NCBI RefSeq assembly: GCF_021228295.1
Contig: NZ_JAJQPD010000011.1
Coordinates: forward strand, 1 to 64,000
Source: Agromyces humatus
Lineage (GTDB): Bacteria; Actinomycetota; Actinomycetes; Actinomycetales; Microbacteriaceae
DNA length: 64,000 nt
Direction: 5' to 3'
Positions 1 through 64,000 of this stretch are shown in pieces. The notes beneath the pieces were generated by a model that searched no databases, was not told the DNA's origin, and saw only the letters and a program-made list of their open reading frames with translations. A program made the position numbers and the translations under genes. Numbering within the stretch: position 1 is the stretch's first letter; the number at the start of each line of letters is the position of its first letter.

Positions 1-1128
1 GGTTCCGCCGAGCACGACGATCTGCTTGCCATCGAGACGTTCGAGTTCGGCCTTCACGGCCGTCGGGATCGTGGTGCCCGGCACGAGCAGCACCGGCGCA
101 TCGGCAGAACCCGCCACCGCAGCGCCCGCGAGTGCGTCGGGGAAGTTCGCGCCGGAGGCGATGAAGACCTTCTCGACGCCGGGCGCGAACGAGGCCGCGC
201 TGATCGCCGCAGCGGTCGAGTAACGATCGGCACCCGAACGACGCACCACGGGATCGGGCGTCGGGGTCGGTGTGGGGGTCGGGGTCGGTGTGGGGGTCGG
301 GGTCGGTGTGGGGGTCGGCGTGGGGACGGGTGCCGCGTCGTCCTTGATCGCGGAGATGCCCGCCATGGTCGACGCGGAGTAGACGACCACGGTCTTGGCC
401 GCCGCCGCCGTCGTGCCGCCGTAGTACGTCTCCGCCGCGAAGACGGGCTTGCCCGTGGAGGACGATGAGACCAGTCCGAAGGCGACCGTGAAGCTGCCGG
501 CGTCGCTCTCGAGTACGTAGGCGCCCTCGTCGTCGACCGTCGCCCACTGGGCGTCGACGGCGTTCGGCGTGCTTCCGACGGGGTAGACGGCGACGGTGCG
601 CCCGCTGAGCGGGAGAAGTGCGCCATCGAGGGTCTTGCGTTGATAGCTGCCGTTGACCTGCCCGCGCGCCACGAGCCGGTAGTCGATGTACGAGTGCGTC
701 TCGTTGCCGACGATCGTGATCGGTGTTGCGTCAGCCCAAGAGCTCCCGCTCCCGTACCAGCCGGTCGAGTAGCCGAATGGCGCCTCCGCGGGCCGATACT
801 TGCTCGAGAACTTCATGAGGTAGCTCCCGGGGGCGATCCCGCTGATCCAGTAGTCGCCGTTGATGTCGACGTCGTCGGAGGCGATCGGCGTTCCGTCGAG
901 CGTTGTCAGTGTGGCGGTGCTCTCGAAGTTGACGCGGCCGACCTGGCTCACCAACCCGGTAATGACGCCGGATGTCGCGCTGGCGGGCAAGGACTCGTGG
1001 AGCGCTGCCCCTGCGCCGATCGAGACCGGGCCTGCGATCGCGGCGGGCACCGCAGTCAGCCCGCCGAAGGCCATGATGAGAGCGGCCGCAGCCGCGATCC
1101 GGATCAGGTGGCTTCGGGTCACGCGCAT
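1..1128 (-). CDS. Cell-wall-binding repeat 2 surface protein (C-terminus beyond window)
   Basis: Open at the left edge, so only the N-terminal 376 or so residues are seen. They begin with a signal peptide (charged MRVTRSHLIR, then a hydrophobic stretch ending AIAGP). Two carboxypeptidase-regulatory/CNA-B-like beta domains follow (around residues 50-150 and 155-240, motif GDYWISGIAPGSYLMKF). Then comes a (TP)n linker and a cell-wall-binding repeat 2 segment (RRSGADRYSTAAAIS, then FIASGANFPDALAGAAVAG). The repeat family anchors proteins non-covalently to Gram-positive walls; the beta domains suggest a stalk or adhesin. ATG at 1128 is chosen because it precedes the signal peptide; GTG at 1122 is an alternative. 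The product is exported; the ligand is unknown. Confidence 0.85.
   Translation of the reverse strand, partial: MRVTRSHLIRIAAAAALIMAFGGLTAVPAAIAGPVSIGAGAALHESLPASATSGVITGLVSQVGRVNFESTATLTTLDGTPIASDDVDINGDYWISGIAPGSYLMKFSSKYRPAEAPFGYSTGWYGSGSSWADATPITIVGNETHSYIDYRLVARGQVNGSYQRKTLDGALLPLSGRTVAVYPVGSTPNAVDAQWATVDDEGAYVLESDAGSFTVAFGLVSSSSTGKPVFAAETYYGGTTAAAAKTVVVYSASTMAGISAIKDDAAPVPTPTPTPTPTPTPTPTPTPTPTPDPVVRRSGADRYSTAAAISAASFAPGVEKVFIASGANFPDALAGAAVAGSADAPVLLVPGTTIPTAVKAELERLDGKQIVVLGGT
260..325. repeat. 18-bp tandem repeat encoding a Thr-Pro linker
   Basis: Three perfect copies of an 18-bp unit (260-277, 278-295, 296-313) are followed by a partial copy. On the minus strand they encode a Thr-Pro dipeptide linker in the wall-binding protein. 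The unit is a multiple of three, so copy-number change would alter linker length without a frameshift. Confidence 0.85.
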
Positions 1129-1337
1129 CCATTCTCACGAGATGCGGGAAGGGCGCATCTGTCGACGGCGCATCACCGCGCCGAGGTGACTTTACACGGG
1201 CGGAGCGGCGCACGCCGACTCGCTTGCGCCCCGGATTGTCATCGCGCTGAGACACAAGCGATATTCGTGGTCGAGTCGGCGGCCCGGAACCAACGGTTCC
1301 GAGCCGCCGATGACAGCGCTGACCCCGTCAGGGCATG

Positions 1338-1556
1338 TCAGTCGCCGCAGATCCCCCTGGCGGTCTCGTTCTTGCCCTGGCCGCCGATTGCCTTGACGAC
1401 GTCTCCGACATTGGTGAATCCGAGGGCGCCTTCGGTGTTGATGGTCTTGTGCACCTGGCCGAAGCAGGCAGCGTCGGCGGGCGCAGCGTGGGCGGTGCCG
1501 GCGACGCCGAGCGTGGCGAGAGCGGCGATGAATCCGGTGGCGAGAATGCGCTTCAT
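1338..1556 (-). CDS. Small secreted protein, 72 aa, function unknown
   Basis: A 72-residue protein with a clear signal peptide (MKRILATGFIAALATLGVAG, cleavage probably after AHA near residue 24). The mature part is about 48 residues with exactly two cysteines (C31 and C70) that could form one disulphide. An AAGGGGAAG ribosome binding site lies just upstream of ATG 1556. I recognise no family. The gene stands alone between the wall-binding protein and the SDR/MarR pair, about 200 bp from either. Real gene status rests on signal peptide, RBS and codon pattern; function is not inferred. Confidence 0.7.
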   Translation of the reverse strand: MKRILATGFIAALATLGVAGTAHAAPADAACFGQVHKTINTEGALGFTNVGDVVKAIGGQGKNETARGICGD

Positions 1557-1804
1557 TGAACTTCCCCTTCAATCGGTGGGTGCGTATTCACCCGGTACCT
1601 ATACTTCGTCCCCAAGCCCGGGTTCGGATGCACTTCCCGCAGCTGCGATCTGCGAAGCCGCCCATTCGACTTCCGAAACGGCAACAGGAATCGGCCCGGC
1701 GCAGAACCTCATGGGACGTTCGTGCGGCGGAGGCAGTGCGTCGGGGGCTCCAGAGCGAGCCACGGTCGCATATAGGCCGGCGGAAGTTGGGCGGCCGATC
1801 TTCT

Positions 1805-1824
1805 TTTAGCAACTAAACTATAAT
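1805..1824 (+). promoter_or_regulatory. Palindromic operator over the -10 of the SDR/marR promoter
   Basis: TTTAG-CAA-CTAAA (1805-1817) is a 13-bp palindrome overlapping the -10 candidates TAAACT (1814-1819) and TATAAT (1819-1824). The ATG at 1826 is 7 nt after TAAACT, so the mRNA may be leaderless. The MarR protein encoded second in the operon is the natural candidate to bind here (inference). Confidence 0.5.
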
Positions 1825-1825
1825 C

Positions 1826-2470
1826 ATGACGACCATCGCACTTCTCGGCGCAACCGGCAAGACCGGCCGGCGCGTTCTCGATCGCGCCCTCGCGACCGGC
1901 CACCACGTTCGTGCCCTCGTCCGCGATCCCGGAAAGTTGTCGGAGGCAGCGCGCGCCCATCCCTTGCTGACCACGATCCAAGGTGACGTCCTCGACGCGG
2001 ATGCAGTTGATCGCACCGTCGCCGGCTCAGGTGCGGTTCTCGCGCTGTTCGGACAGGTCAAGGGCTCACCCAAGCGCTTGCAGACCGAGGGCACTCGCAA
2101 CATCGTCGCGGCGATGTCGCGGCACGGTGTACGGCGCATCGTCACGCTCTCGGGCGGTGGGCTCCGAGCCGAGGGGAAGGATCGCCCGAAGTCTGCTGAC
2201 AAGGTCATCCGGTTCCTGCTCAAGGCCCTCTCGGGGCATGTGCTCGCGGACGCGGAGCAGCACCTCGAGGTCCTCCAGGCGAGCGGTCTCGACTGGACGG
2301 TTGTGCGGGGTCCCCGTCTCATGGAGACGCCCGGGGTCGGCACGTACCGTGTCGGGTGGGTCGGCGTGGACTCGAGTACGCAGATCAGCCGCGATGACCT
2401 CGCTGACTTCATCCTGACCCAGGTCGACGACCGTACGTTCATCCACCAGATGCCGTTCGTGAGCAACTGA
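1826..2470 (+). CDS. NAD(P)-binding SDR/NmrA-like oxidoreductase
   Basis: A 214-aa Rossmann protein with the N-terminal dinucleotide-binding motif LLGATGKTGRRVLDRALATG, the NmrA/BVR-B type GxxGxxG. It continues with the typical GDVLDADAVDRTVAGSGAVL and RIVTLSGGGLR strands. Such proteins reduce or sense NAD(P)H-linked substrates such as quinones or flavins; the substrate here is unknown. The last base of its stop is the first base of the MarR gene ATG (TGATG), so the two are translationally coupled. A palindrome over the promoter suggests repression by that partner, as in many oxidative-stress or xenobiotic-responsive SDR-MarR pairs. Confidence 0.85.
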   Translation: MTTIALLGATGKTGRRVLDRALATGHHVRALVRDPGKLSEAARAHPLLTTIQGDVLDADAVDRTVAGSGAVLALFGQVKGSPKRLQTEGTRNIVAAMSRHGVRRIVTLSGGGLRAEGKDRPKSADKVIRFLLKALSGHVLADAEQHLEVLQASGLDWTVVRGPRLMETPGVGTYRVGWVGVDSSTQISRDDLADFILTQVDDRTFIHQMPFVSN

Positions 2471-2904
2471 TGGCCGATGGCCCCGATCGGGCGGAGTGCG
2501 TCGCCTCAGTGCTCGAGTCCGTGACATTGCTCGGGCAGACGATCGCCGCCGGCCCGCGTGTCCCATTCCGCGGACGGGATCTGACCCGCACGCAGATGCA
2601 GGCGCTGTTCACGCTCGCGCATGACCGCCAGCGGGTCACTCCCGGGCGGCTCGCGACCGTGCTGGGCGTCACGGCAGGGGCCGTGACCCAGCTCATCGAC
2701 GGGTTGCGGGGCCAAGGATTGGTCGACACCGAGCCCAATCCCGATGACGCCCGTTCCCGGGTCATCCGACTCACCGCTGACGCCGCCGGCGAGGTCGAGC
2801 AATTCGAACGCGCAGCCGTGGAGCGCCTGCTGCCGCGATTCGCCTCGGTCAGCGATGATGAGCTCATCGCCCTTGCACGAACTCTCTCCCGGATCACCGA
2901 GTAG
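2470..2904 (+). CDS. MarR-family transcriptional regulator
   Basis: A 144-aa winged-helix regulator. The recognition helix region is RLATVLGVTAGAVTQLIDGL (about residues 58-77), followed by the wing NPDDARSRVIRLT and a C-terminal dimerisation helix. Its length is normal for MarR. It overlaps the SDR gene by one base and is probably an autorepressor of the two-gene operon, acting at the TTTAGCAACTAAA palindrome upstream. The ligand cannot be read from the sequence. Confidence 0.88.
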   Translation: MADGPDRAECVASVLESVTLLGQTIAAGPRVPFRGRDLTRTQMQALFTLAHDRQRVTPGRLATVLGVTAGAVTQLIDGLRGQGLVDTEPNPDDARSRVIRLTADAAGEVEQFERAAVERLLPRFASVSDDELIALARTLSRITE

Positions 2905-3056
2905 CCAGCACCCAAGCCGCCGTGTTCGTGACAGGCACCGCTGGCCGCCTCCCGTTGGGCTCGAAGCGCGCGTGGGGCATCTGCATCAAGCTCACTTCAC
3001 AAGGGCAGGTTGTTCGTCATACACCGCACCCGGTCGTCGTGCGGCGATATTCGCCA

Positions 3057-3127
3057 TTGCGATTGCGCAGCCTCACCCAATATGGTGGCGAAAGCGCTTC
3101 CGAAAGCGCTTTCGCTACGACGAGGTA
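3057..3127 (+). promoter_or_regulatory. Promoter with double LacI-type operator (sugar dehydrogenase gene)
   Basis: A -35 TTGCGA (3057-3062), 18-bp spacer and -10 TATGGT (3081-3086) are followed at once by two boxes: GAAAGCGCTTCC (3090-3101) and the perfect palindrome CGAAAGCGCTTTCG (3101-3114). The ribosome binding region GAGGTAGGGGA follows. The same layout (same spacer, same two boxes) recurs before the ABC transporter operon at 7975-8050. The operator sits over the transcription start, so a bound LacI protein should repress. The nearest candidate is the regulator at 6889-7908. Confidence 0.75.
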
Positions 3128-3137
3128 GGGGATCTGC

Positions 3138-6100
3138 ATGCTCGGCAAGTCTGTTCGCTCCATGCTCATCGGCGCCATCGCCGGCGTCACCGTCATCGCG
3201 GGAGCCGGCATCGCGCCGGCAACCGCTCAACCGCCGGACTCGGTGACGGCGGGATTCCAGCCGCTCGCGCTGTTCGACGACTACATCAGCGGGAGCCTGC
3301 GCGAGCAGGGGCCCTGGCACGTCAACACCCCGGGCGCCGCGGACGGCGCGTTCGCGAGCTCGGAGGTTCCAGCCTCGCTGTCGGGCAAGGCGCTCGCGCT
3401 GCTGCACGGAGGCACGAACCCGAATGTGCAGTACCGGGGCAACGCATACGCGTCCCTCGGCGACCTCGCGATCGAGGCATCCGCTCGGGGCACTCTCTTC
3501 TTCGAGGTGCTGGCCGACGATCCGAGCAGGACTCGGCTGAACGTCGGTCTCAGCGCCGACGATTCGCCCGGTCTCGGCGCCGACACGACCGGCGACGCGC
3601 TCGACCTGAACGACTTCGGACCGCAGTTCACGATCGACGAACGCGGCCTCGTCGCCCGCGACGGCGCCGCGGAGGTGGTGCTCGATGCCGAACTGCCGGC
3701 AGACGGGATTCTCCGGGTGTGGCTCGACGTCGACAACGAGAACGACGCGTACACAGTGCACACGGCCGCTCCGGGCGAGGCGCCGCAGCCGGCGACGGGC
3801 GCACAGGGCGAGGCGACGTTCGCGTTCCGCACCGCGACGGCCGACCCGCTCGTCACGCTCCTCGTGCTCAACGACCCCGACGACCTGCCGACGGCACCGA
3901 CCTGGCTCGACTCGATCTTCGTCTCGCCGTCGGCTGGATCCACCGCCGACCCGGCGCCCGCTTTCAGTTCGGTGGTCGACTTCCAGAACCTCACGGCGGG
4001 AGCGATCAACGGGCAGGACGGCTGGACGGCGACGGCCGGTGCGACCATCGCCGCCGACCCCGCGGATGCCGCGAACTCGGCCCTGCAGCTCGTCGGCGCG
4101 AACACGAAGGTGCACCGCGCCCTCGACGCGATCGAGGCTTCAGCGACCGGAACGCTCTTCTTCCGATTCCAGCGGTCCGGCCTCGTCGACACGTCGATCG
4201 CGCTGACCGACGTCGACGCGCCAGCGGCCTTCGGCGACTCCCGCGTGCAGGCCAACAACCAGCGCTCGAGCGTGCTCAACGTGCGCCCGCCTGCCGGGTT
4301 CACACCGGTCGGCACCTGGGCCGAGAACACGTGGCAGTGCGTATGGATGGTGGCCGACAACACCACCGACACCTTCACCATCCACAGCCGCGGCGGCGAG
4401 TACGTGACGACCACGCAGCTACCAGTCGACCAGGCGGGCACCTACGGCTTCCGGTCGCAGGTCGCCGGTGCACTCGACCGATTCTTCGTGATCCAGGGCG
4501 CGACGAGCCCTGGCACGCAGTGGATCGACGACATCGCGATCGACCCGGCGAGCAAGAACCTTCGCGTGCCGAGCGGGGACGCCTCCGACTGCGAGGCATC
4601 CGACGTCGCCGAGGCCCCGCTGAGCACCCCAGTCCCGCGTACGCCGCTCCCCTCCGACGTCACGTTCCATCTCAGCGACGTGACCACCATCCCGGGCAGT
4701 GCTGCGGGATCGCCGCGAATCAACTTCCTCGCCGAAGTCCCGGGACGCGATGACGTCTACGCCGTGCCCGATCTCAACGGACGACTGTGGCTCGTCGACG
4801 ACGGCGCACCGACGGCGTACCTTGATGCGACGACGCGATTCCCCGACTTCGTCAGATCGCCGTCGCTGGGAACGGGACTCGGGTTCGTCGCGCACCACCC
4901 GGAGTTCGCACGGAACGGACGCTTCTACACCGTGCATACCGAGGCGGGCGCGGCGTTGACAGCCAAGACGCCGACCCTGCCCGCGCCGAGCGACACCAGG
5001 GTGCACGGCGTGATCACCGAGTGGACGGCGACCGACCCATCGGCGTCGACGTTCGAAGGCACGAGCCGCGAGGTGCTGCGCATCGGATTCAGCCGGTTCC
5101 TGCACGGCATCCAGCAGATCGGATTCAACCCGACGGCGGCGCCGGATGCCGCGGACTACGGCAAGCTCTACATCGCCGTAGGTGACGGCAACGAGAACCC
5201 CAACTTCGCGCCCGACCCGCAGAACCCGGGCAAGCCGCAGGGCAAGCTCCTGCGCATCGACCCGGCCGGCACGAACGGTCCCGGCGCGGCCTACGGCATT
5301 CCCGCCGACAACCCGTTCGTCGGTCAGGCGGGCGCGCTCGGCGAGGTCTGGGCGCTCGGGTTCCGCAATCCGCATCGCTTCAGCTGGGATGCCGCGGACG
5401 GACGCATGTTCGTCGGCCAGATCGGCGAGAAGACGATCGACTCGATCTATCAGATCGAGAAGGGCGATAACGCGGGCTGGAACGAGCGCGAAGGATCCTT
5501 CGTCTTCAAGAAGTCGGACTCGGGCAACGTCTATCCCCTCCCGGCCGACGATGATGCGAACGGCTACGACTACCCCGTGCTCGATCTCGGGCGCAACACC
5601 GGGGTCTCGCTCGTGACGGGATTCGCCTACCGCGGCGAGGCGCACCCGGAGTTCGACGGCGGCTACGTCTTCGGAGACATCGTCGACGGCGACATCCGCT
5701 ACACCTCTGCATCGGCGTTGCGCCGCGGCCAGGCGCAGCCGATGTTCTACGGCGTCAAGCTCGTCGGGCCCGACGGCGCCCCGACGACGATGCCGCAGCT
5801 CGCCGGGAGCTCTCGGGTCGACCTGCGCTTCGGAACGGATGCCGAGGGCGAGATCTACCTGCTGTCGAAGGCGAACGGAAAGATCTGGAAGGTCACGGAT
5901 GTCACGGGCGTGCCCGAGCGCACCGAGTGCGAGCCGTCCGGGGTGGTGCTCGACGACATCGACGCCGGGGTGAACTGGTCGCCGCTGACGCCGTCGAACT
6001 GGGAATTCCCGGGCGACGAGATCGTGCTGAAGACCCCGGGAACGGCGCCGACGGGACCGCGTCGGCCGTTCGAGTACGCGACGCTGACGGCCGGGCCCGA

Positions 6101-6830
6101 GCTGGGCTCGCTGCGCTACGAAGCGGAGGTGCGGCTCGACGAGAGCACGTCGGCGAGCAATCGCGACGTCGTGCTGATCTGGAACTACCAGTCGCCGACG
6201 AAGTTCTACTACGCGCACCTGTCGCAGGACAACGCCATCTACCCGCACAACGGCATCTTCGTCGTGAATGACGCCGATCGCGTGCGCATCGACGATCAGT
6301 GGACCGGAAAGGTGGGGGCACCGAGAGCGGTCGACGACATGCTGTGGCACGACGTTCGCCTCGACTACTGCGCCGACACCGGCGAGATCGCGGTCTACGT
6401 CGACAACTCCGAGATCCCCCTGATGACCGCCACCGACACGGCGTTCAGCGGCGGCCGGGTCGGGTTCGGGTCGTTCGACAACTTCGGACGCGCCCGGGAT
6501 GTCTCGATCACCGCGACGCCGCTCGTGCCGCCGACGCCGCCGCTGGACGTGTCAGCGACCGCGCAGGTGCGCTGCGTTTTCGGCCAGCCGTTCCTGACGG
6601 TGTGGATCGCGAACCGCGAGGCCGTTCCGGTCGCGGCGACGCTCACCTCGGAGTACGGGACGAGGAAGGTGACGAGCATCGCGCCGGGCAGGAGCGCCTT
6701 CCGCGTGTTCGTGCCGCGCGCGTCCGGCATCGCCGACGGTTCGGTCGGCGTGGAGGCGACGGCGACGATCGACGGGTTGCCGAGGAGCATCGCGTTCGAC
6801 GCCGCCTACACCGGACGTGACTGTCGCTGA
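3138..6830 (+). CDS. Secreted PQQ-type glucose/sorbosone dehydrogenase, multidomain
   Basis: A 1230-aa exported protein with a signal peptide (residues 1-31, ending APATAQ). Two jelly-roll/LamG-like segments (about 40-260 and 275-480) precede a six-bladed glucose/sorbosone dehydrogenase propeller (about 505-925). Hallmarks of that propeller are INFLAEVPGRDDVYAVPD, YIAVGDGNENPNFAPD, PQGKLLRIDP, EVWALGFRNPHRFSWD and KGDNAGWNEREG. A LamG-like domain (930-1150) and a short Ig-like tail end the protein. Family members oxidise aldoses or other alcohols to lactones/acids with PQQ. The flanking beta domains may bind polysaccharide. It is far longer than the usual 350-450 aa enzyme. It shares its operator with the importer operon beyond the LacI gene. 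No PQQ synthesis genes are in view and the substrate is unknown. Confidence 0.8.
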   Translation: MLGKSVRSMLIGAIAGVTVIAGAGIAPATAQPPDSVTAGFQPLALFDDYISGSLREQGPWHVNTPGAADGAFASSEVPASLSGKALALLHGGTNPNVQYRGNAYASLGDLAIEASARGTLFFEVLADDPSRTRLNVGLSADDSPGLGADTTGDALDLNDFGPQFTIDERGLVARDGAAEVVLDAELPADGILRVWLDVDNENDAYTVHTAAPGEAPQPATGAQGEATFAFRTATADPLVTLLVLNDPDDLPTAPTWLDSIFVSPSAGSTADPAPAFSSVVDFQNLTAGAINGQDGWTATAGATIAADPADAANSALQLVGANTKVHRALDAIEASATGTLFFRFQRSGLVDTSIALTDVDAPAAFGDSRVQANNQRSSVLNVRPPAGFTPVGTWAENTWQCVWMVADNTTDTFTIHSRGGEYVTTTQLPVDQAGTYGFRSQVAGALDRFFVIQGATSPGTQWIDDIAIDPASKNLRVPSGDASDCEASDVAEAPLSTPVPRTPLPSDVTFHLSDVTTIPGSAAGSPRINFLAEVPGRDDVYAVPDLNGRLWLVDDGAPTAYLDATTRFPDFVRSPSLGTGLGFVAHHPEFARNGRFYTVHTEAGAALTAKTPTLPAPSDTRVHGVITEWTATDPSASTFEGTSREVLRIGFSRFLHGIQQIGFNPTAAPDAADYGKLYIAVGDGNENPNFAPDPQNPGKPQGKLLRIDPAGTNGPGAAYGIPADNPFVGQAGALGEVWALGFRNPHRFSWDAADGRMFVGQIGEKTIDSIYQIEKGDNAGWNEREGSFVFKKSDSGNVYPLPADDDANGYDYPVLDLGRNTGVSLVTGFAYRGEAHPEFDGGYVFGDIVDGDIRYTSASALRRGQAQPMFYGVKLVGPDGAPTTMPQLAGSSRVDLRFGTDAEGEIYLLSKANGKIWKVTDVTGVPERTECEPSGVVLDDIDAGVNWSPLTPSNWEFPGDEIVLKTPGTAPTGPRRPFEYATLTAGPELGSLRYEAEVRLDESTSASNRDVVLIWNYQSPTKFYYAHLSQDNAIYPHNGIFVVNDADRVRIDDQWTGKVGAPRAVDDMLWHDVRLDYCADTGEIAVYVDNSEIPLMTATDTAFSGGRVGFGSFDNFGRARDVSITATPLVPPTPPLDVSATAQVRCVFGQPFLTVWIANREAVPVAATLTSEYGTRKVTSIAPGRSAFRVFVPRASGIADGSVGVEATATIDGLPRSIAFDAAYTGRDCR

Positions 6831-6841
6831 CGCTCGATGCA

Positions 6842-6881
6842 CCGGAGCCGCGCCCCGCTGACCTGCGGAGCGCGGCTCCGG
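6842..6881. terminator. Bidirectional GC-rich hairpin between convergent genes
   Basis: CCGGAGCCGCGC (6842-6853) pairs perfectly with GCGCGGCTCCGG (6870-6881) across a 16-nt loop. It lies in the 58-bp gap between the stops of the dehydrogenase and the convergent lacI gene, the position expected of a shared terminator. No U-tract is evident on either strand. Confidence 0.65.
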
Positions 6882-6888
6882 CGCGCCG

Positions 6889-7908
6889 TCAGTCGGGAGG
6901 CGCCGCCGTGGATGCACGCACGATCAGCTCGTGGCCCATCGAGATGCGTCGCGGTTCGTCGGCTTCGGCGCGGAGGATCAGCGCCACCGCTTGGGCGCCC
7001 ATCTCGGCCATGGGAATCCGGGCTGTGGTGAGGGCGGGAGCGACATCCGACACTACGGCGATGTCGTCGAAGCCGGCCACCGACACGTCTTCGGGCACCC
7101 GCATGCCGCGCTGCCGCAGTGCGCGCAGCACGCCGAGCGCCATGGCGTCGTTGAGTGCGACCATCGCGGTGACGGGGGATCCGCGGTCGAGCAGTGCGTT
7201 CGTGCCGTCGATACCGCCCTCGCGGGTGAACGAATGCGAGACGACCGTCACGTGCACGCCGGTCGAGTCGAAGACCGACCGCAGCCCGTCGAGACGGTCG
7301 CTCACCGTGTTCAATCCGAGCGGACCGGCGATCACGCCGATGCGACGGTGGCCGAGTCCCGTGAGGTGCGTCGCGACCGACACGCCGGCGGCGTGGTTGT
7401 CGGGGAGGACGGCGTCGACGTCGAGGTGGTGGCGACCGATGACCGCGACGCGGCCGCCGCGCGTTCGGTACTGCGCGAGTGCGTCGCCGAGCGGCGCTTC
7501 GAGCGCCGGATCGGTGTAGCCCGAACCGGCGATGATGATCGACCCGACGCGCTGCATCATGAGCGCGTTCACCTGGGTGAGCTCACTCCGCGGGTCGCGA
7601 TCGGCGTGCGTGATCTGCACCGATTGCCCCGCGAGACTCGCGCGATGCAGGACGCCGCTGGCGATCTCGGCGAAGTAGGGGTCGCCGATCTCGTGCACGA
7701 CGAGGCCGATACTCGAGACGAGCCCGCCTGCGAGTCCGCGTGCGTGCAGATTCGGCACGTAGCCGAGCCGCTCGGCGATGGCGCGCACATGCTCGGCCAG
7801 TTCGTCGGAGACGCCGGTGCCGCCCGTCATCGCGCGCGATGCGGTCGCCAGGGAGACCCCCGCGGCCGCCGCGACATCGACGAGTCGTGTCGCATCGGGC
7901 TGCTTCAT
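6889..7908 (-). CDS. LacI-family repressor of the dehydrogenase/importer regulon
   Basis: A 339-aa LacI/GalR protein. The N-terminal HTH is LVDVAAAAGVSLATASRAM (residues 10-28), followed by the hinge and a periplasmic-binding-like core (SSIGLVVHEIGDPYFAEIAS; AMVALNDAMALGVLRALRQRG; DVSVAGFDDIAVVSDVAPAL). It is divergent from the ABC importer operon and convergent with the dehydrogenase gene. The GAAAGCGCTT-type double boxes before both of these are typical LacI operators, so it most likely represses both; this is inferred from position and box type. The inducer is probably the imported substrate or an intermediate. Confidence 0.88.
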   Translation of the reverse strand: MKQPDATRLVDVAAAAGVSLATASRAMTGGTGVSDELAEHVRAIAERLGYVPNLHARGLAGGLVSSIGLVVHEIGDPYFAEIASGVLHRASLAGQSVQITHADRDPRSELTQVNALMMQRVGSIIIAGSGYTDPALEAPLGDALAQYRTRGGRVAVIGRHHLDVDAVLPDNHAAGVSVATHLTGLGHRRIGVIAGPLGLNTVSDRLDGLRSVFDSTGVHVTVVSHSFTREGGIDGTNALLDRGSPVTAMVALNDAMALGVLRALRQRGMRVPEDVSVAGFDDIAVVSDVAPALTTARIPMAEMGAQAVALILRAEADEPRRISMGHELIVRASTAAPPD

Positions 7909-7974
7909 CGTGCTCCCTCCTCCGGACCACCGGCGTCGCCGCCATTTCCTCGGCGTCCGATCTCGGTCTGACTG

Positions 7975-8050
7975 TTGCCATCATCCGGCTCTTCTCACTA
8001 TAGTGACGAAAGCGCTTACGAAAGCGCTTCCGTACAACGAGGTAGGAGGC
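7975..8050 (+). promoter_or_regulatory. Promoter with double LacI-type operator (importer/catabolic operon)
   Basis: A -35 TTGCCA (7975-7980), 18-bp spacer and -10 TATAGT (7999-8004) are followed by CGAAAGCGCTT (8007-8017) and CGAAAGCGCTTCCG (8019-8032). Then comes ACGAGGTAGGAGG, which contains the ribosome binding site. It matches the promoter at 3057-3127 in spacing and box order. The two boxes are 12 bp apart, about one helical turn. Confidence 0.75.
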
Positions 8051-8053
8051 AGC

Positions 8054-9289
8054 ATGGACGCATTACACAGCACGCGTCGCCGGGTGACCGCGGCGTTCGC
8101 TCTCGCCGCGAGCGCCGGTCTGGTACTGAGCGCGTGTTCCGGCGGTCCCGGCGACGGCGCGAGCGCAGACGACGATCCGATCGTGATCGGCGTGTCGCTG
8201 CCGCTCACCGGTGACTTCTCGGAGCCCGGCAAGGGCGTCGAGCGAGGCTACGAAGCATGGGCACAGATCGTCAACGAGCAGGGCGGCCTGCTCGGTCGCC
8301 AGGTCGAGCTGAAGATCCTCGACGACCAGTCGAATGCCGACCGAGTCGTCTCCGACTACGAGTCGCTCATCGCGCAAGACGGCGTCGACCTCGTCTTCGG
8401 CCCCTTCTCCACGCGGCTCGTCGTGCCGTCGGCTCGAGTGGCCCAGGAGTACGGCATGCTCTTCGTCGAGCCCGCCGGCGCGGCGGCCGAGGTGTTCGAG
8501 CAGGGCTTCGAGAACCTCTTCTACGCCGCGCCCGCCGTGGCGAACGACCACTACAACTACCTCGCCGACTACCTGCTCTCGCTTCCCGAAGGCGAGCGGC
8601 CCAAGACCGCCGCCGTGGCTTCGATGGACGACCCGTTCGCCCAAGGCACCGCCTACGGCCTGCGCGACAAACTCGAAGAGGGCGGCGTCGAGATCCTCGT
8701 CGACGAGGTATACCCGCCGAACACCACCGACTTCTCGGTCATCGCCGCGAAGATCGCCGAGTCCAAGGCCGACGTCGTCATCGGAGGCAGCCAGTACCAG
8801 GACGGCGTGAACCTCATCATCGCGCTGCAGCAGCTCGACTACCAGCCCAAGGTCGCGGCGTTCTCGACAGCCCCGACGAACCCCGAGTTCGCGTCGGCGA
8901 TCGGCAATCAGACCGAGGGCATCCTCTCGCCGACGGGATGGTCCGAGACCGCGTCGTACCCGAGCAACGTCGAGTTCGTCGAGCAGTACACCGAGATCTT
9001 CGGCAACCCGCCCGCCGAAGACGAGGCGAACGCCTACACGACCGGCCAGGTCGTCGCCGCCGCGGTCGAGGCCGTCGGCTGCGCCGAGCAGGGCGAGTGC
9101 CAGCAGCAGCTCATCGACTGGCTGCACGAGAACACGGTCGAGACCGTCGTCGGCCCGCTCAGCTGGGACGAAGCCGGTCGACCCTCGGGTGCGCACCTGA
9201 TCCAGCAGTGGGTCGATGGCGAGATCAAGATCGTGCTGCCGGATGACGCGAAGGAAGCCGACTTCCTCATCCCGAAGCCGGCGTGGTGA
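8054..9289 (+). CDS. LIV/HAAT-family ABC importer, substrate-binding lipoprotein
   Basis: A 411-aa lipoprotein: lipobox LSAC after a hydrophobic signal (residues 1-31), then a type I periplasmic-binding fold of the branched-chain amino acid/amide family (IVIGVSLPLTGDFSEPGKGV; GGLLGRQVELKILDDQSNADR). ATG 8054 has GGAGG 4 bp upstream; earlier in-frame starts would lack a signal peptide at the N-terminus. It is the first gene of a nine-gene operon (8054-17405) under LacI-type control. LIV-type binding proteins take amino acids, amides, urea and small carboxylates. The downstream genes look like sugar-acid catabolism, so an acidic or amide ligand is more likely than leucine here (inference). Confidence 0.88.
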   Translation: MDALHSTRRRVTAAFALAASAGLVLSACSGGPGDGASADDDPIVIGVSLPLTGDFSEPGKGVERGYEAWAQIVNEQGGLLGRQVELKILDDQSNADRVVSDYESLIAQDGVDLVFGPFSTRLVVPSARVAQEYGMLFVEPAGAAAEVFEQGFENLFYAAPAVANDHYNYLADYLLSLPEGERPKTAAVASMDDPFAQGTAYGLRDKLEEGGVEILVDEVYPPNTTDFSVIAAKIAESKADVVIGGSQYQDGVNLIIALQQLDYQPKVAAFSTAPTNPEFASAIGNQTEGILSPTGWSETASYPSNVEFVEQYTEIFGNPPAEDEANAYTTGQVVAAAVEAVGCAEQGECQQQLIDWLHENTVETVVGPLSWDEAGRPSGAHLIQQWVDGEIKIVLPDDAKEADFLIPKPAW

Positions 9290-9299
9290 CGTAGCCATC

Positions 9300-10184
9300 G
9301 TGTCCGGATCTCTGCTGCTCCAGAGCGTCATCCTCGGCGTGCTGCTGGGAGGGCTCTACGCCCTCCTGGCAGCGGGCCTGACGCTGTACTTCGGAATCAT
9401 GCGCGTCGTGATGATCGCCCACTCCGCCTTCCTCATCCTCGCCGCCTACCTCGCCTGGTGGTTCAACCGTGAGACGGGCCTCGACCCGATGCTCTCGCTC
9501 GTGGTCACCGTGCCGGTGTTCTTCCTGGCCGGGTTCCTGATGCAGCGGCTGCTGGTCTCCCGGCTCAAGCCGCTCACGCTCACCATGATGTCGGTGCTGC
9601 TGACCTTCGCGATCGCGCTCATCATCGAGGGTGCGCTCGGGTTCATCTTCACCGGCACGCAGCGGCGCATCCAGTTGCCGTACGCGGGCGACAGCCTCAA
9701 CGTGTTCGGGGCGCAGGTGCCGGTAGTCAAGCTGGTCGCGTTCGTGCTCGCCGCGTTCGCACTGCTCAGCCTCTACCTGCTGCTGAAGTACACGCGATTC
9801 GGCCGGGCGCTGCGCGCGACCATCCAGCACCCCGAGGCGGCACGGCTCGTCGGCATCGACACCGACCGCACCGCCGGCTACGGGTTCGGGCTGGGGCTCG
9901 CGACCGCGGCGATCGGCGGCACGGCGCTCTCGCTCGACGCGACGATCTACCCGTCGCTGCACTGGCACTGGATCGGCCCGCTCATGGCGATCATCGTGGT
10001 CGGCGGTCTCGGCAGCATCCCCGGTGCGGCGATCGCGGCGATGCTGCTCGGCATCTCGCAGAGCCTGCTGCAGCTGCCGCTCGGCGCGACGTGGGCGCAG
10101 ACCGTGTTCTACGTCGCGCTCTTCGCCACGCTGATGTTCCGTCCACAGGGGTTCTTCGGAGGTCGCCTTGCGCAACGTTTCTGA
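9300..10184 (+). CDS. LIV/HAAT-family ABC importer, LivH-type permease
   Basis: A 294-aa integral membrane protein with about eight hydrophobic segments and the LivH signature regions (GGLYALLAAGLTLYFGIMRV near the N-terminus; VVGGLGSIPGAAIAAMLLG near the C-terminus). GTG 9300 is the only sensible start: upstream in-frame residues are a shadow of the preceding gene. It follows the binding-protein gene after 10 bp and overlaps the next permease by 17 bp, so expression is probably coupled. Confidence 0.87.
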   Translation: MSGSLLLQSVILGVLLGGLYALLAAGLTLYFGIMRVVMIAHSAFLILAAYLAWWFNRETGLDPMLSLVVTVPVFFLAGFLMQRLLVSRLKPLTLTMMSVLLTFAIALIIEGALGFIFTGTQRRIQLPYAGDSLNVFGAQVPVVKLVAFVLAAFALLSLYLLLKYTRFGRALRATIQHPEAARLVGIDTDRTAGYGFGLGLATAAIGGTALSLDATIYPSLHWHWIGPLMAIIVVGGLGSIPGAAIAAMLLGISQSLLQLPLGATWAQTVFYVALFATLMFRPQGFFGGRLAQRF

Positions 10185-11370
10185 GCGGACCGCGTCCGCC
10201 GCCCTCGGACCGGCGGTCACCGAAACCGTCGTCGTCGTGCCCGACACGCCCCGGCGATCCCGGTGGCCGAGGCTCGTCAGCCTGGCGCTGGTCGTCATCG
10301 GCGCCGCACTCGTGCTGTCCTTCCCGTTCGTCGCGCCGAACCCGTACATCCTGTCGGCCGGCGTCGTGATCCTGAACTACGCCGTACTCTCGACCGGCTG
10401 GAACTTCATGGGCGGGTTCACGGGGTACATCTCACTCGGACACGCCGCGTACTTCGGGCTCGGTGCATACGGCACGGGGCTCATCGTGAAGTACCTCCAG
10501 CTTCCCGGCTTCGTGGCCTGGGTGCTCGCGGCACTGCTCGTAGTGGCCGTTTCGATCCCGGTCGGCATTGCCGCCCTGCGGGTGCGCGGTGCGTCGTTCG
10601 TGATCGTCTCGATCGCGTTCGTACTCATCCTGCTGCTCGTGTTCCAGAGCTGGCGCGAGTTCACCGGCGGGTCCGAGGGGCTGATCGTGCCGCGCCCGTT
10701 CCCCGACCTGATGCGGCCCGAGCACCACCGCGTGTTCTTCTACCTCTTCGCCGCGCTGCTCGCCGCAGCGCTCGTCGCCTGGTGGATCATCGACCGGTCG
10801 AAGTTCGGCACCGCGCTCAAGTCCATTCGCGAAGACGAGGACAAGGCGCGCTCGCTCGGGGTGCCGACCACGCGCTTCAAGCTCATCGCGTACGTGCTCT
10901 CGGCGCTCGTCACGGCGCTCGGCGGCGGACTGTACGCGCTCTGGTTCGGCGATCTCGACCCGATCTTCCAGTTCTCGATCCTCGTCGGCTCGTACATGGT
11001 GCTGATGGCGCTGCTCGGCGGCGTGAGGCACCTGTTCGGCCCGCTGCTCGGGGCCCTGGTCGTCGGCATCGCGCTCGAGTACTTCAAGCTCGAGTTCGGC
11101 GACACGCAGTTCCACCTCGTGGCCGCCGGTCTGCTGCTCGGCGTCGTCGTGCTCTTCATGCCCGACGGGGTGATACCCGCCGTCCGCGCACTCATCGACC
11201 GGTTCCGCCCGCAGCAGACGTCGATCCGCGACGTCACCGCGGCCGAGCTGCTCGAGCAGAACCGGGCGGCCGCGACATCCGAACCGCGCGCCGGCGCGTC
11301 ATCCGATCACCGCGCCGGCGCGGCACCCGACCCGCATGCCGACGCCGACAACAGGGAGGTGGTCCGATGA
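10168..11370 (+). CDS. LIV/HAAT-family ABC importer, LivM-type permease
   Basis: A 400-aa second permease subunit. The start is TTG 10168 with GGAGG (10157-10161) at good distance, inside the end of the livH-like gene. It has many membrane segments and LivM motifs (NYAVLSTGWNFMGGFTGYIS; SIREDEDKARSLGVPTTRFK, the cytoplasmic loop that meets the ATPase). About 40 C-terminal residues are a charged Ala/Arg/His tail with a repeated SDHRAGA-like unit, an extension unlike the compact family core. Overlaps the next gene by ATGA. Confidence 0.87.
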   Translation: MRNVSERTASAALGPAVTETVVVVPDTPRRSRWPRLVSLALVVIGAALVLSFPFVAPNPYILSAGVVILNYAVLSTGWNFMGGFTGYISLGHAAYFGLGAYGTGLIVKYLQLPGFVAWVLAALLVVAVSIPVGIAALRVRGASFVIVSIAFVLILLLVFQSWREFTGGSEGLIVPRPFPDLMRPEHHRVFFYLFAALLAAALVAWWIIDRSKFGTALKSIREDEDKARSLGVPTTRFKLIAYVLSALVTALGGGLYALWFGDLDPIFQFSILVGSYMVLMALLGGVRHLFGPLLGALVVGIALEYFKLEFGDTQFHLVAAGLLLGVVVLFMPDGVIPAVRALIDRFRPQQTSIRDVTAAELLEQNRAAATSEPRAGASSDHRAGAAPDPHADADNREVVR

Positions 11371-12125
11371 GCGCCCAGGCACCCGTCGCCGTTGCATCGA
11401 GCCTCGAGACCGTCGAGCTCACCAAGTCGTTCGGCGGCGTCACCGCGGTCGACCATGCCTCGGTGCGGTTCGTCGACGGCAAGGTCAACGGGCTGATCGG
11501 CCCGAACGGCTCGGGCAAGACGACGTTCTTCAACTGCGTCACCGGCATGATCAAGCCCGACGCGGGCTCGGTCGCGTATCGCGGCAACGACATCACTCGA
11601 CACGCATCCGACCGGGTCGCGCGTGCGGGCATCGGGCGCAGCTTCCAGCTCTGCCGGGTGTTCCCCCGGATGACGGTGATGGAGAACCTGCTCGTCGCGG
11701 TGCGCCATCCGAGCCTTCGCACGCTGCTGCGCTCGGCCGACGACGAGCACGAGCGTGAGCGTGCCCGGCACTGGCTGCGCCGCGTCGGCATCGACCACCT
11801 CGAGCAGGCCGAGGCGCGCAACTTGAGCTACGGCCAGCAGAAGCTCCTCGAGCTCGCCGGCGTGCTCATGGGCGATCCCGACACGATCATGCTCGACGAG
11901 CCGGCGGGCGGCGTGAACCCGGCGCTCATCGGCCGTATCGCCACGCTCGTGCGCGAGCTCAACGACGAGGGCAAGACGTTCATCATCGTCGAGCACAACA
12001 TGGAGATGGTGATGAGCCTCTGCGACCACGTGGTGGTGTTCGACCGCGGACGCCCGATCGCCGAGGGCGCGCCATCCGACATCCAGAAGGACCCGCGAGT
12101 GCTGGAGGCGTACCTTGGCGTCTGA
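11367..12125 (+). CDS. LIV/HAAT-family ABC importer, LivG-type ATPase
   Basis: A 252-aa ATP-binding subunit. Walker A is GPNGSGKT (about residues 46-53). The signature region is LSYGQQKLLELAGVLMGDPD, Walker B IMLDEPAGGVNP, and the H-loop IIVEHNMEMV. The pattern DEPAGGVNP and C-terminal DPRVLEAYLG identify LivG rather than LivF. Start ATG 11367 sits in the ATGA overlap with the permease gene, with GGGAGG upstream. It is translationally coupled to both neighbours. Confidence 0.9.
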   Translation: MSAQAPVAVASSLETVELTKSFGGVTAVDHASVRFVDGKVNGLIGPNGSGKTTFFNCVTGMIKPDAGSVAYRGNDITRHASDRVARAGIGRSFQLCRVFPRMTVMENLLVAVRHPSLRTLLRSADDEHERERARHWLRRVGIDHLEQAEARNLSYGQQKLLELAGVLMGDPDTIMLDEPAGGVNPALIGRIATLVRELNDEGKTFIIVEHNMEMVMSLCDHVVVFDRGRPIAEGAPSDIQKDPRVLEAYLGV

Positions 12126-12903
12126 ATCGAAATACCTGCTCGAGCTGAACGACATCGAAGCGGGCTACGGAAGAGCGGCACTCGTGCTGCGCGGCCTCAC
12201 CGTGCAGGTGCCGCCCGCGACGGTCGTCTGCCTCGTCGGCCCGAACGGCGCCGGAAAGTCGACGGTGCTCAAGGTCGCGAGCGGCATGCTCGCCCCGCGA
12301 TCGGGCTCGATCGTCGTCGACGGCGTCGACGTGACGGGAACGAACTCGCAGCACATGCTCAAGCACGGCCTCGCGCACGTGCTGCAGGGCCACAGCGTCT
12401 TCCGCGAGATGACGGTCGCCGAGAATGTGCTGCTCGGCGCGTTCACCATCAAGGATCAGAAGGCCATCGACGAGCGAGTCGCATTCGTGCAGAACCTGTT
12501 CCCGATCGTCGGCGAGCGGTGGAAGCAGCTCGCCGGCCTGCTCTCGGGCGGTCAGCAGAAGCAGGTCGAGTTCGCGCGCTCGCTCATGGTGAGCCCCAAG
12601 GTCGTGCTCCTCGACGAACCGTCGATGGGACTCGACCCGAAGACCACGGCGAAGGTGTTCGAGCAGGTCGCGCGCATGCGCGATGCGGGCACGGCGGTGC
12701 TGCTCGTCGAGCAGAACGCGCGACGCGCACTCGAAACAGCCGACATCGGCTGCGTGCTCGACCTCGGTCGCGTGCACATCTCGGGTCCCGCACCCGAACT
12801 GCTCGCGGATCCCGCACTCGGCGACCTCTACCTCGGCGGCCGACCCGCCGACTCAGCCCACGTCGGCGGCTCCACCGCCGAACCCGCAACGAAAGGACGG
12901 TGA
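12115..12903 (+). CDS. LIV/HAAT-family ABC importer, LivF-type ATPase
   Basis: A 262-aa second ATPase. Walker A is GPNGAGKST, signature LSGGQQKQVEFARSLM, Walker B VVLLDEPSMGLDPK. TTG 12115 is preceded by GGAGG and lies inside the end of the LivG-type gene. The LivF-type sequence LELNDIEAGYGRA opens the domain. A short Ala/Pro-rich tail (after LYLGGR) is extra to the family. It completes a five-subunit HAAT importer directly followed by catabolic enzymes. Confidence 0.9.
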   Translation: MASESKYLLELNDIEAGYGRAALVLRGLTVQVPPATVVCLVGPNGAGKSTVLKVASGMLAPRSGSIVVDGVDVTGTNSQHMLKHGLAHVLQGHSVFREMTVAENVLLGAFTIKDQKAIDERVAFVQNLFPIVGERWKQLAGLLSGGQQKQVEFARSLMVSPKVVLLDEPSMGLDPKTTAKVFEQVARMRDAGTAVLLVEQNARRALETADIGCVLDLGRVHISGPAPELLADPALGDLYLGGRPADSAHVGGSTAEPATKGR

Positions 12904-12908
12904 CCGGC

Positions 12909-14132
12909 ATGACGAGCCGCACCATCGGAATCATCATGAACGGCGTCTCCGGGCGCATGGGGTATCGACAGCACCTGGTGCGCTCGATCCTCGCGATCCG
13001 CGACCAGGGCGGCGTCGAGCTGCCCGATGGCAGCCGCGTCACTGTGCGTCCGCTGCTCGTGGGGCGCAACGAGCAGAAGCTCGCCGAGCTTGCCGCGAAG
13101 CACGGCATCGAGGACTTCACGACCGACCTCGATGCCGCACTCGCGGACCCGCAGTGGGAGATCTACGCCGACTTCCTGGTGACGAAGGCGCGCGCGTCGG
13201 CGCTGCGGAAGGCGATCGCCGCCGGAAAGACGATCTACACCGAGAAGCCCACCGCCGAGACGGCGGAAGAGGCGTTCGAACTCGCCCGGCTCGCGGCATC
13301 CGCCGGTGTTCGCACCGGGGTGGTACACGACAAGCTGTACCTGCCCGGGCTGCAGAAGCTGCGCCGGCTCATCGACTCCGGCTTCTTCGGCCGCATCCTC
13401 AGCGTTCGCGGCGAGTTCGGCTACTGGGTGTTCGAGGGCGATTGGCAGCCGGCGCAGCGTCCGAGTTGGAACTACCGCACGGAAGACGGCGGTGGCATCA
13501 TCGTCGATATGTTCCCGCACTGGAACTATGTGATCGAGAACCTGTTCGGTCCAGTGCGATCGGTGTACGCGCAGGCGTCGGTGCACATCCCGCGGCGGTG
13601 GGACGAGCAGGGGGCACCCTACGAAGCGACAGCCGAAGATGCCGCATACGGCATCTTCGAACTCGACGGTGGCATCGTCGCGCAGATCAACTCGAGCTGG
13701 ACCGTGCGGGTCGATCGCAACGAACTCGTCGAGTTCCAAGTCGACGGCACCCACGGGTCCGCGGTCGTCGGGCTCTTCGGGTGCCGGATCCAACCGCGCA
13801 ACGCGACGCCGAAGCCGGTGTGGAACCCCGACCTCGCGGACGACCACGACTACGACGCCGACTGGGTCGACGTGCCGACCAACGAGGTATTCCAGAACGG
13901 GTTCAAGCAGCAGTGGGAGGAATTCCTCGTATCGCACGTGCTCGACACGCCCTACGAGTTCGACCTCGCCGCCGGCGCGCGCGGGGTGCAACTCGCCGAG
14001 GCCGGCCTGCGCTCGAGCCGCGAAGGCCGGAAGGTGGCGCTCGAGCCGGGGGGCGCGCTCGATTCGCTCGATTCGGTCGATTCGCGCGAGTCGCTCGACA
14101 CGCTCGAGTCGCTCGACGTCGTCGAGTCGTGA
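12909..14132 (+). CDS. Gfo/Idh/MocA-family oxidoreductase
   Basis: A 407-aa NAD(P)-dependent sugar dehydrogenase-like protein. It has an N-terminal Rossmann fold starting TIGIIMNGVSGRMGYRQH, the family EKP motif (YTEKPTAETAEEAF, about residue 113), then the alpha/beta domain with VVHDKLYLPGLQKLRRLID. Members oxidise or epimerise polyols, inositols and keto-sugars. AAAGGA lies ahead of ATG 12909. The last 25 or so residues are an acidic SLDS-type repeat (DNA 14059-14128) not expected in the family, probably a recent tandem expansion. Within the operon it should act on the imported compound, passing product to the aldolase-like enzyme next door. Confidence 0.85.
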   Translation: MTSRTIGIIMNGVSGRMGYRQHLVRSILAIRDQGGVELPDGSRVTVRPLLVGRNEQKLAELAAKHGIEDFTTDLDAALADPQWEIYADFLVTKARASALRKAIAAGKTIYTEKPTAETAEEAFELARLAASAGVRTGVVHDKLYLPGLQKLRRLIDSGFFGRILSVRGEFGYWVFEGDWQPAQRPSWNYRTEDGGGIIVDMFPHWNYVIENLFGPVRSVYAQASVHIPRRWDEQGAPYEATAEDAAYGIFELDGGIVAQINSSWTVRVDRNELVEFQVDGTHGSAVVGLFGCRIQPRNATPKPVWNPDLADDHDYDADWVDVPTNEVFQNGFKQQWEEFLVSHVLDTPYEFDLAAGARGVQLAEAGLRSSREGRKVALEPGGALDSLDSVDSRESLDTLESLDVVES

Positions 14133-14152
14133 CGAAGCGAACGACGCAGCGG

Positions 14153-15358
14153 ATGTCCCAGCTCACGCTCCTCGGCGACGAGGGCACGGTCGTGCGAACT
14201 GGACTGGCCGATGCGCCGGCGTTCGCGCGGCCGAGCACGCCGCTGCGCTCGCGCACGGCCTACGCCGCCGCTCACGTCGTGCCGAAGGCCTGGGCCGACA
14301 ACACCCCAGGGCGCCCGGCCGAGATCGACTGGGACGCGACGCTCGCGTTCCGGCGCCACGTGTACTCGTGGGGGCTCGGCGTCGCCGACGCCATGGATAC
14401 GGCCCAACGCAACATGGGTCTGGATGCCGCCTCGACGCGCGAGCTCATCGCCCGGAGCGCGGAGGTCGCGCGCGACGAGGGCGGGGCGCTCGTCGTCGGC
14501 GTGAACACCGACCACCTGGAGTCCGAAGCGGCGTCCCTCGACGAGATCGTCGACGCGTATCGTGCCCAGCTGCACTTCGCCGAAGAGCAGGGTGCCGGCC
14601 CCGTGCTGATGGCGAGTCGCCACCTCGCGCGGGCCGCGACGAGCGCCCATGACTATCGACGGGTCTACGGCGAGGTGCTCGCCTCGGCGTCGACGCCGGT
14701 CGTGCTGCACTGGCTCGGCACGGCGTTCGATCCCTCGCTCGACGGGTACTTCGGGTCGAACGACTGGCACGAGGCATCCACGGTGCTCATCGAGATCATC
14801 GAAGCGCACGCCGATGCCGTCGCGGGCGTCAAGATGAGTCTGCTCGACGCGCACGCCGAGGTTTCGGTCCGAGAGCGACTGCCTGAGGGGGTGCGCATGT
14901 TCACGGGCGACGACTTCAACTACGTGAGCCTCATCGAGGGAACGCAGGCCGGCGTCGACGCCCCCGCTGCCGCCGGCAACGGGAACGGGTATCGAACGTA
15001 TTCGGATGCGCTACTCGGCGCATTCGCGGCTGTCACGCCCGTCGCGTCGGCGGCGATCCAGGCGCTGGACGACGGCGACGCGGGGCGCTATCGCGCGATC
15101 CTCAGCCCGACCGAAGCGCTCAGCCGGCAGGTCTTCGCCGCGCCGACGTTCTACTACAAGACCGGCGTCGCGTTCCTGTCCTGGCTGAACGGACACCAGC
15201 CCGCGTTCCAGATGGTCGGTGGCCTGCATTCGGCGCGTTCACTGCCTCACCTCTCGCAGGTCGTGGAGCTCGCGAACGCGTCGGGCGCCCTCGAACAGCC
15301 CGAACTCGCGGCCGAGCGCTGGCATCGCCTGCTGCGCCTGAATGGAGTGGACGCATGA
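14153..15358 (+). CDS. DUF993 family, dihydrodipicolinate-synthase-like aldolase
   Basis: A 401-aa protein of the DUF993 group (TIM-barrel, DapA/aldolase-like). Recognisable are the opening LTLLGDEGTVVRT, PKAWADNTPG, ADAMDTAQRNMGLD, GVNTDHLES and GVKMSLLDAHAEV, whose lysine is in the position of a Schiff-base residue. The closing part is GVAFLSWLNGHQPAFQMVGGLHSARS. ATG 14153 is preferred because it directly precedes the conserved start; GTG 14129 (GTGA overlap) would add 8 residues. If it is a true class I aldolase it would cleave a keto-acid to a small oxo-acid. No DUF993 reaction is established that I can name. Confidence 0.78.
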   Translation: MSQLTLLGDEGTVVRTGLADAPAFARPSTPLRSRTAYAAAHVVPKAWADNTPGRPAEIDWDATLAFRRHVYSWGLGVADAMDTAQRNMGLDAASTRELIARSAEVARDEGGALVVGVNTDHLESEAASLDEIVDAYRAQLHFAEEQGAGPVLMASRHLARAATSAHDYRRVYGEVLASASTPVVLHWLGTAFDPSLDGYFGSNDWHEASTVLIEIIEAHADAVAGVKMSLLDAHAEVSVRERLPEGVRMFTGDDFNYVSLIEGTQAGVDAPAAAGNGNGYRTYSDALLGAFAAVTPVASAAIQALDDGDAGRYRAILSPTEALSRQVFAAPTFYYKTGVAFLSWLNGHQPAFQMVGGLHSARSLPHLSQVVELANASGALEQPELAAERWHRLLRLNGVDA

Positions 15359-16236
15359 CCATGGCCGACCCTCGCCTATCGATGAATCAGGCGACCATCA
15401 AGCACGCCGGCCTCGCCGAGGCTTTGCGCATCACCGCCGGCGGCGGGTTGCAGGCGATCGGGCTCTGGCGCGAGCCCGTGCACGACGTGGGGCTCGCAAC
15501 CGCGGCGAAGATGCTTGCCGACTCGGGGCTGCGCTTCTCGTCGCTGTGTCGCGGCGGGTTCGTCACAGCTCCAGAGGGCGCCGAGCGGCGCGCCGCGATC
15601 GACGAGAACCGTCGCGCGATCGAGGAGACGGCGACGCTCGCGGCGGCAGGTGCTCCCGGTTCCGCCGCGGTGCTCGTGCTCGTCGCCGGCGGCGTCCCAG
15701 AGGGGTCTCGCGATCTCGTCGCCGCACGTGACCGGGTCGCCGACGCGCTTGCGGAGCTCGCCCCGGTCGCGGCATCTGCAGGGGTCACCCTGGCGATCGA
15801 GCCGCTGCACCCGATGTACGCCGCCGATCGTGCCGTCGTCTCGACCCTCGGACAGGCGCTCGACCTCGCGGCGCCGTTCGTCCCCGCGGTCGTGGGCGTG
15901 GTGGTCGACACGTTCCACGTGTGGTGGGATCCCGATGTGCTCCCGCAGATCGCGCGCGCCGGCAGGGAAGGGCGCCTCGCGAGCTACCAGGTGTGTGACT
16001 GGAAGGCGCCGCTCGCGGCCGATGTGCTGCTGGCGCGGCACTACCCGGGCGACGGCGTGATCGACTTCGGCCCGATGACCCGAGCGGTGCTCGCCACCGG
16101 CTACCGCGGCGATGTCGAGGTGGAGATCTTCAACGCAGAGGTCTGGGCGACGTCGCGCGACGAAGTGGTGACGCGAACCGCGGCCGGGTTCGCCGAGGCC
16201 GTCTCGCCGCACCTGGCGGCAGCCGCGGTCGGGTGA
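15355..16236 (+). CDS. Sugar phosphate isomerase/epimerase-like TIM barrel
   Basis: A 293-aa AP-endonuclease-2/xylose-isomerase-like barrel. Metal-ligand type motifs are visible: VTLAIEPLHPMYAADRA (Glu), GVVVDTFHVWWDPD (Asp/His), YQVCDWKAP, HYPGDGVIDF and DVEVEIFNAEVW (Glu). Such enzymes interconvert keto-sugars or sugar acids (hydroxypyruvate-isomerase or tagatose-epimerase types). ATG 15355 overlaps the DUF993 stop (ATGA). The presence of glycerate kinase next door makes a hydroxypyruvate/tartronate semialdehyde isomerase role attractive, but this is inference. Confidence 0.8.
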   Translation: MTMADPRLSMNQATIKHAGLAEALRITAGGGLQAIGLWREPVHDVGLATAAKMLADSGLRFSSLCRGGFVTAPEGAERRAAIDENRRAIEETATLAAAGAPGSAAVLVLVAGGVPEGSRDLVAARDRVADALAELAPVAASAGVTLAIEPLHPMYAADRAVVSTLGQALDLAAPFVPAVVGVVVDTFHVWWDPDVLPQIARAGREGRLASYQVCDWKAPLAADVLLARHYPGDGVIDFGPMTRAVLATGYRGDVEVEIFNAEVWATSRDEVVTRTAAGFAEAVSPHLAAAAVG

Positions 16237-17405
16237 GCCCCGCGAGAGGGTCGGCGGAGCCGATCCGCGTCGTCATCGCCCCCGACAGCTTCAAGGGGTC
16301 GATCGGCGCGGCATCGGCAGCCAGTGCGCTCGCCGAAGGCTGGCGTTCGGTGCGCCCCGACGACGAGATCCTGCTGAAGCCGATGGCCGACGGCGGCGAG
16401 GGCACGCTCGACGCGTTCGACGCATCGGTGGCGGGTGCGGAGCGGATACCGGTCACGGTGAGCGGACCCGACGACGTGATGTCGGATGCCTCGTGGCTCC
16501 TGTTGCCGCCCACCCCGGAGGCGCCAGCCGGCACCGGGGTGATCGACCTCGCATCGACGTCGGGGATCGAACTGCTCGGCGGCCACCTCCGCGCATGGGA
16601 CGCGCACACCCTCGGCTTCGGGCAGGCGATGCGCGCGGCCCTCGGGTACGGCGTCTCGCGCCTCGTCCTCGGGATCGGATCGAGTGCGTCGACCGACGGC
16701 GGCATGGGCGCGCTGACCGCGCTCGGGGCGCGGTTCATGGATGCCGCGGGCGATCCGTGCGCGCCGGGCGCGCGAGGTCTGACCCGGCTGGCATCCGTCG
16801 AACTGAGCGATCTGGTGCCGCTGCCCGAGGCGGGGGTGATCGTGCTGTCGGATGTCCCCAACCCGCTCGTCGGGCCGACCGGCGCCGCTGCGGTGTTCGG
16901 CCCGCAGAAGGGGTTGGACCCGGGCTGTGCCGAAGTCGTGGACGCGGGCCTCGCACGGCTCGCGACGCTCCTCGGTGTCGACCCGGCATCACCCGGCGCC
17001 GGGGCCGCGGGCGGCACCGGTATGGCGCTGATCGCGTGGGGCGCGCAACTCCTGCCCGGAGCGGCGCAGGTCGCCGAGGTCATCGGCCTCTCGAACGCCG
17101 TCGCGTCCGCAACGGTGGTGATCACCGGCGAAGGCTCCTACGACGGCCAGTCCGCGGCAGGCAAGGTGCCCGCGTTCATCGTGCGGCTCGCCGCAGAGTC
17201 GGGTGCTGCGACGGTGCTCGTCGCCGGTCGGATCGCCCCCGATGCCGACCTCGCCCCGTTCGCGATCGCGGAGTCGTTGTCGCGCGTGGCGGGCTCACCG
17301 GCCGAGGCGCAGCGTCACGCCGAGCACTGGCTCGTCGAGGCCGGCCGCCGCACCGCGCTCGCCTTCGAACACCGGCCGACGAGTGCAATGCAGACGAGTG
17401 CATAG
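16233..17405 (+). CDS. Glycerate kinase (GlxK/GarK family)
   Basis: A 390-aa kinase of the glycerate kinase type: VVIAPDSFKGSIGAASAASA near the N-terminus, KPMADGGEGTLDAF, VLGIGSSASTDGGMGALTALG, and GEGSYDGQSAAGKVP near the C-terminus. It converts D-glycerate to 2-phosphoglycerate (or 3-phosphoglycerate), feeding lower glycolysis. GTG 16233 lies in a GTGA overlap with the isomerase gene. It is the last gene of the LacI-controlled operon. Its presence indicates that the pathway ends in glycerate. Confidence 0.9.
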   Translation: MSPARGSAEPIRVVIAPDSFKGSIGAASAASALAEGWRSVRPDDEILLKPMADGGEGTLDAFDASVAGAERIPVTVSGPDDVMSDASWLLLPPTPEAPAGTGVIDLASTSGIELLGGHLRAWDAHTLGFGQAMRAALGYGVSRLVLGIGSSASTDGGMGALTALGARFMDAAGDPCAPGARGLTRLASVELSDLVPLPEAGVIVLSDVPNPLVGPTGAAAVFGPQKGLDPGCAEVVDAGLARLATLLGVDPASPGAGAAGGTGMALIAWGAQLLPGAAQVAEVIGLSNAVASATVVITGEGSYDGQSAAGKVPAFIVRLAAESGAATVLVAGRIAPDADLAPFAIAESLSRVAGSPAEAQRHAEHWLVEAGRRTALAFEHRPTSAMQTSA

Positions 17406-17677
17406 CTTCGGTCTCCTCGTGTGGCCATGCCCGCCGCTCGATAGGCCCGGTATCGGGCTGCCCACCGTGCCGCTGCCAGCGGGGAAGCGGCTGCGCACGC
17501 GAGGCGGCGCGGCCACCGCCGCCGCCTTCCTCCAAGCGACACGGGACGGTCGAACACCTGCTCCGCAGAAGCCCGCGAAACGCGGTCGCTGACGCATGAA
17601 CGTTGAACAATCGTTGAACTCAACGAGCCCTGTTCGTCTATCTGGGACAAGAACCCCTGGTCAAACGATGATTTCCA
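17406..17677. other. Intergenic, 272 bp; former downstream flank of tRNA-Met
   Basis: I see no gene here. The region lies between the glycerate kinase stop and the left attachment site; before insertion it would have faced the 3' end of the tRNA-Met gene. It includes an imperfect dyad CGTTGAAC...GTTGAACTCAACG around 17604-17630. No convincing operon terminator is seen. Confidence 0.5.
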
Positions 17678-17715
17678 GTAGCGAGGGCGGGACTCGAACC
17701 CGCGACACCACGATT
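17678..17715. other. attL: 38-bp copy of the tRNA-Met 3' half
   Basis: Identical over 38 bp to 27538-27575, the 3' half of the intact tRNA-Met gene. The match ends at the base next to the anticodon (17716 c versus 27576 a). It is not a functional tRNA because the 5' half is missing. Confidence 0.93.
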
Positions 17716-17741
17716 CTCGACGCAGCCGAATCAGGGGTTTC

Positions 17742-17841
17742 TGCGGGGTCGCGCTGCATGCCTCTGGCCGCTGATTCACTGGCCACGGCATCCCGACGCA
17801 TACCGAGCGTTGCCGCTGAATGTGCGGGGTAAATGCGGGGT
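17742..17841 (+). repeat. Left-arm integrase-type repeats TGCGGGGT (x3)
   Basis: TGCGGGGT occurs at 17742-17749, 17823-17830 and 17834-17841, all in the same orientation. The last two starts are 11 bp apart. The same octamer recurs three times beside the right attachment site with an identical 11-bp pair, as expected for arm-type binding sites of a lambda-type integrase. Confidence 0.7.
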
Positions 17842-17859
17842 CGAGGCGACGCGCAAGAG

Positions 17860-18432
17860 TTATCGGGTACGGCCAGCGTCCGGCCGGGCTCGCACCGGGG
17901 TCGCGTTGAACGAGCGCACATAGGCGGCGTGCACCTTCTCGACGGCCTCGCGAAGCTTGACGTTCCGGCCACCGAGGCGCTCGCCGCGCAGCTCGCCGAC
18001 GTAGACGACGGCGGCGCCCTCGCGCACGATGCGCACAGCGCCGTACTCTCGGCCGGTGGAGTCGACCAGCGTCCAGACTCCCGGCGTGTGCTCCTGGGCG
18101 TTGAGCAGCGGATGCCGCGCCGACCCGTCGCCCGATCCCGGCGGCACCCTCGGTGGCTCGGGCGCCCTCGTCGACTCGGCGGCCTTCGGCAACTCGGCCG
18201 CGGCGCGGTACTCCCACCAGACAGTCTCGGCGGCGAGGCGCAGAGCGTCGACCGGGAAGTAGCCGAGGAACACGCGCGCATCCTCATCCGGCGCCCAGGT
18301 CTCGGCGCGGAGCAGCGGGCGTGGTGGTGAGCTGACGTGCACTTCACGGATCACGGCGATGCGCCTCGAGTCGTCGAACAGCAACCACTCGCCGGCACGG
18401 ATCGACCTTAGTTTCGGCTGCCAGTAGCGCAT
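17860..18432 (-). CDS. Hypothetical element protein, 190 aa
   Basis: A 190-residue soluble protein with no recognised domain. The N-terminal half contains WQPKLRSIRAGEWLLFDDSRRIAVIREVHV and GYFPVDALRLAAETVWWEYRAA. A Pro/Glu-rich linker (about residues 82-108) leads to a second half with WTLVDSTGREYGAVRIVREG and KLREAVEKVHAAYVRSFNATPVRA. The two halves look like related beta-rich units (possibly a duplicated fold; inference). It lies at the attL end, beyond the origin-like region, separate from the main leftward operon. Confidence 0.7.
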   Translation of the reverse strand: MRYWQPKLRSIRAGEWLLFDDSRRIAVIREVHVSSPPRPLLRAETWAPDEDARVFLGYFPVDALRLAAETVWWEYRAAAELPKAAESTRAPEPPRVPPGSGDGSARHPLLNAQEHTPGVWTLVDSTGREYGAVRIVREGAAVVYVGELRGERLGGRNVKLREAVEKVHAAYVRSFNATPVRARPDAGRTR

Positions 18433-18483
18433 CGGGCGGCTGCTCCATTCGAGGGAAGCGCACCGGCCCGCGCGGGGATCAAT

Positions 18484-18630
18484 CTACGCCGATCGACCGT
18501 CACTCGCCTCGGGCGCCTGCTCGATCACCGAGACCGCGCACGAGCGGCAGATGTAGCGGCCGGCCTTCCAGATCGTGCGCGTGCCGCAGACCGGGCAGTC
18601 GGGCTCGGTCGCGATTAGGTCGTCATCCAT
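18484..18630 (-). CDS. Small zinc-ribbon protein, 48 aa
   Basis: A 48-residue reading frame from ATG 18630 to TAG 18484. It holds two CxxC pairs, CPVCG and CRSCA, separated by 13 residues, forming a classic zinc ribbon, with acidic ends. It is too short for ordinary ORF cut-offs. It sits between the 190-aa unknown and the iteron region, same strand as both neighbours. Small zinc ribbons in mobile elements often contact DNA or RNA polymerase; no specific role can be claimed. Confidence 0.7.
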   Translation of the reverse strand: MDDDLIATEPDCPVCGTRTIWKAGRYICRSCAVSVIEQAPEASDGRSA

Positions 18631-18694
18631 GGGCCCGGCCGAGTGCACCTGGCGGGGATCGGAGTCAGCCGACCGAGCCGAAGAGCGCGGGCTC

Positions 18695-19091
18695 GGAACA
18701 GGCGGAACATGTTCCGAGCCAACTCGGATTCAGGGGGAGGGATGGCTGTAGAGCCGAAGGCGGGGGTGCGACGGTGCCGACAAAAAAAACCGCTTGACGG
18801 TCGTCTCGCGAGGTCGGTCGGAACACTTGGAACACGTTCCGCCCTACCTTTACCTCTTACACACCTACTATTCCTTTCTTCCCTTTCTACTCTCATTAAT
18901 AGAGTGGGACATGTTCCGCCTGTTCCTGCCCAGTGTTCACGCGGGATGCAGCCTGTTCCGCTACCTGTTCCGAATCGGTGCCGAGACGGCCTCCGCCTGT
19001 TCCGAGACGGCCTCCGCCTGTTCCGAGCGGCTCGGTCGCTCGCTCGCCGCTGTCGCGGCACGATCGTTGTACCTGTTCCGCCACCTGTTCC
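18695..19091. other. Putative replication origin: GGAACA/TGTTCC iterons around an AT-rich tract
   Basis: About 600 bp (18631-19238) without a convincing gene. GGAACA occurs at 18695, 18704, 18820 and 18829; TGTTCC at 18710, 18912, 18921, 18954, 18966, 18998, 19019, 19074 and 19086. Two sites form dyads: GGAACATGTTCC (18704-18715) and GGAACACGTTCC (18829-18840). Left-side copies read GGAACA and right-side copies TGTTCC. They flank a pyrimidine-rich AT-rich stretch (18843-18905), which stands out sharply in this GC-rich sequence. Iterons plus an unwinding-type tract, in an element with an SF3 helicase, suggest an origin. A regulatory centre is the alternative. Confidence 0.6.
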
Positions 19092-19238
19092 GAGAGCCCG
19101 ACTCAGCGCGTCTCAGTCGAAGCTTCGGCCACCCGCACTCGGTGACCCGATCGGCATGGCATCCGCTCGGGGGTGCGGGGGTGCGCGGCTGCGCCCCGGC
19201 CAGCTCGAGGCGACCGGGGCGCAGTGTGTGAGTCGCGT

Positions 19239-20657
19239 CTATGCGACGGCGTTTACGAGGTCGCGCATGCTGTCGTCGGAGACGAGCACGTAGCGCTGAG
19301 TCGTCGCGGGTGAGGCGTGGCCGAGCAGCTGCTGCACGGTGAACACGTCACGGCCGTGATTGTAGGCGCGAGTCGCGAACCGGTGCCGCAGCGTGTGCAT
19401 GGTGACGCCCTCGGGCAGGAGCCGCGAGATGATCTTCGACATGTAGCCGGCGGACAGGTGACCGGCGCTTCCGCCGGGGAACACGAACCCGTCGCCACGC
19501 GCACGGAGCTGCGCGGCGAGGCTGGCCTTGATCGGGACGCGCCGCTGCTTCGAGCCTTTGCCGTGTACGACGAGCCATGCCGAGTCGGTCGGCCCGGCGA
19601 TGTCGCGGGAGTGCACGCGGGCAACCTCGCCCGCGCGTAGGCCGGCCTCGACGGCGAGGCGGATCGCGAGTGTCTCCCGATCGTCGGCGTCCTCGAGCGC
19701 GCCGCGCAGCGCGTCGTCGTCGGTTGGGCGGGCGAGGTAGCGTGTCAGCCTCACCTTGGGGAGCTTCTCGGCTGGGCTGGCTTCGATGCGCCCTGAGTCG
19801 ACCATCCACCGGTAGAACTGGCGCAGGGCCGACCGTGCGCCGCGTCGCGTCTCGGCGGCCCAGTGCTTGCCGCCCATCCATTCGAGCAGGTCATCGAGCG
19901 CGACTGTCGTCGGCTCGAGCGAGGGGCAGTCGCGGGCGAAGCGGCGCAGGTGTGCGAGGTATTGGCCGCGCGTGGTTGCCGGGTAGCCGGTGCCGATCAT
20001 GGCCCGGTCGTACGCGGTGAGCACTGGTTCCCATGCCTCGGGCACCGCGAGGCGAAGCGAGCGATGCGTGCCGCTGTCGGTCGGGTCGGTGTGGGCGCGA
20101 CCGCTGCGCACGGCCCAGCGGTAGAACGCGCGCAGCGAGTCGCGCAGCGATGCCTCGACGTGCGGGCCGGTGAACGATTGCAGCCAGCCCTCGACATCCT
20201 CGACTGTGACGTGCCAGGGCGAGCCCTCGCGGCCTGCAGCGAACCGGCGAACCCGATCGATGCGGCGCCGGATCGTCGCGGGCGCCCGGCCGGCGGCGCG
20301 CTCGGCGACCTCGAACGCGGTGAGGGCATCACTCCAGACGGCCTCGATCGTGCGGCCCGGCGCGACTGGCGGGGGGACCATGCCGGGCTCGGCGAGTCCG
20401 CGGCGGTGGCCCCACTCGTAGAAACCGCGCAGCGCGATCCGGTAGTCCTTTCGCTGCTGGCCCTCGGCGAGCTGCGAGAGCCATGCCGCGACCATGGCCG
20501 GGGTCATCGCCCATGGCGCCGCGGCCGCCTCGCCCGCGAACCGGCGGAGGCGGGCGAGGCGGGTGCGGATGGTTGACGGCGAGTATCCCTGCACGAGCAT
20601 GCGCCGCTCGAAGCCGTCGAGCTCGACGACCCACTCGTCGGACGGAACGCGGTTCAT
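19239..20657 (-). CDS. Tyrosine recombinase with three tandem core-binding repeats
   Basis: A 472-aa protein. The C-terminal catalytic domain (about 310-472) has the full set: R341 (AGLRAGEV), K367/K370, H421 and R424 (HTLRHR), H447 (LLGHAS), Y456 (TQRYV). Unusually, the N-terminus holds three consecutive SAM-like core-binding units of about 100 aa. Matching segments are YSPSTIRTRLARLRRFA...FYEWGHRRG (25-87), RAPATIRRRIDRVRRFA...FYRWAVRSG (124-186) and YPATTRGQYLAHLRRFA...FYRWMVDSG (225-289); one is normal. ATG 20657 overlaps the upstream stop (ATGA). It ends the leftward operon next to the iteron region, so it may resolve replicated multimers, XerC/D-like (inference). Distinct from the att-proximal integrase. 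Confidence 0.88.
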   Translation of the reverse strand: MNRVPSDEWVVELDGFERRMLVQGYSPSTIRTRLARLRRFAGEAAAAPWAMTPAMVAAWLSQLAEGQQRKDYRIALRGFYEWGHRRGLAEPGMVPPPVAPGRTIEAVWSDALTAFEVAERAAGRAPATIRRRIDRVRRFAAGREGSPWHVTVEDVEGWLQSFTGPHVEASLRDSLRAFYRWAVRSGRAHTDPTDSGTHRSLRLAVPEAWEPVLTAYDRAMIGTGYPATTRGQYLAHLRRFARDCPSLEPTTVALDDLLEWMGGKHWAAETRRGARSALRQFYRWMVDSGRIEASPAEKLPKVRLTRYLARPTDDDALRGALEDADDRETLAIRLAVEAGLRAGEVARVHSRDIAGPTDSAWLVVHGKGSKQRRVPIKASLAAQLRARGDGFVFPGGSAGHLSAGYMSKIISRLLPEGVTMHTLRHRFATRAYNHGRDVFTVQQLLGHASPATTQRYVLVSDDSMRDLVNAVA

Positions 20658-21010
20658 TCGAGTGCTCCACTCATCGGGTCGCTGGCGAGGATCGCGCCGA
20701 TCTGCGCCGTCCATGCCTGGATGCCGTGCAGATCGGCGGCAATCGCCTGCAAGCCGTCTACGTCGAACTCGCCGCGCAGCTCGAGGGACATGGCGAGCCG
20801 GACCGGCCCGGCGCCGACGCGGATGAACGCGGCCGAGCCGAGCGAGCCGAGCTTGATGTCTTCGCCCTCGTGGACCCATGCGTCGGGCTCGGCGCCGTCG
20901 CCGCCGTGGTCGAGGTAGCGGCCGCGGCACCACGAGAGCGGGCAGTCGATGCGTCGATGGTTCATCGCGAGGAACTCCGCATCGGTGATCTCGTCATCGA
21001 AGCGGGTCAT
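20654..21010 (-). CDS. Hypothetical element protein, 118 aa
   Basis: A 118-aa protein joined by ATGA overlaps to both neighbours. Its N-terminus is acidic (MTRFDDEITDAEFLAM). The motif HRRIDCPLSWCRGRYLDHGG places two Cys and two His in about 20 residues, a possible metal site. The second half (SLGSAAFIRVGAGPVRLAMS, then LQAIAADLHGIQAW) looks like a beta-then-helix domain. No family recognised. Coupled translation with the tape-measure-like gene suggests co-regulated late expression. Confidence 0.68.
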   Translation of the reverse strand: MTRFDDEITDAEFLAMNHRRIDCPLSWCRGRYLDHGGDGAEPDAWVHEGEDIKLGSLGSAAFIRVGAGPVRLAMSLELRGEFDVDGLQAIAADLHGIQAWTAQIGAILASDPMSGALE

Positions 21011-22152
21011 TCGAGGAACCTTCCAATCGTGCCGTCAGCGTTCACGCGCACGGTCATGGTCGCGCCGCGGTTCAGGCGTCGTTCGAGGGCGTCGAGGTCG
21101 GTCGTGTTCACGTTGACCTTCACCGTGGGCTGCGGCGGGTTTGCGGCCTTCGCGTAGTACCGCTCGAGCGCGGCGCCACGGTCGGTGATCGCCTGTCGCG
21201 CAGCGCTGTTGCCGGCGGCCTCTTTGGCGTTCTGGGCTTCGACGAGCGCCAAGTACTCTTCGGCGTTGCTCTTCACGGTCTGCTGCAGGCCGAGCTGATC
21301 CTGGTACTTACCGACGATCTGCTCGAGGGTCGCGACCTCTGCCGTCTCGATGTCGAACACGTTCTTGCCGGCGTCGGCCTTGTCGCGCATCTTCTGCGTG
21401 CCTTCGTCGACGAGCGCGTTGCCTGCGGCGATGACGGCATTGATTGCGTCCTCGTCGCCGGCCATCGCCTGCACGACGAGCTGCCGATCTACCGCGAACT
21501 TCGCGGCATCCGCCGTCGCGACCGCGAGGCGCTCGGCGTCCTCGTAGATCGCGCCAGATTCCTCGATGATCTGCTGAACGCTGAGGTAGTTGCGGCCTTC
21601 CTCTGCGGCGGCGATGTACGCCTCGGTGAGTCGGCGCTTGAGTTCGTCGGCTTCCTCTTGCTGCTTCTGAATCTCCGACGTGATCACGCCGATGCCGACC
21701 GCGGCCGCGATGCCTGCGGCGGCTCCGAGCGGGCCGAACCCGGACATGCCGTTCGCGACGGTCTCTTGGATGAACTCGCCGACGTCGGACCACTCGCCGC
21801 GGAAGCTGGCCGCGGACTCGCGGCCAGCCTGGCCGGCCTCGTCTTTCAGGTCGTTGGCACCCTCCTTCGCTTTGTCGAATCCGTCGTCGGCGGATTGCTT
21901 CATCTTGCGGTAGGCGTCGCGGTACTCGCGCTCGATGATGCGGGCGGCGTCCTTCGTCTCGTCCGCGAGGTTGTCGGTTGCCTTCTGCGCGGCCTCGAGG
22001 TCGCGCTCGAGCTGGTCGGCACCCTTGCTCTTGCCGAGTTCTTCGAGGGCCTTCTCAGCGTCCTCGAGGGGCTTGATGATGCCGGTCTCGACGCCTTGCT
22101 TGAACCCCTTGGTTTCGGAGCTGATCGGTACTTCGATATCGCCACGTGCCAT
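21007..22152 (-). CDS. Phage tail tape-measure-like coiled-coil protein
   Basis: A 381-aa protein. It opens MARGDIEVPISSETKGFKQG, the usual start of tape-measure/minor-tail proteins, followed by long charged helices (residues 20-130). A Gly/Ala-rich hydrophobic stretch (about 140-160, GPLGAAAGIAAAVGIGVI) resembles tape-measure membrane segments. More coiled coil and a beta-type C-terminus (PTVKVNVNTTDLDALERRL) complete it. AAAGGA precedes ATG 22152. Real tape measures are usually much longer and sit among tail genes; here there are none. A satellite could use a short one to remodel or hijack a helper tail; this is inference. A membrane-active or adhesin-like role is also possible. Confidence 0.7.
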   Translation of the reverse strand: MARGDIEVPISSETKGFKQGVETGIIKPLEDAEKALEELGKSKGADQLERDLEAAQKATDNLADETKDAARIIEREYRDAYRKMKQSADDGFDKAKEGANDLKDEAGQAGRESAASFRGEWSDVGEFIQETVANGMSGFGPLGAAAGIAAAVGIGVITSEIQKQQEEADELKRRLTEAYIAAAEEGRNYLSVQQIIEESGAIYEDAERLAVATADAAKFAVDRQLVVQAMAGDEDAINAVIAAGNALVDEGTQKMRDKADAGKNVFDIETAEVATLEQIVGKYQDQLGLQQTVKSNAEEYLALVEAQNAKEAAGNSAARQAITDRGAALERYYAKAANPPQPTVKVNVNTTDLDALERRLNRGATMTVRVNADGTIGRFLE

Positions 22153-22195
22153 GATCTTGATCCTTTCGGGATGGTGTGTTTGGTCGGCTGGATGC

Positions 22196-22855
22196 TCAGG
22201 CGAACAGGCGGCGCAGGGTGTCGCGTGCGGCCTCAGCGCGGGTGCGGCCGTCAGCGAGCTTGGTCTCGGCCTGCTGGGCGATGTAGGCGGCGCGCACCTG
22301 CTCGAAGCAGATCGCGCACGAGCGGAGTGCCTTTGTGGGGTACGGCGCGCGGTCCTCGGCCTCTTCGAAGTACAGCGCACGGGTCTTGACCGGCAGGCCG
22401 GTCTCGCGAGTTAGTGCGACGGTGCCGCATTCCGGGCAGGTGTGGTGCTTCTCGTGGGCAGCGGCGGCGCGCGCCCGCTCGCGGACGGCCGTCGACTCGG
22501 CGAGAGCGGCCGCGACCGCGGCACGGTGGGCGAACACGCCCTCGTAGTCGTTCAGGATCTCCCACTTGAGGGACTCGACGTCGGCCTCGATCCGGGCGTC
22601 GATGACGTGGGGCGCGAGGTCGGTCGGGCGGTGCTCGCCGCTGTAGCGGCGGTTGACGACCTGTCGCGCGAAGGCGCGGGAGTTCATCCCGGCGAATGCG
22701 TCGCCGCGCGACAGCGCGGTGTGCGCCTCGGCGACCGCGGGGTAGACGGCCGCGTAGTGCTCGCGGGCGGCCTCGGGGACGAAATAGACCGAGCGCTCGT
22801 CGTCGTAGCCGGTGGGCAGGCCGGCGGCGGGCTTCGTGGTGGTGAACAGTGACAT
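22196..22855 (-). CDS. Hypothetical element protein with two CxxC motifs, 219 aa
   Basis: A 219-aa protein, AAAGG before ATG 22855. It is mostly alpha-helical with CPECGTVALTRETG (about residues 139-152) and CAICFEQVRAAY (about 181-192), which could pair as a split zinc site. The N-terminal section includes YDDERSVYFVPEAAREHYAAVYP. No known family recognised. It lies in the leftward operon between the small genes and the tape-measure-like gene. Confidence 0.7.
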   Translation of the reverse strand: MSLFTTTKPAAGLPTGYDDERSVYFVPEAAREHYAAVYPAVAEAHTALSRGDAFAGMNSRAFARQVVNRRYSGEHRPTDLAPHVIDARIEADVESLKWEILNDYEGVFAHRAAVAAALAESTAVRERARAAAAHEKHHTCPECGTVALTRETGLPVKTRALYFEEAEDRAPYPTKALRSCAICFEQVRAAYIAQQAETKLADGRTRAEAARDTLRRLFA

Positions 22856-22859
22856 GGTT

Positions 22860-23171
22860 TCAGTGCCTTTCGTGGTGCCCGGCGGGCGCCGGGGCGGTGT
22901 TGTGATGTGCGGTGCTGAACCGCTCCCACTCCTGTTCGAAGTGGGCGTCTAGGCGGCGCTGGCGAATCTCCGCCAGTGCCGTGGGGGTGTTGTTCGCGCG
23001 CTCGTACCAGAGGTCGGCGTCGCGGTTCGCTCGGTCGAGCTGCGGCCAGAGCCATGCGGCGCAGGCATCCCAGCCGCGGAGCCAGAGCGCCAGGGCGGCG
23101 GCGTCGTCGCGCGAGCGGGCCGGCGGCGGCAGCGGCGGCAGCGCGTCGCCGAGCAAGTGAAGGCGGGTCAT
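22860..23171 (-). CDS. Hypothetical element protein, 103 aa
   Basis: A 103-aa helix-rich protein: LWLRGWDACAAWLWPQLDRANR is strongly Trp-rich, and the end is basic/His-rich (GHHERH). Start ATG 23171 overlaps the previous stop (ATGA); the next gene begins 4 bp downstream. No family recognised. Its coupling to neighbours supports a real gene. Confidence 0.65.
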   Translation of the reverse strand: MTRLHLLGDALPPLPPPARSRDDAAALALWLRGWDACAAWLWPQLDRANRDADLWYERANNTPTALAEIRQRRLDAHFEQEWERFSTAHHNTAPAPAGHHERH

Positions 23172-23314
23172 CGGTCGGCCCTCTCATCGAAGTCGCCGCG
23201 GCGGATGCGGTCGGCGAGGCCGAGGTACACGGCCGTGGGCACGAACCCGACCGAGACGGCGCGCTCGTCGAGCCATGCGAGGATCGCGGCCCGGTCGAGG
23301 GGCGAGGCGTTCAC
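23168..23314 (-). CDS. Hypothetical small element protein, 48 aa
   Basis: A 48-residue frame from GTG 23314 (GTGA overlap with the upstream gene) to TGA 23168 (ATGA overlap with the downstream gene), with AGGAG ahead of the start. The product, beginning VNASPLDRAAILAWLDERAV, looks like a small helical bundle. Exact coupling on both sides makes it a convincing gene although it is short. Function unknown. Confidence 0.65.
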   Translation of the reverse strand: MNASPLDRAAILAWLDERAVSVGFVPTAVYLGLADRIRRGDFDERADR

Positions 23315-23520
23315 CGCTCGTCTCCTGCGACGGGGATCGGAAGGTGTGCGACGGCCCCCAGGAGGGCCGAGTAGGTCGCAGCGCGGCGGGCCTTCGCGGC
23401 CTCAAGTGATTGGGCCGACACACCATGAGCCGTGTGGATGTCTGCCACGATCAGCGAGGCGACCTCTTCGCAAGCGTCGACGTGCGCCCGGATGATGGTC
23501 ATCAGCTCGGTCTTGTTCAT
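23311..23520 (-). CDS. Hypothetical small element protein, 69 aa
   Basis: A 69-aa, mostly helical protein (MNKTELMTIIRAHVDACEEV ... AAKARRAATYSALLGAVAHL). It follows the helicase gene by 19 bp and overlaps the next gene by GTGA. No family recognised. Confidence 0.65.
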   Translation of the reverse strand: MNKTELMTIIRAHVDACEEVASLIVADIHTAHGVSAQSLEAAKARRAATYSALLGAVAHLPIPVAGDER

Positions 23521-23539
23521 CGCTTCGTCTCCGTCGTTC

Positions 23540-24895
23540 TCAGTCGGCCCTGAGGACCGTGATGCCGGTGTAATACCGCACGCGACGACCGCCGACGTTC
23601 GGCTGTGACGAGCCGATCCCGTGTGCTCGGAGCTTCGACCCGAACGGGCCCGACGCGACCGCCTGGTAGCCGTTCGCGGTGCACCAGCGCCGGTACGTCT
23701 GGTAGACATCCACGCGGGCTGCCGCGCCGGATGCGTCGAGCACGACGTTCTCGTCATCCTCGAGCCACTGAGCGATCGGGTCGGCCGCGTCGTGCAGTCG
23801 CTTTGTCGCGTCGACTGCGAGCTGCGGCGGGTCGAACCGGCCACGCGACATCAGTTCCCGAAGCGAGCGCATCGCGTGGTTGAAGATGCCGGCGAGCTCA
23901 TCGAACAGCACCGACTCGTCGAACGGTCCGAGCATCGTCACGTCGCGGTTGAATTCAACGACGCACCATCTGCGTTGCCAGCCCTTCGATGTGTCCGACG
24001 TGCGGAAGTACTCGTTCGCGGCGAAGATCGGCACGGCGTAGGGCGTGAAGGTGAACTGTTGCCCGAACTTCCTCGAGCATGTGAGGTCATCGCCTCCGGT
24101 CACGGTCTTGAGGATTTCGGGCTCGTTTACGAACTTGCTCGAGAGGTCGCCCGAGATGTTCGCTTGCACGCCGAACAGCGCGGCCGGCGCGAATCGATCC
24201 TCGATCAGGGTGTGGAGCGGCACGGCCGAGTAATTGTCGCGGCCGAGTAGACGCTGGATGACACGTAGCAGTACGGACTTCCCGTTGCCCCCGGCGCCCT
24301 GGAAGAGGAATGCCTTCTGGAATGGATTGCCAGTCATGAGGATGTAGCCGAGAATTTCCCAGACGTGCTCGATCAGGGCGGGATCCTCGAGCGTCGTTGT
24401 CAACCAGGTGTCGAAGTTCGAGCACTCGGCGGTCGGATCGAACCTCACCGGGAGCTTCGTGAGCGCACCGAGGGCGGGGTCGTGGTCGGTGATGTCATCC
24501 TCGCGCCAGTGGTAGACCCCATCGTCGAGAACGATGTACGGCAGGTATCCGCTCGGGAGGTCTCGCACGCCCACCGAGGTGAGGTCGAGGTTCAACATGT
24601 GCGCCTCGACCTGTCCGCGCACGGTCTGGCTGTAGCGGTGGCCGAGGGCGGCGGCGACTCGTCGAGTGATGCACTCCGGGTCGCGGCGCCAGACTCCGGT
24701 GTCGTACACGTACCAGTCGAGATCGATGCCGCGGCCGAGGCCGGGCGAAACGTGTGCTGCGACCTGCGTCGCGTCGAGCTTGCCGTCAGGGCCAGCGAAA
24801 GCGACCGGTGCGCTGTCGCCGCTCTTGCGGCTACCGCGGCCGCGTCCCTCGATAGGGACGACCTCTGCCAACGGCGGCTCATTCTCGCTCGCCAT
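23540..24895 (-). CDS. SF3 helicase, D5/P4-type phage/plasmid replication ATPase
   Basis: A 451-aa replication protein. A D5_N-like region (about residues 50-185, with WYVYDTGVWRRD and FDTWLTTTLEDP) is followed by an SF3 helicase: Walker A GAGGNGKSVLL (200-210), Walker B region VQANISGDL (243-251), sensor PIFAANEYFR, arginine-finger region KGWQRRW. A C-terminal winged-helix-like tail (VYQTYRRWCTANGYQAVASG) ends it. The N-terminus has no archaeo-eukaryotic primase motifs, so this is the helicase half only; P4-alpha-type proteins usually carry both. It should melt and unwind the element origin, presumably the iteron region. Priming would then rely on host or helper primase (inference). Confidence 0.88.
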   Translation of the reverse strand: MASENEPPLAEVVPIEGRGRGSRKSGDSAPVAFAGPDGKLDATQVAAHVSPGLGRGIDLDWYVYDTGVWRRDPECITRRVAAALGHRYSQTVRGQVEAHMLNLDLTSVGVRDLPSGYLPYIVLDDGVYHWREDDITDHDPALGALTKLPVRFDPTAECSNFDTWLTTTLEDPALIEHVWEILGYILMTGNPFQKAFLFQGAGGNGKSVLLRVIQRLLGRDNYSAVPLHTLIEDRFAPAALFGVQANISGDLSSKFVNEPEILKTVTGGDDLTCSRKFGQQFTFTPYAVPIFAANEYFRTSDTSKGWQRRWCVVEFNRDVTMLGPFDESVLFDELAGIFNHAMRSLRELMSRGRFDPPQLAVDATKRLHDAADPIAQWLEDDENVVLDASGAAARVDVYQTYRRWCTANGYQAVASGPFGSKLRAHGIGSSQPNVGGRRVRYYTGITVLRAD

Positions 24896-25100
24896 GGTGC
24901 TCGCCTCTCTGTACGATCGCGGCCAGCTTCAGCTCGCGAAGATCGGCATCGAAGATGTTGAACATCTCCGAGGCCGGCTCGAATCGATCCCGCTCGACCC
25001 GCGCGGCCTGCATCTGCTCGAAGAGCGAGGCGCTCGAGCCGTCGGCGCGAGAGACGTAGCTTGCGAGCACGGTCTCCCCCGCCGCCGCTTGCGCGCTCAT
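24879..25100 (-). CDS. Hypothetical small element protein, 73 aa
   Basis: A 73-aa protein (MSAQAAAGETVLASYVSRAD ... FEQMQAARVERDRF ... NIFDADLRELKLAAIVQRGE). ATG 25100 overlaps the previous stop (ATGA); the end overlaps the helicase start by 17 bp. Its position immediately before the helicase could suit a loader or origin-binding partner, but nothing in the sequence proves it. Confidence 0.6.
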   Translation of the reverse strand: MSAQAAAGETVLASYVSRADGSSASLFEQMQAARVERDRFEPASEMFNIFDADLRELKLAAIVQRGEHHGERE

Positions 25101-25318
25101 GCCGGACCCGCCGCCTCTTCGACGGCGCATGCATCGAGCCAGCGGAGCACATCAGCTTTGCGATACCGGACGTGAGCGCCGAGCTTGGTCGCTTTAGGGC
25201 CAACGCCCTCAGTCATCCACCGCGCGAGGGTGGACACTGCAACCCCGGTGAACTCGGAGAGCTCTGGCCGGGTCGAGAGTTCCGGCAGCGAGTCCACGCT
25301 GCGAAGAGTGGCGCTCAT
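25097..25318 (-). CDS. Excisionase-like helix-turn-helix protein, 73 aa
   Basis: A 73-aa protein with a MerR/Xis-type winged HTH: LSEFTGVAVSTLARWMTEGV, then the wing and VRYRKADVLRWLDACA, the usual ending of small HTH_17 DNA-binding proteins. It couples by ATGA to both neighbours. Likely an excision factor or a transcriptional activator of the operon. It is the second of two consecutive proteins of this fold. Confidence 0.78.
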   Translation of the reverse strand: MSATLRSVDSLPELSTRPELSEFTGVAVSTLARWMTEGVGPKATKLGAHVRYRKADVLRWLDACAVEEAAGPA

Positions 25319-25530
25319 CGGTCGTCCCCCGGCTTCTGCTGCGAGGTACTGAACATCTCGAGTAGCGGCTCACGTGGGATCAGAACACGCCGGCCGACCC
25401 GAACGCTTGGGATGGTTCCCTCGCGGATGCCCTCGTTCACAGTTCGGGGGTCGATCCGAAGGAGACGTGCGACCTCGGCACGAGTGAGAGTCGCGTGCCC
25501 GTCCTCGCGAGCTGCCTTCAAAAGATCCAT
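25315..25530 (-). CDS. Excisionase-like helix-turn-helix protein, 71 aa, first gene of leftward operon
   Basis: A 71-aa HTH_17-type protein: LTRAEVARLLRIDPRTVNEG, then SVRVGRRVLIPREPLLEMFS. AGGAG precedes ATG 25530; an upstream in-frame ATG (25548) has no such site. It is the first gene of a run of eleven leftward genes reaching 19239 and faces the repressor gene across a 101-bp switch region. Two different excisionase-like proteins in tandem suggest that one regulates and the other directs excision (inference). Confidence 0.78.
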   Translation of the reverse strand: MDLLKAAREDGHATLTRAEVARLLRIDPRTVNEGIREGTIPSVRVGRRVLIPREPLLEMFSTSQQKPGDDR

Positions 25531-25559
25531 GTTGCCATCTCCTGACACAGATTGATCGT

Positions 25560-25631
25560 GGATTACTTCTAGACATCACAGTACCTCGAAGTGCTTGGAG
25601 GATGCAACCAATGCGGGTATTGTTTCTACAC
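25560..25631. promoter_or_regulatory. Overlapping divergent promoters: lysogeny-type switch
   Basis: Rightward promoter: TTGGAG (25595-25600), 17-bp spacer, TATTGT (25618-25623), giving an apparently leaderless repressor mRNA with ATG 25632. Leftward promoter (minus strand): TTGCAT (25602-25607), 18-bp spacer, TACTGT (25578-25583). The leftward -35 lies inside the rightward spacer, so the two cannot be occupied freely together. Two related minus-strand repeats, TGTAGAAACAATAC (25617-25630) and TCTAGAAGTAATCC (25560-25573), 10 of 14 matching, are candidate repressor operators. Confidence 0.6.
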
Positions 25632-26279
25632 ATGGCAGAACGCAACAGTTCCGACTCCTGGCCGGCACGGCTCGCCGAGAGCGTCGGGCGGCAGGTGAAG
25701 CGCTACCGAGAGCGTCCAGAGTCGAAGATGAGCGCGCAGGCGCTGGCAGACCGGACGGCGGAACTCGGCCATGAGATCAAGCGATCAGTCATCGCGAACC
25801 TCGAGAGCGGCCGGCGCGACTTCGTATCGGTCGCCGACTTGCTCGTGCTTGCGAAAGCGCTCGACGTGCCACCGATGGCGCTGCTAATTCCGATCGAGGG
25901 CGGTGGAACCGTCGAGATTCTGAACGGCGCGTTCAGCGATCCCTGGCACGCCGTCGACTGGTTCAACGGTTGGAGCGACTACATACCGGCGACCGATTCC
26001 CGACCATCCAGCGGCGACTTCTCCGCCTGGTATGCGGCGACCGAACCCTTCACTCTGAAGCTCGCCTACGACGAACTACTGAGCGAGTACGACCAATCTG
26101 CGGTCGACGCGCAGGGCCTCGCGGACAACCCGACCGCCCACGAACTCGCAGTGAAACGGACGATTGAGATCAACAAGCGACTGCGCGCCCTCGAGGTCGA
26201 GCTGCAGAACCAAGGGATCGCAGTACCGACAATCCGGCGCAGAGCCGACGAACGCGGCCAGACCGGCGCAGGGGCATAG
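25632..26279 (+). CDS. XRE-family repressor of the element
   Basis: A 215-aa protein with an N-terminal HTH_3 domain (SAQALADRTAELGHEIKRSV, then IANLESGRRDF and VADLLVLAKALDVPPMALL). The C-terminal region has WHAVDWFNGWSDYIPATDSR and a helical end, unlike the S24 peptidase of LexA-type phage repressors; no autocleavage motif is seen. ATG 25632 is chosen over 25602 because the promoter -10 ends at 25623, implying a leaderless message. It is followed after 2 bp by the integrase gene, so repressor and integrase are co-expressed. Likely the immunity/maintenance regulator; induction may require a helper protein, as for satellites (inference). Confidence 0.85.
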   Translation: MAERNSSDSWPARLAESVGRQVKRYRERPESKMSAQALADRTAELGHEIKRSVIANLESGRRDFVSVADLLVLAKALDVPPMALLIPIEGGGTVEILNGAFSDPWHAVDWFNGWSDYIPATDSRPSSGDFSAWYAATEPFTLKLAYDELLSEYDQSAVDAQGLADNPTAHELAVKRTIEINKRLRALEVELQNQGIAVPTIRRRADERGQTGAGA

Positions 26280-26281
26280 TC

Positions 26282-27415
26282 GTGCCACGCCCTCGCACGC
26301 CGATCGCGAGCCACGGCGCCGTTACCGTCGTCGAGGTCGAGCCGGGGCGCTGGCGCGCGCGCACGCGATACCGGTTCGAGGACGGCAGGCTTCGCCAGGT
26401 CGAGCGTTTCGCGCCGTCGAAGGCCAAGGCCGTCGCGTCGCTCAAGCGCGCGTTGACGACGCTCAGCACGAGCACGGGCGGCGACGTGCGCCGCGAGACG
26501 CACCTGTCCGAGCTCGCTGACAGGTTCCTCGAGTCGAAGGCCGACCGCGCGCCGCGCACGCTCGACACGTACCGGCAGACGATCGAGCATCTCGTGCGGC
26601 CGGCGCTCGGGTCGGTGACGATCGCTGAGGCGACGCCAGAGCGCCTCGAGCGGTTCATCGCGCGCGTGCGGTCTACGAATGGGCCGGGCGCTGCGAAGGG
26701 GTGCCGCGCGGTGCTCTCGGGGATGATGGGCATCGCAGCGCGTGCGAACGCGGTCAGGCACAATCCGGTGCGGGAACTCTCGCCGATCGCCAGGGCGAGA
26801 GGCGGCGCCGAGGCGATCCCGGTCGAGCGGCTCGCCGAGCTGCTCGAGGCGGTGCGCGCTGACGAGCGGCTTCGCCAGGTCGACGCGGCCGACATGATCG
26901 AGTTTCTGGCCGGCACCGGATGCCGCGTCGGCGAGGCGTGCGCGATCGTCTGGGATGACGTAGACCTCGAGGCGGGCCGGGTGACGATCCGCGCCAACGT
27001 CGTGCGAGCGCGCGGCGTGGGCCTCATCCGCCAGGACCACACGAAGACGAAGGCCGGCGCCCGCACGATCGCGTTGCCGTCGTCGCTGCTCGGCATGCTC
27101 GTCGACCGGCGTGTGCGCCTTGAGTCGAACCCGCTCGGGCTCGTGTTCCCGACCGTGCTCGGCAACCTCCGCGACCCGCGCAACACGTCGCGAGACTGGG
27201 CCGAGGCGCGAGAGCGGATCGGCTACCCGACCGTGACGACGCACAGCTTCCGCAAGACGGTCGCGACGGCCCTCGACCGTGCCGGCCTCTCGGCGCGCGA
27301 CATCGCCGAGTACCTCGGCCACGAGAACCCATCGATCACGCAAGACGTGTACATGGCCAAGAACGCCGAGAGCGCTCGCGCCGCAGCGGCGATGGGCGAC
27401 TACCTCGCGCGCTGA
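26282..27415 (+). CDS. Tyrosine integrase of the element
   Basis: A 377-aa phage-type integrase: N-terminal arm-binding/AP2-like part (GRWRARTRYRFEDGRLRQVE), SAM-like core-binding domain (about residues 75-160), catalytic domain with R215 (GCRVGEA), K257, H321 and R324 (HSFRKT), H347 (YLGHENP) and Y357 (TQDVYM). GTG 26282 follows the repressor stop. The gene lies 122 bp from attR in tRNA-Met, the standard place for the enzyme that integrated the element. TGCGGGGT repeats in both arms are its likely arm sites. Confidence 0.93.
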   Translation: MPRPRTPIASHGAVTVVEVEPGRWRARTRYRFEDGRLRQVERFAPSKAKAVASLKRALTTLSTSTGGDVRRETHLSELADRFLESKADRAPRTLDTYRQTIEHLVRPALGSVTIAEATPERLERFIARVRSTNGPGAAKGCRAVLSGMMGIAARANAVRHNPVRELSPIARARGGAEAIPVERLAELLEAVRADERLRQVDAADMIEFLAGTGCRVGEACAIVWDDVDLEAGRVTIRANVVRARGVGLIRQDHTKTKAGARTIALPSSLLGMLVDRRVRLESNPLGLVFPTVLGNLRDPRNTSRDWAEARERIGYPTVTTHSFRKTVATALDRAGLSARDIAEYLGHENPSITQDVYMAKNAESARAAAAMGDYLAR

Positions 27416-27418
27416 AAG

Positions 27419-27481
27419 TGCGGGGTGCGGCGCGCCCGGCGCTCGAGTGTCGGAATCGAATGTGCGGGGTTTGTGCGGGGT
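27419..27481 (+). repeat. Right-arm integrase-type repeats TGCGGGGT (x3)
   Basis: TGCGGGGT at 27419-27426, 27463-27470 and 27474-27481, same orientation as the left-arm copies. The final pair repeats the 11-bp spacing seen at 17823/17834. They lie between the integrase stop and the att core. Confidence 0.7.
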
Positions 27482-27537
27482 CGGCCTACCTGATAACACA
27501 CGAATGGCCCGAACTTCCGCAGAAATCCGGGCCTCTT

Positions 27538-27575
27538 GTAGCGAGGGCGGGACTCGAACCCGCGACACCACGATT
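27538..27575. other. attR: 38-bp core within tRNA-Met
   Basis: The integrase-proximal attachment site, identical to 17678-17715. The core covers the tRNA 3' half up to the base beside the anticodon, so integration leaves an intact tRNA gene. Confidence 0.93.
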
Positions 27576-27612
27576 ATGAGCCGTGTGCTCTAACCACCTG
27601 AGCTACCCCGCC
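27539..27612 (-). tRNA. tRNA-Met (CAT), elongator type
   Basis: A 74-nt cloverleaf on the minus strand: acceptor GGCGGGG pairs with CCTCGCT-type 3' end region, D-loop AGCTCAGGTGGTTAGAGC, anticodon loop CTCATAA (CAT), T-loop GGTTCGAGTCC. CCA is not encoded. The 3' half is the integration target of the element. Confidence 0.92.
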
Positions 27613-27649
27613 GGGAAGGTTCTTCGAGCATACGCTCAGACCGAACCAG

Positions 27650-27721
<72 letters not shown>

Positions 27722-27859
27722 GTGCGCCGCAATTGGCAACCGTACGAGGATATCACCTCACGAGGCGTGCTTCGAACCACCGCGGGTCCGCGAGAAATCG
27801 GGGCCGACGGAGGGATTCCGCCGGCCGAACTCTGCGGCTGATCGCCTCCGCGTCCGGCG

Positions 27860-29782
27860 TCACCACGCGGGCGTCGAAACGCCCGGCAGCACCCAGCCGG
27901 CGAACGAGGGCCCGGTCGCCGAGAGCGTCGTGGAACCGTCGGATGTCGCGAGCCCGGCATCGCCGAACGCCACAGCAGCGGCATCCGATCGCGCCGACAG
28001 GGCCGACCCGAGCGGCAGCGCAGCGGTCTCGAACGACAGCGTCGACGCGGCGCGCGCGGCGAAGACCAGCAGGGTCTCTTCTGCCGATTCGCGCACGAAC
28101 GCGACCGCGTCGTCGCCGACCGCGAGCCAGCGGATGCCACCCGTGGCGAGTACCGGATGCGCCCGCCGCAGCGCGACGAGCGAACGGTACGTCTCGAGCA
28201 CCGGTGCGACATCCGCCGAGCCCTCGCTCCCCCACGGAATCGGCGTGCGCGATGCCTCGCCGTCGATGCCGGTGAGCCCGAACTCGTCGCCCGCCCACAC
28301 GACCGGGATTCCCGGCAGCGTCACCGCGAGCCCGAACGCGACGGGCACGGTTCCGGGCAGGGCGGAGGTCGCGAACCGCGGGGTGTCGTGCGTGTCGAGC
28401 GCGTTCATGGTCGCGACGCGCGTGCGCCACGGGAACCCCGCAGCGAAGCGCTGGTGCGCCGCGACGAACTCGCCACCCGTGAACGTCGGCACCCGCGCGA
28501 GCGCGAATCCGATGCCGCCGCCGGCGGGGCTGCCCGGCTGCTGCAGCCAGCTCCACAACGGTCGGGTGAGCGGCGTGTATGTCATCGCGCCGTGCCACGC
28601 GTCGCCCTGGAAATCGCTCGCGGCGTCGTTCGTCGACTCGCCCAGCAGGATCGTGTCGGCGTTCACGTCGAGCATCGTCGCGCGGATCGTGAGCCGCACC
28701 TGCTCGTTGAGATCTTCGTCGCCGAGCCGCCCCGTCATGTTTGCGACGTCGATGCGCCACCCGTCGAGGTTGAACGGCGGCGCCAGGAACCGGGCCACCA
28801 CGGAGTCGGGTCCGTCGATGAACCGGCGGCGCAGCTCGCGCGACTTCCAGTCGAACTTCGGCAGGCTCGGCACGCCCAGCCACGACTCGTACGTTCCGTC
28901 GTCGTGCAGGTAGTAGAAGGCCCGTTCGGGCGCGGCGGGGTCGGCCTGCGCCGCGCGGAACCACTCGTGCGCGTCGCCCGAGTGATTCGACGTGAGGTCG
29001 CCGATGACACGGATGCCCCGCGCGTGAGCCGCCTCGACGAGCCTGACCAGCGCCTCGTCGCCGCCGAGCAGCGGGTCGACGTGGTCGAACGTCGAGGCGT
29101 CGTAGCGGTGGTTCGACCGAGCCGGGAAGAACGGGGTGAGGTACAGCAGGTTGATGCCGATGGCCTCGAGGTGGTCGAGGTGCTCGCGCACGCCGTCGAG
29201 GTCGCCGCCGTAGAACTGCGCCGAGCGGCCCGGCGGCACGGGGTCGAGCTGGTCTGTCCACTCGGCGGGGATCGCCCAGTCGGGCAGCTTCGTCTCTTCC
29301 CGGAGCCTCTCGAACGGCGCGGCATCAGACTTCGCGAACCGATCGGGGAACACCTGGTACATCACGCTCGAGGCGGCCCACTCTGGTGCCGGCGCATGCG
29401 CGACGAGACGGAAGTCGTCGTGATCGCGCACCTCGACGCTCGACAGCCCAGCCTGGTTCAGCCAATGCTGACGGCCGTCACCGCCGACGAGTAGCCAGCG
29501 ATAGCCGTGCACGGGATTCTCGACCTCGACCGCGGCCTCCCACCACTGCCAGCCGTCAGCCACGCCGGCCGCGCCGGGCGCGCCCGTGCCACCGTCGGGC
29601 AGCCGCACCGCCTCGTCGAACCGGGGTTCGCGGTTGGGGTTCGAACGCGTGCCGACCCAGCGCAGCGGACCGAACGTGTCGGGCACGCGCAGCCGAACGC
29701 GCACGACCTCGCCGAGCGCGGGCGCCTGGGTCGAGACGTGCAGCGGCGATCCGTCGTGGTGGGGGCTCAGTCGCTCAGGCAT
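27860..29782 (-). CDS. GH13 neopullulanase/cyclomaltodextrinase-like alpha-amylase
   Basis: A 640-aa cytoplasmic GH13 enzyme (no signal peptide). An N-terminal beta-sandwich (about 10-125) of the neopullulanase type precedes the (beta/alpha)8 barrel: YQVFPDRFAKSD, LYLTPFFPARSNHRYD, DLTSNHSGDAHEW, nucleophile in DGWRIDVANM, acid/base in ILLGESTND, and the third Asp in ALDTHDTPRF. A C-terminal beta domain ends it. It should hydrolyse imported maltodextrins or cyclodextrins to maltose/glucose. It lies downstream of the MalG-type gene in the same direction, separated by a long hairpin. The minus-strand gap down to the tRNAs (27722-27859) shows no gene. Confidence 0.87.
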   Translation of the reverse strand: MPERLSPHHDGSPLHVSTQAPALGEVVRVRLRVPDTFGPLRWVGTRSNPNREPRFDEAVRLPDGGTGAPGAAGVADGWQWWEAAVEVENPVHGYRWLLVGGDGRQHWLNQAGLSSVEVRDHDDFRLVAHAPAPEWAASSVMYQVFPDRFAKSDAAPFERLREETKLPDWAIPAEWTDQLDPVPPGRSAQFYGGDLDGVREHLDHLEAIGINLLYLTPFFPARSNHRYDASTFDHVDPLLGGDEALVRLVEAAHARGIRVIGDLTSNHSGDAHEWFRAAQADPAAPERAFYYLHDDGTYESWLGVPSLPKFDWKSRELRRRFIDGPDSVVARFLAPPFNLDGWRIDVANMTGRLGDEDLNEQVRLTIRATMLDVNADTILLGESTNDAASDFQGDAWHGAMTYTPLTRPLWSWLQQPGSPAGGGIGFALARVPTFTGGEFVAAHQRFAAGFPWRTRVATMNALDTHDTPRFATSALPGTVPVAFGLAVTLPGIPVVWAGDEFGLTGIDGEASRTPIPWGSEGSADVAPVLETYRSLVALRRAHPVLATGGIRWLAVGDDAVAFVRESAEETLLVFAARAASTLSFETAALPLGSALSARSDAAAVAFGDAGLATSDGSTTLSATGPSFAGWVLPGVSTPAW

Positions 29783-29813
29783 GGTTCGACCCTCTCAGGT
29801 GTTGCGGGCTGTC

Positions 29814-29894
29814 TGCTCGTTCAGGGGATTTTGGCGACACGCCGTCATGGGCCCCGGCCTGCTCGGTGTGTCGCTGAAATCCCCTGAACGAGCA
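29814..29894. repeat. Long inverted repeat between malG-type and GH13 genes
   Basis: Two 27-nt arms, 29814-29840 and 29868-29894, are reverse complements with two mismatches around a 27-nt loop. The outer flanks extend the symmetry (AGGTGTTGC on the left, GCAACACCT on the right) after an 11-nt bulge. The hairpin lies between two genes read leftward, so it could end or attenuate transcription before the GH13 gene, or be a REP/MITE-like insertion. Confidence 0.75.
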
Positions 29895-29938
29895 ACACCT
29901 CTCCACGCCGGGGCGACGCGACGCTGTGACCCGGCGAC

Positions 29939-30925
29939 CTACTTGACCGCGCCGGCCGTCAGGCCGCCGACGATGTACTTCTGCAACCAGAGGAACAGGG
30001 CGACGACCGGGAGCGCCGCCATCACCGCGCCGGCCGAGAACGCGCTCCAGTCCGCGTAGCGCGGATTCGAGACGAGCTTCGTGAGGCCCACGGCGAGGGT
30101 CTGCTTCTCGGTGTCGATGAGCAGCACCGACGCCACGACGAACTCGTTCACGGACGCGATGAACGACAGCAGCGCGACGACCGCGAGGATCGGTGCCGCG
30201 AGACGCAGGATGATCGTGAAGAAGATGCGGGCGTGGCCCGCGCCGTCGATCTTCGCCGCCTCATCGATCGACGCGGGAATCGTGTTGAAGAAGCCATACA
30301 TGAGGAAGGTGTTCACGCCGAGCGCACCGCCGAGGTACACCATGATCAGGCCGATGTGGGTGTTCAGGCCGATCGCGGGGAACCAGTCGCTGATCGAGCT
30401 CATGAGCAGGAAGATCGCGACGACCGCGAGCAGCTGCGGGAACATCTGCACGACGACGATGGAGATGAGACCGAACCGACGCCCGGTGAAGCGCATGCGC
30501 GAGAAGGAATACGCCGCGAGCGCGCCGAGGAAGACCGTGCCGACCGCGGTGATGCCGGCGACCATCAGCGTGTTCGCGAACCACGCCGGGTACGGAACCT
30601 GCGGGTCGGACAGGATGCGCGCGTAGCTCTCGAGGCCGATCTTCGAGAACAGCGCGTTCGACCCGGTGAGGGTTCCCTGCGGGTTCAGCGACGACGAGAT
30701 CACGAACACGATCGGGAACAGGGCGAACGCGACCATGATGAGCGCAACGATGTGCCGCCACCCGGTCGCACGGAACCAACGGCCGAAGTCGAACGGCCGC
30801 CTGGGGCCGCCGCGCTTCGCCGTCTCGACCGCTTGGGGGTCGAGGCCTGCCACGACTGCGCCCGACCGCAGCAGGTCGCCCTCGCGGTACGGCGTGCCCG
30901 CCGAGGTGTCCAGGGAGTCAGCCAT
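29939..30925 (-). CDS. malG: Maltose-type ABC importer, MalG-like permease
   Basis: A 328-aa inner permease with six membrane segments. The binding-protein-dependent transport loop is EAAKIDGAGHARIFFTIILR. The C-terminus LQKYIVGGLTAGAVK is the typical MalG ending that contacts MalK. Cytoplasmic N-terminal extension of about 45 residues. Its ATG shares one base with the stop of the MalF-type gene. No ATPase gene is nearby; a shared MsiK-type ATPase elsewhere is usual in actinobacteria (known of the family). Confidence 0.85.
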   Translation of the reverse strand: MADSLDTSAGTPYREGDLLRSGAVVAGLDPQAVETAKRGGPRRPFDFGRWFRATGWRHIVALIMVAFALFPIVFVISSSLNPQGTLTGSNALFSKIGLESYARILSDPQVPYPAWFANTLMVAGITAVGTVFLGALAAYSFSRMRFTGRRFGLISIVVVQMFPQLLAVVAIFLLMSSISDWFPAIGLNTHIGLIMVYLGGALGVNTFLMYGFFNTIPASIDEAAKIDGAGHARIFFTIILRLAAPILAVVALLSFIASVNEFVVASVLLIDTEKQTLAVGLTKLVSNPRYADWSAFSAGAVMAALPVVALFLWLQKYIVGGLTAGAVK

Positions 30926-32553
30926 CAGTTCAGCTCCTCGAGGCTCTTGGTGCGACGGAAGGCGATGATCGAGATCACCGCGACGATGATGAAGATGATG
31001 ATCGAGTACGCGCTCGCCAGGCCGTAGTCACGCGATTGTCCGGTGAAGGCCACCTTGTAGACCATGGTGATGAGCAGGTCGGTGAACCCGACCGGGATGG
31101 GGGCGTTCGCGTCGCGTGGGCCGCCATCGGTCAACATGTAGATCACGTTGAAGTTGTTGAAGTTGAACGCGAACGATGCGATGAGCAACGGCGCGACGGT
31201 GACGAGCAGCAGTGGCAGCTTGATCAGCCGGAAGATCGCCCACGGTTTCGCGCCGTCGACGGTCGCCGCCTCCTGAATGTCGTCGGGGATCGACTGCAAC
31301 GCGCCCATGCACACGAGGAACATGTAGGGGAACCCGAGCCACAGGTTCACGATGAGCACCGAGACCTTCGCCATCAATGGATCGGTCAGCCACGGTATGG
31401 ATGCTCCTCCGAGCAGCACCTGGTTGATGAATCCGAAGCTCTCGTTCATCATGCCCGCCCAGATCAGGGCCGACAGGAACGACGGGATCGCGTACGGCAG
31501 GATCATCATGATCCGGTAGAACTTCCGTCCACGCATGCGCATGTCGTTGAACACGATCGCGAGGAACAGCCCGAGGAAGAACGTCGAGGCGACTGAAATG
31601 AGCGCGAATGCGAACGTCCAGAGGGTGACGTACACGAGCGGTTGCGCGAGGCGCGGATCGGTGACCGCGCGCACGAAGTTGTCGAAGCCGACGGTGATCT
31701 GCCACCCGGGCAGCAGTTCGTCGCCGTCGGCCGAGGTGAACGCACCCGTGCCGATGTCGGAGTACACCGTGCCCGTCGAGAGGTCGGTCATCGTGCCGGC
31801 GGCCTCGTCGTATTCGAGGTTCGAGAGGTAGAGGTAACCGCTCGACCCGTCCGGCGTGCGGATGGCGCCGTCGTTCGGGTCGTCGGAGAACGGCACAGCG
31901 AGTTCGGTGATCTCGTCGGTGCGTGCGATCACGTCGGCGAAGCTGAGGGTGGTCCATCCGTCGATGGCGACGGCCTTGCCGCCCTCCATGTCTGCGTCGA
32001 CCTCGGTGAGCGGCTGTTCGGTCGTACCGACGCTCGCCTGGCCATCTGGATCGGTGACGAGCAGGCCGAGGGTGCCGAACTGGTCGACGACGGTGACACC
32101 GTAGGTCGGCGAGTCGGGCACTCGTTCGAGCGAGGACGCCATGAGCGACGAGACCGCCTGCTCTTGAGAGCCGTTGTGCCCGGTGCCGTAGTTGGTGAAG
32201 GCGATGTAGCCGGTGTAGACGACCACGAACACCTGGAACACGACGAGGAAGATCACGCCCGGCGTGAGGTATTTCGCCGGGAGCTTGCGGCGTGAGAAGT
32301 AGATCCAGTTGACGGCGACGGCGACCACGCCGACGATGGCCGCGACGAGCCATTGCCCTGCGCCGACGAGCACGAAGACCGCGAACACGGCGATCGCGTC
32401 GATGATTCCGAGCGCGAGCAGCTTGAAGAGCAGCATCTTCACCCCACCGGATGCCGCGTCGGCGATGCGTGCGGCCTGCCGCTGCCGCTTCGTGGGTTTC
32501 GGTGCCGTACCCGAGGTTTCGGGCGTGACCTCTTCGTCAACCGTGGTCGTCAT
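30925..32553 (-). CDS. malF: Maltose-type ABC importer, MalF-like permease with large periplasmic loop
   Basis: A 542-aa permease. Three hydrophobic segments (about 35-130) precede a long extracytoplasmic insert (about 135-285, rich in Asp/Thr) as in true MalF, then five more segments. The EAA loop is EAATVDGAKPWAIFRLIKLP. The insert distinguishes it from ordinary 300-aa sugar permeases and supports maltose/maltodextrin specificity. It lies between the binding-protein gene (across a strong hairpin) and malG. Confidence 0.87.
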   Translation of the reverse strand: MTTTVDEEVTPETSGTAPKPTKRQRQAARIADAASGGVKMLLFKLLALGIIDAIAVFAVFVLVGAGQWLVAAIVGVVAVAVNWIYFSRRKLPAKYLTPGVIFLVVFQVFVVVYTGYIAFTNYGTGHNGSQEQAVSSLMASSLERVPDSPTYGVTVVDQFGTLGLLVTDPDGQASVGTTEQPLTEVDADMEGGKAVAIDGWTTLSFADVIARTDEITELAVPFSDDPNDGAIRTPDGSSGYLYLSNLEYDEAAGTMTDLSTGTVYSDIGTGAFTSADGDELLPGWQITVGFDNFVRAVTDPRLAQPLVYVTLWTFAFALISVASTFFLGLFLAIVFNDMRMRGRKFYRIMMILPYAIPSFLSALIWAGMMNESFGFINQVLLGGASIPWLTDPLMAKVSVLIVNLWLGFPYMFLVCMGALQSIPDDIQEAATVDGAKPWAIFRLIKLPLLLVTVAPLLIASFAFNFNNFNVIYMLTDGGPRDANAPIPVGFTDLLITMVYKVAFTGQSRDYGLASAYSIIIFIIVAVISIIAFRRTKSLEELN

Positions 32554-32582
32554 GCTGCTTGCTCTTCCCGTCGAACGTGAGG

Positions 32583-32621
32583 GCTCCGGGTCGGATGTCG
32601 CTGCGACATCCGACCCGGAGC
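32583..32621. terminator. Perfect 18-bp stem-loop between malE- and malF-type genes
   Basis: 32583-32600 is exactly complementary to 32604-32621 around a 3-nt loop, directly after the binding-protein stop. No U-tract. In E. coli and others a hairpin at this place stabilises the malE message and lowers downstream expression; the same function is likely here. Confidence 0.75.
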
Positions 32622-32631
32622 GTCTCGGTCG

Positions 32632-33864
32632 TTACTTGCTGATCGCAGCCTGCACGTCGCTGGTCAGCTTCTGCCAGGTCGCGACGGGGTCGGCCCCGTT
32701 GATGACGCCGGCCTGGGCGATGCCCCAGTACTCCCAGACCGAACCCATGGCGGGGATCGCGGGCATCGGCACGGCCTCGGCACCGACGGCGGCGAAGCCC
32801 TCGATGATCGGGTCGCTCGACGCGGTCTCGGCTGCGGCCGAGAGCGCCGGGAGGATGTTGCCCGCCTCGAAGAGCTCGAGCTGCACGTCTTCGGTGCCGA
32901 TGTAGTTCACGAGGAAGTCGTTCGCGGCGACCTTGTTCTCGGACTCCGACGAGACGAAGAAGCCCTTGACGCCGGCGAACGGCTGGGCCGCCTCAGCGGT
33001 CGGGCTGGGCACGGTGTCGATCGCGACGTTGATGCCGCCGTCGATCGCGGCGCCGACATTCCACGGACCGGTCAGCCAGAAGGCGGCGGTGCCGTCGAGG
33101 AACGCCTGCTTGGCGATGTCACCGTCGATGTCGGTGTTGAAGTTGCCGGTGCCGTTCTTGCCCTGCGCGCCGAGCCACGAGGCGAACTCCTCGCCGCCCG
33201 CGTTTCCGAGCTGCAGGTCGGTGGGGTCGTAGCCCTCGTCGTTCGTGCCGAAGACCGGAGCGCCGAACGCCGTCTGGAACGGGTAGAGGTGGTACGGGTT
33301 GCCCTCGGCACCCTGCTCGACCACGAACGGGTGGGCGAGGCCGGCGGCCTGACCCTTGGCGACCATGTCGTCGAAGCTCGTGGCGGCCTCGGGAACGAGG
33401 TCGGCGTTGCGCAGCACGGCGATGTTCTCGACCGCGTACGGAAGCATGTAGGTGGTGCCCTCATAGGTCGACGCGTCGACCGCGACCGGGAGGTAGTCGG
33501 CGGCGGAGTCGCCGAGTTCGATCGGCGCGACCACGCCGTTCGTCGAGAGCTCGCCGAGCCAGTCGTGCGCACCCATCGTGATGTCGGGGCCCTTGCCGGT
33601 CGGCACCTGCTGGATGAAGTCGTCCTTGATGTCGGCGTTGTCCTTGCCGACGAGCTCGACCTCGACACCCTTCTCTTCGGAGTAGGCGTCGGCTGCGGCC
33701 TGCAGCGCGTCGACGCGCTCGGCGTCGACCCAGACCGTGAGCGTGCCGCCCGCGGCCGCGGCCTCGTCGGCCTCGCCCGATCCGGTGGAGCAGGCCGCGA
33801 GGCCGAGCGTCGCGACGACCGCCGCCGCGCCGACCGCGAGCAGGCTCTTCTTGTTCACCCTCAT
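32632..33864 (-). CDS. malE: Maltose/maltodextrin-binding lipoprotein, MalE-like
   Basis: A 410-aa extracellular binding protein anchored by a lipobox (GLAAC, residues 20-24) after MRVNKKSLLAVGAAAVVATL. The fold is family 1 sugar binding: GGTLTVWVDAERVDALQAAA at the mature N-terminus, GKGPDITMGAHDWLGELSTN, YLPVAVDASTYEGTTYMLPY, GYDPTDLQLGNAGGEEFASW. ATG 33864 is chosen because it precedes the signal peptide directly. First gene of a leftward operon with the two permeases, with a LacI-type operator at its promoter. Confidence 0.87.
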   Translation of the reverse strand: MRVNKKSLLAVGAAAVVATLGLAACSTGSGEADEAAAAGGTLTVWVDAERVDALQAAADAYSEEKGVEVELVGKDNADIKDDFIQQVPTGKGPDITMGAHDWLGELSTNGVVAPIELGDSAADYLPVAVDASTYEGTTYMLPYAVENIAVLRNADLVPEAATSFDDMVAKGQAAGLAHPFVVEQGAEGNPYHLYPFQTAFGAPVFGTNDEGYDPTDLQLGNAGGEEFASWLGAQGKNGTGNFNTDIDGDIAKQAFLDGTAAFWLTGPWNVGAAIDGGINVAIDTVPSPTAEAAQPFAGVKGFFVSSESENKVAANDFLVNYIGTEDVQLELFEAGNILPALSAAAETASSDPIIEGFAAVGAEAVPMPAIPAMGSVWEYWGIAQAGVINGADPVATWQKLTSDVQAAISK

Positions 33865-33991
33865 TGGTGTGTGCCCTTCGTGTGCGTGAGTCCGGCACCT
33901 TCGCCTGGTGGAGGAGCTGTATTCCCCGTTCCGCCGGGCGGAACCACTGCACCGTGACCGAAAGGCCGCTCTTTCGTGTGGAGTGCTCGCG

Positions 33992-34129
33992 ATCTGCAAG
34001 CGATTACAGGTATACCTTGAGAACGCCGCATCGCCAAACCGGGATGCCTCGATCGATACCGGTTCGTGACCATTAGTTCTTGCGCTGAGCATGCAAGCGT
34101 TTCCATCCTTTGTTCAGATGTCGTACAGT
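33992..34129. promoter_or_regulatory. Divergent mal promoters with two TGCAAGCG operators
   Basis: Leftward promoter (minus strand): -35 TTGGCG (34032-34037), 17-bp spacer, -10 TATACC (34009-34014), followed by the box TGCAAGCGATTACAGG (33995-34010). Rightward: TTTCCA (34100-34105), 18-bp spacer, TACAGT (34124-34129), with box TGCAAGCGTTTCCA (34092-34105) over the -35. The shared TGCAAGCG-TT core is LacI/MalR-like. The regulator is not adjacent; the LacI gene at 41529 is one candidate. Confidence 0.6.
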
Positions 34130-34135
34130 TTCCGC

Positions 34136-35854
34136 ATGACTTCCGAATGGTGGCGCACCGCCGCGATCTACCAGATCTACCCCCGCTCGTTCGCCGACGC
34201 GAACGGCGACGGCATGGGCGACCTCGCCGGCATCACGTCGCGTCTCGGCGACCTGCACGACCTCGGCATCGACGCCATCTGGCTCTCGCCGTTCTACACT
34301 TCACCCCAGCGCGACGCGGGCTACGACGTCACCGACTACTGCGACGTCGACCCGCGCTTCGGCACCCTGGCCGACTTCGATGCCATGGTCGCCGAGGCCC
34401 ACGCACGCGACATCCGCGTCATCGTCGACCTCGTGCCGAACCACTCGAGCGACCAGCACGTCTGGTTCCAGGCCGCGCTCGCCGCCGCGCCGGGCAGCGC
34501 CGAGCGTGCGCGCTACCTGTTCCGCGACGGCCACGGCACCGCGGGCGGGCTGCCCCCCAACAACTGGGAGTCGGTCTTCGGCGGCCCCGCGTGGACCCGC
34601 GTCACCGAGGCCGACGGCATGCCCGGTCAGTGGTACCTGCACCTCTTCGACAGCTCGCAGCCCGACTTCGACTGGACGAACGAAGTGGTGCGCGAGGAGT
34701 TCCGCCGCATCCTGCGCTTCTGGCTCGACCGCGGAGTCGACGGGTTCCGCGTCGACGTGGCTCACGGCATGATCAAGGCCGACGGCCTGCCCGACTACAC
34801 GCCGCCCACCGCGGGCGGCAGCATGGGCGGCGCCGGCGGGGTCACGGCAGACGCCCTCCACGACACAGTCGGCACCGATGCGACGGGCGTGGCGCTCGAG
34901 CCCGAGATCAGCGACGAGGCCGGCGACGGTGCGCCCTACTGGGCGCAAGACGGCGTGCACGAGATCTACCGCGACTGGCGCGCGCTGCTCGACGAGTACC
35001 CCGGCGAGCGCATCCTCGCCGCCGAGGCGTGGGTCGACCCGCTCAGTCGGGTCGCCAAGTGGGTTCGCCCCGACGAGATGCACCAGGCATTCAACTTCGC
35101 CTACCTCGAGACCCCCTGGGATGCCGCCGCGCTGCGCACCGTCATCGATGCCTCCCTCGACGCGTTCGGCGCGGTGGGCGCCCCATCGACGTGGGTGCTC
35201 TCGAACCACGACGTCGTGCGCCACGCCACCCGCCTCTCGGTGACCGAGCCGAACCCCCAGGGCCACGGCCTCGGCCCCCGCTCGGCCGGGCTCCCGTCGT
35301 ACGCACCGGGCCTGCGCCGCGCCCGCGCCGCGACCGCACTCATGCTCGCGCTGCCCGGATCTGCCTACCTCTACCAGGGCGAGGAACTCGGGCTTCCCGA
35401 GGTCATCCACCTGCCCGACGACGCGCGTCAGGACCCCACCTGGTTCCGCACGGCGGGCGAGCGATACGGACGAGACGGATGTCGCGTGCCGCTGCCGTGG
35501 GAGGGATCGGCTCCTTCGTACGGGTTCGGCCCCTCGGATGCCTCGTGGTTGCCGCAGCCCGCACAGTGGGCCGAGCTCGCGCGCGATCAGCAGCGCGGCG
35601 TCGCCGGCTCGACGCTCTCGATGTACCGCGACGCGCTCGCGCGGCGGCGTGAGCACGGCCTCGCCTCGGGGTCGGTCGAATGGCTCACCGGCTACCCGGC
35701 CGACGTCGTGGCGCTACGCAACGGCGACGTCATCGTGGTGGCGAACACGGGCTCCACGGCGATCGAGTTGCCCGCCGGCGACGTGCTGCTCACGAGCGAA
35801 GTCCTGGCCGACCGCGCCCTCGCGCCCGACACCACGGCCTGGCTCCGCGCGTAA
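34136..35854 (+). CDS. GH13 alpha-glucosidase (oligo-1,6-/alpha-1,4-glucosidase type)
   Basis: A 572-aa cytoplasmic GH13 enzyme opening WWRTAAIYQIYPRSFADANG, with GIDAIWLSPFYTSPQRDAGY, DLVPNHSSDQHVWF, nucleophile in DGFRVDVAHG (about residue 204), acid/base in ILAAEAW (about 297) and SNHDVVRHATRL (about 358). This is the exo-alpha-glucosidase subgroup that releases glucose from maltose or isomaltose. ATG 34136 begins 7 nt after the -10, so the message is probably leaderless; an earlier ATG (34091) lies upstream of that promoter. Divergent from malE and controlled by paired operators. A related enzyme is at 49264. Confidence 0.88.
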   Translation: MTSEWWRTAAIYQIYPRSFADANGDGMGDLAGITSRLGDLHDLGIDAIWLSPFYTSPQRDAGYDVTDYCDVDPRFGTLADFDAMVAEAHARDIRVIVDLVPNHSSDQHVWFQAALAAAPGSAERARYLFRDGHGTAGGLPPNNWESVFGGPAWTRVTEADGMPGQWYLHLFDSSQPDFDWTNEVVREEFRRILRFWLDRGVDGFRVDVAHGMIKADGLPDYTPPTAGGSMGGAGGVTADALHDTVGTDATGVALEPEISDEAGDGAPYWAQDGVHEIYRDWRALLDEYPGERILAAEAWVDPLSRVAKWVRPDEMHQAFNFAYLETPWDAAALRTVIDASLDAFGAVGAPSTWVLSNHDVVRHATRLSVTEPNPQGHGLGPRSAGLPSYAPGLRRARAATALMLALPGSAYLYQGEELGLPEVIHLPDDARQDPTWFRTAGERYGRDGCRVPLPWEGSAPSYGFGPSDASWLPQPAQWAELARDQQRGVAGSTLSMYRDALARRREHGLASGSVEWLTGYPADVVALRNGDVIVVANTGSTAIELPAGDVLLTSEVLADRALAPDTTAWLRA

Positions 35855-35921
35855 CTCGCCCGGCGCGCAACGCAGGACGAGAGCCGCGCCACCCCCACCG
35901 CGCCCGCAGTACCGTGGTCGC

Positions 35922-36311
35922 ATGCGCCGAGGACGTGCGGGGTTGGAGTTCGCGCTGGTCGCCGCTGCCGCCGCACTCGCCGCGACCCTGGCCGGATGCA
36001 CCGCGCCCGACTGCCGCGACGAGACGTCCACCTCGATCACGGTGCACACGATCAAGCCCGGCGCCGTCTCGGTGCAGTGCTGGTCGGGTTGCATCGAGGG
36101 CGGGCGGGAGTTGGCCCCGCCCACGACCGACGGCGAGTGGACGGCCGAACTCGATGTCGATCAACCGACGTCGATCACGCTCGCCGTGCGCGGCGCATCG
36201 GGCGGGCTGCTCTTCGCCGAGCGGTTCCGGCTCGAATGGTCGGGATGTCCCGCCACGCCGAGTCCCGACGTGCTCGAGTTGCTGCAACCCGAGGGTGGCT
36301 CAGGCGGCTGA
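35922..36311 (+). CDS. Small putative lipoprotein, 129 aa
   Basis: A 129-aa protein with an N-terminal signal (AGLEFALVAAAAALAATLAG) and lipobox LAGC at about residue 26. The mature part has further Cys residues (APDCRD, VQCWSGCIEG, WSGCP) that could form disulphides, and a compact beta-rich pattern (SITVHTIKPGAVSVQC; SITLAVRGASGG). No family recognised. It stands alone after the GH13 gene and converges on the M23 peptidase gene. Confidence 0.72.
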   Translation: MRRGRAGLEFALVAAAAALAATLAGCTAPDCRDETSTSITVHTIKPGAVSVQCWSGCIEGGRELAPPTTDGEWTAELDVDQPTSITLAVRGASGGLLFAERFRLEWSGCPATPSPDVLELLQPEGGSGG

Positions 36312-36352
36312 CTCCTGAGTCGCGGAGTGCCCTCGCGGGCGAACCGCGGGCT

Positions 36353-38827
36353 CTAGTTCGTGTTGGCGTAGAGCCAGACGAGCGGGTCGACCTTGGTGCC
36401 GTCGACTCCGCCGATGCGGATCTCGAAGTGCAGGTGCGGTCCGGTAGACATACCGGTCGAGCCGGTCGTGCCGAGCACGTCGGCGACCTCGACGGTGTCG
36501 CCGACCTCGAATCGGCGCGAGCCGTACTCCATGTGCGCGTAGACGCTCGTGATGAGTTCGCCGTCGATGACGTGATCGATCATGACGACGACGCCGAGCG
36601 AGCCGCCCCCGTCGGTCGAGTCGACGACGGTGCCGTCGGCGATGGCCTGGATCTCGGCCCCGAGGCCGGGGTTGAAGTCCTGGCCGCCGTGGTCGCTGGA
36701 ACATCCGGCGCAGTCGCGGTACCCGAACTGGTCGCCGACGTGCACGCCGACCGCGAACGGCCACTGGATCGTTCCGGCCGGGTTGTTGATGAAGTCGCTG
36801 TCGGCGCGAATGCCCGCAGCCTCGGCGTACTCCTGCACGGTCTGCGATTCGTAGCCCTCGGACTGCACGGTCTGCGTCGCGAGCACACCGCCCGAGATCA
36901 CGACGCGCTGCCCGTCTTCGCTGTGCATCGTCGCCTGCTCGAGCGCCATGGCCTGCACGTCGGCGGGCGTCAGGAGCGAGAGCGACGGCACGGATGTCGC
37001 GACCGCGAGCAGCGCCGCGAAGCTCATGGCGATCATGCTCGCGAGCGTGCGGGCTCCGCGGCGACGCCTCTGAGGCGGGCGCATCGAGAATGAGCGGACG
37101 GCCGAGAGGCGAGCGGATGTCGCGCCCCGGCGTGCGGGCACCGAGTCGACCGTTCGACCGGCGACGCCTGAGGCCGCGCGGCGAGCGGCCGGCGCAGGCG
37201 ACGACTGCGGGCGGCGCGAGGTGCGGCTCGACGCGTTCGACGCGGTTCGCGACCTCGAAGCGGCGGGGTCGCTCTGCAACGACGAGGCGAAGAGGTCGAG
37301 GTCGTCGACGTCTTCGGTGTGGACCGACGAGGTCTGCCCGATCGCGGCTGCGGCGATTGCTGCGGCGAAGTCGTCGGAGGCTGCCGAGGCCGGCGCGGCC
37401 GGCACTGCGGGCGTCGAGTTCGGCGCAGTGCGCGTCGGGCTCTTCGCAGCGGGCGTCGCGCTCGGCGCAGTCGGCATCGCGCCCCACGCGATCGCCGCAC
37501 GGGATGCGGTCGCAGCGGTGGGGGCGGTCGCGGCGGCGGGAGCAATCGCGGAGGCTGCGGAGGCAACCGCGGCATTGGAGGCTGCGGAGGCCACCGCGGC
37601 AGCGGAGGCGGCGGCCGCGGCAGCAGCCGCGGCAGCGACGGTCGCCGATGCCACGGCGTCGCCCGCAGCGACACCGGCTGCGGCCGCCTCGGCACCCCGC
37701 GTCATCGACTTCGGCAGTGCCCTGGCCGACTTCGCCTTCTTGGTCTTCTTGTTCTTCTTCGGCGCGCGCTCGGCCCGTGCTGAGCGACCGCCACGGCTCC
37801 GCCCGGTCTCGGGCTCGTCATCGTCGACGGTGAGGTCGGCGAACAGGGCGTCGAAGCCGCCAACGCCCGCGCCGACGGCGGCACTTGCGCCTGCGGCGGC
37901 ACCTGCGCCGGCGGCGGCATCCGATGCATCGGCGCGCGACATGACGAAGGCCGAGTCGCGGTCACGCCGTGGGGCGATCGACTCGGCCTTGGGAAGTGCG
38001 GTGGGTGTTGCGGGGGTCTGCGGGGTGAAGACGGGTGTCGCCGGTGTCGGCCTGGCGGCCTGAAGCGGTTCGGCGGGCCGCCACTCGGCCGGCTGCACGC
38101 CGGCGGGCTGCACGTCCGTGGGTCGCGTTTCCGCGGGCCGAACGCCGGTGGGCCGCCCTTGGGCACCGCTTTCAGCCGTGCGCCGTGAGCGGCGGTCGAC
38201 CGGCTCGGACGACGCCGGCGCGAGTCCGAAGAGCTCGTCGAAGCTCGGCTGCGAGCCGCCGGATGGGGCGGCGAAGGAGGGGGCAGGGGCATCAGGAATC
38301 ACTGCAACCGCAGGCTCGACGGCAGCGGGCCGCACCGCGGACTCGACGGCAGCGGGCTGGGCCGACTCTGGCCACGCCGCTGCTGGTCGAACCACCGGCT
38401 CGACCGAACCCGAACCCGAAGCCGAACCCGAACCCGAGGCCGAAACCGAAGGCGAAGCCGAAGGCGAACCCGAACCCGAAGGCCAAGCCGAAGCCGAAGG
38501 CGAAGGCGAAGGCGAAGGCGAAGGCGAAGGCGAAGGCGAAGGCGAAGGCGAAGGCGAAGGCGAAGGCGCGACCGTAGTAGGCCTGGCCGCGAACTCGATC
38601 GCGGCCGGCTGGGCGGGAAACTCGACTCCCCGCGGCTGCGCCGGACGCTCGATGCCACGTGGTCGCATCGGAAGCCCGGCCGCCTCGACACCGGGCGCCC
38701 CAGACGCACGCGACGCTTCGGCGGCCTCGCGGGCGCGCTGCTCCCGACGGGTCAGGGGTCGCTCAGGCCGCAGATCAGCCTGAGTGCCTGGCGTGGAACC
38801 GTCGGGCACGAGGGGGGACTCGAGCAC
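36353..38827 (-). CDS. M23 peptidase with long low-complexity N-terminal stalk
   Basis: An 824-aa protein. Residues 1-580 are low-complexity: Ser-Pro hexamer-encoded repeats (about 88-140), Pro/Ala/Glu blocks and an Ala-rich run. A single hydrophobic segment (TLASMIAMSFAALLAVATSV) follows, then a LytM/M23 domain with zinc ligands in HGGQDFNPG and HLHFEIR. It should cleave peptidoglycan cross-bridges at the outer face; the long N-terminus is predicted cytoplasmic and disordered, an unusual size. The end YANTN is the normal end of the M23 fold. About 330 bp without a gene precede it. Possible role in cell growth or division (inference). Confidence 0.8.
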   Translation of the reverse strand: MLESPLVPDGSTPGTQADLRPERPLTRREQRAREAAEASRASGAPGVEAAGLPMRPRGIERPAQPRGVEFPAQPAAIEFAARPTTVAPSPSPSPSPSPSPSPSPSPSPSPSASAWPSGSGSPSASPSVSASGSGSASGSGSVEPVVRPAAAWPESAQPAAVESAVRPAAVEPAVAVIPDAPAPSFAAPSGGSQPSFDELFGLAPASSEPVDRRSRRTAESGAQGRPTGVRPAETRPTDVQPAGVQPAEWRPAEPLQAARPTPATPVFTPQTPATPTALPKAESIAPRRDRDSAFVMSRADASDAAAGAGAAAGASAAVGAGVGGFDALFADLTVDDDEPETGRSRGGRSARAERAPKKNKKTKKAKSARALPKSMTRGAEAAAAGVAAGDAVASATVAAAAAAAAAASAAAVASAASNAAVASAASAIAPAAATAPTAATASRAAIAWGAMPTAPSATPAAKSPTRTAPNSTPAVPAAPASAASDDFAAAIAAAAIGQTSSVHTEDVDDLDLFASSLQSDPAASRSRTASNASSRTSRRPQSSPAPAARRAASGVAGRTVDSVPARRGATSARLSAVRSFSMRPPQRRRRGARTLASMIAMSFAALLAVATSVPSLSLLTPADVQAMALEQATMHSEDGQRVVISGGVLATQTVQSEGYESQTVQEYAEAAGIRADSDFINNPAGTIQWPFAVGVHVGDQFGYRDCAGCSSDHGGQDFNPGLGAEIQAIADGTVVDSTDGGGSLGVVVMIDHVIDGELITSVYAHMEYGSRRFEVGDTVEVADVLGTTGSTGMSTGPHLHFEIRIGGVDGTKVDPLVWLYANTN
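38407..38567. repeat. Hexanucleotide microsatellite, (GAAGGC)12 plus degenerate copies
   Basis: Twelve perfect tandem GAAGGC units (38496-38567) follow a degenerate CCGAAC/CCGAAG tract (38407-38495). On the minus strand they encode Ser-Pro repeats of the M23 protein. The unit keeps frame, so slippage would change stalk length only. Confidence 0.88.
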
Positions 38828-39159
38828 GTATTGGGGCTTTCGGCGTGGGGGACGGGGATGGGACTTCGGAGGAGGTGCTCATCCCGGCCTGCGCCGAGAT
38901 AACGGATTGGTAAAGCGTAGCCGTTCCCGAAGGCGAATGCCACGCGAGAATGAGGTTTCCGTCGCGGTTGCCCGAGTTGACCAGCGGTTTCATCTGCGAC
39001 ACGCCGCGAGGCCGCGGCCGCGGCCTTCCAATCAGCCCGCAACTCAGACCTGCACGCAGTACGTAGGTCAGGAGATTCGTCGCGATGCCGCGCTCACAGC
39101 GAGGATCGCGCCCATTCTCGTGAGCCTGCGGATGCTGCTGCGCGAGCTGCGGGCCCCGC
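38828..39159. other. 332-bp gap upstream of the M23 gene
   Basis: No gene seen. On the minus strand it would be a long 5' leader or promoter region. It contains GGCCGCGGCCGCGGCC (39012-39027), a dyad, and purine-rich segments. A regulatory RNA is possible since M23/Rpf genes of actinobacteria sometimes have c-di-AMP riboswitches, but I could not match the ydaO motif. Confidence 0.4.
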
Positions 39160-39993
39160 TCACGCCCCGGCCGCCTCGAGCGCCGCTGTCAACTCCTCGT
39201 ACAGCTCCGGAGCGGCCGCCACGAACAACTCGGAACTCTCGCGCTCACCGCGCGGCCCGCCGCCGACCCGTGCCCCGGCCTCACGAGCGATCACGGCGCC
39301 GGCCGCGTGGTCCCACGGGTTGAGCCCGCGCTCGTAGTAGGCGTCGAGGCGCCCTGCGGCGAGCAGGCAGAGGTCGAGCGCGGCAGACCCGATGCGGCGG
39401 ATGTCGCGCACCTGCGGCAGCACTCCGAGCAGCACTTCGGCCTGTTCGCGTCGCCGCTCGGCCGAGTAGCCGAACCCGGTGCCGACGAGCGCCCGCCCGA
39501 GCGGTACGCCCGTGTTGACCTGCAGTCGCTCGTCGCCGAGCCACGCCCCGCCGCCGGCGCTCGCGGTGAACACCTCGCCCGTCGTCGGATTGAAGACCAC
39601 GCCCGCGACGCCCTGCCAGCTGCTCGGGTCGGGCTCCCCGGTCACGACGGCGATGCTCACGGTCCAGGCGGGCACCCCGTACAGGAAGTTCACGGTGCCG
39701 TCGATCGGATCGACCACCCAGCTGACGCCGCTCGTGCCCACGCGCGAGTCGTGCTCTTCGCCCACGATGCCGTCGTCGGGACGCGCCGCGAGGATGCGCT
39801 CGCGGATGAGCCCCTCGGTGTCGCGGTCGGTCGCGGTGACGATGTCGGTGGGCGTCGACTTCGTCGCAGCGACCTCGATGCCGCTGCCCCCGGCGCGGCG
39901 CGCCGCGAGGGCGAACTCCCCCGCTTCGACTGCGATGCTCCTCGCGAGGTCGAGCAGGGCTGCAGGGTCGACGGATGCCTCGTGCTGGGTCAT
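39160..39993 (-). CDS. Inositol monophosphatase family phosphatase
   Basis: A 277-aa IMPase-family enzyme. The Mg-binding motifs are GIVGEEHD (about 75-82), WVVDPIDGTVNF (about 91-102) and NPWDHAAGAVIAREAGA (about 225-241). Family members hydrolyse inositol phosphates, histidinol phosphate, PAP or fructose-1,6-bisphosphate; the sequence alone does not settle which. It is monocistronic between the M23 peptidase leader and tRNA-Tyr. Confidence 0.87.
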   Translation of the reverse strand: MTQHEASVDPAALLDLARSIAVEAGEFALAARRAGGSGIEVAATKSTPTDIVTATDRDTEGLIRERILAARPDDGIVGEEHDSRVGTSGVSWVVDPIDGTVNFLYGVPAWTVSIAVVTGEPDPSSWQGVAGVVFNPTTGEVFTASAGGGAWLGDERLQVNTGVPLGRALVGTGFGYSAERRREQAEVLLGVLPQVRDIRRIGSAALDLCLLAAGRLDAYYERGLNPWDHAAGAVIAREAGARVGGGPRGERESSELFVAAAPELYEELTAALEAAGA

Positions 39994-40082
39994 CCCCTCA
40001 CGCTACGCGGTACCGCCGACCGCGCCGACGAACATGTCGCGAATGGTCGGCGCACGCCTCGTGAACCTCACCCGGAACGCAC

Positions 40083-40108
40083 GAATGCCCCGGCTGACCG
40101 GGGCATTC
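40083..40108. terminator. Hairpin downstream of tRNA-Tyr
   Basis: GAATGCCCCGG (40083-40093) and CCGGGGCATTC (40098-40108) form a perfect 11-bp stem with a 4-nt loop, 5 bp beyond the 3' end of tRNA-Tyr. It is the probable terminator of the tRNA transcript. Confidence 0.75.
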
Positions 40109-40113
40109 TCGTG

Positions 40114-40195
40114 TGGCGAGTGAGGGATTCGAACCCCCGAAGTCGTAGACAGCTGATTTACAGTCAGATCCCTTTGGCCGCTTGGGTAACTCGCC
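40114..40195 (-). tRNA. tRNA-Tyr (GTA)
   Basis: An 82-nt class II tRNA on the minus strand: acceptor GGCGAGT pairs with ACTCGCC, anticodon loop CTGTAAA (GTA), a long variable arm as expected for Tyr, T-arm GGGGGTTCGAATCCC. The discriminator is A; CCA is not encoded. Confidence 0.93.
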
Positions 40196-40394
40196 ATCGC
40201 ACCCGACCGAGTTCTGCACACAACCGGGGGCCTGTCAAGGATACCCGCCGGGTGGCGTGTCGAGAAATCGAGGCGGCGAGCGGATTTCGCGCGCCCGTTC
40301 AGGCCCCGTTCACCGCGCCCGCGCGGGGTCGGTGAACGGCCGGCGAGGGTCGCGCTCGGCTCGCACCGACGCCGCCGCGCGCCGGTCACCCAAC

Positions 40395-41132
40395 TCAGCC
40401 GAGGGGCTGGGTGTCGCCCGACTTCGGATCCCACGCGGGGTTGTCGGCGCTCACAGCCCAGGCGCTCGTGTCGACCGGCGTGGACTCGGCGTGCACCGTG
40501 CTGATGGGTGCGGTGTCGGTGCGCCCGGTGTCGGTGCGATCGGAGTCGGTGCGACCGGTGTTGAACGGACTCCCGTCGCCGCGGCCCGAGTCGGCGTTGA
40601 CGTAGTCGCGGCCTGCCGAACGCATGCCTCCGCGAAGACCCGAGCGCTGGATGACCCGCTGGATGGTGAGGCCACGCTCGTTGGGGTTGCCGACGAACTT
40701 GATCTCGCGCAGGCCCTGGTCTTGCGCGGCCGACTCGAAGATGAAGTGGCCGAACCCGAAGATCCGGCCGACGACCGGCCGCTTCACCGAGATGTCGAGG
40801 ATTCGGGTGATCGGCATCGTGGCGATGTGCTGCGCGAGGATGCCGTGCACACGGAACACCCGCATGTTGGTGATGACGAACCGATCCATCTGCGCCTGCA
40901 GGATGCGCCAGATGCCCCGGAACGCGAGCCAGAGCGCACCGACGATCGGCAGCCAGTAGAGCTGCGACGGCATGAGGAAGATGAGCAGCAGCACCGGCAG
41001 CGCGAGCAGCAACTCGAGCACGGGCAGGACGATCGCCGCCCAGTGCTTGGCGACCTCGTCGATGACGACCTCACCCTCATCGGCGATGAGGTACCGCTCG
41101 ACGTGCGGATCGAAGAAGCCGCGGCGCGTCAT
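40395..41132 (-). CDS. PH-domain (bPH2/DUF304) membrane protein
   Basis: A 245-aa protein. N-terminal RRGFFDPHVERYLIADEGEV, then two adjacent membrane segments (about residues 28-72), then a bacterial PH domain (about 75-165): FVITNMRVFRVHGILAQHIA and MPITRILDISVKRP, the standard bPH2 motif. The C-terminal 80 residues are low-complexity with a repeated TDTGR/TDSDR unit, from a tandem DNA repeat (40510-40565). ATG 41132 is chosen because the upstream residues are low-complexity shadow. Followed upstream by a small membrane protein gene 22 bp away on the same strand; function unknown. Confidence 0.82.
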   Translation of the reverse strand: MTRRGFFDPHVERYLIADEGEVVIDEVAKHWAAIVLPVLELLLALPVLLLIFLMPSQLYWLPIVGALWLAFRGIWRILQAQMDRFVITNMRVFRVHGILAQHIATMPITRILDISVKRPVVGRIFGFGHFIFESAAQDQGLREIKFVGNPNERGLTIQRVIQRSGLRGGMRSAGRDYVNADSGRGDGSPFNTGRTDSDRTDTGRTDTAPISTVHAESTPVDTSAWAVSADNPAWDPKSGDTQPLG

Positions 41133-41154
41133 GGTGCGAGCCCGCCCAGCCCGA

Positions 41155-41319
41155 CTACGACGCCAGCGACGTGAAGAACTGACCGACCGACTGCACTCCG
41201 CCCCACACTGCGCCGACAGCGCCCTGCACGGCGTTGGCCGCATCTTCGGGACGGGTGACCATGTAGAAGAACGCGAACACCACGACCAGCGCGATGACGA
41301 TGCGTTTGACCCACTTCAC
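41155..41319 (-). CDS. Small single-pass membrane protein, 54 aa
   Basis: A 54-aa protein from GTG 41319, with AAGGGAG at good distance. A basic start (VKWVKR) leads into one membrane helix (IVIALVVVFAFFYMV), then a short amphipathic tail (EDAANAVQGAVGAVWGGVQS). It lies just upstream of the PH-domain gene, probably co-transcribed. No family recognised. Confidence 0.65.
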   Translation of the reverse strand: MKWVKRIVIALVVVFAFFYMVTRPEDAANAVQGAVGAVWGGVQSVGQFFTSLAS

Positions 41320-41528
41320 GCGTGTTGCTCCCTTCTGATAGCCGCACGCCGGCCAACGCCCCCTGGAAAAACAAATCTCGCCATGTCTACCCCACGACAG
41401 GGGGCACGGCAATGCGCCACCCCGAAGAGCGCCAGATGCGGCAGCCATGGGATCGGCTGCGCGACCGGCCTGAATACTGGGCAGACGATAGGATGCCCCT
41501 GACTCGGCGGTGCCGGGAATGAGGGGTC

Positions 41529-42548
41529 ATGGCCGGCATCGAAGAGGTGGCGAAGCTCGCGGGAGTGTCGACCGCGACGGTGTCGCGCGCGCTCAGCGGA
41601 CGGGGTCACGTGTCGCCCGCGTCGAAGGCGAAGGTCGAAGAGGCGGCCGCGCGGCTCGGCTACGTCGTGTCGTCGAACGCGTCCTCACTGGCTTCCGGCC
41701 GCACTCGCAACATCGGCGTGGTGATCCCGTTCCTCAACCGCTGGTTCTTCTCGTCGGTGCTCGAGGGAGCGCAACGCGCGCTGCTGCGGCGCGGCTACGA
41801 CCTCACCCTGTACAACCTGTCGGGCGAGGGCAACGAGCGGTCGAGCGTGTTCGAGCATTTCCTGCTGCGACAGCGCGTCGACGCCGTGATTGCCGTGTCG
41901 CTCGAACTCACCGAGCACGAGGTCGCACGGCTGCACGATCTGGGCAAGCCACTCGTGGGCGTCGGTGGCCCGATCCCCGACGTTCCCACGCTCACGATCG
42001 ACGATGCCGCGGTCGCCCGGCTCGCGACCGAGCACCTCATCGCGCTCGGCCACACGCGCATCGCGCACATCGGCGGCGACCTCGAGTTCGACCTCGACTT
42101 CCACCTGCCCACGAACCGCCGCACCGGCTACGAGGGCGCGCTGCACGACGCGGGCATCGAGGTCGACCTCCGACTGTTCGCCCCCGCCGACTTCACGATC
42201 CGGGGCGGGTACCACGCGGCGAAGCAGTTGCTGGGCGCGCCTCACGGTCGCCCGACGGCGATCTTCGCGGCATCCGATGAGATGGCGATCGGGTCGATCC
42301 TCGCCGCACGCGACCTCGGACTCGTCGTACCCCGCGACGTCTCGATCGTCGGCATCGACGACCACGACCTCAGCGAATTCTTCGGACTCACGACCGTGGC
42401 GCAGTTTCCGCGCCTGCAGGGCGAGATGGCGGTCGACGTGCTCATGGAGCGGCTCGAGCCGAGTACGCCCGATGCGCCCGCTCCGGCGGCGACGCCACTC
42501 CCCTACGAGCTGCGCGTGCGCTCGTCGACGGCGATCCCGCCCGTCTGA
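41529..42548 (+). CDS. LacI-family transcriptional regulator
   Basis: A 339-aa LacI/GalR regulator: HTH IEEVAKLAGVSTATVSRALS (residues 4-23), hinge YVVSSNASSLASGRT, sensor domain with VIPFLNRWFFSSVLEGAQ and AIFAASDEMAIGSILAARDL. It stands alone, convergent with the ROK gene. Its target is not clear from position: the mal operators (33.99-34.1 kb) and the alpha-galactoside locus are both within 8 kb. Ligand unknown, probably a sugar. Confidence 0.87.
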   Translation: MAGIEEVAKLAGVSTATVSRALSGRGHVSPASKAKVEEAAARLGYVVSSNASSLASGRTRNIGVVIPFLNRWFFSSVLEGAQRALLRRGYDLTLYNLSGEGNERSSVFEHFLLRQRVDAVIAVSLELTEHEVARLHDLGKPLVGVGGPIPDVPTLTIDDAAVARLATEHLIALGHTRIAHIGGDLEFDLDFHLPTNRRTGYEGALHDAGIEVDLRLFAPADFTIRGGYHAAKQLLGAPHGRPTAIFAASDEMAIGSILAARDLGLVVPRDVSIVGIDDHDLSEFFGLTTVAQFPRLQGEMAVDVLMERLEPSTPDAPAPAATPLPYELRVRSSTAIPPV

Positions 42549-42555
42549 GCCGGGC

Positions 42556-43704
42556 TCAGGCGGGCAGCCGCAGTCGTCCGAGTGCGGCCTGGATCGCCAC
42601 CGCCGCCGCACCGCGCGCCCACGATACGAAACCCGCGTCGTCGACGTTGATCTCGACGGGCGTCGCATCGGGGTCGCGGTCCTCGGCGAGCGTGGCGAGC
42701 GCGAGGTCGCCGATGGCGTTCCACAACGCGACGCCCTCACCCGACAGCACGATCGTGTCGACCATGGCGATGTTCGCGATGGTCGCCATCATGCGGCCGA
42801 GCGCCCGCCCCGCGGCCGAGGTGACCGAGACGGCCAGCGGATGCCCCGACTCAGCCAATCGCAGCACCTCGTCGTAGTCGACCTCGCGGCCGAGCGCGAT
42901 GCCCAACTGCAGGGTGATGCTCGGGATGGCCAACATGGCGGTGGAGCATCCGCGATGCCCGTCGAGACAGAGCGGACCGTTCGGATCGAGCGGCAGATGC
43001 CCACCGAGACCGAGTCCCGAGTCGGCGGTGGTGACGACCCTGTCGTGCATGACGAGGCCGTAGCCGACGCCCGCGCCGATGGTGACGACAGCGAAAGCGG
43101 GTCGTCCGCGCACCGCGCCGAACCACTGTTCCGCGGTGGTGAGGGCGGTGACGTCGTTCTCGACGGTGACTGGGATGCCGAGTTCGCGCTCGAGCCGATC
43201 GGCGAGCGCGATGTTGCGCCATCCGAGGAACGGCGCCCGCGTGACGACCCGCTGGTCGGCGACGTTGCCGCCGATACTCACACCGAGACCGGAGACCTCC
43301 ACGCCGTCGCCGTCGCGGAGTCCTGCCACGAGGTCGGACACCGCCTCGACCACGGCGTCGACGTCGTGCCCGGCGAGGCTCCGCTCCCCTTGGCCGAGTG
43401 CGCCGGCCCGCAGGTCGGTGATCACGCCGAACGCCGACTCGCCCGTGACCTTCACACCGACGAATCGACGCGAGTCGACCTGCACGTCGAGCGGCTTCGC
43501 GGGGCGACCGGTTGCGCCCTGCACCGTCTCGGCCGCCTCGATGAACCAGCCACGATCGAGGAAGGGCTTGCTGAGGCGGGTGAGGCTGGCCGGCGAGAGC
43601 CCGAGACGGCGACCGAGTTCGGCACGTGAGATGGGCCCGTGGATGAGCACCTCGCGGGCGAGCTCGCGCCCCGAGTCGCTGACGTAGACCTGGCGCTCCA
43701 TCAT
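42556..43704 (-). CDS. ROK-family regulator (XylR/NagC type) of the alpha-galactoside operon
   Basis: A 382-aa ROK protein with an N-terminal winged HTH (GPISRAELGRRLGLSPASLT, about residues 24-43) and a sugar-kinase-like domain (GVSIGGNVADQRVV; VENDVTALTTAEQW; VTIGAGVGYGLV; GHLPLDPNG). The ROK zinc motif CxCGxxGC is altered here to CLDGHRGC, so the middle Cys is Asp. GGGAGG precedes ATG 43704. Divergent from the GH36 operon with palindromes between them, so it is the likely repressor. Confidence 0.87.
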   Translation of the reverse strand: MMERQVYVSDSGRELAREVLIHGPISRAELGRRLGLSPASLTRLSKPFLDRGWFIEAAETVQGATGRPAKPLDVQVDSRRFVGVKVTGESAFGVITDLRAGALGQGERSLAGHDVDAVVEAVSDLVAGLRDGDGVEVSGLGVSIGGNVADQRVVTRAPFLGWRNIALADRLERELGIPVTVENDVTALTTAEQWFGAVRGRPAFAVVTIGAGVGYGLVMHDRVVTTADSGLGLGGHLPLDPNGPLCLDGHRGCSTAMLAIPSITLQLGIALGREVDYDEVLRLAESGHPLAVSVTSAAGRALGRMMATIANIAMVDTIVLSGEGVALWNAIGDLALATLAEDRDPDATPVEINVDDAGFVSWARGAAAVAIQAALGRLRLPA

Positions 43705-43725
43705 CGGTGAACCTCCCGCGTTTGT

Positions 43726-43828
43726 TTCATTCTGACATGAAAGAGGCGGATCTGGCGCGTCCTAGGCGCACCGGACGTATGGATCCGGGGGGTTGACAAC
43801 CAAGTTATTTCTGTCGTAGAAATAACTC
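43726..43828. promoter_or_regulatory. ROK/GH36 divergent promoter region with two palindromes
   Basis: TTTCAT-TCTGAC-ATGAAA (43726-43743) lies near the ROK start. AGTTATTTCT (43803-43812) and AGAAATAACT (43818-43827) form a perfect 10-bp inverted repeat with a 5-nt spacer. TTGACA (43793-43798) is an ideal -35; with an 18-bp spacer the -10 is TAGAAA (43817-43822), inside the palindrome. Transcription would start at or next to ATG 43829, giving a leaderless mRNA that the palindrome-bound regulator would block. Confidence 0.65.
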
Positions 43829-46009
43829 ATGCAACGCCGCACCGAGCTCCTCCACCTCCGCAACGGGGGAACCAGCGTCATCCTCGACGCCCGCAATGCC
43901 CCGCTGCCGGTCATCGTGTTCTGGGGCGAAGACCAGGGCGATGTCGGCGAAGCGGAACTCGCGGCCCTCGGCACGGCGGCCCTGCCTCAGCGGGTCTCCG
44001 GCGGGCTCGACCAGCCGGCACCGCTCACACTCATCCCGCAGGAGTCCTCGGGCTGGCTCGGCACGCCCGGTCTCGCGGGCCACCGCAACGGGCGTCACTT
44101 CTCGACGAAGCTCGTCACCGAGTCGATCGAGGTCGACGAGGCCTCGACCAACGCCGTCGTCAGGGCAGCAGATGACGCAGCCGGCCTCGTGGCCACGATC
44201 ACGCTCGGGGTCACCGCGTCGGGGCTCCTCCGCCAGCGCATCACCGTCGAGAACGCCGTCGACGACGAGTACTCGCTCGTCTCGCTCGCCCCGACCTTCC
44301 CCGTCCCCGGCGACCTCGGCGAGCTGCTCGACACCACAGGGCGACACCTCCGCGAACGCTCACCGCAGCGTCACGCGTTCACCATCGGCACGCACCTCCG
44401 CGAGAGCCGTCGCGGCCGCCCCGGCGCCGATGCGAGCCTGGTGCTCGCGGCCGGCCGCACGGGATTCGGCTTCGAGCGCGGGCTCGTCTACGGGGTGCAC
44501 GTCGCATGGAGCGGCAACCACCGCATCGCGGCAGAGCGCACCCCCACCGCGGAGTCCTTCCTCTCGGCCGGTGAGCTCCTGGTCCCCGGCGAGATCGTGC
44601 TCGGCGAGGGCGAGTCGTACACGACGCCGTGGGTGATCGGCTCGTGGGGCGACGGGCTCAATCGCCTGTCGCAGCGTTTCCACGACGAGCTGCGTGCCCG
44701 CCCGCAGCATCCGGCTCGCCCCCGACCCGTGACCCTCAACACGTGGGAGGCGGTCTACTTCGACCACGACCTCGACACCCTCGCGGCCCTCGCTGAGCGC
44801 GCGGCCGCGGTGGGCGTCGAGAGGTTCGTGCTCGACGACGGCTGGTTCCGGGGCCGGCGTGACGACACCGCCGGTCTCGGTGACTGGTACGTGGACGAGG
44901 CGGTGTGGCCGTCCGGACTCACGCCGCTCATCGAGCACGTACGCGGGCTCGGCATGGAGTTCGGCCTCTGGGTCGAGCCCGAGATGGTGAACCTCGACAG
45001 CGAACTCGCCCGGGAGCACCCCGATTGGATCCTCCGCGGGCGCGACGAGCTGCCCGTGCCCGCGCGCCAGCAATACGTGCTCGACCTCGCGAACGACGAC
45101 GCCTGGCGATACCTGCTCGAACGACTCGACACGCTGCTCGCCGAGCACGACATCGCGTACCTCAAGTGGGACCACAACCGCGACCTGCTCGAGGCCGGCG
45201 CCGTCGACTCGGGCCGCGCCCGCGTGCACGACAACGTCGAGGCGCTCTACCGCCTTCTTGCGGCGCTCAAGCTGAGGCATCCGGGGCTCGAGATCGAGTC
45301 GTGCGCGTCGGGCGGCGCCCGGGTCGACCTCGGCATCCTCGAGCACACCGACCGCATCTGGACGAGCGACACCCTCGATCCCGTCGAGCGGTTGCAGATC
45401 CAGCGCTACACCAGCCTGATCGTGCCGCCCGAGATGATGGGGGCGCACCTGACGAGCCCCACGGTGCATTCCACCGGGCGGCAGGTGCCGCTCGATCTCA
45501 GCGCGGGCGTCGCGATGCTCGGCCACCTCGGCATCGAGTGGGACTTGACGACCCTCGACGCCGACGGGCTGGCCTCGGTCGCCCGCTGGGTCGAACTGCA
45601 CAAGCGCCACCGCGCGCTCATCCACTCCGGCGCGGTCGTGCACGCGGATACCCCGGATGCCACGACCGACGTTCGTGGCATCGTCGCCGTCGACGGGGCA
45701 TCCGCCGTGTTCACCTTCACGCAGGTCGCGACCAGCGTGACCTACCCGCCCGGTCGGTTCACGCTGCCGGGCCTCGACGCCGACCGTCGCTACACCGTGC
45801 GGATCGCGGCGGGGAGCGTCGCCGACGGCCCCGGCCAGTCCCCGCTCCCCTGGGCCGAACAGCCGATCACGCTGACCGGCCGCCAGCTCGCCACGGCGGG
45901 CCTGCAGGCGCCCGTGCTGTTCCCCGCCCAGCTCGTGCTCCTCGAACTGGTCGCCACCGACCGGTCCACTGCCACCGATTCCGCGAGCTCAGACGGCTCC
46001 ACGGACTGA
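43829..46009 (+). CDS. GH36 alpha-galactosidase
   Basis: A 726-aa cytoplasmic glycosidase of family 36: N-terminal beta-supersandwich (about 1-310), then the barrel with FVLDDGWFRGRRDDTAGLGD, LWVEPEMVNLDSELAREHPD, nucleophile in YLKWDHNRD (about residue 450), SCASGGARVDLGILEHTDR and acid/base in WTSDTLDPVERLQIQ (about 513). It hydrolyses terminal alpha-galactosyl residues from melibiose, raffinose and similar sugars. First gene of an operon with an ABC importer and GH13, controlled by a palindrome over its promoter. Confidence 0.92.
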   Translation: MQRRTELLHLRNGGTSVILDARNAPLPVIVFWGEDQGDVGEAELAALGTAALPQRVSGGLDQPAPLTLIPQESSGWLGTPGLAGHRNGRHFSTKLVTESIEVDEASTNAVVRAADDAAGLVATITLGVTASGLLRQRITVENAVDDEYSLVSLAPTFPVPGDLGELLDTTGRHLRERSPQRHAFTIGTHLRESRRGRPGADASLVLAAGRTGFGFERGLVYGVHVAWSGNHRIAAERTPTAESFLSAGELLVPGEIVLGEGESYTTPWVIGSWGDGLNRLSQRFHDELRARPQHPARPRPVTLNTWEAVYFDHDLDTLAALAERAAAVGVERFVLDDGWFRGRRDDTAGLGDWYVDEAVWPSGLTPLIEHVRGLGMEFGLWVEPEMVNLDSELAREHPDWILRGRDELPVPARQQYVLDLANDDAWRYLLERLDTLLAEHDIAYLKWDHNRDLLEAGAVDSGRARVHDNVEALYRLLAALKLRHPGLEIESCASGGARVDLGILEHTDRIWTSDTLDPVERLQIQRYTSLIVPPEMMGAHLTSPTVHSTGRQVPLDLSAGVAMLGHLGIEWDLTTLDADGLASVARWVELHKRHRALIHSGAVVHADTPDATTDVRGIVAVDGASAVFTFTQVATSVTYPPGRFTLPGLDADRRYTVRIAAGSVADGPGQSPLPWAEQPITLTGRQLATAGLQAPVLFPAQLVLLELVATDRSTATDSASSDGSTD

Positions 46010-46039
46010 CCACCGCACCACAGCGCAAGGAGGCGCATC

Positions 46040-47362
46040 ATGACGGACGAGACCATCCGCCCGACCCCGCACCGGAAACGGCCGCGCGCGAAGCGACGTA
46101 CGGCAGCCGCCGCGGCATCAGTCGCCGTGAGCGCCCTGCTGCTCGCCGGATGCTCAGCCGGCGGCGGCGATGAGGTCGTGACCCTCGACTTCTTCCAGTT
46201 CAAGGGCGAGGCGCTCCAGGACTTCACCGAGATCATCGCGGACTTCGAGGCCGAGAACCCCGACATCAAGGTCATACAGAACCAGGTCGCCGAAGCCGAC
46301 ACCATCATCCGCACACTGCTGGTGAAGGACAAGGCGCCCGACGTGATCACCCTCAACGCGAACGGCGGCTTCGGGCGGCTCGCCCAGGCGGGCGTGTTCT
46401 ACGACTTCTCCGACGAGCCGGTGCTCGACACGATCAATCCCGCGGTGCAGGAGATCCTCGCGGACCTCGGCAACGCCGAGGGCGAGGTCAACGGCCTCGG
46501 CTACGTCAACAACGCCAACGGCATCATCTACAACCAGCAGATCTTCGAGGAGGAGGGGCTCGAAGTTCCCGAGACCTGGGACGAGCTCATCGCCGTGTGC
46601 GATGCGCTCCAGGACGCCGGCATCGTGCCCTTCTACGGCACGCTCGCCGATTCGTGGACCGGTCTGCCCTCGTTCAACGCACTCGGGGCGTATCCCGCGC
46701 AGGGCGACTTCTTCGACCAGATGCGTGAGGAGGGCGAGAACGTCGGTCCCGACGCGGAGGTGTCGTTCCAGAAGGACTTCGCCGAGGCGATGGAGCAGCA
46801 GTTCGAGCTCTTCAGCTATACACAGGAGGGCTACCGCGGCAAGACCTACGACGACGGCAACGCCGCGTTCGCGAACGGCGAGGTCGCGATGCTCATGCAG
46901 GGCATCTGGGCGATCAGCCCCGTGAAGGCGATCAACCCCGACATCGATGCGGCGATCTTCCCCTACCCGGCCACCGACGACCCCGACGACCGAATGCTCG
47001 TCTCGGGTGTCGACGTGGTCGTGACCATGGGCGAGAACACCCCGCACCGCGAGGAGGCCCTGCGATTCATCGACTATCTGTTCGAGAAGGACGTGATCGA
47101 GGAGTTCGCGGCGTCGCAGAACATGGTGCCGTCCGTCGAGGGTGCCGAACTCAGCGACGACCCGGCGATCCAGTCGGTCAAGCCGTACTTCGACGAGGGC
47201 AGGATCACGGGATTCATCGACCACCAGATCCCGCCGAGCATCCCGCTCGCCGCCATCGACCAGCAGTTCCTCTTCGACGGCGACGTGGAAGCCGCGCTCG
47301 CCACCCTCGACAGCGAGTGGAGCAAGGTCGCCGCTCGCACCATCCCAGTGACGGGAGAATGA
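46040..47362 (+). CDS. Alpha-galactoside ABC importer, substrate-binding lipoprotein
   Basis: A 440-aa lipoprotein with a long N-region (MTDETIRPTPHRKRPRAKRR), hydrophobic stretch and lipobox LLAGC (about residues 34-38). The family 1 solute-binding fold is visible: VTLDFFQFKGEALQDFTEII, VNGLGYVNNANGIIYNQQIF, VAMLMQGIWAISPVKAINPD, DVVVTMGENTPHREEALRFI. AAGGAGG precedes the ATG. It lies between GH36 and two permeases, so it probably binds raffinose/melibiose-type oligosaccharides (inference from operon). Confidence 0.87.
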   Translation: MTDETIRPTPHRKRPRAKRRTAAAAASVAVSALLLAGCSAGGGDEVVTLDFFQFKGEALQDFTEIIADFEAENPDIKVIQNQVAEADTIIRTLLVKDKAPDVITLNANGGFGRLAQAGVFYDFSDEPVLDTINPAVQEILADLGNAEGEVNGLGYVNNANGIIYNQQIFEEEGLEVPETWDELIAVCDALQDAGIVPFYGTLADSWTGLPSFNALGAYPAQGDFFDQMREEGENVGPDAEVSFQKDFAEAMEQQFELFSYTQEGYRGKTYDDGNAAFANGEVAMLMQGIWAISPVKAINPDIDAAIFPYPATDDPDDRMLVSGVDVVVTMGENTPHREEALRFIDYLFEKDVIEEFAASQNMVPSVEGAELSDDPAIQSVKPYFDEGRITGFIDHQIPPSIPLAAIDQQFLFDGDVEAALATLDSEWSKVAARTIPVTGE

Positions 47363-47363
47363 C

Positions 47364-48302
47364 ATGACCACGCTGACCCAAGCGGTGCGCAGCTCGTCGA
47401 CGACCGGCGAGAAGCCGGCCCGCGCGAAGCGCGTCAGGCTCGAGAGTCGCCGAGCGCTTCCGGCCTTCTACTGGATGGTCTGGCCGGCCGTCATCGCCTT
47501 CGCCGCCTTCCACACCGTTCCGGTGCTCGTGGGCATCTTCTTCAGCTTCACGAACTACGCGGGCTACGGCGAATGGAACTTCGTCGGCTTCTCGAACTAC
47601 CTGAATCTCTTCAAGGACGACCGCGTGCTCGCGGCGTACGGGTTCTCGTTCCTGTTCGCGATCGTCGCGACGATCCTCACGAACGTGCTCTCGCTCGCGA
47701 TCGCGCTGGGCCTGAACGCCAAGATCAGGGCGCGCAACTTCTGGCGCGGCGTCTACTTCGTGCCCTACGTGCTGGCCATCCTGGTCATCGGCTACGTGTT
47801 CCAGTTCTTCTTCTCGAACTCGCTGCCGAAGATCCTCTCGGGCATCCCCCTCTTCGCCGACAACATCCTCACCAACCCCGACTGGGCGTGGACGGCGATC
47901 GTGGCGCTCGCGGTCTGGCAGGCCTGCGCCTTCGCGATCATCATCTACCTGTCGGGCCTGCAGACGATCCCGGCCGAGCTGTACGAAGCCGCGTCGCTCG
48001 ACGGGGCGAAGCCGTGGCGTCAATTCACGTCGATCACCTTCCCGCTCATCAGCGCATTCTTCACGATCAACGTCGTGTTGAGCCTGAAGGGGTTCCTGCA
48101 GGTGTTCGACCCGATCGTCGCCCTCACGAACGGCGGCCCCGGCACCTCGACCGAGTCGGTGACGCTGCTCATCTTCCGCGGCGGGTTCTCGGGCGGCGAG
48201 TTCGCCTACCAGACGGCCAACGCGGTGATCTTCTTCGTCGTGATCACGATCGTCTCGCTCTTCCAGTTCCGGGTCCTTCAGCGCAGAGAGGCCGATTTCT
48301 GA
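47364..48302 (+). CDS. Alpha-galactoside ABC importer, permease 1
   Basis: A 312-aa MalF/UgpA-type permease with six membrane segments. The EAA loop is EAASLDGAKPWRQFTSITFP. GGGAG before ATG 47364, one base after the binding-protein stop. Unlike the MalF at 30925 it has no large periplasmic insert. Confidence 0.88.
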   Translation: MTTLTQAVRSSSTTGEKPARAKRVRLESRRALPAFYWMVWPAVIAFAAFHTVPVLVGIFFSFTNYAGYGEWNFVGFSNYLNLFKDDRVLAAYGFSFLFAIVATILTNVLSLAIALGLNAKIRARNFWRGVYFVPYVLAILVIGYVFQFFFSNSLPKILSGIPLFADNILTNPDWAWTAIVALAVWQACAFAIIIYLSGLQTIPAELYEAASLDGAKPWRQFTSITFPLISAFFTINVVLSLKGFLQVFDPIVALTNGGPGTSTESVTLLIFRGGFSGGEFAYQTANAVIFFVVITIVSLFQFRVLQRREADF

Positions 48303-49219
48303 TGACCACCGCAACCAACACCGCCAGCCAGCTCGAGGCCGAGGTCGACGCCATCGCGGCCATGCCGGGTCGCAAGCGCCGCGGCAACCCCGACGACGAC
48401 ACCCGCCGCGTCAACTGGTGGGCGACCGCACTCATCGCGGTCTGCTCGCTGACGATCCTGATCCCGTTGTACCTCGCGGTGGTCGTCGCGCTGAAGACGC
48501 CCGAGCAGCTCGCGAGCGGCACCGGCTTCGAGTGGCCGAACCCGATCCGCTGGGAGAACTTCCCCGAGGCGTGGGAGCGCACGAACTTCCCGCAGGCGCT
48601 CGCCAACACGGCGATCATCACGGTGGGATCGGTGGTCTTCACGCTGCTGACGAGCTCGGTCGTCGCCTACGCGCTGGCCCGCAACATCCATCGGCCGTTC
48701 TTCAAGGGCGTGTTCTTCTACCTGCTGGCGGCGTTGTTCATCCCGTTCCCGATCATCATGCTGCCGCTCGTCAAGCAGACCGCGATCCTCGGGCTCGACA
48801 ATCAAGCGGGCATGATCGTGCTCTACACGATCTACGGCCTCTCCCTGAACATCTTCATCTACACGGCCTACATCAGGTCGATCCCGATCGAGCTCGAGGA
48901 GGCGGCCCGGGTCGACGGCGCGAGCACCTGGCGGGTGTTCCGGTCGGTGATCTTCCCGCTGCTCATGCCGATGAACGCGACGGTCGGCATCCTCACATGC
49001 GTGTGGGCGTGGAACGACTTCATCATGCCGCTCGTCGTGTTGACCGACCCCGCGGCCCGCACGCTGCCGCTCGCGCAATACGTGTTCCAGGGGCAGTTCA
49101 ACACCGACTACACGGTCGCATTCGCGTCGTACCTGATGGCGATGGCGCCGCTGCTGATCGTGTACATCTTCTCGCAGCGGTGGGTCATCTCGGGAGTGAC
49201 GCGGGGCTCGATCAAGTGA
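48302..49219 (+). CDS. Alpha-galactoside ABC importer, permease 2
   Basis: A 305-aa MalG/UgpE-type permease. N-terminal cytoplasmic extension of about 38 residues, then six membrane segments; EAA loop EEAARVDGASTWRVFRSVIF; C-terminus SQRWVISGVTRGSIK. ATG 48302 shares one base with the upstream stop. As in the mal locus, no ATPase gene is present. Confidence 0.88.
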   Translation: MTTATNTASQLEAEVDAIAAMPGRKRRGNPDDDTRRVNWWATALIAVCSLTILIPLYLAVVVALKTPEQLASGTGFEWPNPIRWENFPEAWERTNFPQALANTAIITVGSVVFTLLTSSVVAYALARNIHRPFFKGVFFYLLAALFIPFPIIMLPLVKQTAILGLDNQAGMIVLYTIYGLSLNIFIYTAYIRSIPIELEEAARVDGASTWRVFRSVIFPLLMPMNATVGILTCVWAWNDFIMPLVVLTDPAARTLPLAQYVFQGQFNTDYTVAFASYLMAMAPLLIVYIFSQRWVISGVTRGSIK

Positions 49220-49263
49220 CCGCGACGTCGGCGCACGGTACCCACCTCGAAAGGAACACACCG

Positions 49264-50949
49264 ATGACGAACACCCTGAGCCCAGGAGCACCCGCAGTGC
49301 TCGCGAACGACCCCGACTGGTGGCGTCAGGCCGCCGTGTACCAGATCTACCCCCGCAGTTTCGCCGACGCGAACGGCGACGGAATCGGCGACCTGCGTGG
49401 CATCACGAGCCGGATCCCGTACCTCGCCGAGCTCGGCATCGATGCAGTCTGGCTGTCCCCCTTCTATCCGTCGGCCCTCGCCGACGGCGGCTACGACGTC
49501 GACGACTACCGCGACGTCGACCCGAAGCTCGGCACGCTCGCCGACTTCGACGAGATGGTCGGGGCGCTGCACGCCGCGGGCATCCGCCTCATCGTCGACA
49601 TCGTGCCGAACCACTCGTCGAACCGGCATGTGTGGTTTCAGGAAGCCCTTGCCTCGCCCCGCGGGTCGACGGCTCGCGATCGATACCTCTTCCGTGACGG
49701 CGAGGGGGCCGACGGCACCGAGCCGCCGAGTGACTGGCAGTCGATGTTCGGCGGCTCAGCGTGGGAACCCGTGGGCGACGGTCAGTTCTACCTGCACCTC
49801 TTCGCACCCGAGCAGCCCGACTTCAATTGGGCCGATCGCGAGGTGCGAGACGACTTCCTGACCACGCTGCGGTTCTGGGCCGACCGCGGCGTCGACGGCT
49901 TCCGGGTCGATGTCGCGCACGCACTGGCGAAGGATCTCACCTACCCGCTGCGCTCGCACGCTGAGCTCGAGGAGCTGAAGATCGGCGCCGAGGGGTCGCA
50001 TCCGCTCTGGGATCGCGAGGAGCTCGACGAGATCTACGCCGAATGGCGAGCGGTGTTCGACGAGTACGACCCGCCGCGCATCGCCGTGGCCGAGGCGTGG
50101 GTGGAGCCGACGCGCCGTCACCGCTACGCCAAGCCGACGAGCCTCGGCCAGGCGTTCAACTTCGACCTGCTGCGGGCGGACTTCGACGCCGACGGGTTCC
50201 GGGCGATCATCGACCACAACATCCAGTCCGTCACGGTCACGGGATCGTCGAACACGTGGGTGTTCTCGAACCACGACGTCGTGCGGCACGCGTCACGCTA
50301 CGGCCTGCCCGACGACCGCGGCAACGACGGTCAGACCGGCCGGGACTGGTTGCTCTCGGGCGGCGTCTCCCCCGCGATCGACGTCGAGCTCGGTCTGCGA
50401 CGGGCCCGGGCCGCATCGCTCCTGATGCTCGCCCTTCCCGGCAGCGCCTACCTCTTCCAGGGTGAGGAGCTCGGCCTGGCCGAGGTCGCCGACATTCCCG
50501 ACGCCGCACGTCAGGACCCGACGTTCTTCCGCAGCCCCGGTCGTGATGTCGGCCGTGACGGATGCCGCGTGCCACTGCCCTGGACGACGACAGGCTCGTC
50601 GTTCGGGTTCGGCGCCGACGGCGCGCACCTGCCGCAGCCCGCGGATTGGGGTTCGTTCTCCGTCGAGGCCGCGGAGGCCGAACCCGACTCGACGCTCAAC
50701 CTCTACCGGCGCGCGCTCTGGCTGCGCCGCGACCTGCAGGACTCCGAGGAGCTGACCTGGCTGTCGCACCCTTCGGGATCCGACGACGTGTTGTGGTTCG
50801 AGCGCCCGGGCGGGTGGCAGTCGATCACGAACTTCGGGTCCGCGGCGGTCGACCTGCCCGAGGGCGAGGTGCTCGTCATGAGTGCGCCGCCGGTCGAGGG
50901 CCGGCTCCCGGGCGCGGCGACGGCCTGGCTGCGCCGCTCGGCGAGGTGA
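49264..50949 (+). CDS. GH13 alpha-glucosidase/sucrase-type enzyme of the GH36 operon
   Basis: A 561-aa cytoplasmic GH13 enzyme, WWRQAAVYQIYPRSFADANG at the start. Catalytic regions are DGFRVDVAHALAKD (about residue 213), IAVAEAW (about 277) and SNHDVVRHASRYG (about 338). AAAGGA precedes ATG 49264. It is a close paralogue of the enzyme at 34136. After GH36 removes galactose from raffinose, the remaining sucrose, or glucosides, would need such an exo-alpha-glucosidase. The last gene of the operon. Confidence 0.88.
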   Translation: MTNTLSPGAPAVLANDPDWWRQAAVYQIYPRSFADANGDGIGDLRGITSRIPYLAELGIDAVWLSPFYPSALADGGYDVDDYRDVDPKLGTLADFDEMVGALHAAGIRLIVDIVPNHSSNRHVWFQEALASPRGSTARDRYLFRDGEGADGTEPPSDWQSMFGGSAWEPVGDGQFYLHLFAPEQPDFNWADREVRDDFLTTLRFWADRGVDGFRVDVAHALAKDLTYPLRSHAELEELKIGAEGSHPLWDREELDEIYAEWRAVFDEYDPPRIAVAEAWVEPTRRHRYAKPTSLGQAFNFDLLRADFDADGFRAIIDHNIQSVTVTGSSNTWVFSNHDVVRHASRYGLPDDRGNDGQTGRDWLLSGGVSPAIDVELGLRRARAASLLMLALPGSAYLFQGEELGLAEVADIPDAARQDPTFFRSPGRDVGRDGCRVPLPWTTTGSSFGFGADGAHLPQPADWGSFSVEAAEAEPDSTLNLYRRALWLRRDLQDSEELTWLSHPSGSDDVLWFERPGGWQSITNFGSAAVDLPEGEVLVMSAPPVEGRLPGAATAWLRRSAR

Positions 50950-50951
50950 GA

Positions 50952-50994
50952 CGAGCGGATGTCGCGACGAGGAGTTGCCCGCGACATCCGCTCG
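50952..50994. terminator. Hairpin ending the alpha-galactoside operon
   Basis: CGAGCGGATGTCGC (50952-50965) pairs perfectly with GCGACATCCGCTCG (50981-50994) around a 15-nt loop, just after the GH13 stop. The -10 of the next gene follows within 2 bp, so terminator and promoter nearly touch. Confidence 0.72.
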
Positions 50995-50995
50995 G

Positions 50996-51008
50996 TAAAC
51001 TGGCGCGC
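50996..51008 (+). promoter_or_regulatory. -10 element of a probable leaderless yajQ promoter
   Basis: TAAACT (50996-51001) lies 7 bp before ATG 51009 with no ribosome binding site between. The matching -35 would fall inside the terminator stem-loop and is not clear. Confidence 0.45.
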
Positions 51009-51497
51009 ATGGCAGATGCAACGTTCGACATCGTGAGCAAGGTCGACAAGATGGAGGCCGACAACGCGGTCAACCAGGCGCAGAAAGAGGTCGCGCAGCG
51101 CTACGACTTCAAGAACGTGGGCGCGTCGATCGAGTGGTCGGGCGAGAAGGTGCTGCTCAAGGCGCAGACCGAAGAGCGCGTCAAGGCGGTGCTCGAGGTC
51201 GTCGAGTCGAAGTTCATCAAGCGCGGCATCACGCTGCGCTCGCTCGACGAGGGCGAGCCCTACGCGTCGGGCAAGGAGTTCCGCATCGAGATCGGCCTGA
51301 AGAACGGCATCGACAGCGACAATGCGAAGAAGATCTCGAAGATCATCCGCGACGAGGCGCCGAAGTCGGTGAAGTCGCAGATCCAAGGTGACGAGCTGCG
51401 CGTCTCCTCGAAGAGCCGCGACGACCTGCAGTCCACCATGGCGCTGCTCAAGGGCAAGGACCTCGACGTCGCCCTGCAGTTCGTGAACTTCCGCTAG
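51009..51497 (+). CDS. YajQ-family nucleotide-binding protein
   Basis: A 162-aa protein matching YajQ over its full length: FDIVSKVDKMEADNAVNQAQ, RYDFKNVGASIEWSG, SKFIKRGITLRSL, GLKNGIDSDNAKKISKIIRD and VSSKSRDDLQSTMALLKGKD. Two ferredoxin-like half-domains. Some YajQ proteins bind cyclic di-GMP and others tRNA or GTP (established knowledge); the role here is not determined. ATG 51009 is the family start. Confidence 0.93.
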   Translation: MADATFDIVSKVDKMEADNAVNQAQKEVAQRYDFKNVGASIEWSGEKVLLKAQTEERVKAVLEVVESKFIKRGITLRSLDEGEPYASGKEFRIEIGLKNGIDSDNAKKISKIIRDEAPKSVKSQIQGDELRVSSKSRDDLQSTMALLKGKDLDVALQFVNFR

Positions 51498-51552
51498 TCG
51501 CGCGGACCACGCGGGCTTCGCGGCCGGCGTTCCGATGGAGGGAGCGAATTCG

Positions 51553-52314
51553 GTGTCTTCACCGCAACATGCGCCGCGAACCGCGCCCGAACGCGCGGGC
51601 GCGCCCGGCGACGAGGGCGGGGGCAGGGGCGAGAGCGGGCGGATGCCGCAGCCGGGCGTCGACGTGCCCGATCGCCGTGGGCGCACGGGTCTCGACCTCG
51701 TCGGCCGCGACCTCGACCGCAATCCTCGCGTGCGGGTGCGCGACGTCACCGTGCTCACCTCGAATTGGTACGTGACGCGGGCCACGACCTTCGACTACCA
51801 GCACGCCGACGGCTCGTGGAGCGTTGAGGAACGCGAGACCTACGACCGTGGTGACGGCGCCACGATCCTGCTCTACGAGGCCTCGGCGCGCACGGTGCTG
51901 CTGACCCGGCAGTTCCGCTTTCCGGTCTACGTGAATGAGCACCCCGACGGCATGTTCATCGAGACGGCGGCCGGGCTGCTCGACGCGGACGACCCCGAGA
52001 CCGCCATCCGTCGCGAGGCCGAGGAAGAGACCGGGCACGTCGTCGGCGCCGTCGAGCACGTCTTCGACGTGTACATGAGCCCGGGCTCGGTGACCGAACG
52101 ACTGCACTTCTTCGCAGCGGCCTATCGCCGCGGCGACGTGGTCGACGGCGCCCGCACCGGCCTCGCCGACGAGGGCGAGGACATCGAGGTGCTCGAGCTC
52201 GAATTCGACGATGCGCTCGACCGCATCGGCCGCGACATCGTCGACGCGAAGACGATCATGCTGTTGCAGTGGGCGGCGCTGAAGGGACCGTTCGCTGCAA
52301 CGCCTCGGGCGTAG
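51553..52314 (+). CDS. Nudix hydrolase (NudK/ADP-ribose pyrophosphatase type)
   Basis: A 253-aa protein from GTG 51553, which has GGAGGGAG at good distance; ATG 51535 would add six residues. A disordered Pro/Gly-rich N-terminus (about 55 residues) leads to a Nudix domain: VTVLTSNWYVTRATTFDYQH, LTRQFRFPVYVNEHPDGMFI and the Nudix box ending REAEEETGHVVG. Closest in style to GDP-mannose/ADP-ribose pyrophosphatases. The domain order and the MSPGSVTERLHFF loop fit NudK. Substrate not proven. Confidence 0.85.
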   Translation: MSSPQHAPRTAPERAGAPGDEGGGRGESGRMPQPGVDVPDRRGRTGLDLVGRDLDRNPRVRVRDVTVLTSNWYVTRATTFDYQHADGSWSVEERETYDRGDGATILLYEASARTVLLTRQFRFPVYVNEHPDGMFIETAAGLLDADDPETAIRREAEEETGHVVGAVEHVFDVYMSPGSVTERLHFFAAAYRRGDVVDGARTGLADEGEDIEVLELEFDDALDRIGRDIVDAKTIMLLQWAALKGPFAATPRA

Positions 52315-52330
52315 CGCGACTCCATGCGGC

Positions 52331-52438
52331 TTGAGTGGGCACGCGACGGGCTTGAGTGGACTTCCGACCTGGCTTGAGTGAGTCGTCCGCATTTGAGTGA
52401 GGCCAATCGCGCACTCAAGCGAGCAAGCCGAACTCAAG
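52331..52438. repeat. TTGAGTG repeat cluster, left of the AbiEi-like gene
   Basis: TTGAGTG at 52331, 52352, 52374 and 52393, then the inverted CACTCAA (52412-52418) and ACTCAAG (52432-52438). Four direct and two inverted copies lie in about 110 bp without a gene. A related cluster flanks the other side of the next gene. Confidence 0.75.
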
Positions 52439-52527
52439 CCGATCTGAGCGAGCGGGCGTGCCAGGTGCGGGGAGCACCCACGCCATGAGGTGGACGCGAT
52501 CGGCGGGCGACGATCGACCGGTGGCGA

Positions 52528-53646
52528 TCAGTCGGTGGCGGGCGCGATGGTGGTACGGCGGGCACGGCGAATGCGCCGCGCCGCCGGTGCGTCCTGGTCC
52601 CCGAGAAGCATACGAGGCGCGCGGGGGCGGGGAACGCCCATCGCCATGAGCCGGTGCGCAAGCGGCGTCCGCGCCATCGTCTCGGCCCAGTTCCATCGAT
52701 CGAACGCCCTGAGCTGACGACGTACAGCGTTCTCCCGTTCCTTCTCCTTGATGACGGCTGCGGCGGCCTCCCGTGCCGCGGTCGCCGCGACTTCCGGATC
52801 AGCGCGCTGACCATCGCCGGGTGGGGACCATCTGCCTGCCGCGGCAAGCGCGGGCGCCAGGTACTTTCCGCCGCCGTCGGCTTCGGCGCCAGCGCTGACG
52901 TCGGGCCAGTGGAAATCGATGAACGCCTCCTGCTTCAGTTCGGGAAGCCACAGCCTGTGCTGCAAGTCGGGAGCGGCGAATCCCAGCTCTTCGATGACGA
53001 GACGACTCACGGTCTCGAGCGGGGTGTCCGCCTCCGTCGTGGCCCGACCAAGGACAGCTTCGGTGCGCTGACTCCCGTGGTACGGAAGGAGCCGCCGGTG
53101 CTCTGCGCGCAATCGGCTGATCGTCGTCAACGGGCGGGCTCGCCCAAAGCGGGGCGTGTGCACCGCGGCATCCACCGCTGTCAGCGCCGCTGCGAGCGTC
53201 GCGTGACGGCAGAGCTGGATCAGCGAGTACTCGACGGTCGTGCACCGGATGCCGCCGACCACGGTTGTTCCGGGAGCAGCTCGGAGCGACGCGACCGCGA
53301 TGAGACCCTTTCTGCGATGCCCGGTCGAACTGCCCGAGAGTACATATGCGTCGCGCGGCCACCGCCCGAAGATCGGCAGCCCATGGAGGGCGATCGCTGA
53401 AAAGCTCGTGAACGTCGGGGCCAAGAGGACCTCGACGGCGGCGAGAACATCTGCGCGATAGCGCAGCGCATCTCGTTCCGACCTGGCCTCCTCTGACCGC
53501 GCCACGGTCGCGTCACGATACACACCCCGGCGCGTACGTACCATTTCGCCGGCTGCGACCGCGGCGCGGAGTCCAGCCTCCTGACCCACGGCTCGCACGT
53601 CGCGGGCGAGGATGAAACCGGATTCCGTGTGGGGGAAGGCGTGCAT
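52528..53646 (-). CDS. AbiEi/DUF559-like protein with PD-(D/E)XK nuclease features
   Basis: A 372-aa protein. The N-terminus resembles the AbiEi-type winged HTH (GFILARDVRAVGQEAGLRAAVAAGEMVRTRRGVYRDATV is its core region, split here: GFILARDVRAVGQEAG, then GEMVRTRRGVY). The middle has the domain LAPTFTSFSAIALHGLPIF typical of this actinobacterial group, and the C-terminal half has FIDFHWPD...AEADGGGKY, an Asp/Glu-x-Lys pattern of DUF559/Vsr-like nucleases. ATG 53646 is used; 53736 is an upstream alternative. Annotated elsewhere as type IV toxin-antitoxin antitoxin-like, but no toxin partner is adjacent. Flanked on both sides by TTGAGTG clusters. Confidence 0.72.
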   Translation of the reverse strand: MHAFPHTESGFILARDVRAVGQEAGLRAAVAAGEMVRTRRGVYRDATVARSEEARSERDALRYRADVLAAVEVLLAPTFTSFSAIALHGLPIFGRWPRDAYVLSGSSTGHRRKGLIAVASLRAAPGTTVVGGIRCTTVEYSLIQLCRHATLAAALTAVDAAVHTPRFGRARPLTTISRLRAEHRRLLPYHGSQRTEAVLGRATTEADTPLETVSRLVIEELGFAAPDLQHRLWLPELKQEAFIDFHWPDVSAGAEADGGGKYLAPALAAAGRWSPPGDGQRADPEVAATAAREAAAAVIKEKERENAVRRQLRAFDRWNWAETMARTPLAHRLMAMGVPRPRAPRMLLGDQDAPAARRIRRARRTTIAPATD

Positions 53647-53765
53647 GCGATCAGTTTCACCCGGCGTGCTGGTGGTGCCGGACGCGCTGTCGAGAGGGGT
53701 GCGATCGCGCCCTGGCGCTGTAGTTGTTGGGGACAAGTCGCTTCGACGGCAGGGGCGGGGCGGGC

Positions 53766-53830
53766 TTGAGTGGGCTCGCCGCGACTGAGGTGACTTCCTG
53801 CATCACTCAAGCACAGTGCGCCCCCTCAAC
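53766..53830. repeat. TTGAGTG repeat cluster, right of the AbiEi-like gene
   Basis: TTGAGTG (53766-53772), a degenerate ACTGAGGTG, CACTCAA (53804-53810) and CCTCAAC. Same motif as at 52331-52438. The following 53831-53923 is simple GC-rich sequence (GGCGGGGCGAGC-type) with no gene. Confidence 0.65.
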
Positions 53831-53923
53831 GGGCTCGGGGTGGCGGGGCGAGCGGCGAGTGGGTCGGGCGGCGGGGCGGGGCGAGCAGCGAGGCGGCGAG
53901 GCGACGACGCCGGGCGGCGAGCG

Positions 53924-54949
53924 TCAGCGCCGCCTCGGGGCGTAGCCCCGCAGCCAGTGCGCCACGGCCTCGTAGGCCGCCGCCCGCGCGGGCTCGCGCG
54001 ACAGGAACACATCGTGCAGCGCCCCGTCGATGCGCGCCACGGTGACCGTTGGCCCCAGCCGAAGCGCGCGCTGCGCGATGTCGTCGACCACGAGCACGAT
54101 GTCGCTCGAGAGCATCGCGTCATCCCATCGCGGTTGCAGCGTCGATCGCGCCGAGAGCACCGTCAGCACGGGAGCCCCGACGTCGATGCCCGCGGCGACC
54201 TTCGCGTGGCCGGCGAGAATGCCCGTGAGCCACGCCGGATGCACCGCGAACCCCCGGTCGGGCCGCCACTCGTGCGAGTACTCCCACTCGCCGTCGAGTT
54301 CGCGCGCGATCGACCGGGTGTAGAACCCGAGGTCGACGTTCGGCAGCGGCCCCATCGGATTGACCTTCGCACCCCAACTCATCACCGGCGCGAGCGCCTC
54401 ACGCGCGACGCGACTGCCCTGGAACTCGAGCCACGGGCTGTTCAACACGAGCCCCGCGACACGCCCATGATTTCGCGCGGCCCACAGGCTGAGCGTCAGC
54501 CCTCCGGTGGAGTGCCCGAGCAGGATGAGGGGTCGGGGGCGCGAGCCCGGGACATCCGTCACCGCGTGACCCATCTGCGCGAGCGCCGCCTCGATATCGG
54601 CGTCGTAGGTGGCGAGATCGGTGACGTAGCCGGGAGTCTGCCCGGGGCGCAGGCTGCGGCCGTATTTGCGCAGGTCGAGCGCGAAGAAGCGGGCGCCCGC
54701 GTTCGACCAGAACTCGGCGAGCGGGCGGTTGAAGAAGTAGTCGTTCCATCCGTGCACGTAGAGCACGTCGACATCGGATGCCGCTCCCCGCGCCTCCCAG
54801 AACCACCGCCTGCGGCTGGGTGTGTGACGGACGAGGGTGGCGACGACCTCACCCTCATCGTCGTCGCCGAGCGGCAGCGTCAGCTGCTCGAACCCGTCGC
54901 CGAGCACGTCGGGGCGCCACTGCTCTTCGTCACGCTCCCCCTCGTCCAC
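53924..54949 (-). CDS. Alpha/beta hydrolase (serine hydrolase/lysophospholipase-like)
   Basis: A 341-aa hydrolase: oxyanion/strand motif LYVHGWNDYFFN (about residues 63-74), FFALDLRKYGRS, nucleophile elbow GHSTGG (about 143-148), and catalytic His near the C-terminus in IDGALHDVFLS. No signal peptide, so it acts inside the cell; the type resembles monoglyceride lipase/lysophospholipases. The start is GTG 54949. Divergent from the following pair. Confidence 0.83.
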   Translation of the reverse strand: MDEGERDEEQWRPDVLGDGFEQLTLPLGDDDEGEVVATLVRHTPSRRRWFWEARGAASDVDVLYVHGWNDYFFNRPLAEFWSNAGARFFALDLRKYGRSLRPGQTPGYVTDLATYDADIEAALAQMGHAVTDVPGSRPRPLILLGHSTGGLTLSLWAARNHGRVAGLVLNSPWLEFQGSRVAREALAPVMSWGAKVNPMGPLPNVDLGFYTRSIARELDGEWEYSHEWRPDRGFAVHPAWLTGILAGHAKVAAGIDVGAPVLTVLSARSTLQPRWDDAMLSSDIVLVVDDIAQRALRLGPTVTVARIDGALHDVFLSREPARAAAYEAVAHWLRGYAPRRR

Positions 54950-55036
54950 GGCCGCGCACCTCCCTGCGTCGTGTCGTCAGCCTAGCGATCCCCCACGAAC
55001 GTGGGCGTTGGTCCAGGTTCGATCTGCCCGTAGCGT

Positions 55037-55429
55037 ATGGATGTGCAGGCGCGACCCGAAGGTGCCGGCGCGCCCGACGCGCCCGACGTCCTCGGTGCCC
55101 GCAGGGATCGAGGGAGCCTTGCGGGCACCGCCGCCGTGCTCGTGGTCATAGCCCTGCAGATCGCGATACCGCTGGTCGCCCTGCTGCAACCTCCGCCGCA
55201 GAAGTTCGGGTTCCAGATGTACTCGGGGCTGGGCGCAGTCACCGCGACCGTCATCGACGTCGACGGGCGTGAGCACACCGTGACCGAATTCGACCAGCTC
55301 ATGGGCAAGTACCGGCCTGACATCGATTGGCTGCCGCTGCTTCCCGAGGCGCTCTGCGAGTCCTTCATCGATGCGGTAGACGTGCGCGTCGAGCAGTCTG
55401 GTCGGGTTCGGAGCATCGAATGCGGCTGA
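55037..55429 (+). CDS. Small membrane-associated protein coupled to HTTM gene, 130 aa
   Basis: A 130-aa protein with one membrane segment near the N-terminus (GTAAVLVVIALQIAIPLVAL). An extracytoplasmic part follows (FGFQMYSGLGAVTATVIDVDGREHTVTEFDQLMGKYRPDI is the region; it starts FGFQMYSGLG and has TVIDVDGREH). It overlaps the next gene by 10 bp. The pair resembles the arrangement in which a short partner precedes an HTTM protein. An inverted repeat CCCACG-AA-CGTGGG (54993-55006) lies upstream. Confidence 0.7.
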   Translation: MDVQARPEGAGAPDAPDVLGARRDRGSLAGTAAVLVVIALQIAIPLVALLQPPPQKFGFQMYSGLGAVTATVIDVDGREHTVTEFDQLMGKYRPDIDWLPLLPEALCESFIDAVDVRVEQSGRVRSIECG

Positions 55430-56232
55430 CCGAGATTCGCACAGATCCGCGCCCGATAGCGGTCGCACGCATCGGCATCGGCATCGCCACGGTCTTCAAC
55501 GCAGTTGAGGCCTTCGAGATCCTGCAGCGGATCGCGTCGGGACGACTCGCAGTGCCCATTTTCGAGGGTATGCCGATACTGACGACGGCCTGGCTCGTCG
55601 TGGGACTGCTACTGGCGGTCGCAGCGGGAATCGCGGTGACATTTGGGTTCATGACGTCGCCGGCGGCCGCCATCTCGGTCGTGCTGAGCGCGACAGTGCT
55701 GCTCTGGGATCAGCAGGCGTACAGCAGCCATCGGTGGCTCGCGACCTTGCTTCTCGTCTATCTGGTGTTCGCCCAATCGGGGACGACGTGGTCGGTGCGA
55801 CCTAGTCGCACTCGAACATCGGTGGTCTGGTGGCCGCAATTGCTCATGATGAGCCAGTTGTCGGTGCTCTATCTGTTCTCTGCGCTCAGCAAGATGAACC
55901 TGCCGTTCATCTCGGGCAAGCCCCTCTCGACGTGGGTCTGGCTCGACCTGCCGTGGCAGCTCTACTTCGTCGCCTCGGTCATGACAGTGGTGGTCGAGCT
56001 CGTTATCGGCATCGGCCTCTGGTTCCGTGCGAGCAGACGAGTCGCCGTCGTGTTCGGGCTCGGGCTGCACCTCTCGATCATCACGCTCATGAACAACGAG
56101 ACCTTCGCACTTATCGCTTTCGCGATCACGTGCGTCTCGCTCTACCCGCTTTTCATCGCTCGGCCCGCGTGGCGGACCATACGCGAGGGCGCGGTCGAAG
56201 GCGTGGGCGTTGAGACCGCCAAGCGCGCCTGA
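55420..56232 (+). CDS. HTTM-family multispanning membrane protein
   Basis: A 270-aa polytopic membrane protein with about eight hydrophobic helices. It has the HTTM/vitamin K-dependent carboxylase-like features ARIGIGIATVFNAVEAFEIL near the start and MSQLSVLYLFSALSKMNLPF in the middle, with Trp/Pro-rich LSTWVWLDLPWQLY. The family name means horizontally transferred transmembrane; bacterial reactions are unknown. ATG 55420 lies inside the preceding gene. Confidence 0.75.
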   Translation: MRLTEIRTDPRPIAVARIGIGIATVFNAVEAFEILQRIASGRLAVPIFEGMPILTTAWLVVGLLLAVAAGIAVTFGFMTSPAAAISVVLSATVLLWDQQAYSSHRWLATLLLVYLVFAQSGTTWSVRPSRTRTSVVWWPQLLMMSQLSVLYLFSALSKMNLPFISGKPLSTWVWLDLPWQLYFVASVMTVVVELVIGIGLWFRASRRVAVVFGLGLHLSIITLMNNETFALIAFAITCVSLYPLFIARPAWRTIREGAVEGVGVETAKRA

Positions 56233-56255
56233 GGGCTGGATCGTTCGGATGCAGC

Positions 56256-57131
56256 TCAGCGAGCGAACTGGTCGATGATGCCGAGCACCGCGGGCGTGAG
56301 AATCACGATGAACATCGCGGGGAGGAGACAGAAGATGAGCGGGAAGATGATCTTCACTGTCACCTTCTGCGCCTGTTCTTCAGCACGTTGACGGCGTTTC
56401 GTCCGTATCTCGCCCGCCTGCACGCGGAGCACCTCGCCGATCGCTACGCCGTATGCGTCGGCCTGCACGATCGCTCGAATGAATCGTCGAAGGTCCTCGG
56501 AACTCGTGCGCTTGTCGAGTTCTTCGAACGACTCGCGCCTCGTGCGCCCGATACTCATGTCCTGAAGTACTCGGATGAGCTCCTCCGCCAGCGGACCTTC
56601 ACCACCGCGGGCGGCCTTCGCCATCGCCGAGTCGAAGCCGAGGCCGGCTTCGACCGCGATCGTCATCTGGTCGAGCGTGTCGGGGAGTGCATGCAGGATC
56701 GCCTGCTGCCGCTCCTGCGCGCGGCTGTTGATCATGATGTCGGGTGCGAAGAAGAAGAGGATCACGGCCGCGACGGCAAGGACGACCTTGAACGGCTGGG
56801 GCCCGCCGTTGAACACGAAGAGCAATCCGAACACGGTCGCGACGGTCGCGAGGACGACCTTCCACGTCACGATGCTCGTTATCGTCCAACCCGACGGCCG
56901 GCCGGCATAGACGATCTGCTTCTCGAGCCAGCCGACGTATCCCTTCGGCGCGGCGGACGCCAGCGACTCACCCAGCGACATGCGCTCCTGGGTCGCCCCG
57001 CGTACGTACTGCACCTCGTCCGCGGGTGGCGACGCGGGCTTGCGGCTCGGAAAGAGCAGGAATACGAAGAGCCCGAGTGCGATGGCGGTCCCACCAGCTG
57101 CGATGTAGCCGAACAGCGAAGACGCCTCCAT
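56256..57131 (-). CDS. tadC: Tad pilus assembly platform protein TadC
   Basis: A 291-aa type II secretion F-domain protein: N-terminal anchor (LFGYIAAGGTAIALGLFVFLLF), middle pair of membrane segments, cytoplasmic F-domain ILHALPDTLDQMTIAVEAGL ... SLRRFIRAIVQADAYGVAIG-type pattern (seen as DLRRFIRAIVQADAYG), ending with EEQAQKVTVKIIFPLIFCLLP. TadC follows TadB by 1 bp. It forms the inner-membrane platform for Flp pilus assembly. The last gene of the locus. Confidence 0.88.
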   Translation of the reverse strand: MEASSLFGYIAAGGTAIALGLFVFLLFPSRKPASPPADEVQYVRGATQERMSLGESLASAAPKGYVGWLEKQIVYAGRPSGWTITSIVTWKVVLATVATVFGLLFVFNGGPQPFKVVLAVAAVILFFFAPDIMINSRAQERQQAILHALPDTLDQMTIAVEAGLGFDSAMAKAARGGEGPLAEELIRVLQDMSIGRTRRESFEELDKRTSSEDLRRFIRAIVQADAYGVAIGEVLRVQAGEIRTKRRQRAEEQAQKVTVKIIFPLIFCLLPAMFIVILTPAVLGIIDQFAR

Positions 57132-57132
57132 G

Positions 57133-58089
57133 TCAGAACTTCACTCTCACGGTGAACGCGATCCAGATCGATCCCAGTATCAGGAGCAGCAGGGCGACGA
57201 TGAGTGCCACGATGCCGATGATGTTCGAGAAGAACACCGCGATGTAGTCGGGGCGAATGACCGCGAAGAAGAGGAACAGCGCGATCGGCAACACCACGAG
57301 AATGATGCCCGAAAGGCGGCCCTCGGCGCTGAGCGAGGCCACCTGCCGCCTGACTTGGTTTCGCTCACGGATGGTCCTGCCGACCTGGTCGAGCACCTCC
57401 GCGAGATTGCCGCCCGTCTCCGCGTTGATGCCGATCGCTTGGGCGACCCAGTCGAAGTCCTTGCTCTGCATGCGATCTGCTGTGGTGGCGAGGGCCTCGG
57501 GCAATGGACGACCCAGCCGCGATTCGTTCACCGCACGCGAAAGCTCCTCGCTCATCGGTGCGGTCGCGTCGCTAGCGACCGCGCCGAGCGACGCGCTGAG
57601 CCCATGCCCCGCGCGCAGGGTTCCCGCCACCAACTGCACGGTGTCGTCGATCTGGTCGGCGAACTTCGCTCGTCGCCGCGAGGTTCGAAGGATCAGCAGG
57701 ACCTTGGCGACCACAGGGGTGAGGACTGCGAAGATGACGCCCCAGATGATCGACGTTCCGTTCGCGAGACCGAGTACGACACCGAGCAGCGCGAAGACGC
57801 TCGCGAAGGAGGCGACGAGCACGAGGTACTGCGACGGCGACGACTTGACTCCGGCGAGTTCAAGTTCTTCGGTGCCGAAGAGCCGAGCACGGCGCTTGGA
57901 GGTGGCGGACTCGATGACTGCCGTGGTCTGCTCGGTCACCCGCGTCAGTAATGAGACGTGCTCCGTACCGGGTGCCACGCGTCGCTCGCGAGCAACACGA
58001 GGCGGCGACGGTGCGACGGTGAAGAACACCAGGACCAGTGCGGCCAGCAGGCAGATCGTCAGGCCGGTGACGAGCACCACCGGGTTCAT
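57133..58089 (-). CDS. tadB: Tad pilus assembly platform protein TadB
   Basis: A 318-aa F-domain protein with an N-terminal membrane segment and the motifs DQIDDTVQLVAGTLRAGHGL, LSRAVNESRLGRPLPEAL, DFDWVAQAIGINAETGGNLA and SAEGRLSGIILVVLP. It overlaps the ATPase gene by ATGA. TadB and TadC together form the platform. Confidence 0.88.
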   Translation of the reverse strand: MNPVVLVTGLTICLLAALVLVFFTVAPSPPRVARERRVAPGTEHVSLLTRVTEQTTAVIESATSKRRARLFGTEELELAGVKSSPSQYLVLVASFASVFALLGVVLGLANGTSIIWGVIFAVLTPVVAKVLLILRTSRRRAKFADQIDDTVQLVAGTLRAGHGLSASLGAVASDATAPMSEELSRAVNESRLGRPLPEALATTADRMQSKDFDWVAQAIGINAETGGNLAEVLDQVGRTIRERNQVRRQVASLSAEGRLSGIILVVLPIALFLFFAVIRPDYIAVFFSNIIGIVALIVALLLLILGSIWIAFTVRVKF

Positions 58090-59570
58090 CGAATCTCTCC
58101 GAGCATCTCGCGGTAGTCGGGAACGAACAGCGATGCCGGCAATCCGATGCCGTGGTCGGCGATGCGCTCGGCGAAACGTGGGCGAACGCCGGTCGGCTCG
58201 ATCCGACCGAGCACTCGACCTTCGGCGTCGAAGCCAGCTTTGTGGTCGAACGTGAACGCGTCTTGAAGGGTGACGATGTCGCCTTCCATACCGTGCACCT
58301 CGGTGATGTGGGTCACGCGCCGTACCCCGTCCTTCTGACGAGTGATCTGCACGATGATGTCGATGGCCGACGCGATCTGCTCGCGGATGGCGCGGAGCGG
58401 AAGCTCCATGCCCGCCATCAATACGAGCGTCTCCATGCGCGCGACCGCGTCGCGCGGGGAGTTCGCGTGGAGCGTCGAGATCGAGCCCTCGTGACCGGTG
58501 TTCATCGCCTGCAGCATGTCGAGACTCTCGGCGCCACGAACCTCGCCGACGACGATGCGGTCGGGTCGCATGCGGAGGGAGTTGCGCACGAGGTCGCGGA
58601 TCGTGATCTCACCACGGCCCTCGATGTTCGACGGGCGCGCCTCGAGTCGTACCACGTGCTGCTGCTGCAGCTGCAGCTCGACCGCGTCCTCGATCGTGAT
58701 GATGCGCTCGTCGCTCGGAATGAATGCCGACAGCACGTTGAGCAGGGTGGTCTTGCCGGTACCGGTACCACCGGAAACGAGGATGTTCATCTTCGCCTGG
58801 ACGGCTGCGTCGAGCACGGCTGCGACTTCGGGCGTCAGCGTGCCGAACCTGATCAGGTCCTCGCTCGTATACGGGGTACCCGCGAACTTCCGGATCGTGA
58901 GCGACGAGCCGTTCACCGCGAGGGGCGGGATGATCGCGTTGACGCGGGATCCGTCTTCGAGGCGCGCGTCGACGAGCGGCGATGACTCGTCGATGCGACG
59001 CCCGACGCGCGCGACGATCCGCTCGATCACCCGGCGCAGCTGAGCCTCTCCCGTGAACCGGTGCGGCGTCTCGGTGAGCCGACCGTTTCGTTCGACGTAG
59101 AGCTGATCGAAGCGGTTGACCATGATCTCGCTCACGCTCGGGTCCTCGAGCAGCGGCTCGAGCGGTCCGTAGCCGAGCACGTCGGCCCCGATGTCGTCGA
59201 TGAGTCGGTTTCGCTCGGCCGTCGAGAGCGCGAGCTGCTCGCCTGCGACGATCTCGGCAAGCTCGGCGCGTGCCAGCTGATGCAACTGGTCCTCGGTGAG
59301 CGACGAGTCGTTCAGCCGAGTGCCGATGCGGGCGAACAGTTCCTCAGCGGCCTTCTCCTTCACCGCAGCCAACGGATCGACCGTGGGAGCGGTCCTTGCC
59401 TTCGCCGCGGCCGCGGGCTGGAACAGGGGCTGATCGGCCGCCGACCCGGCAGTCGCTGCGGCAGTCGCTGTGTCGGTTGCTTCGATCAGCCGCGTGACGG
59501 GTGGCTCGACCGCCGTGAGTGTGGCGGAGTCCGGATTGCGAACCGAGTTCAGTCGATCATTGAGATTCAT
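58086..59570 (-). CDS. cpaF: Tad pilus assembly ATPase (CpaF/TadA)
   Basis: A 494-aa hexameric secretion ATPase. N-terminal Ala-rich part (about 1-90), then LGYGPLEPLLEDPSVSEIMV, Walker A GGTGTGKTTLLN (about residue 290), Walker B IRIVVGEVRGAES-type sequence (seen as DRIVVGEVRG), His box GHEGSISTLHANSP. It powers pilus assembly. ATG 59570 is used; the long upstream frame would be a shadow of the CpaE-like gene. Overlaps CpaE by 14 bp. Confidence 0.93.
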   Translation of the reverse strand: MNLNDRLNSVRNPDSATLTAVEPPVTRLIEATDTATAAATAGSAADQPLFQPAAAAKARTAPTVDPLAAVKEKAAEELFARIGTRLNDSSLTEDQLHQLARAELAEIVAGEQLALSTAERNRLIDDIGADVLGYGPLEPLLEDPSVSEIMVNRFDQLYVERNGRLTETPHRFTGEAQLRRVIERIVARVGRRIDESSPLVDARLEDGSRVNAIIPPLAVNGSSLTIRKFAGTPYTSEDLIRFGTLTPEVAAVLDAAVQAKMNILVSGGTGTGKTTLLNVLSAFIPSDERIITIEDAVELQLQQQHVVRLEARPSNIEGRGEITIRDLVRNSLRMRPDRIVVGEVRGAESLDMLQAMNTGHEGSISTLHANSPRDAVARMETLVLMAGMELPLRAIREQIASAIDIIVQITRQKDGVRRVTHITEVHGMEGDIVTLQDAFTFDHKAGFDAEGRVLGRIEPTGVRPRFAERIADHGIGLPASLFVPDYREMLGEIR

Positions 59571-60900
59571 CGGATCCCCGCTTTCTCTGGATCTTTCGAC
59601 GCTTGGGGAAGGCGTCGGGCGCGATGCGCATGACGACCGAACGAATTGCCTTCGCCGCCGGGTCGCGCACATCGTCGTGGATGAGGGGAACACCACGGTT
59701 GCTCGCGAGCAGCACTGCCGACGATCGAGGCACATCCACGTCGATGGGCGCGCCAATGATGTTCTCGGCATCGCGAACGGTGAGCCCGCTGAGGCGGTCG
59801 GTCTGGTTGAGCACCACGTGCCGATTCCCGGGCATCAGGCCGATCCTCGTGAGCAGATCGAACTCGGTACGCATCGCCCGCAAGCTCGGCACACTCATGT
59901 TGGTGACGAACACGGCATCGGTCACGTGTTCGAGCACGACGAGCGCGTGCTCGCCGAGGCCAGGAGTTGTGTCGACGACCACGTAGCGGAACGATCCGCG
60001 CAGCCGCTCGATCAGCTGCCCGAGCGCTTGGGTCGGAATGGCGTCGCCGAGCTCGGGCGACGGTGCACCTGCCACGACGAAGAAGCCATCGGCGTGATGC
60101 GTGAGCGCCGTCTTGAGCACGATCTCGTCGGAGGCCGCATCGGCGACGGCATCGACGATCGTGCGCTCGGGCTCGAGGCCGAGCGCGGTGACGATGTCAC
60201 CGAACTGCAGGTCGGCGTCGATGAGGACGACCGAGTTCGGCGCGACTTCGGCGAGGCCGGTGGCCAGGTTGATCGCCAGCGTCGTCTTGCCTTGACCGCC
60301 CTTGGGTGCCACCACCGCGATCGCTTCGGTCGGCACGCCGGCGGCGAGGGGAGGGAACTCCCAGATCTCGACCGGCCCAGCTTGCATAAGGGGATCGAAC
60401 GCTACGCCCTCGATCGGAATCGCCTCGAGCTCGGTAGGTGGCGCCTCACGCGCAACCAACGCGGCGAGCGTGGCGCCGGGAACCCCGGCCGGCGGCGGGA
60501 CGTCGAAGTGGTGCGCCTCTGCCCTGCCGTTCTCGATGAGCCAAGTCGCAAGCCGTTCAAGCAACTCGAGGATCGTCTCGTCGGATGCGTTCGGGCTCAG
60601 CACCGCGTGGGGGGAGATCTCGTCGACCCATTCCTCGAGATCCGAGCGTTGCTCCCGAACGACGATCAGCCCGACGTCGGGGTTCAGCTCAGCCAGCGCC
60701 TCGACGAGATCGTGAGTCTCTTCATAGTTCAGCAGGGGCCCGAGCAGTGCGATCCTCGGCGTCGAGTCGAACCGCCCGACCACCGTCTCGGCGCCGAAGG
60801 TGAGGAACTCGCCGGTCACGATGTTCACACTCGTTTCGAGCAGAGCCCGAACACGCGACTCGAACTCGACGGAACGACTGACGAGCAGGTAGGGAGTCAC
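59557..60900 (-). CDS. cpaE: Tad pilus ATPase/MinD-like localisation protein (CpaE-like)
   Basis: A 447-aa protein: N-terminal receiver-like segment (about 1-130), then a ParA/MinD-type ATPase with the deviant Walker A APKGGQGKTTLAIN (about residue 200). It also has VVLIDADLQFGD and VVVDTTPGLGEHAL. GTG 60900 overlaps the SAF-gene stop (GTGA), so the long frame beginning at 61017 is a shadow. Places the pilus machine in the cell in related systems. Confidence 0.87.
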   Translation of the reverse strand: MTPYLLVSRSVEFESRVRALLETSVNIVTGEFLTFGAETVVGRFDSTPRIALLGPLLNYEETHDLVEALAELNPDVGLIVVREQRSDLEEWVDEISPHAVLSPNASDETILELLERLATWLIENGRAEAHHFDVPPPAGVPGATLAALVAREAPPTELEAIPIEGVAFDPLMQAGPVEIWEFPPLAAGVPTEAIAVVAPKGGQGKTTLAINLATGLAEVAPNSVVLIDADLQFGDIVTALGLEPERTIVDAVADAASDEIVLKTALTHHADGFFVVAGAPSPELGDAIPTQALGQLIERLRGSFRYVVVDTTPGLGEHALVVLEHVTDAVFVTNMSVPSLRAMRTEFDLLTRIGLMPGNRHVVLNQTDRLSGLTVRDAENIIGAPIDVDVPRSSAVLLASNRGVPLIHDDVRDPAAKAIRSVVMRIAPDAFPKRRKIQRKRGSDESQ

Positions 60901-61649
60901 TGCCGCACGTTGCTCTCGTTCGTCATCACCGCACCCGAGGTGTCCGTCGCCTCGTTCTGCAGCGTGACCCACACGCCGTACGTGTCCGGCTTCTTCTCGG
61001 CGTGCTCGAGCGACCACACGAGGCGCTCGACATCGTGGGTGCCGAGCGCAACCGTGAACATCAGCGTGTTTCCCGATTGCGGTGTGCTGGAGCTCTCGTC
61101 GCCGCCGCTGCTGGCCGTCGTGCCGATCGTCACATCCGTTACCAGCACGCGATGGAACTCGAACCGGGTGTCGAGCACTTCACTGGGCGCCGGCGTTGGA
61201 GCCGTCACCACGATGCCGACCGTGCTCCCGGCCTTCACGAGGCCCCCGGCCATGCGCTGCACCGGCAACGCGAAGCTGACTTGCTGCATGCCCTCGGGCA
61301 CCGGAACGTCGCCGCGAGCGGCAAGCTCGAGCGGATCGATGAATCGAGCCTCGAGCAACTGCTCTCCCGGAAGCAGGTCAGCGTCGGCGACCAGCCCTGC
61401 GAGGTCCTCGAGGTTCGTGACAGTTCCCTCGGCGACGTTTCGCGCGGGGACGCTGTCGACCTTCACGAACTCTGCGAGACCGTCGCCGGCGGTGCCCTCG
61501 GGGATCGACTCCTGCACGATGTAGACGTCGGCGAGCTCGGCACCGTCGGCAGCTCGGGCGTCCGCCCCGCGAACGTACGTGATCAGGGCGAACGCGCCCA
61601 CAACGGCCAGAATGAGTGCGGCGATCGCGCCGATGATGCGGGTCTTCAT
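60897..61649 (-). CDS. cpaB: Flp pilus assembly protein CpaB/RcpC, SAF domain
   Basis: A 250-aa protein with an N-terminal membrane anchor (IIGAIAALILAVVGAFALIT). The SAF/CpaB domain has VYIVQESIPEGTAGDGLAEF and ADLLPGEQLLEARFIDP, then SFALPVQRMAGGLVKAGSTV and a linker rich in Ser. In a cell without an outer membrane secretin its role is probably at the outer face of the membrane (inference). ATG 61649 matches the signal region. Confidence 0.85.
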   Translation of the reverse strand: MKTRIIGAIAALILAVVGAFALITYVRGADARAADGAELADVYIVQESIPEGTAGDGLAEFVKVDSVPARNVAEGTVTNLEDLAGLVADADLLPGEQLLEARFIDPLELAARGDVPVPEGMQQVSFALPVQRMAGGLVKAGSTVGIVVTAPTPAPSEVLDTRFEFHRVLVTDVTIGTTASSGGDESSSTPQSGNTLMFTVALGTHDVERLVWSLEHAEKKPDTYGVWVTLQNEATDTSGAVMTNESNVRQ

Positions 61650-61686
61650 GGTTTCCAGTCCGGGTCGTAGGGTGTGCGGAAGGCGA

Positions 61687-62718
61687 TCAGCCGATGAGGC
61701 GAACGATGCTGAGCCCGCCTTCAGGCCCCTCACCGACTTCGAAGTCCTCGCCGAGGTCGACGTACTTCACGAAGTAGCCTTGAATGCCCTTCGAGTTTCC
61801 GGGCGGCCCTGGAATCGAGGGCGGAAGCACCGAGCCCCCGCAGAAGTCCGCTCCGCTCGGCGCCCCACCCGAAGTCTTGAGCCCGGTGAGCTTGAAGGCG
61901 GCGAACCTCGAGATCGTGAAGGTGGCGTTGCTGCCGCCACCGGTATGGGATGTATAGAGCGGGATGAGAAGCGTCTGACACAGCTTCGTTCGCAGAACGT
62001 CTGCGTCGCAGCCGTTCTTGTTGATGTTCGGCTGGATGCCCGTTTCTCCCGGCACGGTCGCGTCGATCGAGATGGTCGAGCTGCAGTTCGTGCCATCGAG
62101 CCATCCGAACCCGCCCGGCGCTCCGCTCGCGCAGGAGGCGCCCGTCGGCGAAGGCCCGTTGTTGATGAGGAGCCAGGTTCGCGTCGGGTTCGTCGTGTCA
62201 GCCTCCTGCGGTGGGAGGTCGTCGAATTCGCACTCCGCGATCGTGAGCGCGAGTTGGGTCGTACCGCCGACTGGTGTGCCCCACTCGGCCGTGCTCTGCG
62301 CATCGAGCGTCGTCGGGTCGAGACCGAGCATCGACGCGAGCGGATGCTGCAACGCCGCACCCTCTTCAGTGAGCGTCGACGACCTCACCGTCACCTTGCC
62401 GCTCATGGCGTTGACGACGAACGTGCCGGATGGGATAACGGCGTTGGCGAGATCATCGTTCGCGTTGCCACCTGAATACCCCACCGCGATGTCGTCGGCG
62501 TCGGCCTCGCATGAGCTCGCGTGAAGCGCGCACTCCTGGGCCACGGCGAGCGCCGCCGAGTCGGCGCCGTTCTGCAGTTCGGCCTTCTCGAAGTAGAGCA
62601 GGCCGACATCGACTACGAACGCCAAGACGACGAGGAGTGCTGTGAGACCGAGCGCGACGGTCACAGCGATCGCCCCGCGTTCCTCACGAGCGAATCGCTT
62701 CCGAATCAACCGCCGCAC
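61687..62718 (-). CDS. TadE/TadG-like pilus-associated protein with von Willebrand-type start
   Basis: A 343-aa protein with the TadG/TadE-like start GAIAVTVALGLTALLVVLAF, then VDVGLLYFEKAELQNGADSA ALAVAQECA-type pattern (split), typical of TadG-like minor pilins. Six or more Cys in the extracytoplasmic half (ECEF, SCASG, NCSST, NGCDAD, KLCQ, DFCGG) suggest disulphides. GTG 62718 with GGGAG upstream is preferred; it overlaps the previous gene by 13 bp. Confidence 0.78.
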   Translation of the reverse strand: MRRLIRKRFAREERGAIAVTVALGLTALLVVLAFVVDVGLLYFEKAELQNGADSAALAVAQECALHASSCEADADDIAVGYSGGNANDDLANAVIPSGTFVVNAMSGKVTVRSSTLTEEGAALQHPLASMLGLDPTTLDAQSTAEWGTPVGGTTQLALTIAECEFDDLPPQEADTTNPTRTWLLINNGPSPTGASCASGAPGGFGWLDGTNCSSTISIDATVPGETGIQPNINKNGCDADVLRTKLCQTLLIPLYTSHTGGGSNATFTISRFAAFKLTGLKTSGGAPSGADFCGGSVLPPSIPGPPGNSKGIQGYFVKYVDLGEDFEVGEGPEGGLSIVRLIG

Positions 62719-63092
62719 CGCATGCTCCCAGTCCCGATCAGGGTCGCTCCACCGGAGACCGTGCCCAACCAACCGGTCAGGTCGGTGAGCGGAGTGTGCA
62801 CGACCATGGTCAACTCGTCGTCCTCGACCGTCGGGCTGCACGTCGACGGGTAGGTGAAGGTCACGGTGCCGCTGACGAGATCCGCGGCGCGCGCCTCAGC
62901 CGCAGCCTGCGCTCCAGGCTCGGTGTTGTGGATCGCGTAGTATCGAGCACCCTCTCGAGCTGCCGCGGTCACCGACATCTGTTGGTTGAGGACCCACCCG
63001 AAGTCGATGATCGCGAACAGCATGATGAGGAGCAGCGGGAACACCAGAGCGAACTCCACCGCCGCTGCGCCACGATCACGACGTGCTTTCAT
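62706..63092 (-). CDS. tadE: TadE-like minor pilin
   Basis: A 128-aa protein with the TadE motif DRGAAAVEFALVFPLLLIML (N-terminal membrane segment) and GWVLNQQMSVTAAAREGARY, followed by a small globular domain with a Cys pair. ATG 63092 is used because AAGG lies at the right distance; ATG 63098 would place it too close. Followed by the TadG-like gene with overlap. Confidence 0.85.
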   Translation of the reverse strand: MKARRDRGAAAVEFALVFPLLLIMLFAIIDFGWVLNQQMSVTAAAREGARYYAIHNTEPGAQAAAEARAADLVSGTVTFTYPSTCSPTVEDDELTMVVHTPLTDLTGWLGTVSGGATLIGTGSMRCGG

Positions 63093-63162
63093 ACCCATCC
63101 TTCGAAACGGAGGAATCCCGACCGGCTATCAAGCCGGCCGGGATGTCGCCACGGATGACGAC

Positions 63163-63372
63163 TCAGGTGCCGGCGGGGGGAGTGGTGCCGTTGAGCGCGG
63201 GGATCACCGTGGTGTTGATGAAGCCCTGGATCGCCGGAGCGAGCAGGGCGAGCATGCCAACGATCGCGATCGAGGCCACGCCGATGATGAGCGCGTACTC
63301 GGTCGCGGTCGCGCCCTCTTCGTCACGGAGCGAGTTGATGCGCGCCTGGAGGCGCGAGTATGCCTTGAGCAT
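63163..63372 (-). CDS. Flp/Fap-type major pilin
   Basis: A 69-aa prepilin. The leader MLKAYSRLQARINSLRDEEG ends at the Gly for prepilin peptidase cleavage, followed by ATATEYALIIGVASIAIVGM, the Flp hydrophobic helix with the conserved Glu-Tyr pair. Length fits. AAGGG before ATG. The pilus fibre subunit. Confidence 0.9.
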   Translation of the reverse strand: MLKAYSRLQARINSLRDEEGATATEYALIIGVASIAIVGMLALLAPAIQGFINTTVIPALNGTTPPAGT

Positions 63373-63531
63373 GGGGGAACCCTTCGGGTCTGGGGACGGA
63401 TGTCGCCGGCTCCAGAGCCGACGTTGAATGAACCTAACTTTGCGTGTGCATGGAAAGCGATGCCCCCATTCGGGGGAGGTTGAGCCAGGTGCGGGGGTGG
63501 GTGCGGAAAGTCGCTGAAGTTGGGACGAAAT

Positions 63532-63550
63532 GACCCCTTTAGTGGGGGTC
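63532..63550 (-). terminator. Short hairpin downstream of the prepilin peptidase
   Basis: On the minus strand GACCCC (63550-63545) pairs with GGGGTC (63537-63532), then ATTT. A second stem, CCCCC-ATTC-GGGGG, lies at 63464-63477. The rest of 63373-63598 shows no gene and should hold the pilin promoter. Confidence 0.4.
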
Positions 63551-63598
63551 TACTCGTAGGGGGTCACCGAGGTTTCGAGACGGCCCTGGCGGGCCTCC

Positions 63599-64000
63599 TC
63601 AACCCGCAGTGCCGACGAGCAGCACCGCGATGAGCGCCCCCGCGAGCATCGACGGCCCGAACGGGATCGACCCCCGCAGCGTCACCCGCCGCAAGGCGAG
63701 CGCGATGAGCGCGATCACTCCCCCGACCACGAACGCGGCCAACAGTCCGATGAGCCACGCACTGAGCCCGAACCAGCCCAGCAGCAGACCGATCACGAGC
63801 GCGAGCTTCACGTCGCCCATGCCCATCGACGACGGCGAGATGAGGGCGAGGATGAAGTAGACGGCGAACATGGCCGCGGCGCCCACGATTGTCCAGACCA
63901 GAAGTATCCAGTCCCCGGATGCCCAGGTGGGCGGCACGAACAGCACCGCGACGGCAGCCAGCGTGGGGAACACCACCGCGTTCGGCAGGCGCTTCTCGGC
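63599..64000 (-). CDS. A24-family prepilin peptidase (N-terminus beyond window)
   Basis: The C-terminal 133 residues are visible, open at the right edge. They begin EKRLPNAVVFPTLAAVAVLF and continue with several membrane helices. GMGDVKLALVIGLLLG contains the second catalytic Asp of the A24 family (TadV/CpaA-type). It cleaves the Flp leader. The first catalytic Asp lies outside the window, so the fold is inferred from the visible half. Confidence 0.85.
   Translation of the reverse strand, partial: AEKRLPNAVVFPTLAAVAVLFVPPTWASGDWILLVWTIVGAAAMFAVYFILALISPSSMGMGDVKLALVIGLLLGWFGLSAWLIGLLAAFVVGGVIALIALALRRVTLRGSIPFGPSMLAGALIAVLLVGTAG

Follow-up and report, generated by a model that had tools for sequence, protein, structure and literature searches.

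Integrated element and its genes

The window is a stretch of 64,000 nucleotides that contains an element of 9.86 kb. As the preliminary description had stated, the element is bounded by perfect 38-bp direct repeats, located at 17678-17715 and 27538-27575 (spacing, 9860), and lies in tRNA-Met, the right repeat copy being the 3' half of a tRNA-Met(CAT) gene on the minus strand. The site was surveyed in 29 same-genus loci using pieces with ≤1.5 kb per side. It was unoccupied in five of them (L095, L107, L108, L110, and L118), where the element's left flank, as found in the window, runs straight into a single 38-bp copy. The features are listed below.

17678-17715, attL-like repeat of 38 bp (exact)
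17860-18432, minus, 190-aa protein (ORF; no Pfam, PHROGs, NCBIfam, or PADLOC match)
18484-18648, minus, 54-aa zinc-ribbon-like protein (zinc-ribbon matches below threshold)
18641-19238, candidate replication origin with 13 TGTTCC/GGAACA iterons
19239-20657, minus, rec2, second tyrosine recombinase of 472 aa (PF00589 and SAM-like domains)
20654-21010, minus, 118-aa protein (sub-threshold DUF6907 match)
21007-22152, minus, tape measure protein homologue of 381 aa (tblastn match to PensacolaC28)
22196-22855, minus, z219, 219-aa CxxC protein upstream of the tape measure gene
22860-23171, minus, 103-aa protein (ORF and gene prediction)
23168-23520, minus, two small ORFs of 48 and 69 aa (gene prediction; no PHROGs match)
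23540-24895, minus, SF3 helicase of the P4-family primase C-terminal type (D5_N, 5.7e-9; DUF5906, 1.6e-15)
24879-25130, minus, small ORF (ORF/gene prediction; start may be 25100)
25097-25318, minus, excisionase/AlpA-like HTH_17 protein (profile matches)
25315-25548, minus, excisionase-like HTH_17 protein (Pfam/PHROGs; 50% identical relative in element L076)
25602-26279, plus, HTH repressor (HTH_31, 4.9e-7; start may be 25695)
26282-27415, plus, integrase of the element (PF00589, 2.9e-22)
27538-27575, attR-like repeat (exact) inside tRNA-Met(CAT), 27538-27612, minus

The integrase, the repressor, the two excisionase-like proteins, and the SF3 helicase named in the preliminary description were all confirmed by family matches, and the two opposed gene blocks are present around a switch region at about 25550-25600. 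The helicase matches TIGR01613 (P4-family primase) with 163.8 bits against a cut-off of 108.7. The origin-like region was also recovered: judged from its iterons (13 observed and 0.28 expected, with a maximum of 3 in 1000 shuffles), the stretch 18641-19238 is likely the replication origin. The genes for the tape measure, the 118-aa protein, and rec2 are coupled by stop/start overlaps. The tape measure gene shares its array with the replication genes, and a late virion operon is absent from the element.

Pfam and PHROGs scans of 14 proteins, and a PHROGs scan of two further small ORFs, revealed no terminase, portal, or capsid family; both excisionase-like proteins weakly match a terminase-small-subunit profile, over the HTH only. 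A relaxase or FtsK/TraB-type family was likewise not found among the 14 proteins. The absences reported earlier held within this scope. The broader claim of an element without virion genes is not quite accurate, since the tape measure gene is a virion gene; head and packaging genes were not recognised.

The second tyrosine recombinase had been overlooked. By alignment and model, rec2 has three tandem core-binding domains, seen as three four-helix bundles in the predicted structure. The catalytic set of tyrosine recombinases is R, K, H-R, H, and Y, and R341, K367, H421, R424, H447, and Y456 of rec2 are invariant across four aligned elements. Compared by structure, the rec2 model matched mainly phage integrases, and among solved structures its sequence matched Xer-type and phage recombinases; neither search led outside the tyrosine recombinase family. 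The predicted structure of z219 was a poor model (mean pLDDT of 52.8) and was left unused.

Related elements and origin of the tape measure gene

The product of 21007-22152 matches the tape measure of PensacolaC28, a siphophage of 16.7 kb (tblastn E value of 1e-32; 50.4% identity over residues 1-141), and was aligned with a prophage homologue over 413 positions with 32% identity. When 29 PensacolaC28 and BlueFeather proteins were compared with the element, only the tape measures and the integrase matched. Similar genes occur in small prophages across the bacterial family, and the phage relatives sit between tail-tube and tail-tip genes. The element protein has a phage-like length, an N-terminal domain, a hydrophobic segment, and a C-terminal end similar to those of phage tape measures. 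The earlier label "tape-measure-like" is upheld by the homology to annotated tape measures, the gene context of the phage relatives, and the hydrophobic segment. From 22 fetched tape-measure loci, three (L051-L053) were dropped because there was no match in the annotation of the loci. Eighteen small prophages were found around such genes, and 17 of them had a terminase, portal, or capsid match; the remaining one is cut by a contig end. A scan of genome contigs with the tape measure gave no relatives, and z219 was not found in the searched prophage loci.

The element belongs to a family made up of the window's copy and five further elements of like plan, with an integrase, an exchangeable replication module, and rec2 (hosts include Microbacterium twice and Agrococcus once), with two additional elements cut off by contig ends. 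The insertion sites differ (tRNA-Met, Ser, Gly-TCC twice, Gly-CCC, and next to Arg-CCT). No terminase, portal, or capsid gene, nor any structural gene other than the tape measure, was recognised in any element. The preliminary description had proposed looking for the same gene order at different att sites in other genomes; like elements do recur at different tRNA sites in other genomes, but their gene order is similar rather than identical. Given this recurrence without recognisable terminase, portal, or capsid genes, the element does not look like one decayed prophage.

A rec2 scan of genome contigs gave 12 loci, five of them element-like (L081-L085) and seven distant. Every element of the family encodes rec2, with the core-binding domain repeated two or three times in tandem; five of the seven relatives were identified via rec2, so its presence in those five is by construction. 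In the rec2 tree, seven elements lie together on the same side of one branch (none of 500 shuffles gave so low a value), with support of only 78/66 for one clade. Relatives of the 118-aa protein adjoin rec2 in L081, L082, and L083. The helicase has a 49% identical relative in L082, and its relatives within the bacterial family are few and distant. They were found in 2 of 60 genus genomes at an E value of 1e-3 and in 4 of 398 family genomes at 1e-20, the window's own genome included in both counts. Replication modules are swapped between elements, and the helicase is therefore no marker of the family. Four z219 candidates (G016, G160, G364, and G376) were dropped because the stretches fetched held no second element protein. 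IMG/VR scans with the helicase, tape measure, and z219 gave no relatives; 11 IMG/VR loci holding rec2 relatives resemble phages or fragments and were not taken as members. A near-identity DNA search of a phage collection yielded matches of about 40 bases in four records and nothing more. The best reading of these comparisons is that the element is an integrated phage satellite and a member of a family in Microbacteriaceae-type actinobacteria.

The tape measure gene is intact in four of the six elements, a remnant in L076, and was not found in L084; it is therefore not essential to the element. With the window and L045 set aside, both having been identified by way of this gene, it is intact in two of four. 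Intact element tape measures are 348-476 aa long, against 340-624 aa for 19 phage ones (median, 489). Shorter tails as a purpose are not supported in general, the nearest phage relatives often being as short. The tape measure of PensacolaC28 has 560 aa and its tail is reported at 90 nm (n = 1); at 0.15 nm per residue, the 381 aa of the element protein would correspond to a tail of about 57 nm. The best match of each of the four element tape measures is a phage one, never another element's. In the tape measure tree, the element genes fall among phage ones at four places, and the starred branches force four changes. An AU test, run after the tree had been seen, rejected one clade of element tape measures (P = 0.014; 2.6e-5 without the long row). 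Since the recombinase groups the elements while the tape measures scatter among phage ones, the elements seem to have gained the gene more than once, from different tiny phages.

Comparison with known satellites

In the part of the source cited here, satellites are defined as integrated elements of 7-20 kb with integrase, regulation, and replication genes and no viral structural protein genes (PMC13376191). The element has the general traits at 9.86 kb and no recognised head or packaging gene, but it has one tail gene. Its integrase and repressor are divergent from AlpA/Xis-like and replication genes, as in PICIs. With PICIs and SaPIs it shares size, integrase, divergent regulators, its own replication gene, and the lack of a complete virion module; the tape measure homologue and second recombinase set it apart. 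The packaging and capsid-redirection gene types of PICIs are TerS, Rpp, Cpm, Ccm, and Rcm. The weak TerS-profile matches of the two HTH proteins aside, none of these was among the Pfam, PHROGs, and NCBIfam names matched by the element, and the libraries may not hold all of them. The capsid, portal, and terminase of cfPICIs were not found. P4-like satellites resemble the element in the P4-family helicase (TIGR01613) and the iteron cluster. The P4 alpha protein has an N-terminal primase part, and the helicase of the element differs in consisting of the C-terminal helicase part only. Sid, Psu, and Delta are P4-type genes; neither these nor Ogr were named among the PHROGs matches of the element, in a library that may not hold all of them. 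The PICI/P4-type assignment made earlier is accordingly retained for the overall plan, but no packaging or capsid-redirection gene of either type was recognised.

A precedent for a satellite-borne homologue of a helper structural protein is Ccm of SaPIbov5, described in the cited part of PMC8569155 as a homologue of the helper capsid protein that redirects capsid assembly. The Streptomyces Mulch/Flayer satellites are also actinobacterial, and MulchRoom has an integrase; their gene content is the reverse of that found here, with terminase, portal, and capsid and without known primases in the account drawn on (PMC10690885). PICMIs are similar in their minimal int-alpA-prim plan without capsid-remodelling genes, but the six-gene prototype is from Vibrionaceae, and no tail gene is described in the portion cited (PMC10803314). 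According to an excerpt of PMC4936722, Pseudomonas AH14b is a satellite in which a single tail-related gene is kept, a homologue of tail assembly protein I resembling that of its helper; the gene is other than a tape measure, and AH14b is 16.8 kb. PensacolaC28 and BlueFeather (cluster FE; 16-17 kb) have a related tape measure but are complete phages with terminase, portal, and capsid. PensacolaC28, like 12 of the 18 small prophages, also has a rec2-like integrase.

Proposed helper relationship and alternatives

We consider it slightly likelier than even that the element is a satellite of tiny siphophages, PICI/P4-like in type, and that it provides helper tails with the tape measure that it encodes. 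Integrase and excisionases would move the element into and out of the tRNA gene, and the repressor would silence a single leftward array from 25548 to 19239. A helper phage, probably a tiny siphophage of the PensacolaC28/BlueFeather type, would lift repression, allowing replication from the iterons by the element's own helicase, and would package the element. The leftward array would make a tape measure homologous to that of the helper. This protein may become part of helper tails, in which case the satellite would specify the tail shaft and the ejected protein of its own particles.

An alternative that we regard as rather unlikely gives the tape measure a role in interference or defence: it would compete with the tape measure of the helper or of other phages, or poison their tail assembly, and protect the host, without being built into productive satellite particles. 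Tail assembly is a known defence target, with Tai genes in PICIs and P4-like satellites (PMC11364771, cited section) and Tab directed at tape measures (PMC10884400, cited section), and the sharing of an array with replication genes, with no late virion operon, would fit. However, the known blockers described in those sections are not themselves tape measures, the element protein keeps its phage-like length and tape measure regions, there is no PADLOC match, and poisoning the tails of its own helper would harm the transfer of the satellite. Least probable in our view are decayed prophages, each element being what is left of a small siphoprophage after loss of the head genes, with the tape measure kept by chance. 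Small prophages do occupy tRNA genes in the same bacterial family (6 of the 18 are flanked by exact repeats spaced 15.1-16.5 kb), and 12 of the 18 have a rec2-like integrase. Against this, the prophage loci gave no match to z219, to the 118-aa protein, or to the integrase of the element, rec2 groups elements whose tape measures come from different phage lineages, and the elements have no further recognisable structural gene, with ORFs intact in four. Only a little more probable is an element with no relation to phages, integrative and plasmid-like or AICE-like, that spreads by conjugation or natural transformation and has the tape measure as a passenger. Integrase, excisionase, and replication genes alone would fit this too, as would L084, in which no tape measure was found; the lack of a Pfam match to Tra/FtsK-type or relaxase families in the scanned proteins argues against it, as does a tape measure gene that was taken up separately and is intact in four of six elements (in two of the four that were not found through it).

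For the satellite reading, that several members carry a tape measure gene suggests that such satellites remake the helper's tail. More tentatively, and with the odds somewhat against it, the family may re-tail its helpers, most members having a full tape measure from one of several small-siphophage lineages and forming particles whose tail shaft and ejected protein the satellite specifies. Prophage exclusion and tail-assembly blockers both act on tape measures, so swapping this one gene could let the satellite pass barriers aimed at the helper. On this reading, the tandem-domain rec2 would be another tool for hijacking, of the kind that serves many such phages as their integrase. To our knowledge, the satellites described so far either take over or reshape heads, or supply heads of their own and appropriate tails. 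If the proposal is right, a satellite that contributes just a tape measure would mirror, on the tail side, the capsid redirection of SaPIs, and it would be testable whether one tail gene decides which particles carry the satellite. The family would also be a new actinobacterial one beyond the Streptomyces Mulch/Flayer pair, with tiny phages of 15-17 kb as likely helpers.

A PensacolaC28-type terminase was not found in eight element-bearing genomes in a search that also missed one of six positive controls, and the Phage_capsid and TerL_ATPase families had no match in the window's own genome; hence, no co-resident helper was seen. For packaging signals, 12-mers common to the six elements and 17 HNH-to-terminase regions were counted and compared with 30 shuffles. 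Counts were 46 for the window (shuffle mean, 28.5; maximum, 40), 30 for L045 (17.9; 31), 31 for L082 (22.8; 39), 6 for L083 (20.2; 37), 42 for L084 (25.8; 37), and 17 for L076 (23.0; 34). They exceed all shuffles in two of six elements, with no common word among the words printed. A lipoprotein filter applied beside phage integrases selected 5 of 17 loci, of which three were judged clear (PensacolaC28 gp16, L037, and L046), against a background of 0.1 per 4.8 kb; this is given as a lead only.

Gene content and insertion site

The element is organised as follows.
Rightward strand: repressor and integrase
25548 to 19239, leftward strand: array in which adjoining genes either overlap or are separated by no more than 43 bases, in the order two HTH_17 excisionase-like genes, small ORF, P4-family SF3 helicase, small ORFs, CxxC protein z219, tape-measure homologue, 118-aa protein and rec2 (a second tyrosine recombinase)
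Past the rec2 end of the array, beyond a TGTTCC/GGAACA stretch: two short genes

The 590 bases after rec2 hold 13 copies of TGTTCC/GGAACA (expected 0.28; maximum 3 in 1000 shuffles), and this stretch is a likely origin for the helicase. Terminase, portal, capsid, relaxase and FtsK families gave no match among the 14 element proteins scanned, except that a terminase-small-subunit profile weakly hit the HTH part of the two HTH proteins; PHROGs likewise returned nothing for two small ORFs included afterwards. When the 29 proteins of the reference siphophages PensacolaC28 and BlueFeather were compared with the element, only their tape measures and the integrase of PensacolaC28 gave a match.

The perfect 38-bp direct repeat of the preliminary description was confirmed as exact; on the right it makes up the 3' half of tRNA-Met. 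This tRNA stretch was present in 58 of the 60 same-genus genomes searched. Thirty loci were fetched, including the window's own, and the other 29 were examined with flanks of up to 1.5 kb per side; the repeat was single-copy within the examined piece in 29/29, which alone is no proof of an empty site, as in genomes G047 and G030 another copy lies 14 kb off. The window's left flank abuts the 38 bp directly in five of the 29 (alignments of 104-187 bases, 38 bp included, 78-91% identity), so the insertion is precise and its site is known in the empty state.

Other 14-kb inserts with the same repeat occupy the same tRNA-Met in G047 (L125, 1923-16095) and G030 (L134, 2210-16206), two of the 20 stretches retrieved, of which one spans only 3 kb; judged by eye, their predicted proteins resemble transposase, helicase or defence genes. 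Beside tRNA-Met in G049 (L103, 1394-1459), 81% identity over 68 bases was seen to the window's integrase-side arm (27469-27534), with one repeat copy and zero element protein matches across 16 kb of the integrase-arm side; this may be what is left of an earlier insertion. Elsewhere, at 40113-40195, the window has a tRNA-Tyr gene standing alone.

Related elements

Further members were found through the tape measure (L045), z219 (L076) and rec2 (L081-L085), and the presence of each search gene in the members found through it is by construction. The named relatives (Microbacterium, Agrococcus and Microcella) suggest a place in Microbacteriaceae for the window's genome.

Related elements, with site, length and direct repeat
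L045: tRNA-Ser; 9.5 kb; 31 bp at 94%
L082, Microbacterium aerolatum: tRNA-Gly; 9.5 kb; 44 bp exact
L083, Microbacterium sp. RU33B: tRNA-Gly; 8.2 kb; 43 bp exact
L084, Agrococcus sp. KRD186: tRNA-Gly; 8.0 kb; 42 bp exact
L076: beside tRNA-Arg; cut by contig end
L081 (Microcella) and L085 (Microbacterium): cut within or shortly past rec2

PensacolaC28 and BlueFeather terminase, portal and capsid had no match in any of these seven, and PHROGs showed no head or packaging gene among another 18 proteins from L045, L076, L082, L083 and L084. Replication genes differ between elements: the SF3 helicase is common to the window and L082 (49% identical), L045, L076 and L084 encode a related P-loop protein that differs in kind and is at best VapE-like, L083 has a Prim-Pol and DUF3987-like pair, and L084 also has a Prim-Pol. 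The tape measure is intact in four of the six elements covering the region (381, 348, 476 and 350 aa), or in two of four once the window and L045, both picked by way of this gene, are set aside; L076 retains only a C-terminal remnant where its contig ends, and L084 yielded no tape measure. The z219 gene is present in 4/6 (window, L045, L076, L082), and relatives of the 118-aa protein adjoin rec2 in L081, L082 and L083. L082 (9180-18733) and L083 (9727-17946) occupy the same tRNA-Gly(TCC) site in two Microbacterium genomes despite their different replication genes, flanked by the same chromosomal gene, whose proteins are 80% identical.

Another tape-measure-bearing element, L150 (276-11386; 11.4 kb of a 13.9-kb IMG/VR record), combines a classic tape measure (PHROG 6.5e-30) and a terminase large subunit (4.1e-41) with a rec2-like recombinase that has two core-binding domains; it also encodes a WhiB-like regulator and a primase-like protein, and there is no Phage_capsid (PF05065) match across the whole record. 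It may be a satellite of another kind that bears a tape measure but is unrelated to the first, or else a piece of a phage.

Tape measure and rec2

The window's tape measure was left unnamed by Pfam, PHROGs, NCBIfam and PADLOC. In tblastn against 50,697 phage records it matched 16, of which one is annotated as hypothetical and 15 as tape measure proteins, from nine Microbacterium and Arthrobacter phages with genomes of 15-17 kb; PensacolaC28 was the top match (50.4% over residues 1-141, E 1e-32). At least 23 of 398 family genomes, the window's own included, have matches, a lower bound because few candidates were scored per genome. Among 22 loci fetched, 18 lie in small prophages with PensacolaC28- or BlueFeather-like genes; 17 of these match a terminase, portal or capsid, and the other, L037, stops at a contig edge. 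Three more loci were left out for want of a match, and the last, L045, is a second satellite-like element and not a prophage.

Compared with phage proteins, the window's tape measure aligns at 32% over 413 positions (L034) and 42% over 260 (L033), has a similar C-terminal end, and carries a hydrophobic segment near residues 140-160, where the peak of the L045 protein is slightly below the cut-off. Two element tape measures gave sub-threshold matches to Pfam TMP_N and TMP_3. The PensacolaC28 gp7-type gene, directly upstream of phage tape measures, was not found in the elements; z219 occupies that position in the window, L045 and L082.

In the phylogeny of 23 tape measures, placing the four from elements takes four changes, and starred branches force every one of them. 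Constraining them to one group carries a penalty of 65.7 log units (AU p 0.014), or 47.9 (AU p 2.6e-5) without L082, whose row is a long branch, the AU test having been chosen with the tree already seen. Each of the four scores highest against a phage tape measure, ahead of any from another element, at 164 vs 64 bits for the window, 137 vs 106 for L045, 121 vs 72 for L082 and 120 vs 86 for L083. In the rec2 tree (29 rows; short rows L067, L068 and L085 omitted), a single branch sets seven elements apart (support 78/66; present in 76% of bootstraps), and none of 500 shuffles scored as low. The simplest account is that the elements share a chassis on which the tape measure has been exchanged again and again; such exchange suggests that the gene has to fit something else, for which the tail of the helper is the simplest candidate.

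Full-length rec2 has core-binding domains ahead of a single catalytic domain, two in L045 and L076 and three in the window, L081, L082 and L084; most phage relatives are ORFs of 270-365 codons, with room for one. The window model, built from four sequences, has three four-helix bundles in residues 1-290, where 25 of 29 ten-residue blocks reach pLDDT >=75, and a poor catalytic part; the pTM of the model is 0.30. Catalytic residues are invariant across four elements. A rec2-like gene occurs in 12 of the 18 prophages, and six prophages have exact 35-40 bp repeats at tRNA-Arg, -Lys or -Thr. Beside the integrase, rec2 could resolve replication multimers or act on a helper attachment site. Among the titles listed by a literature search, none dealt with tandem core-binding domains.

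Helper phage and tape measure role

The PensacolaC28 terminase was detected in 5/6 prophage control genomes and was absent from the search results of element-bearing genomes G000, G335 and G388, by a method that missed one of six controls; the genomes carrying L081-L085, five in all, gave no hit to it either (one control positive). Phage_capsid and TerL_ATPase had no match in the window's own genome (controls positive 4/14 and 3/14). The elements therefore seem to wait for an incoming phage, whose identity we infer from the tape measure. As a rule, tape measures specify 0.15 nm of tail per residue. PensacolaC28 has 3' overhangs and a tail of 90 nm, measured on one particle (PMC11895466), close to the prediction from 560 residues. 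The BlueFeather tape measure is as long, and its tail, reported as 156 +/- 53 nm (PMC7954295), fits the rule less well.

By analogy, the gene could re-specify the tail of satellite particles, as SaPIbov5 does for capsids via a capsid-protein homologue (PMC8569155), get past exclusion or defence directed at tape measures, such as Tab (PMC10884400) and Ltp (PMC3952083), or interfere with phage tails, as Tai does by a different route (PMC11364771). Sequence alone cannot decide among the three; full length and exchange among phage lineages favour tail re-specification and passage of defence. Among the papers listed in literature searches on tape-measure, actinobacterial and tail-stealing satellites, a body that lacks most subscription papers, none was recognised as a description of a satellite with a tape measure gene.

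In the PensacolaC28 record (L006), gene 16 (12781-12999) is a small lipoprotein gene adjoining the phage integrase, a placement that resembles the one Ltp-type exclusion lipoproteins have within lysogeny modules, and similar genes occur in L037 and L046. The integrase (13009-13885) is annotated as two genes, 17 and 18, and the phage is reported as lytic, so this integrase may be split and inactive.
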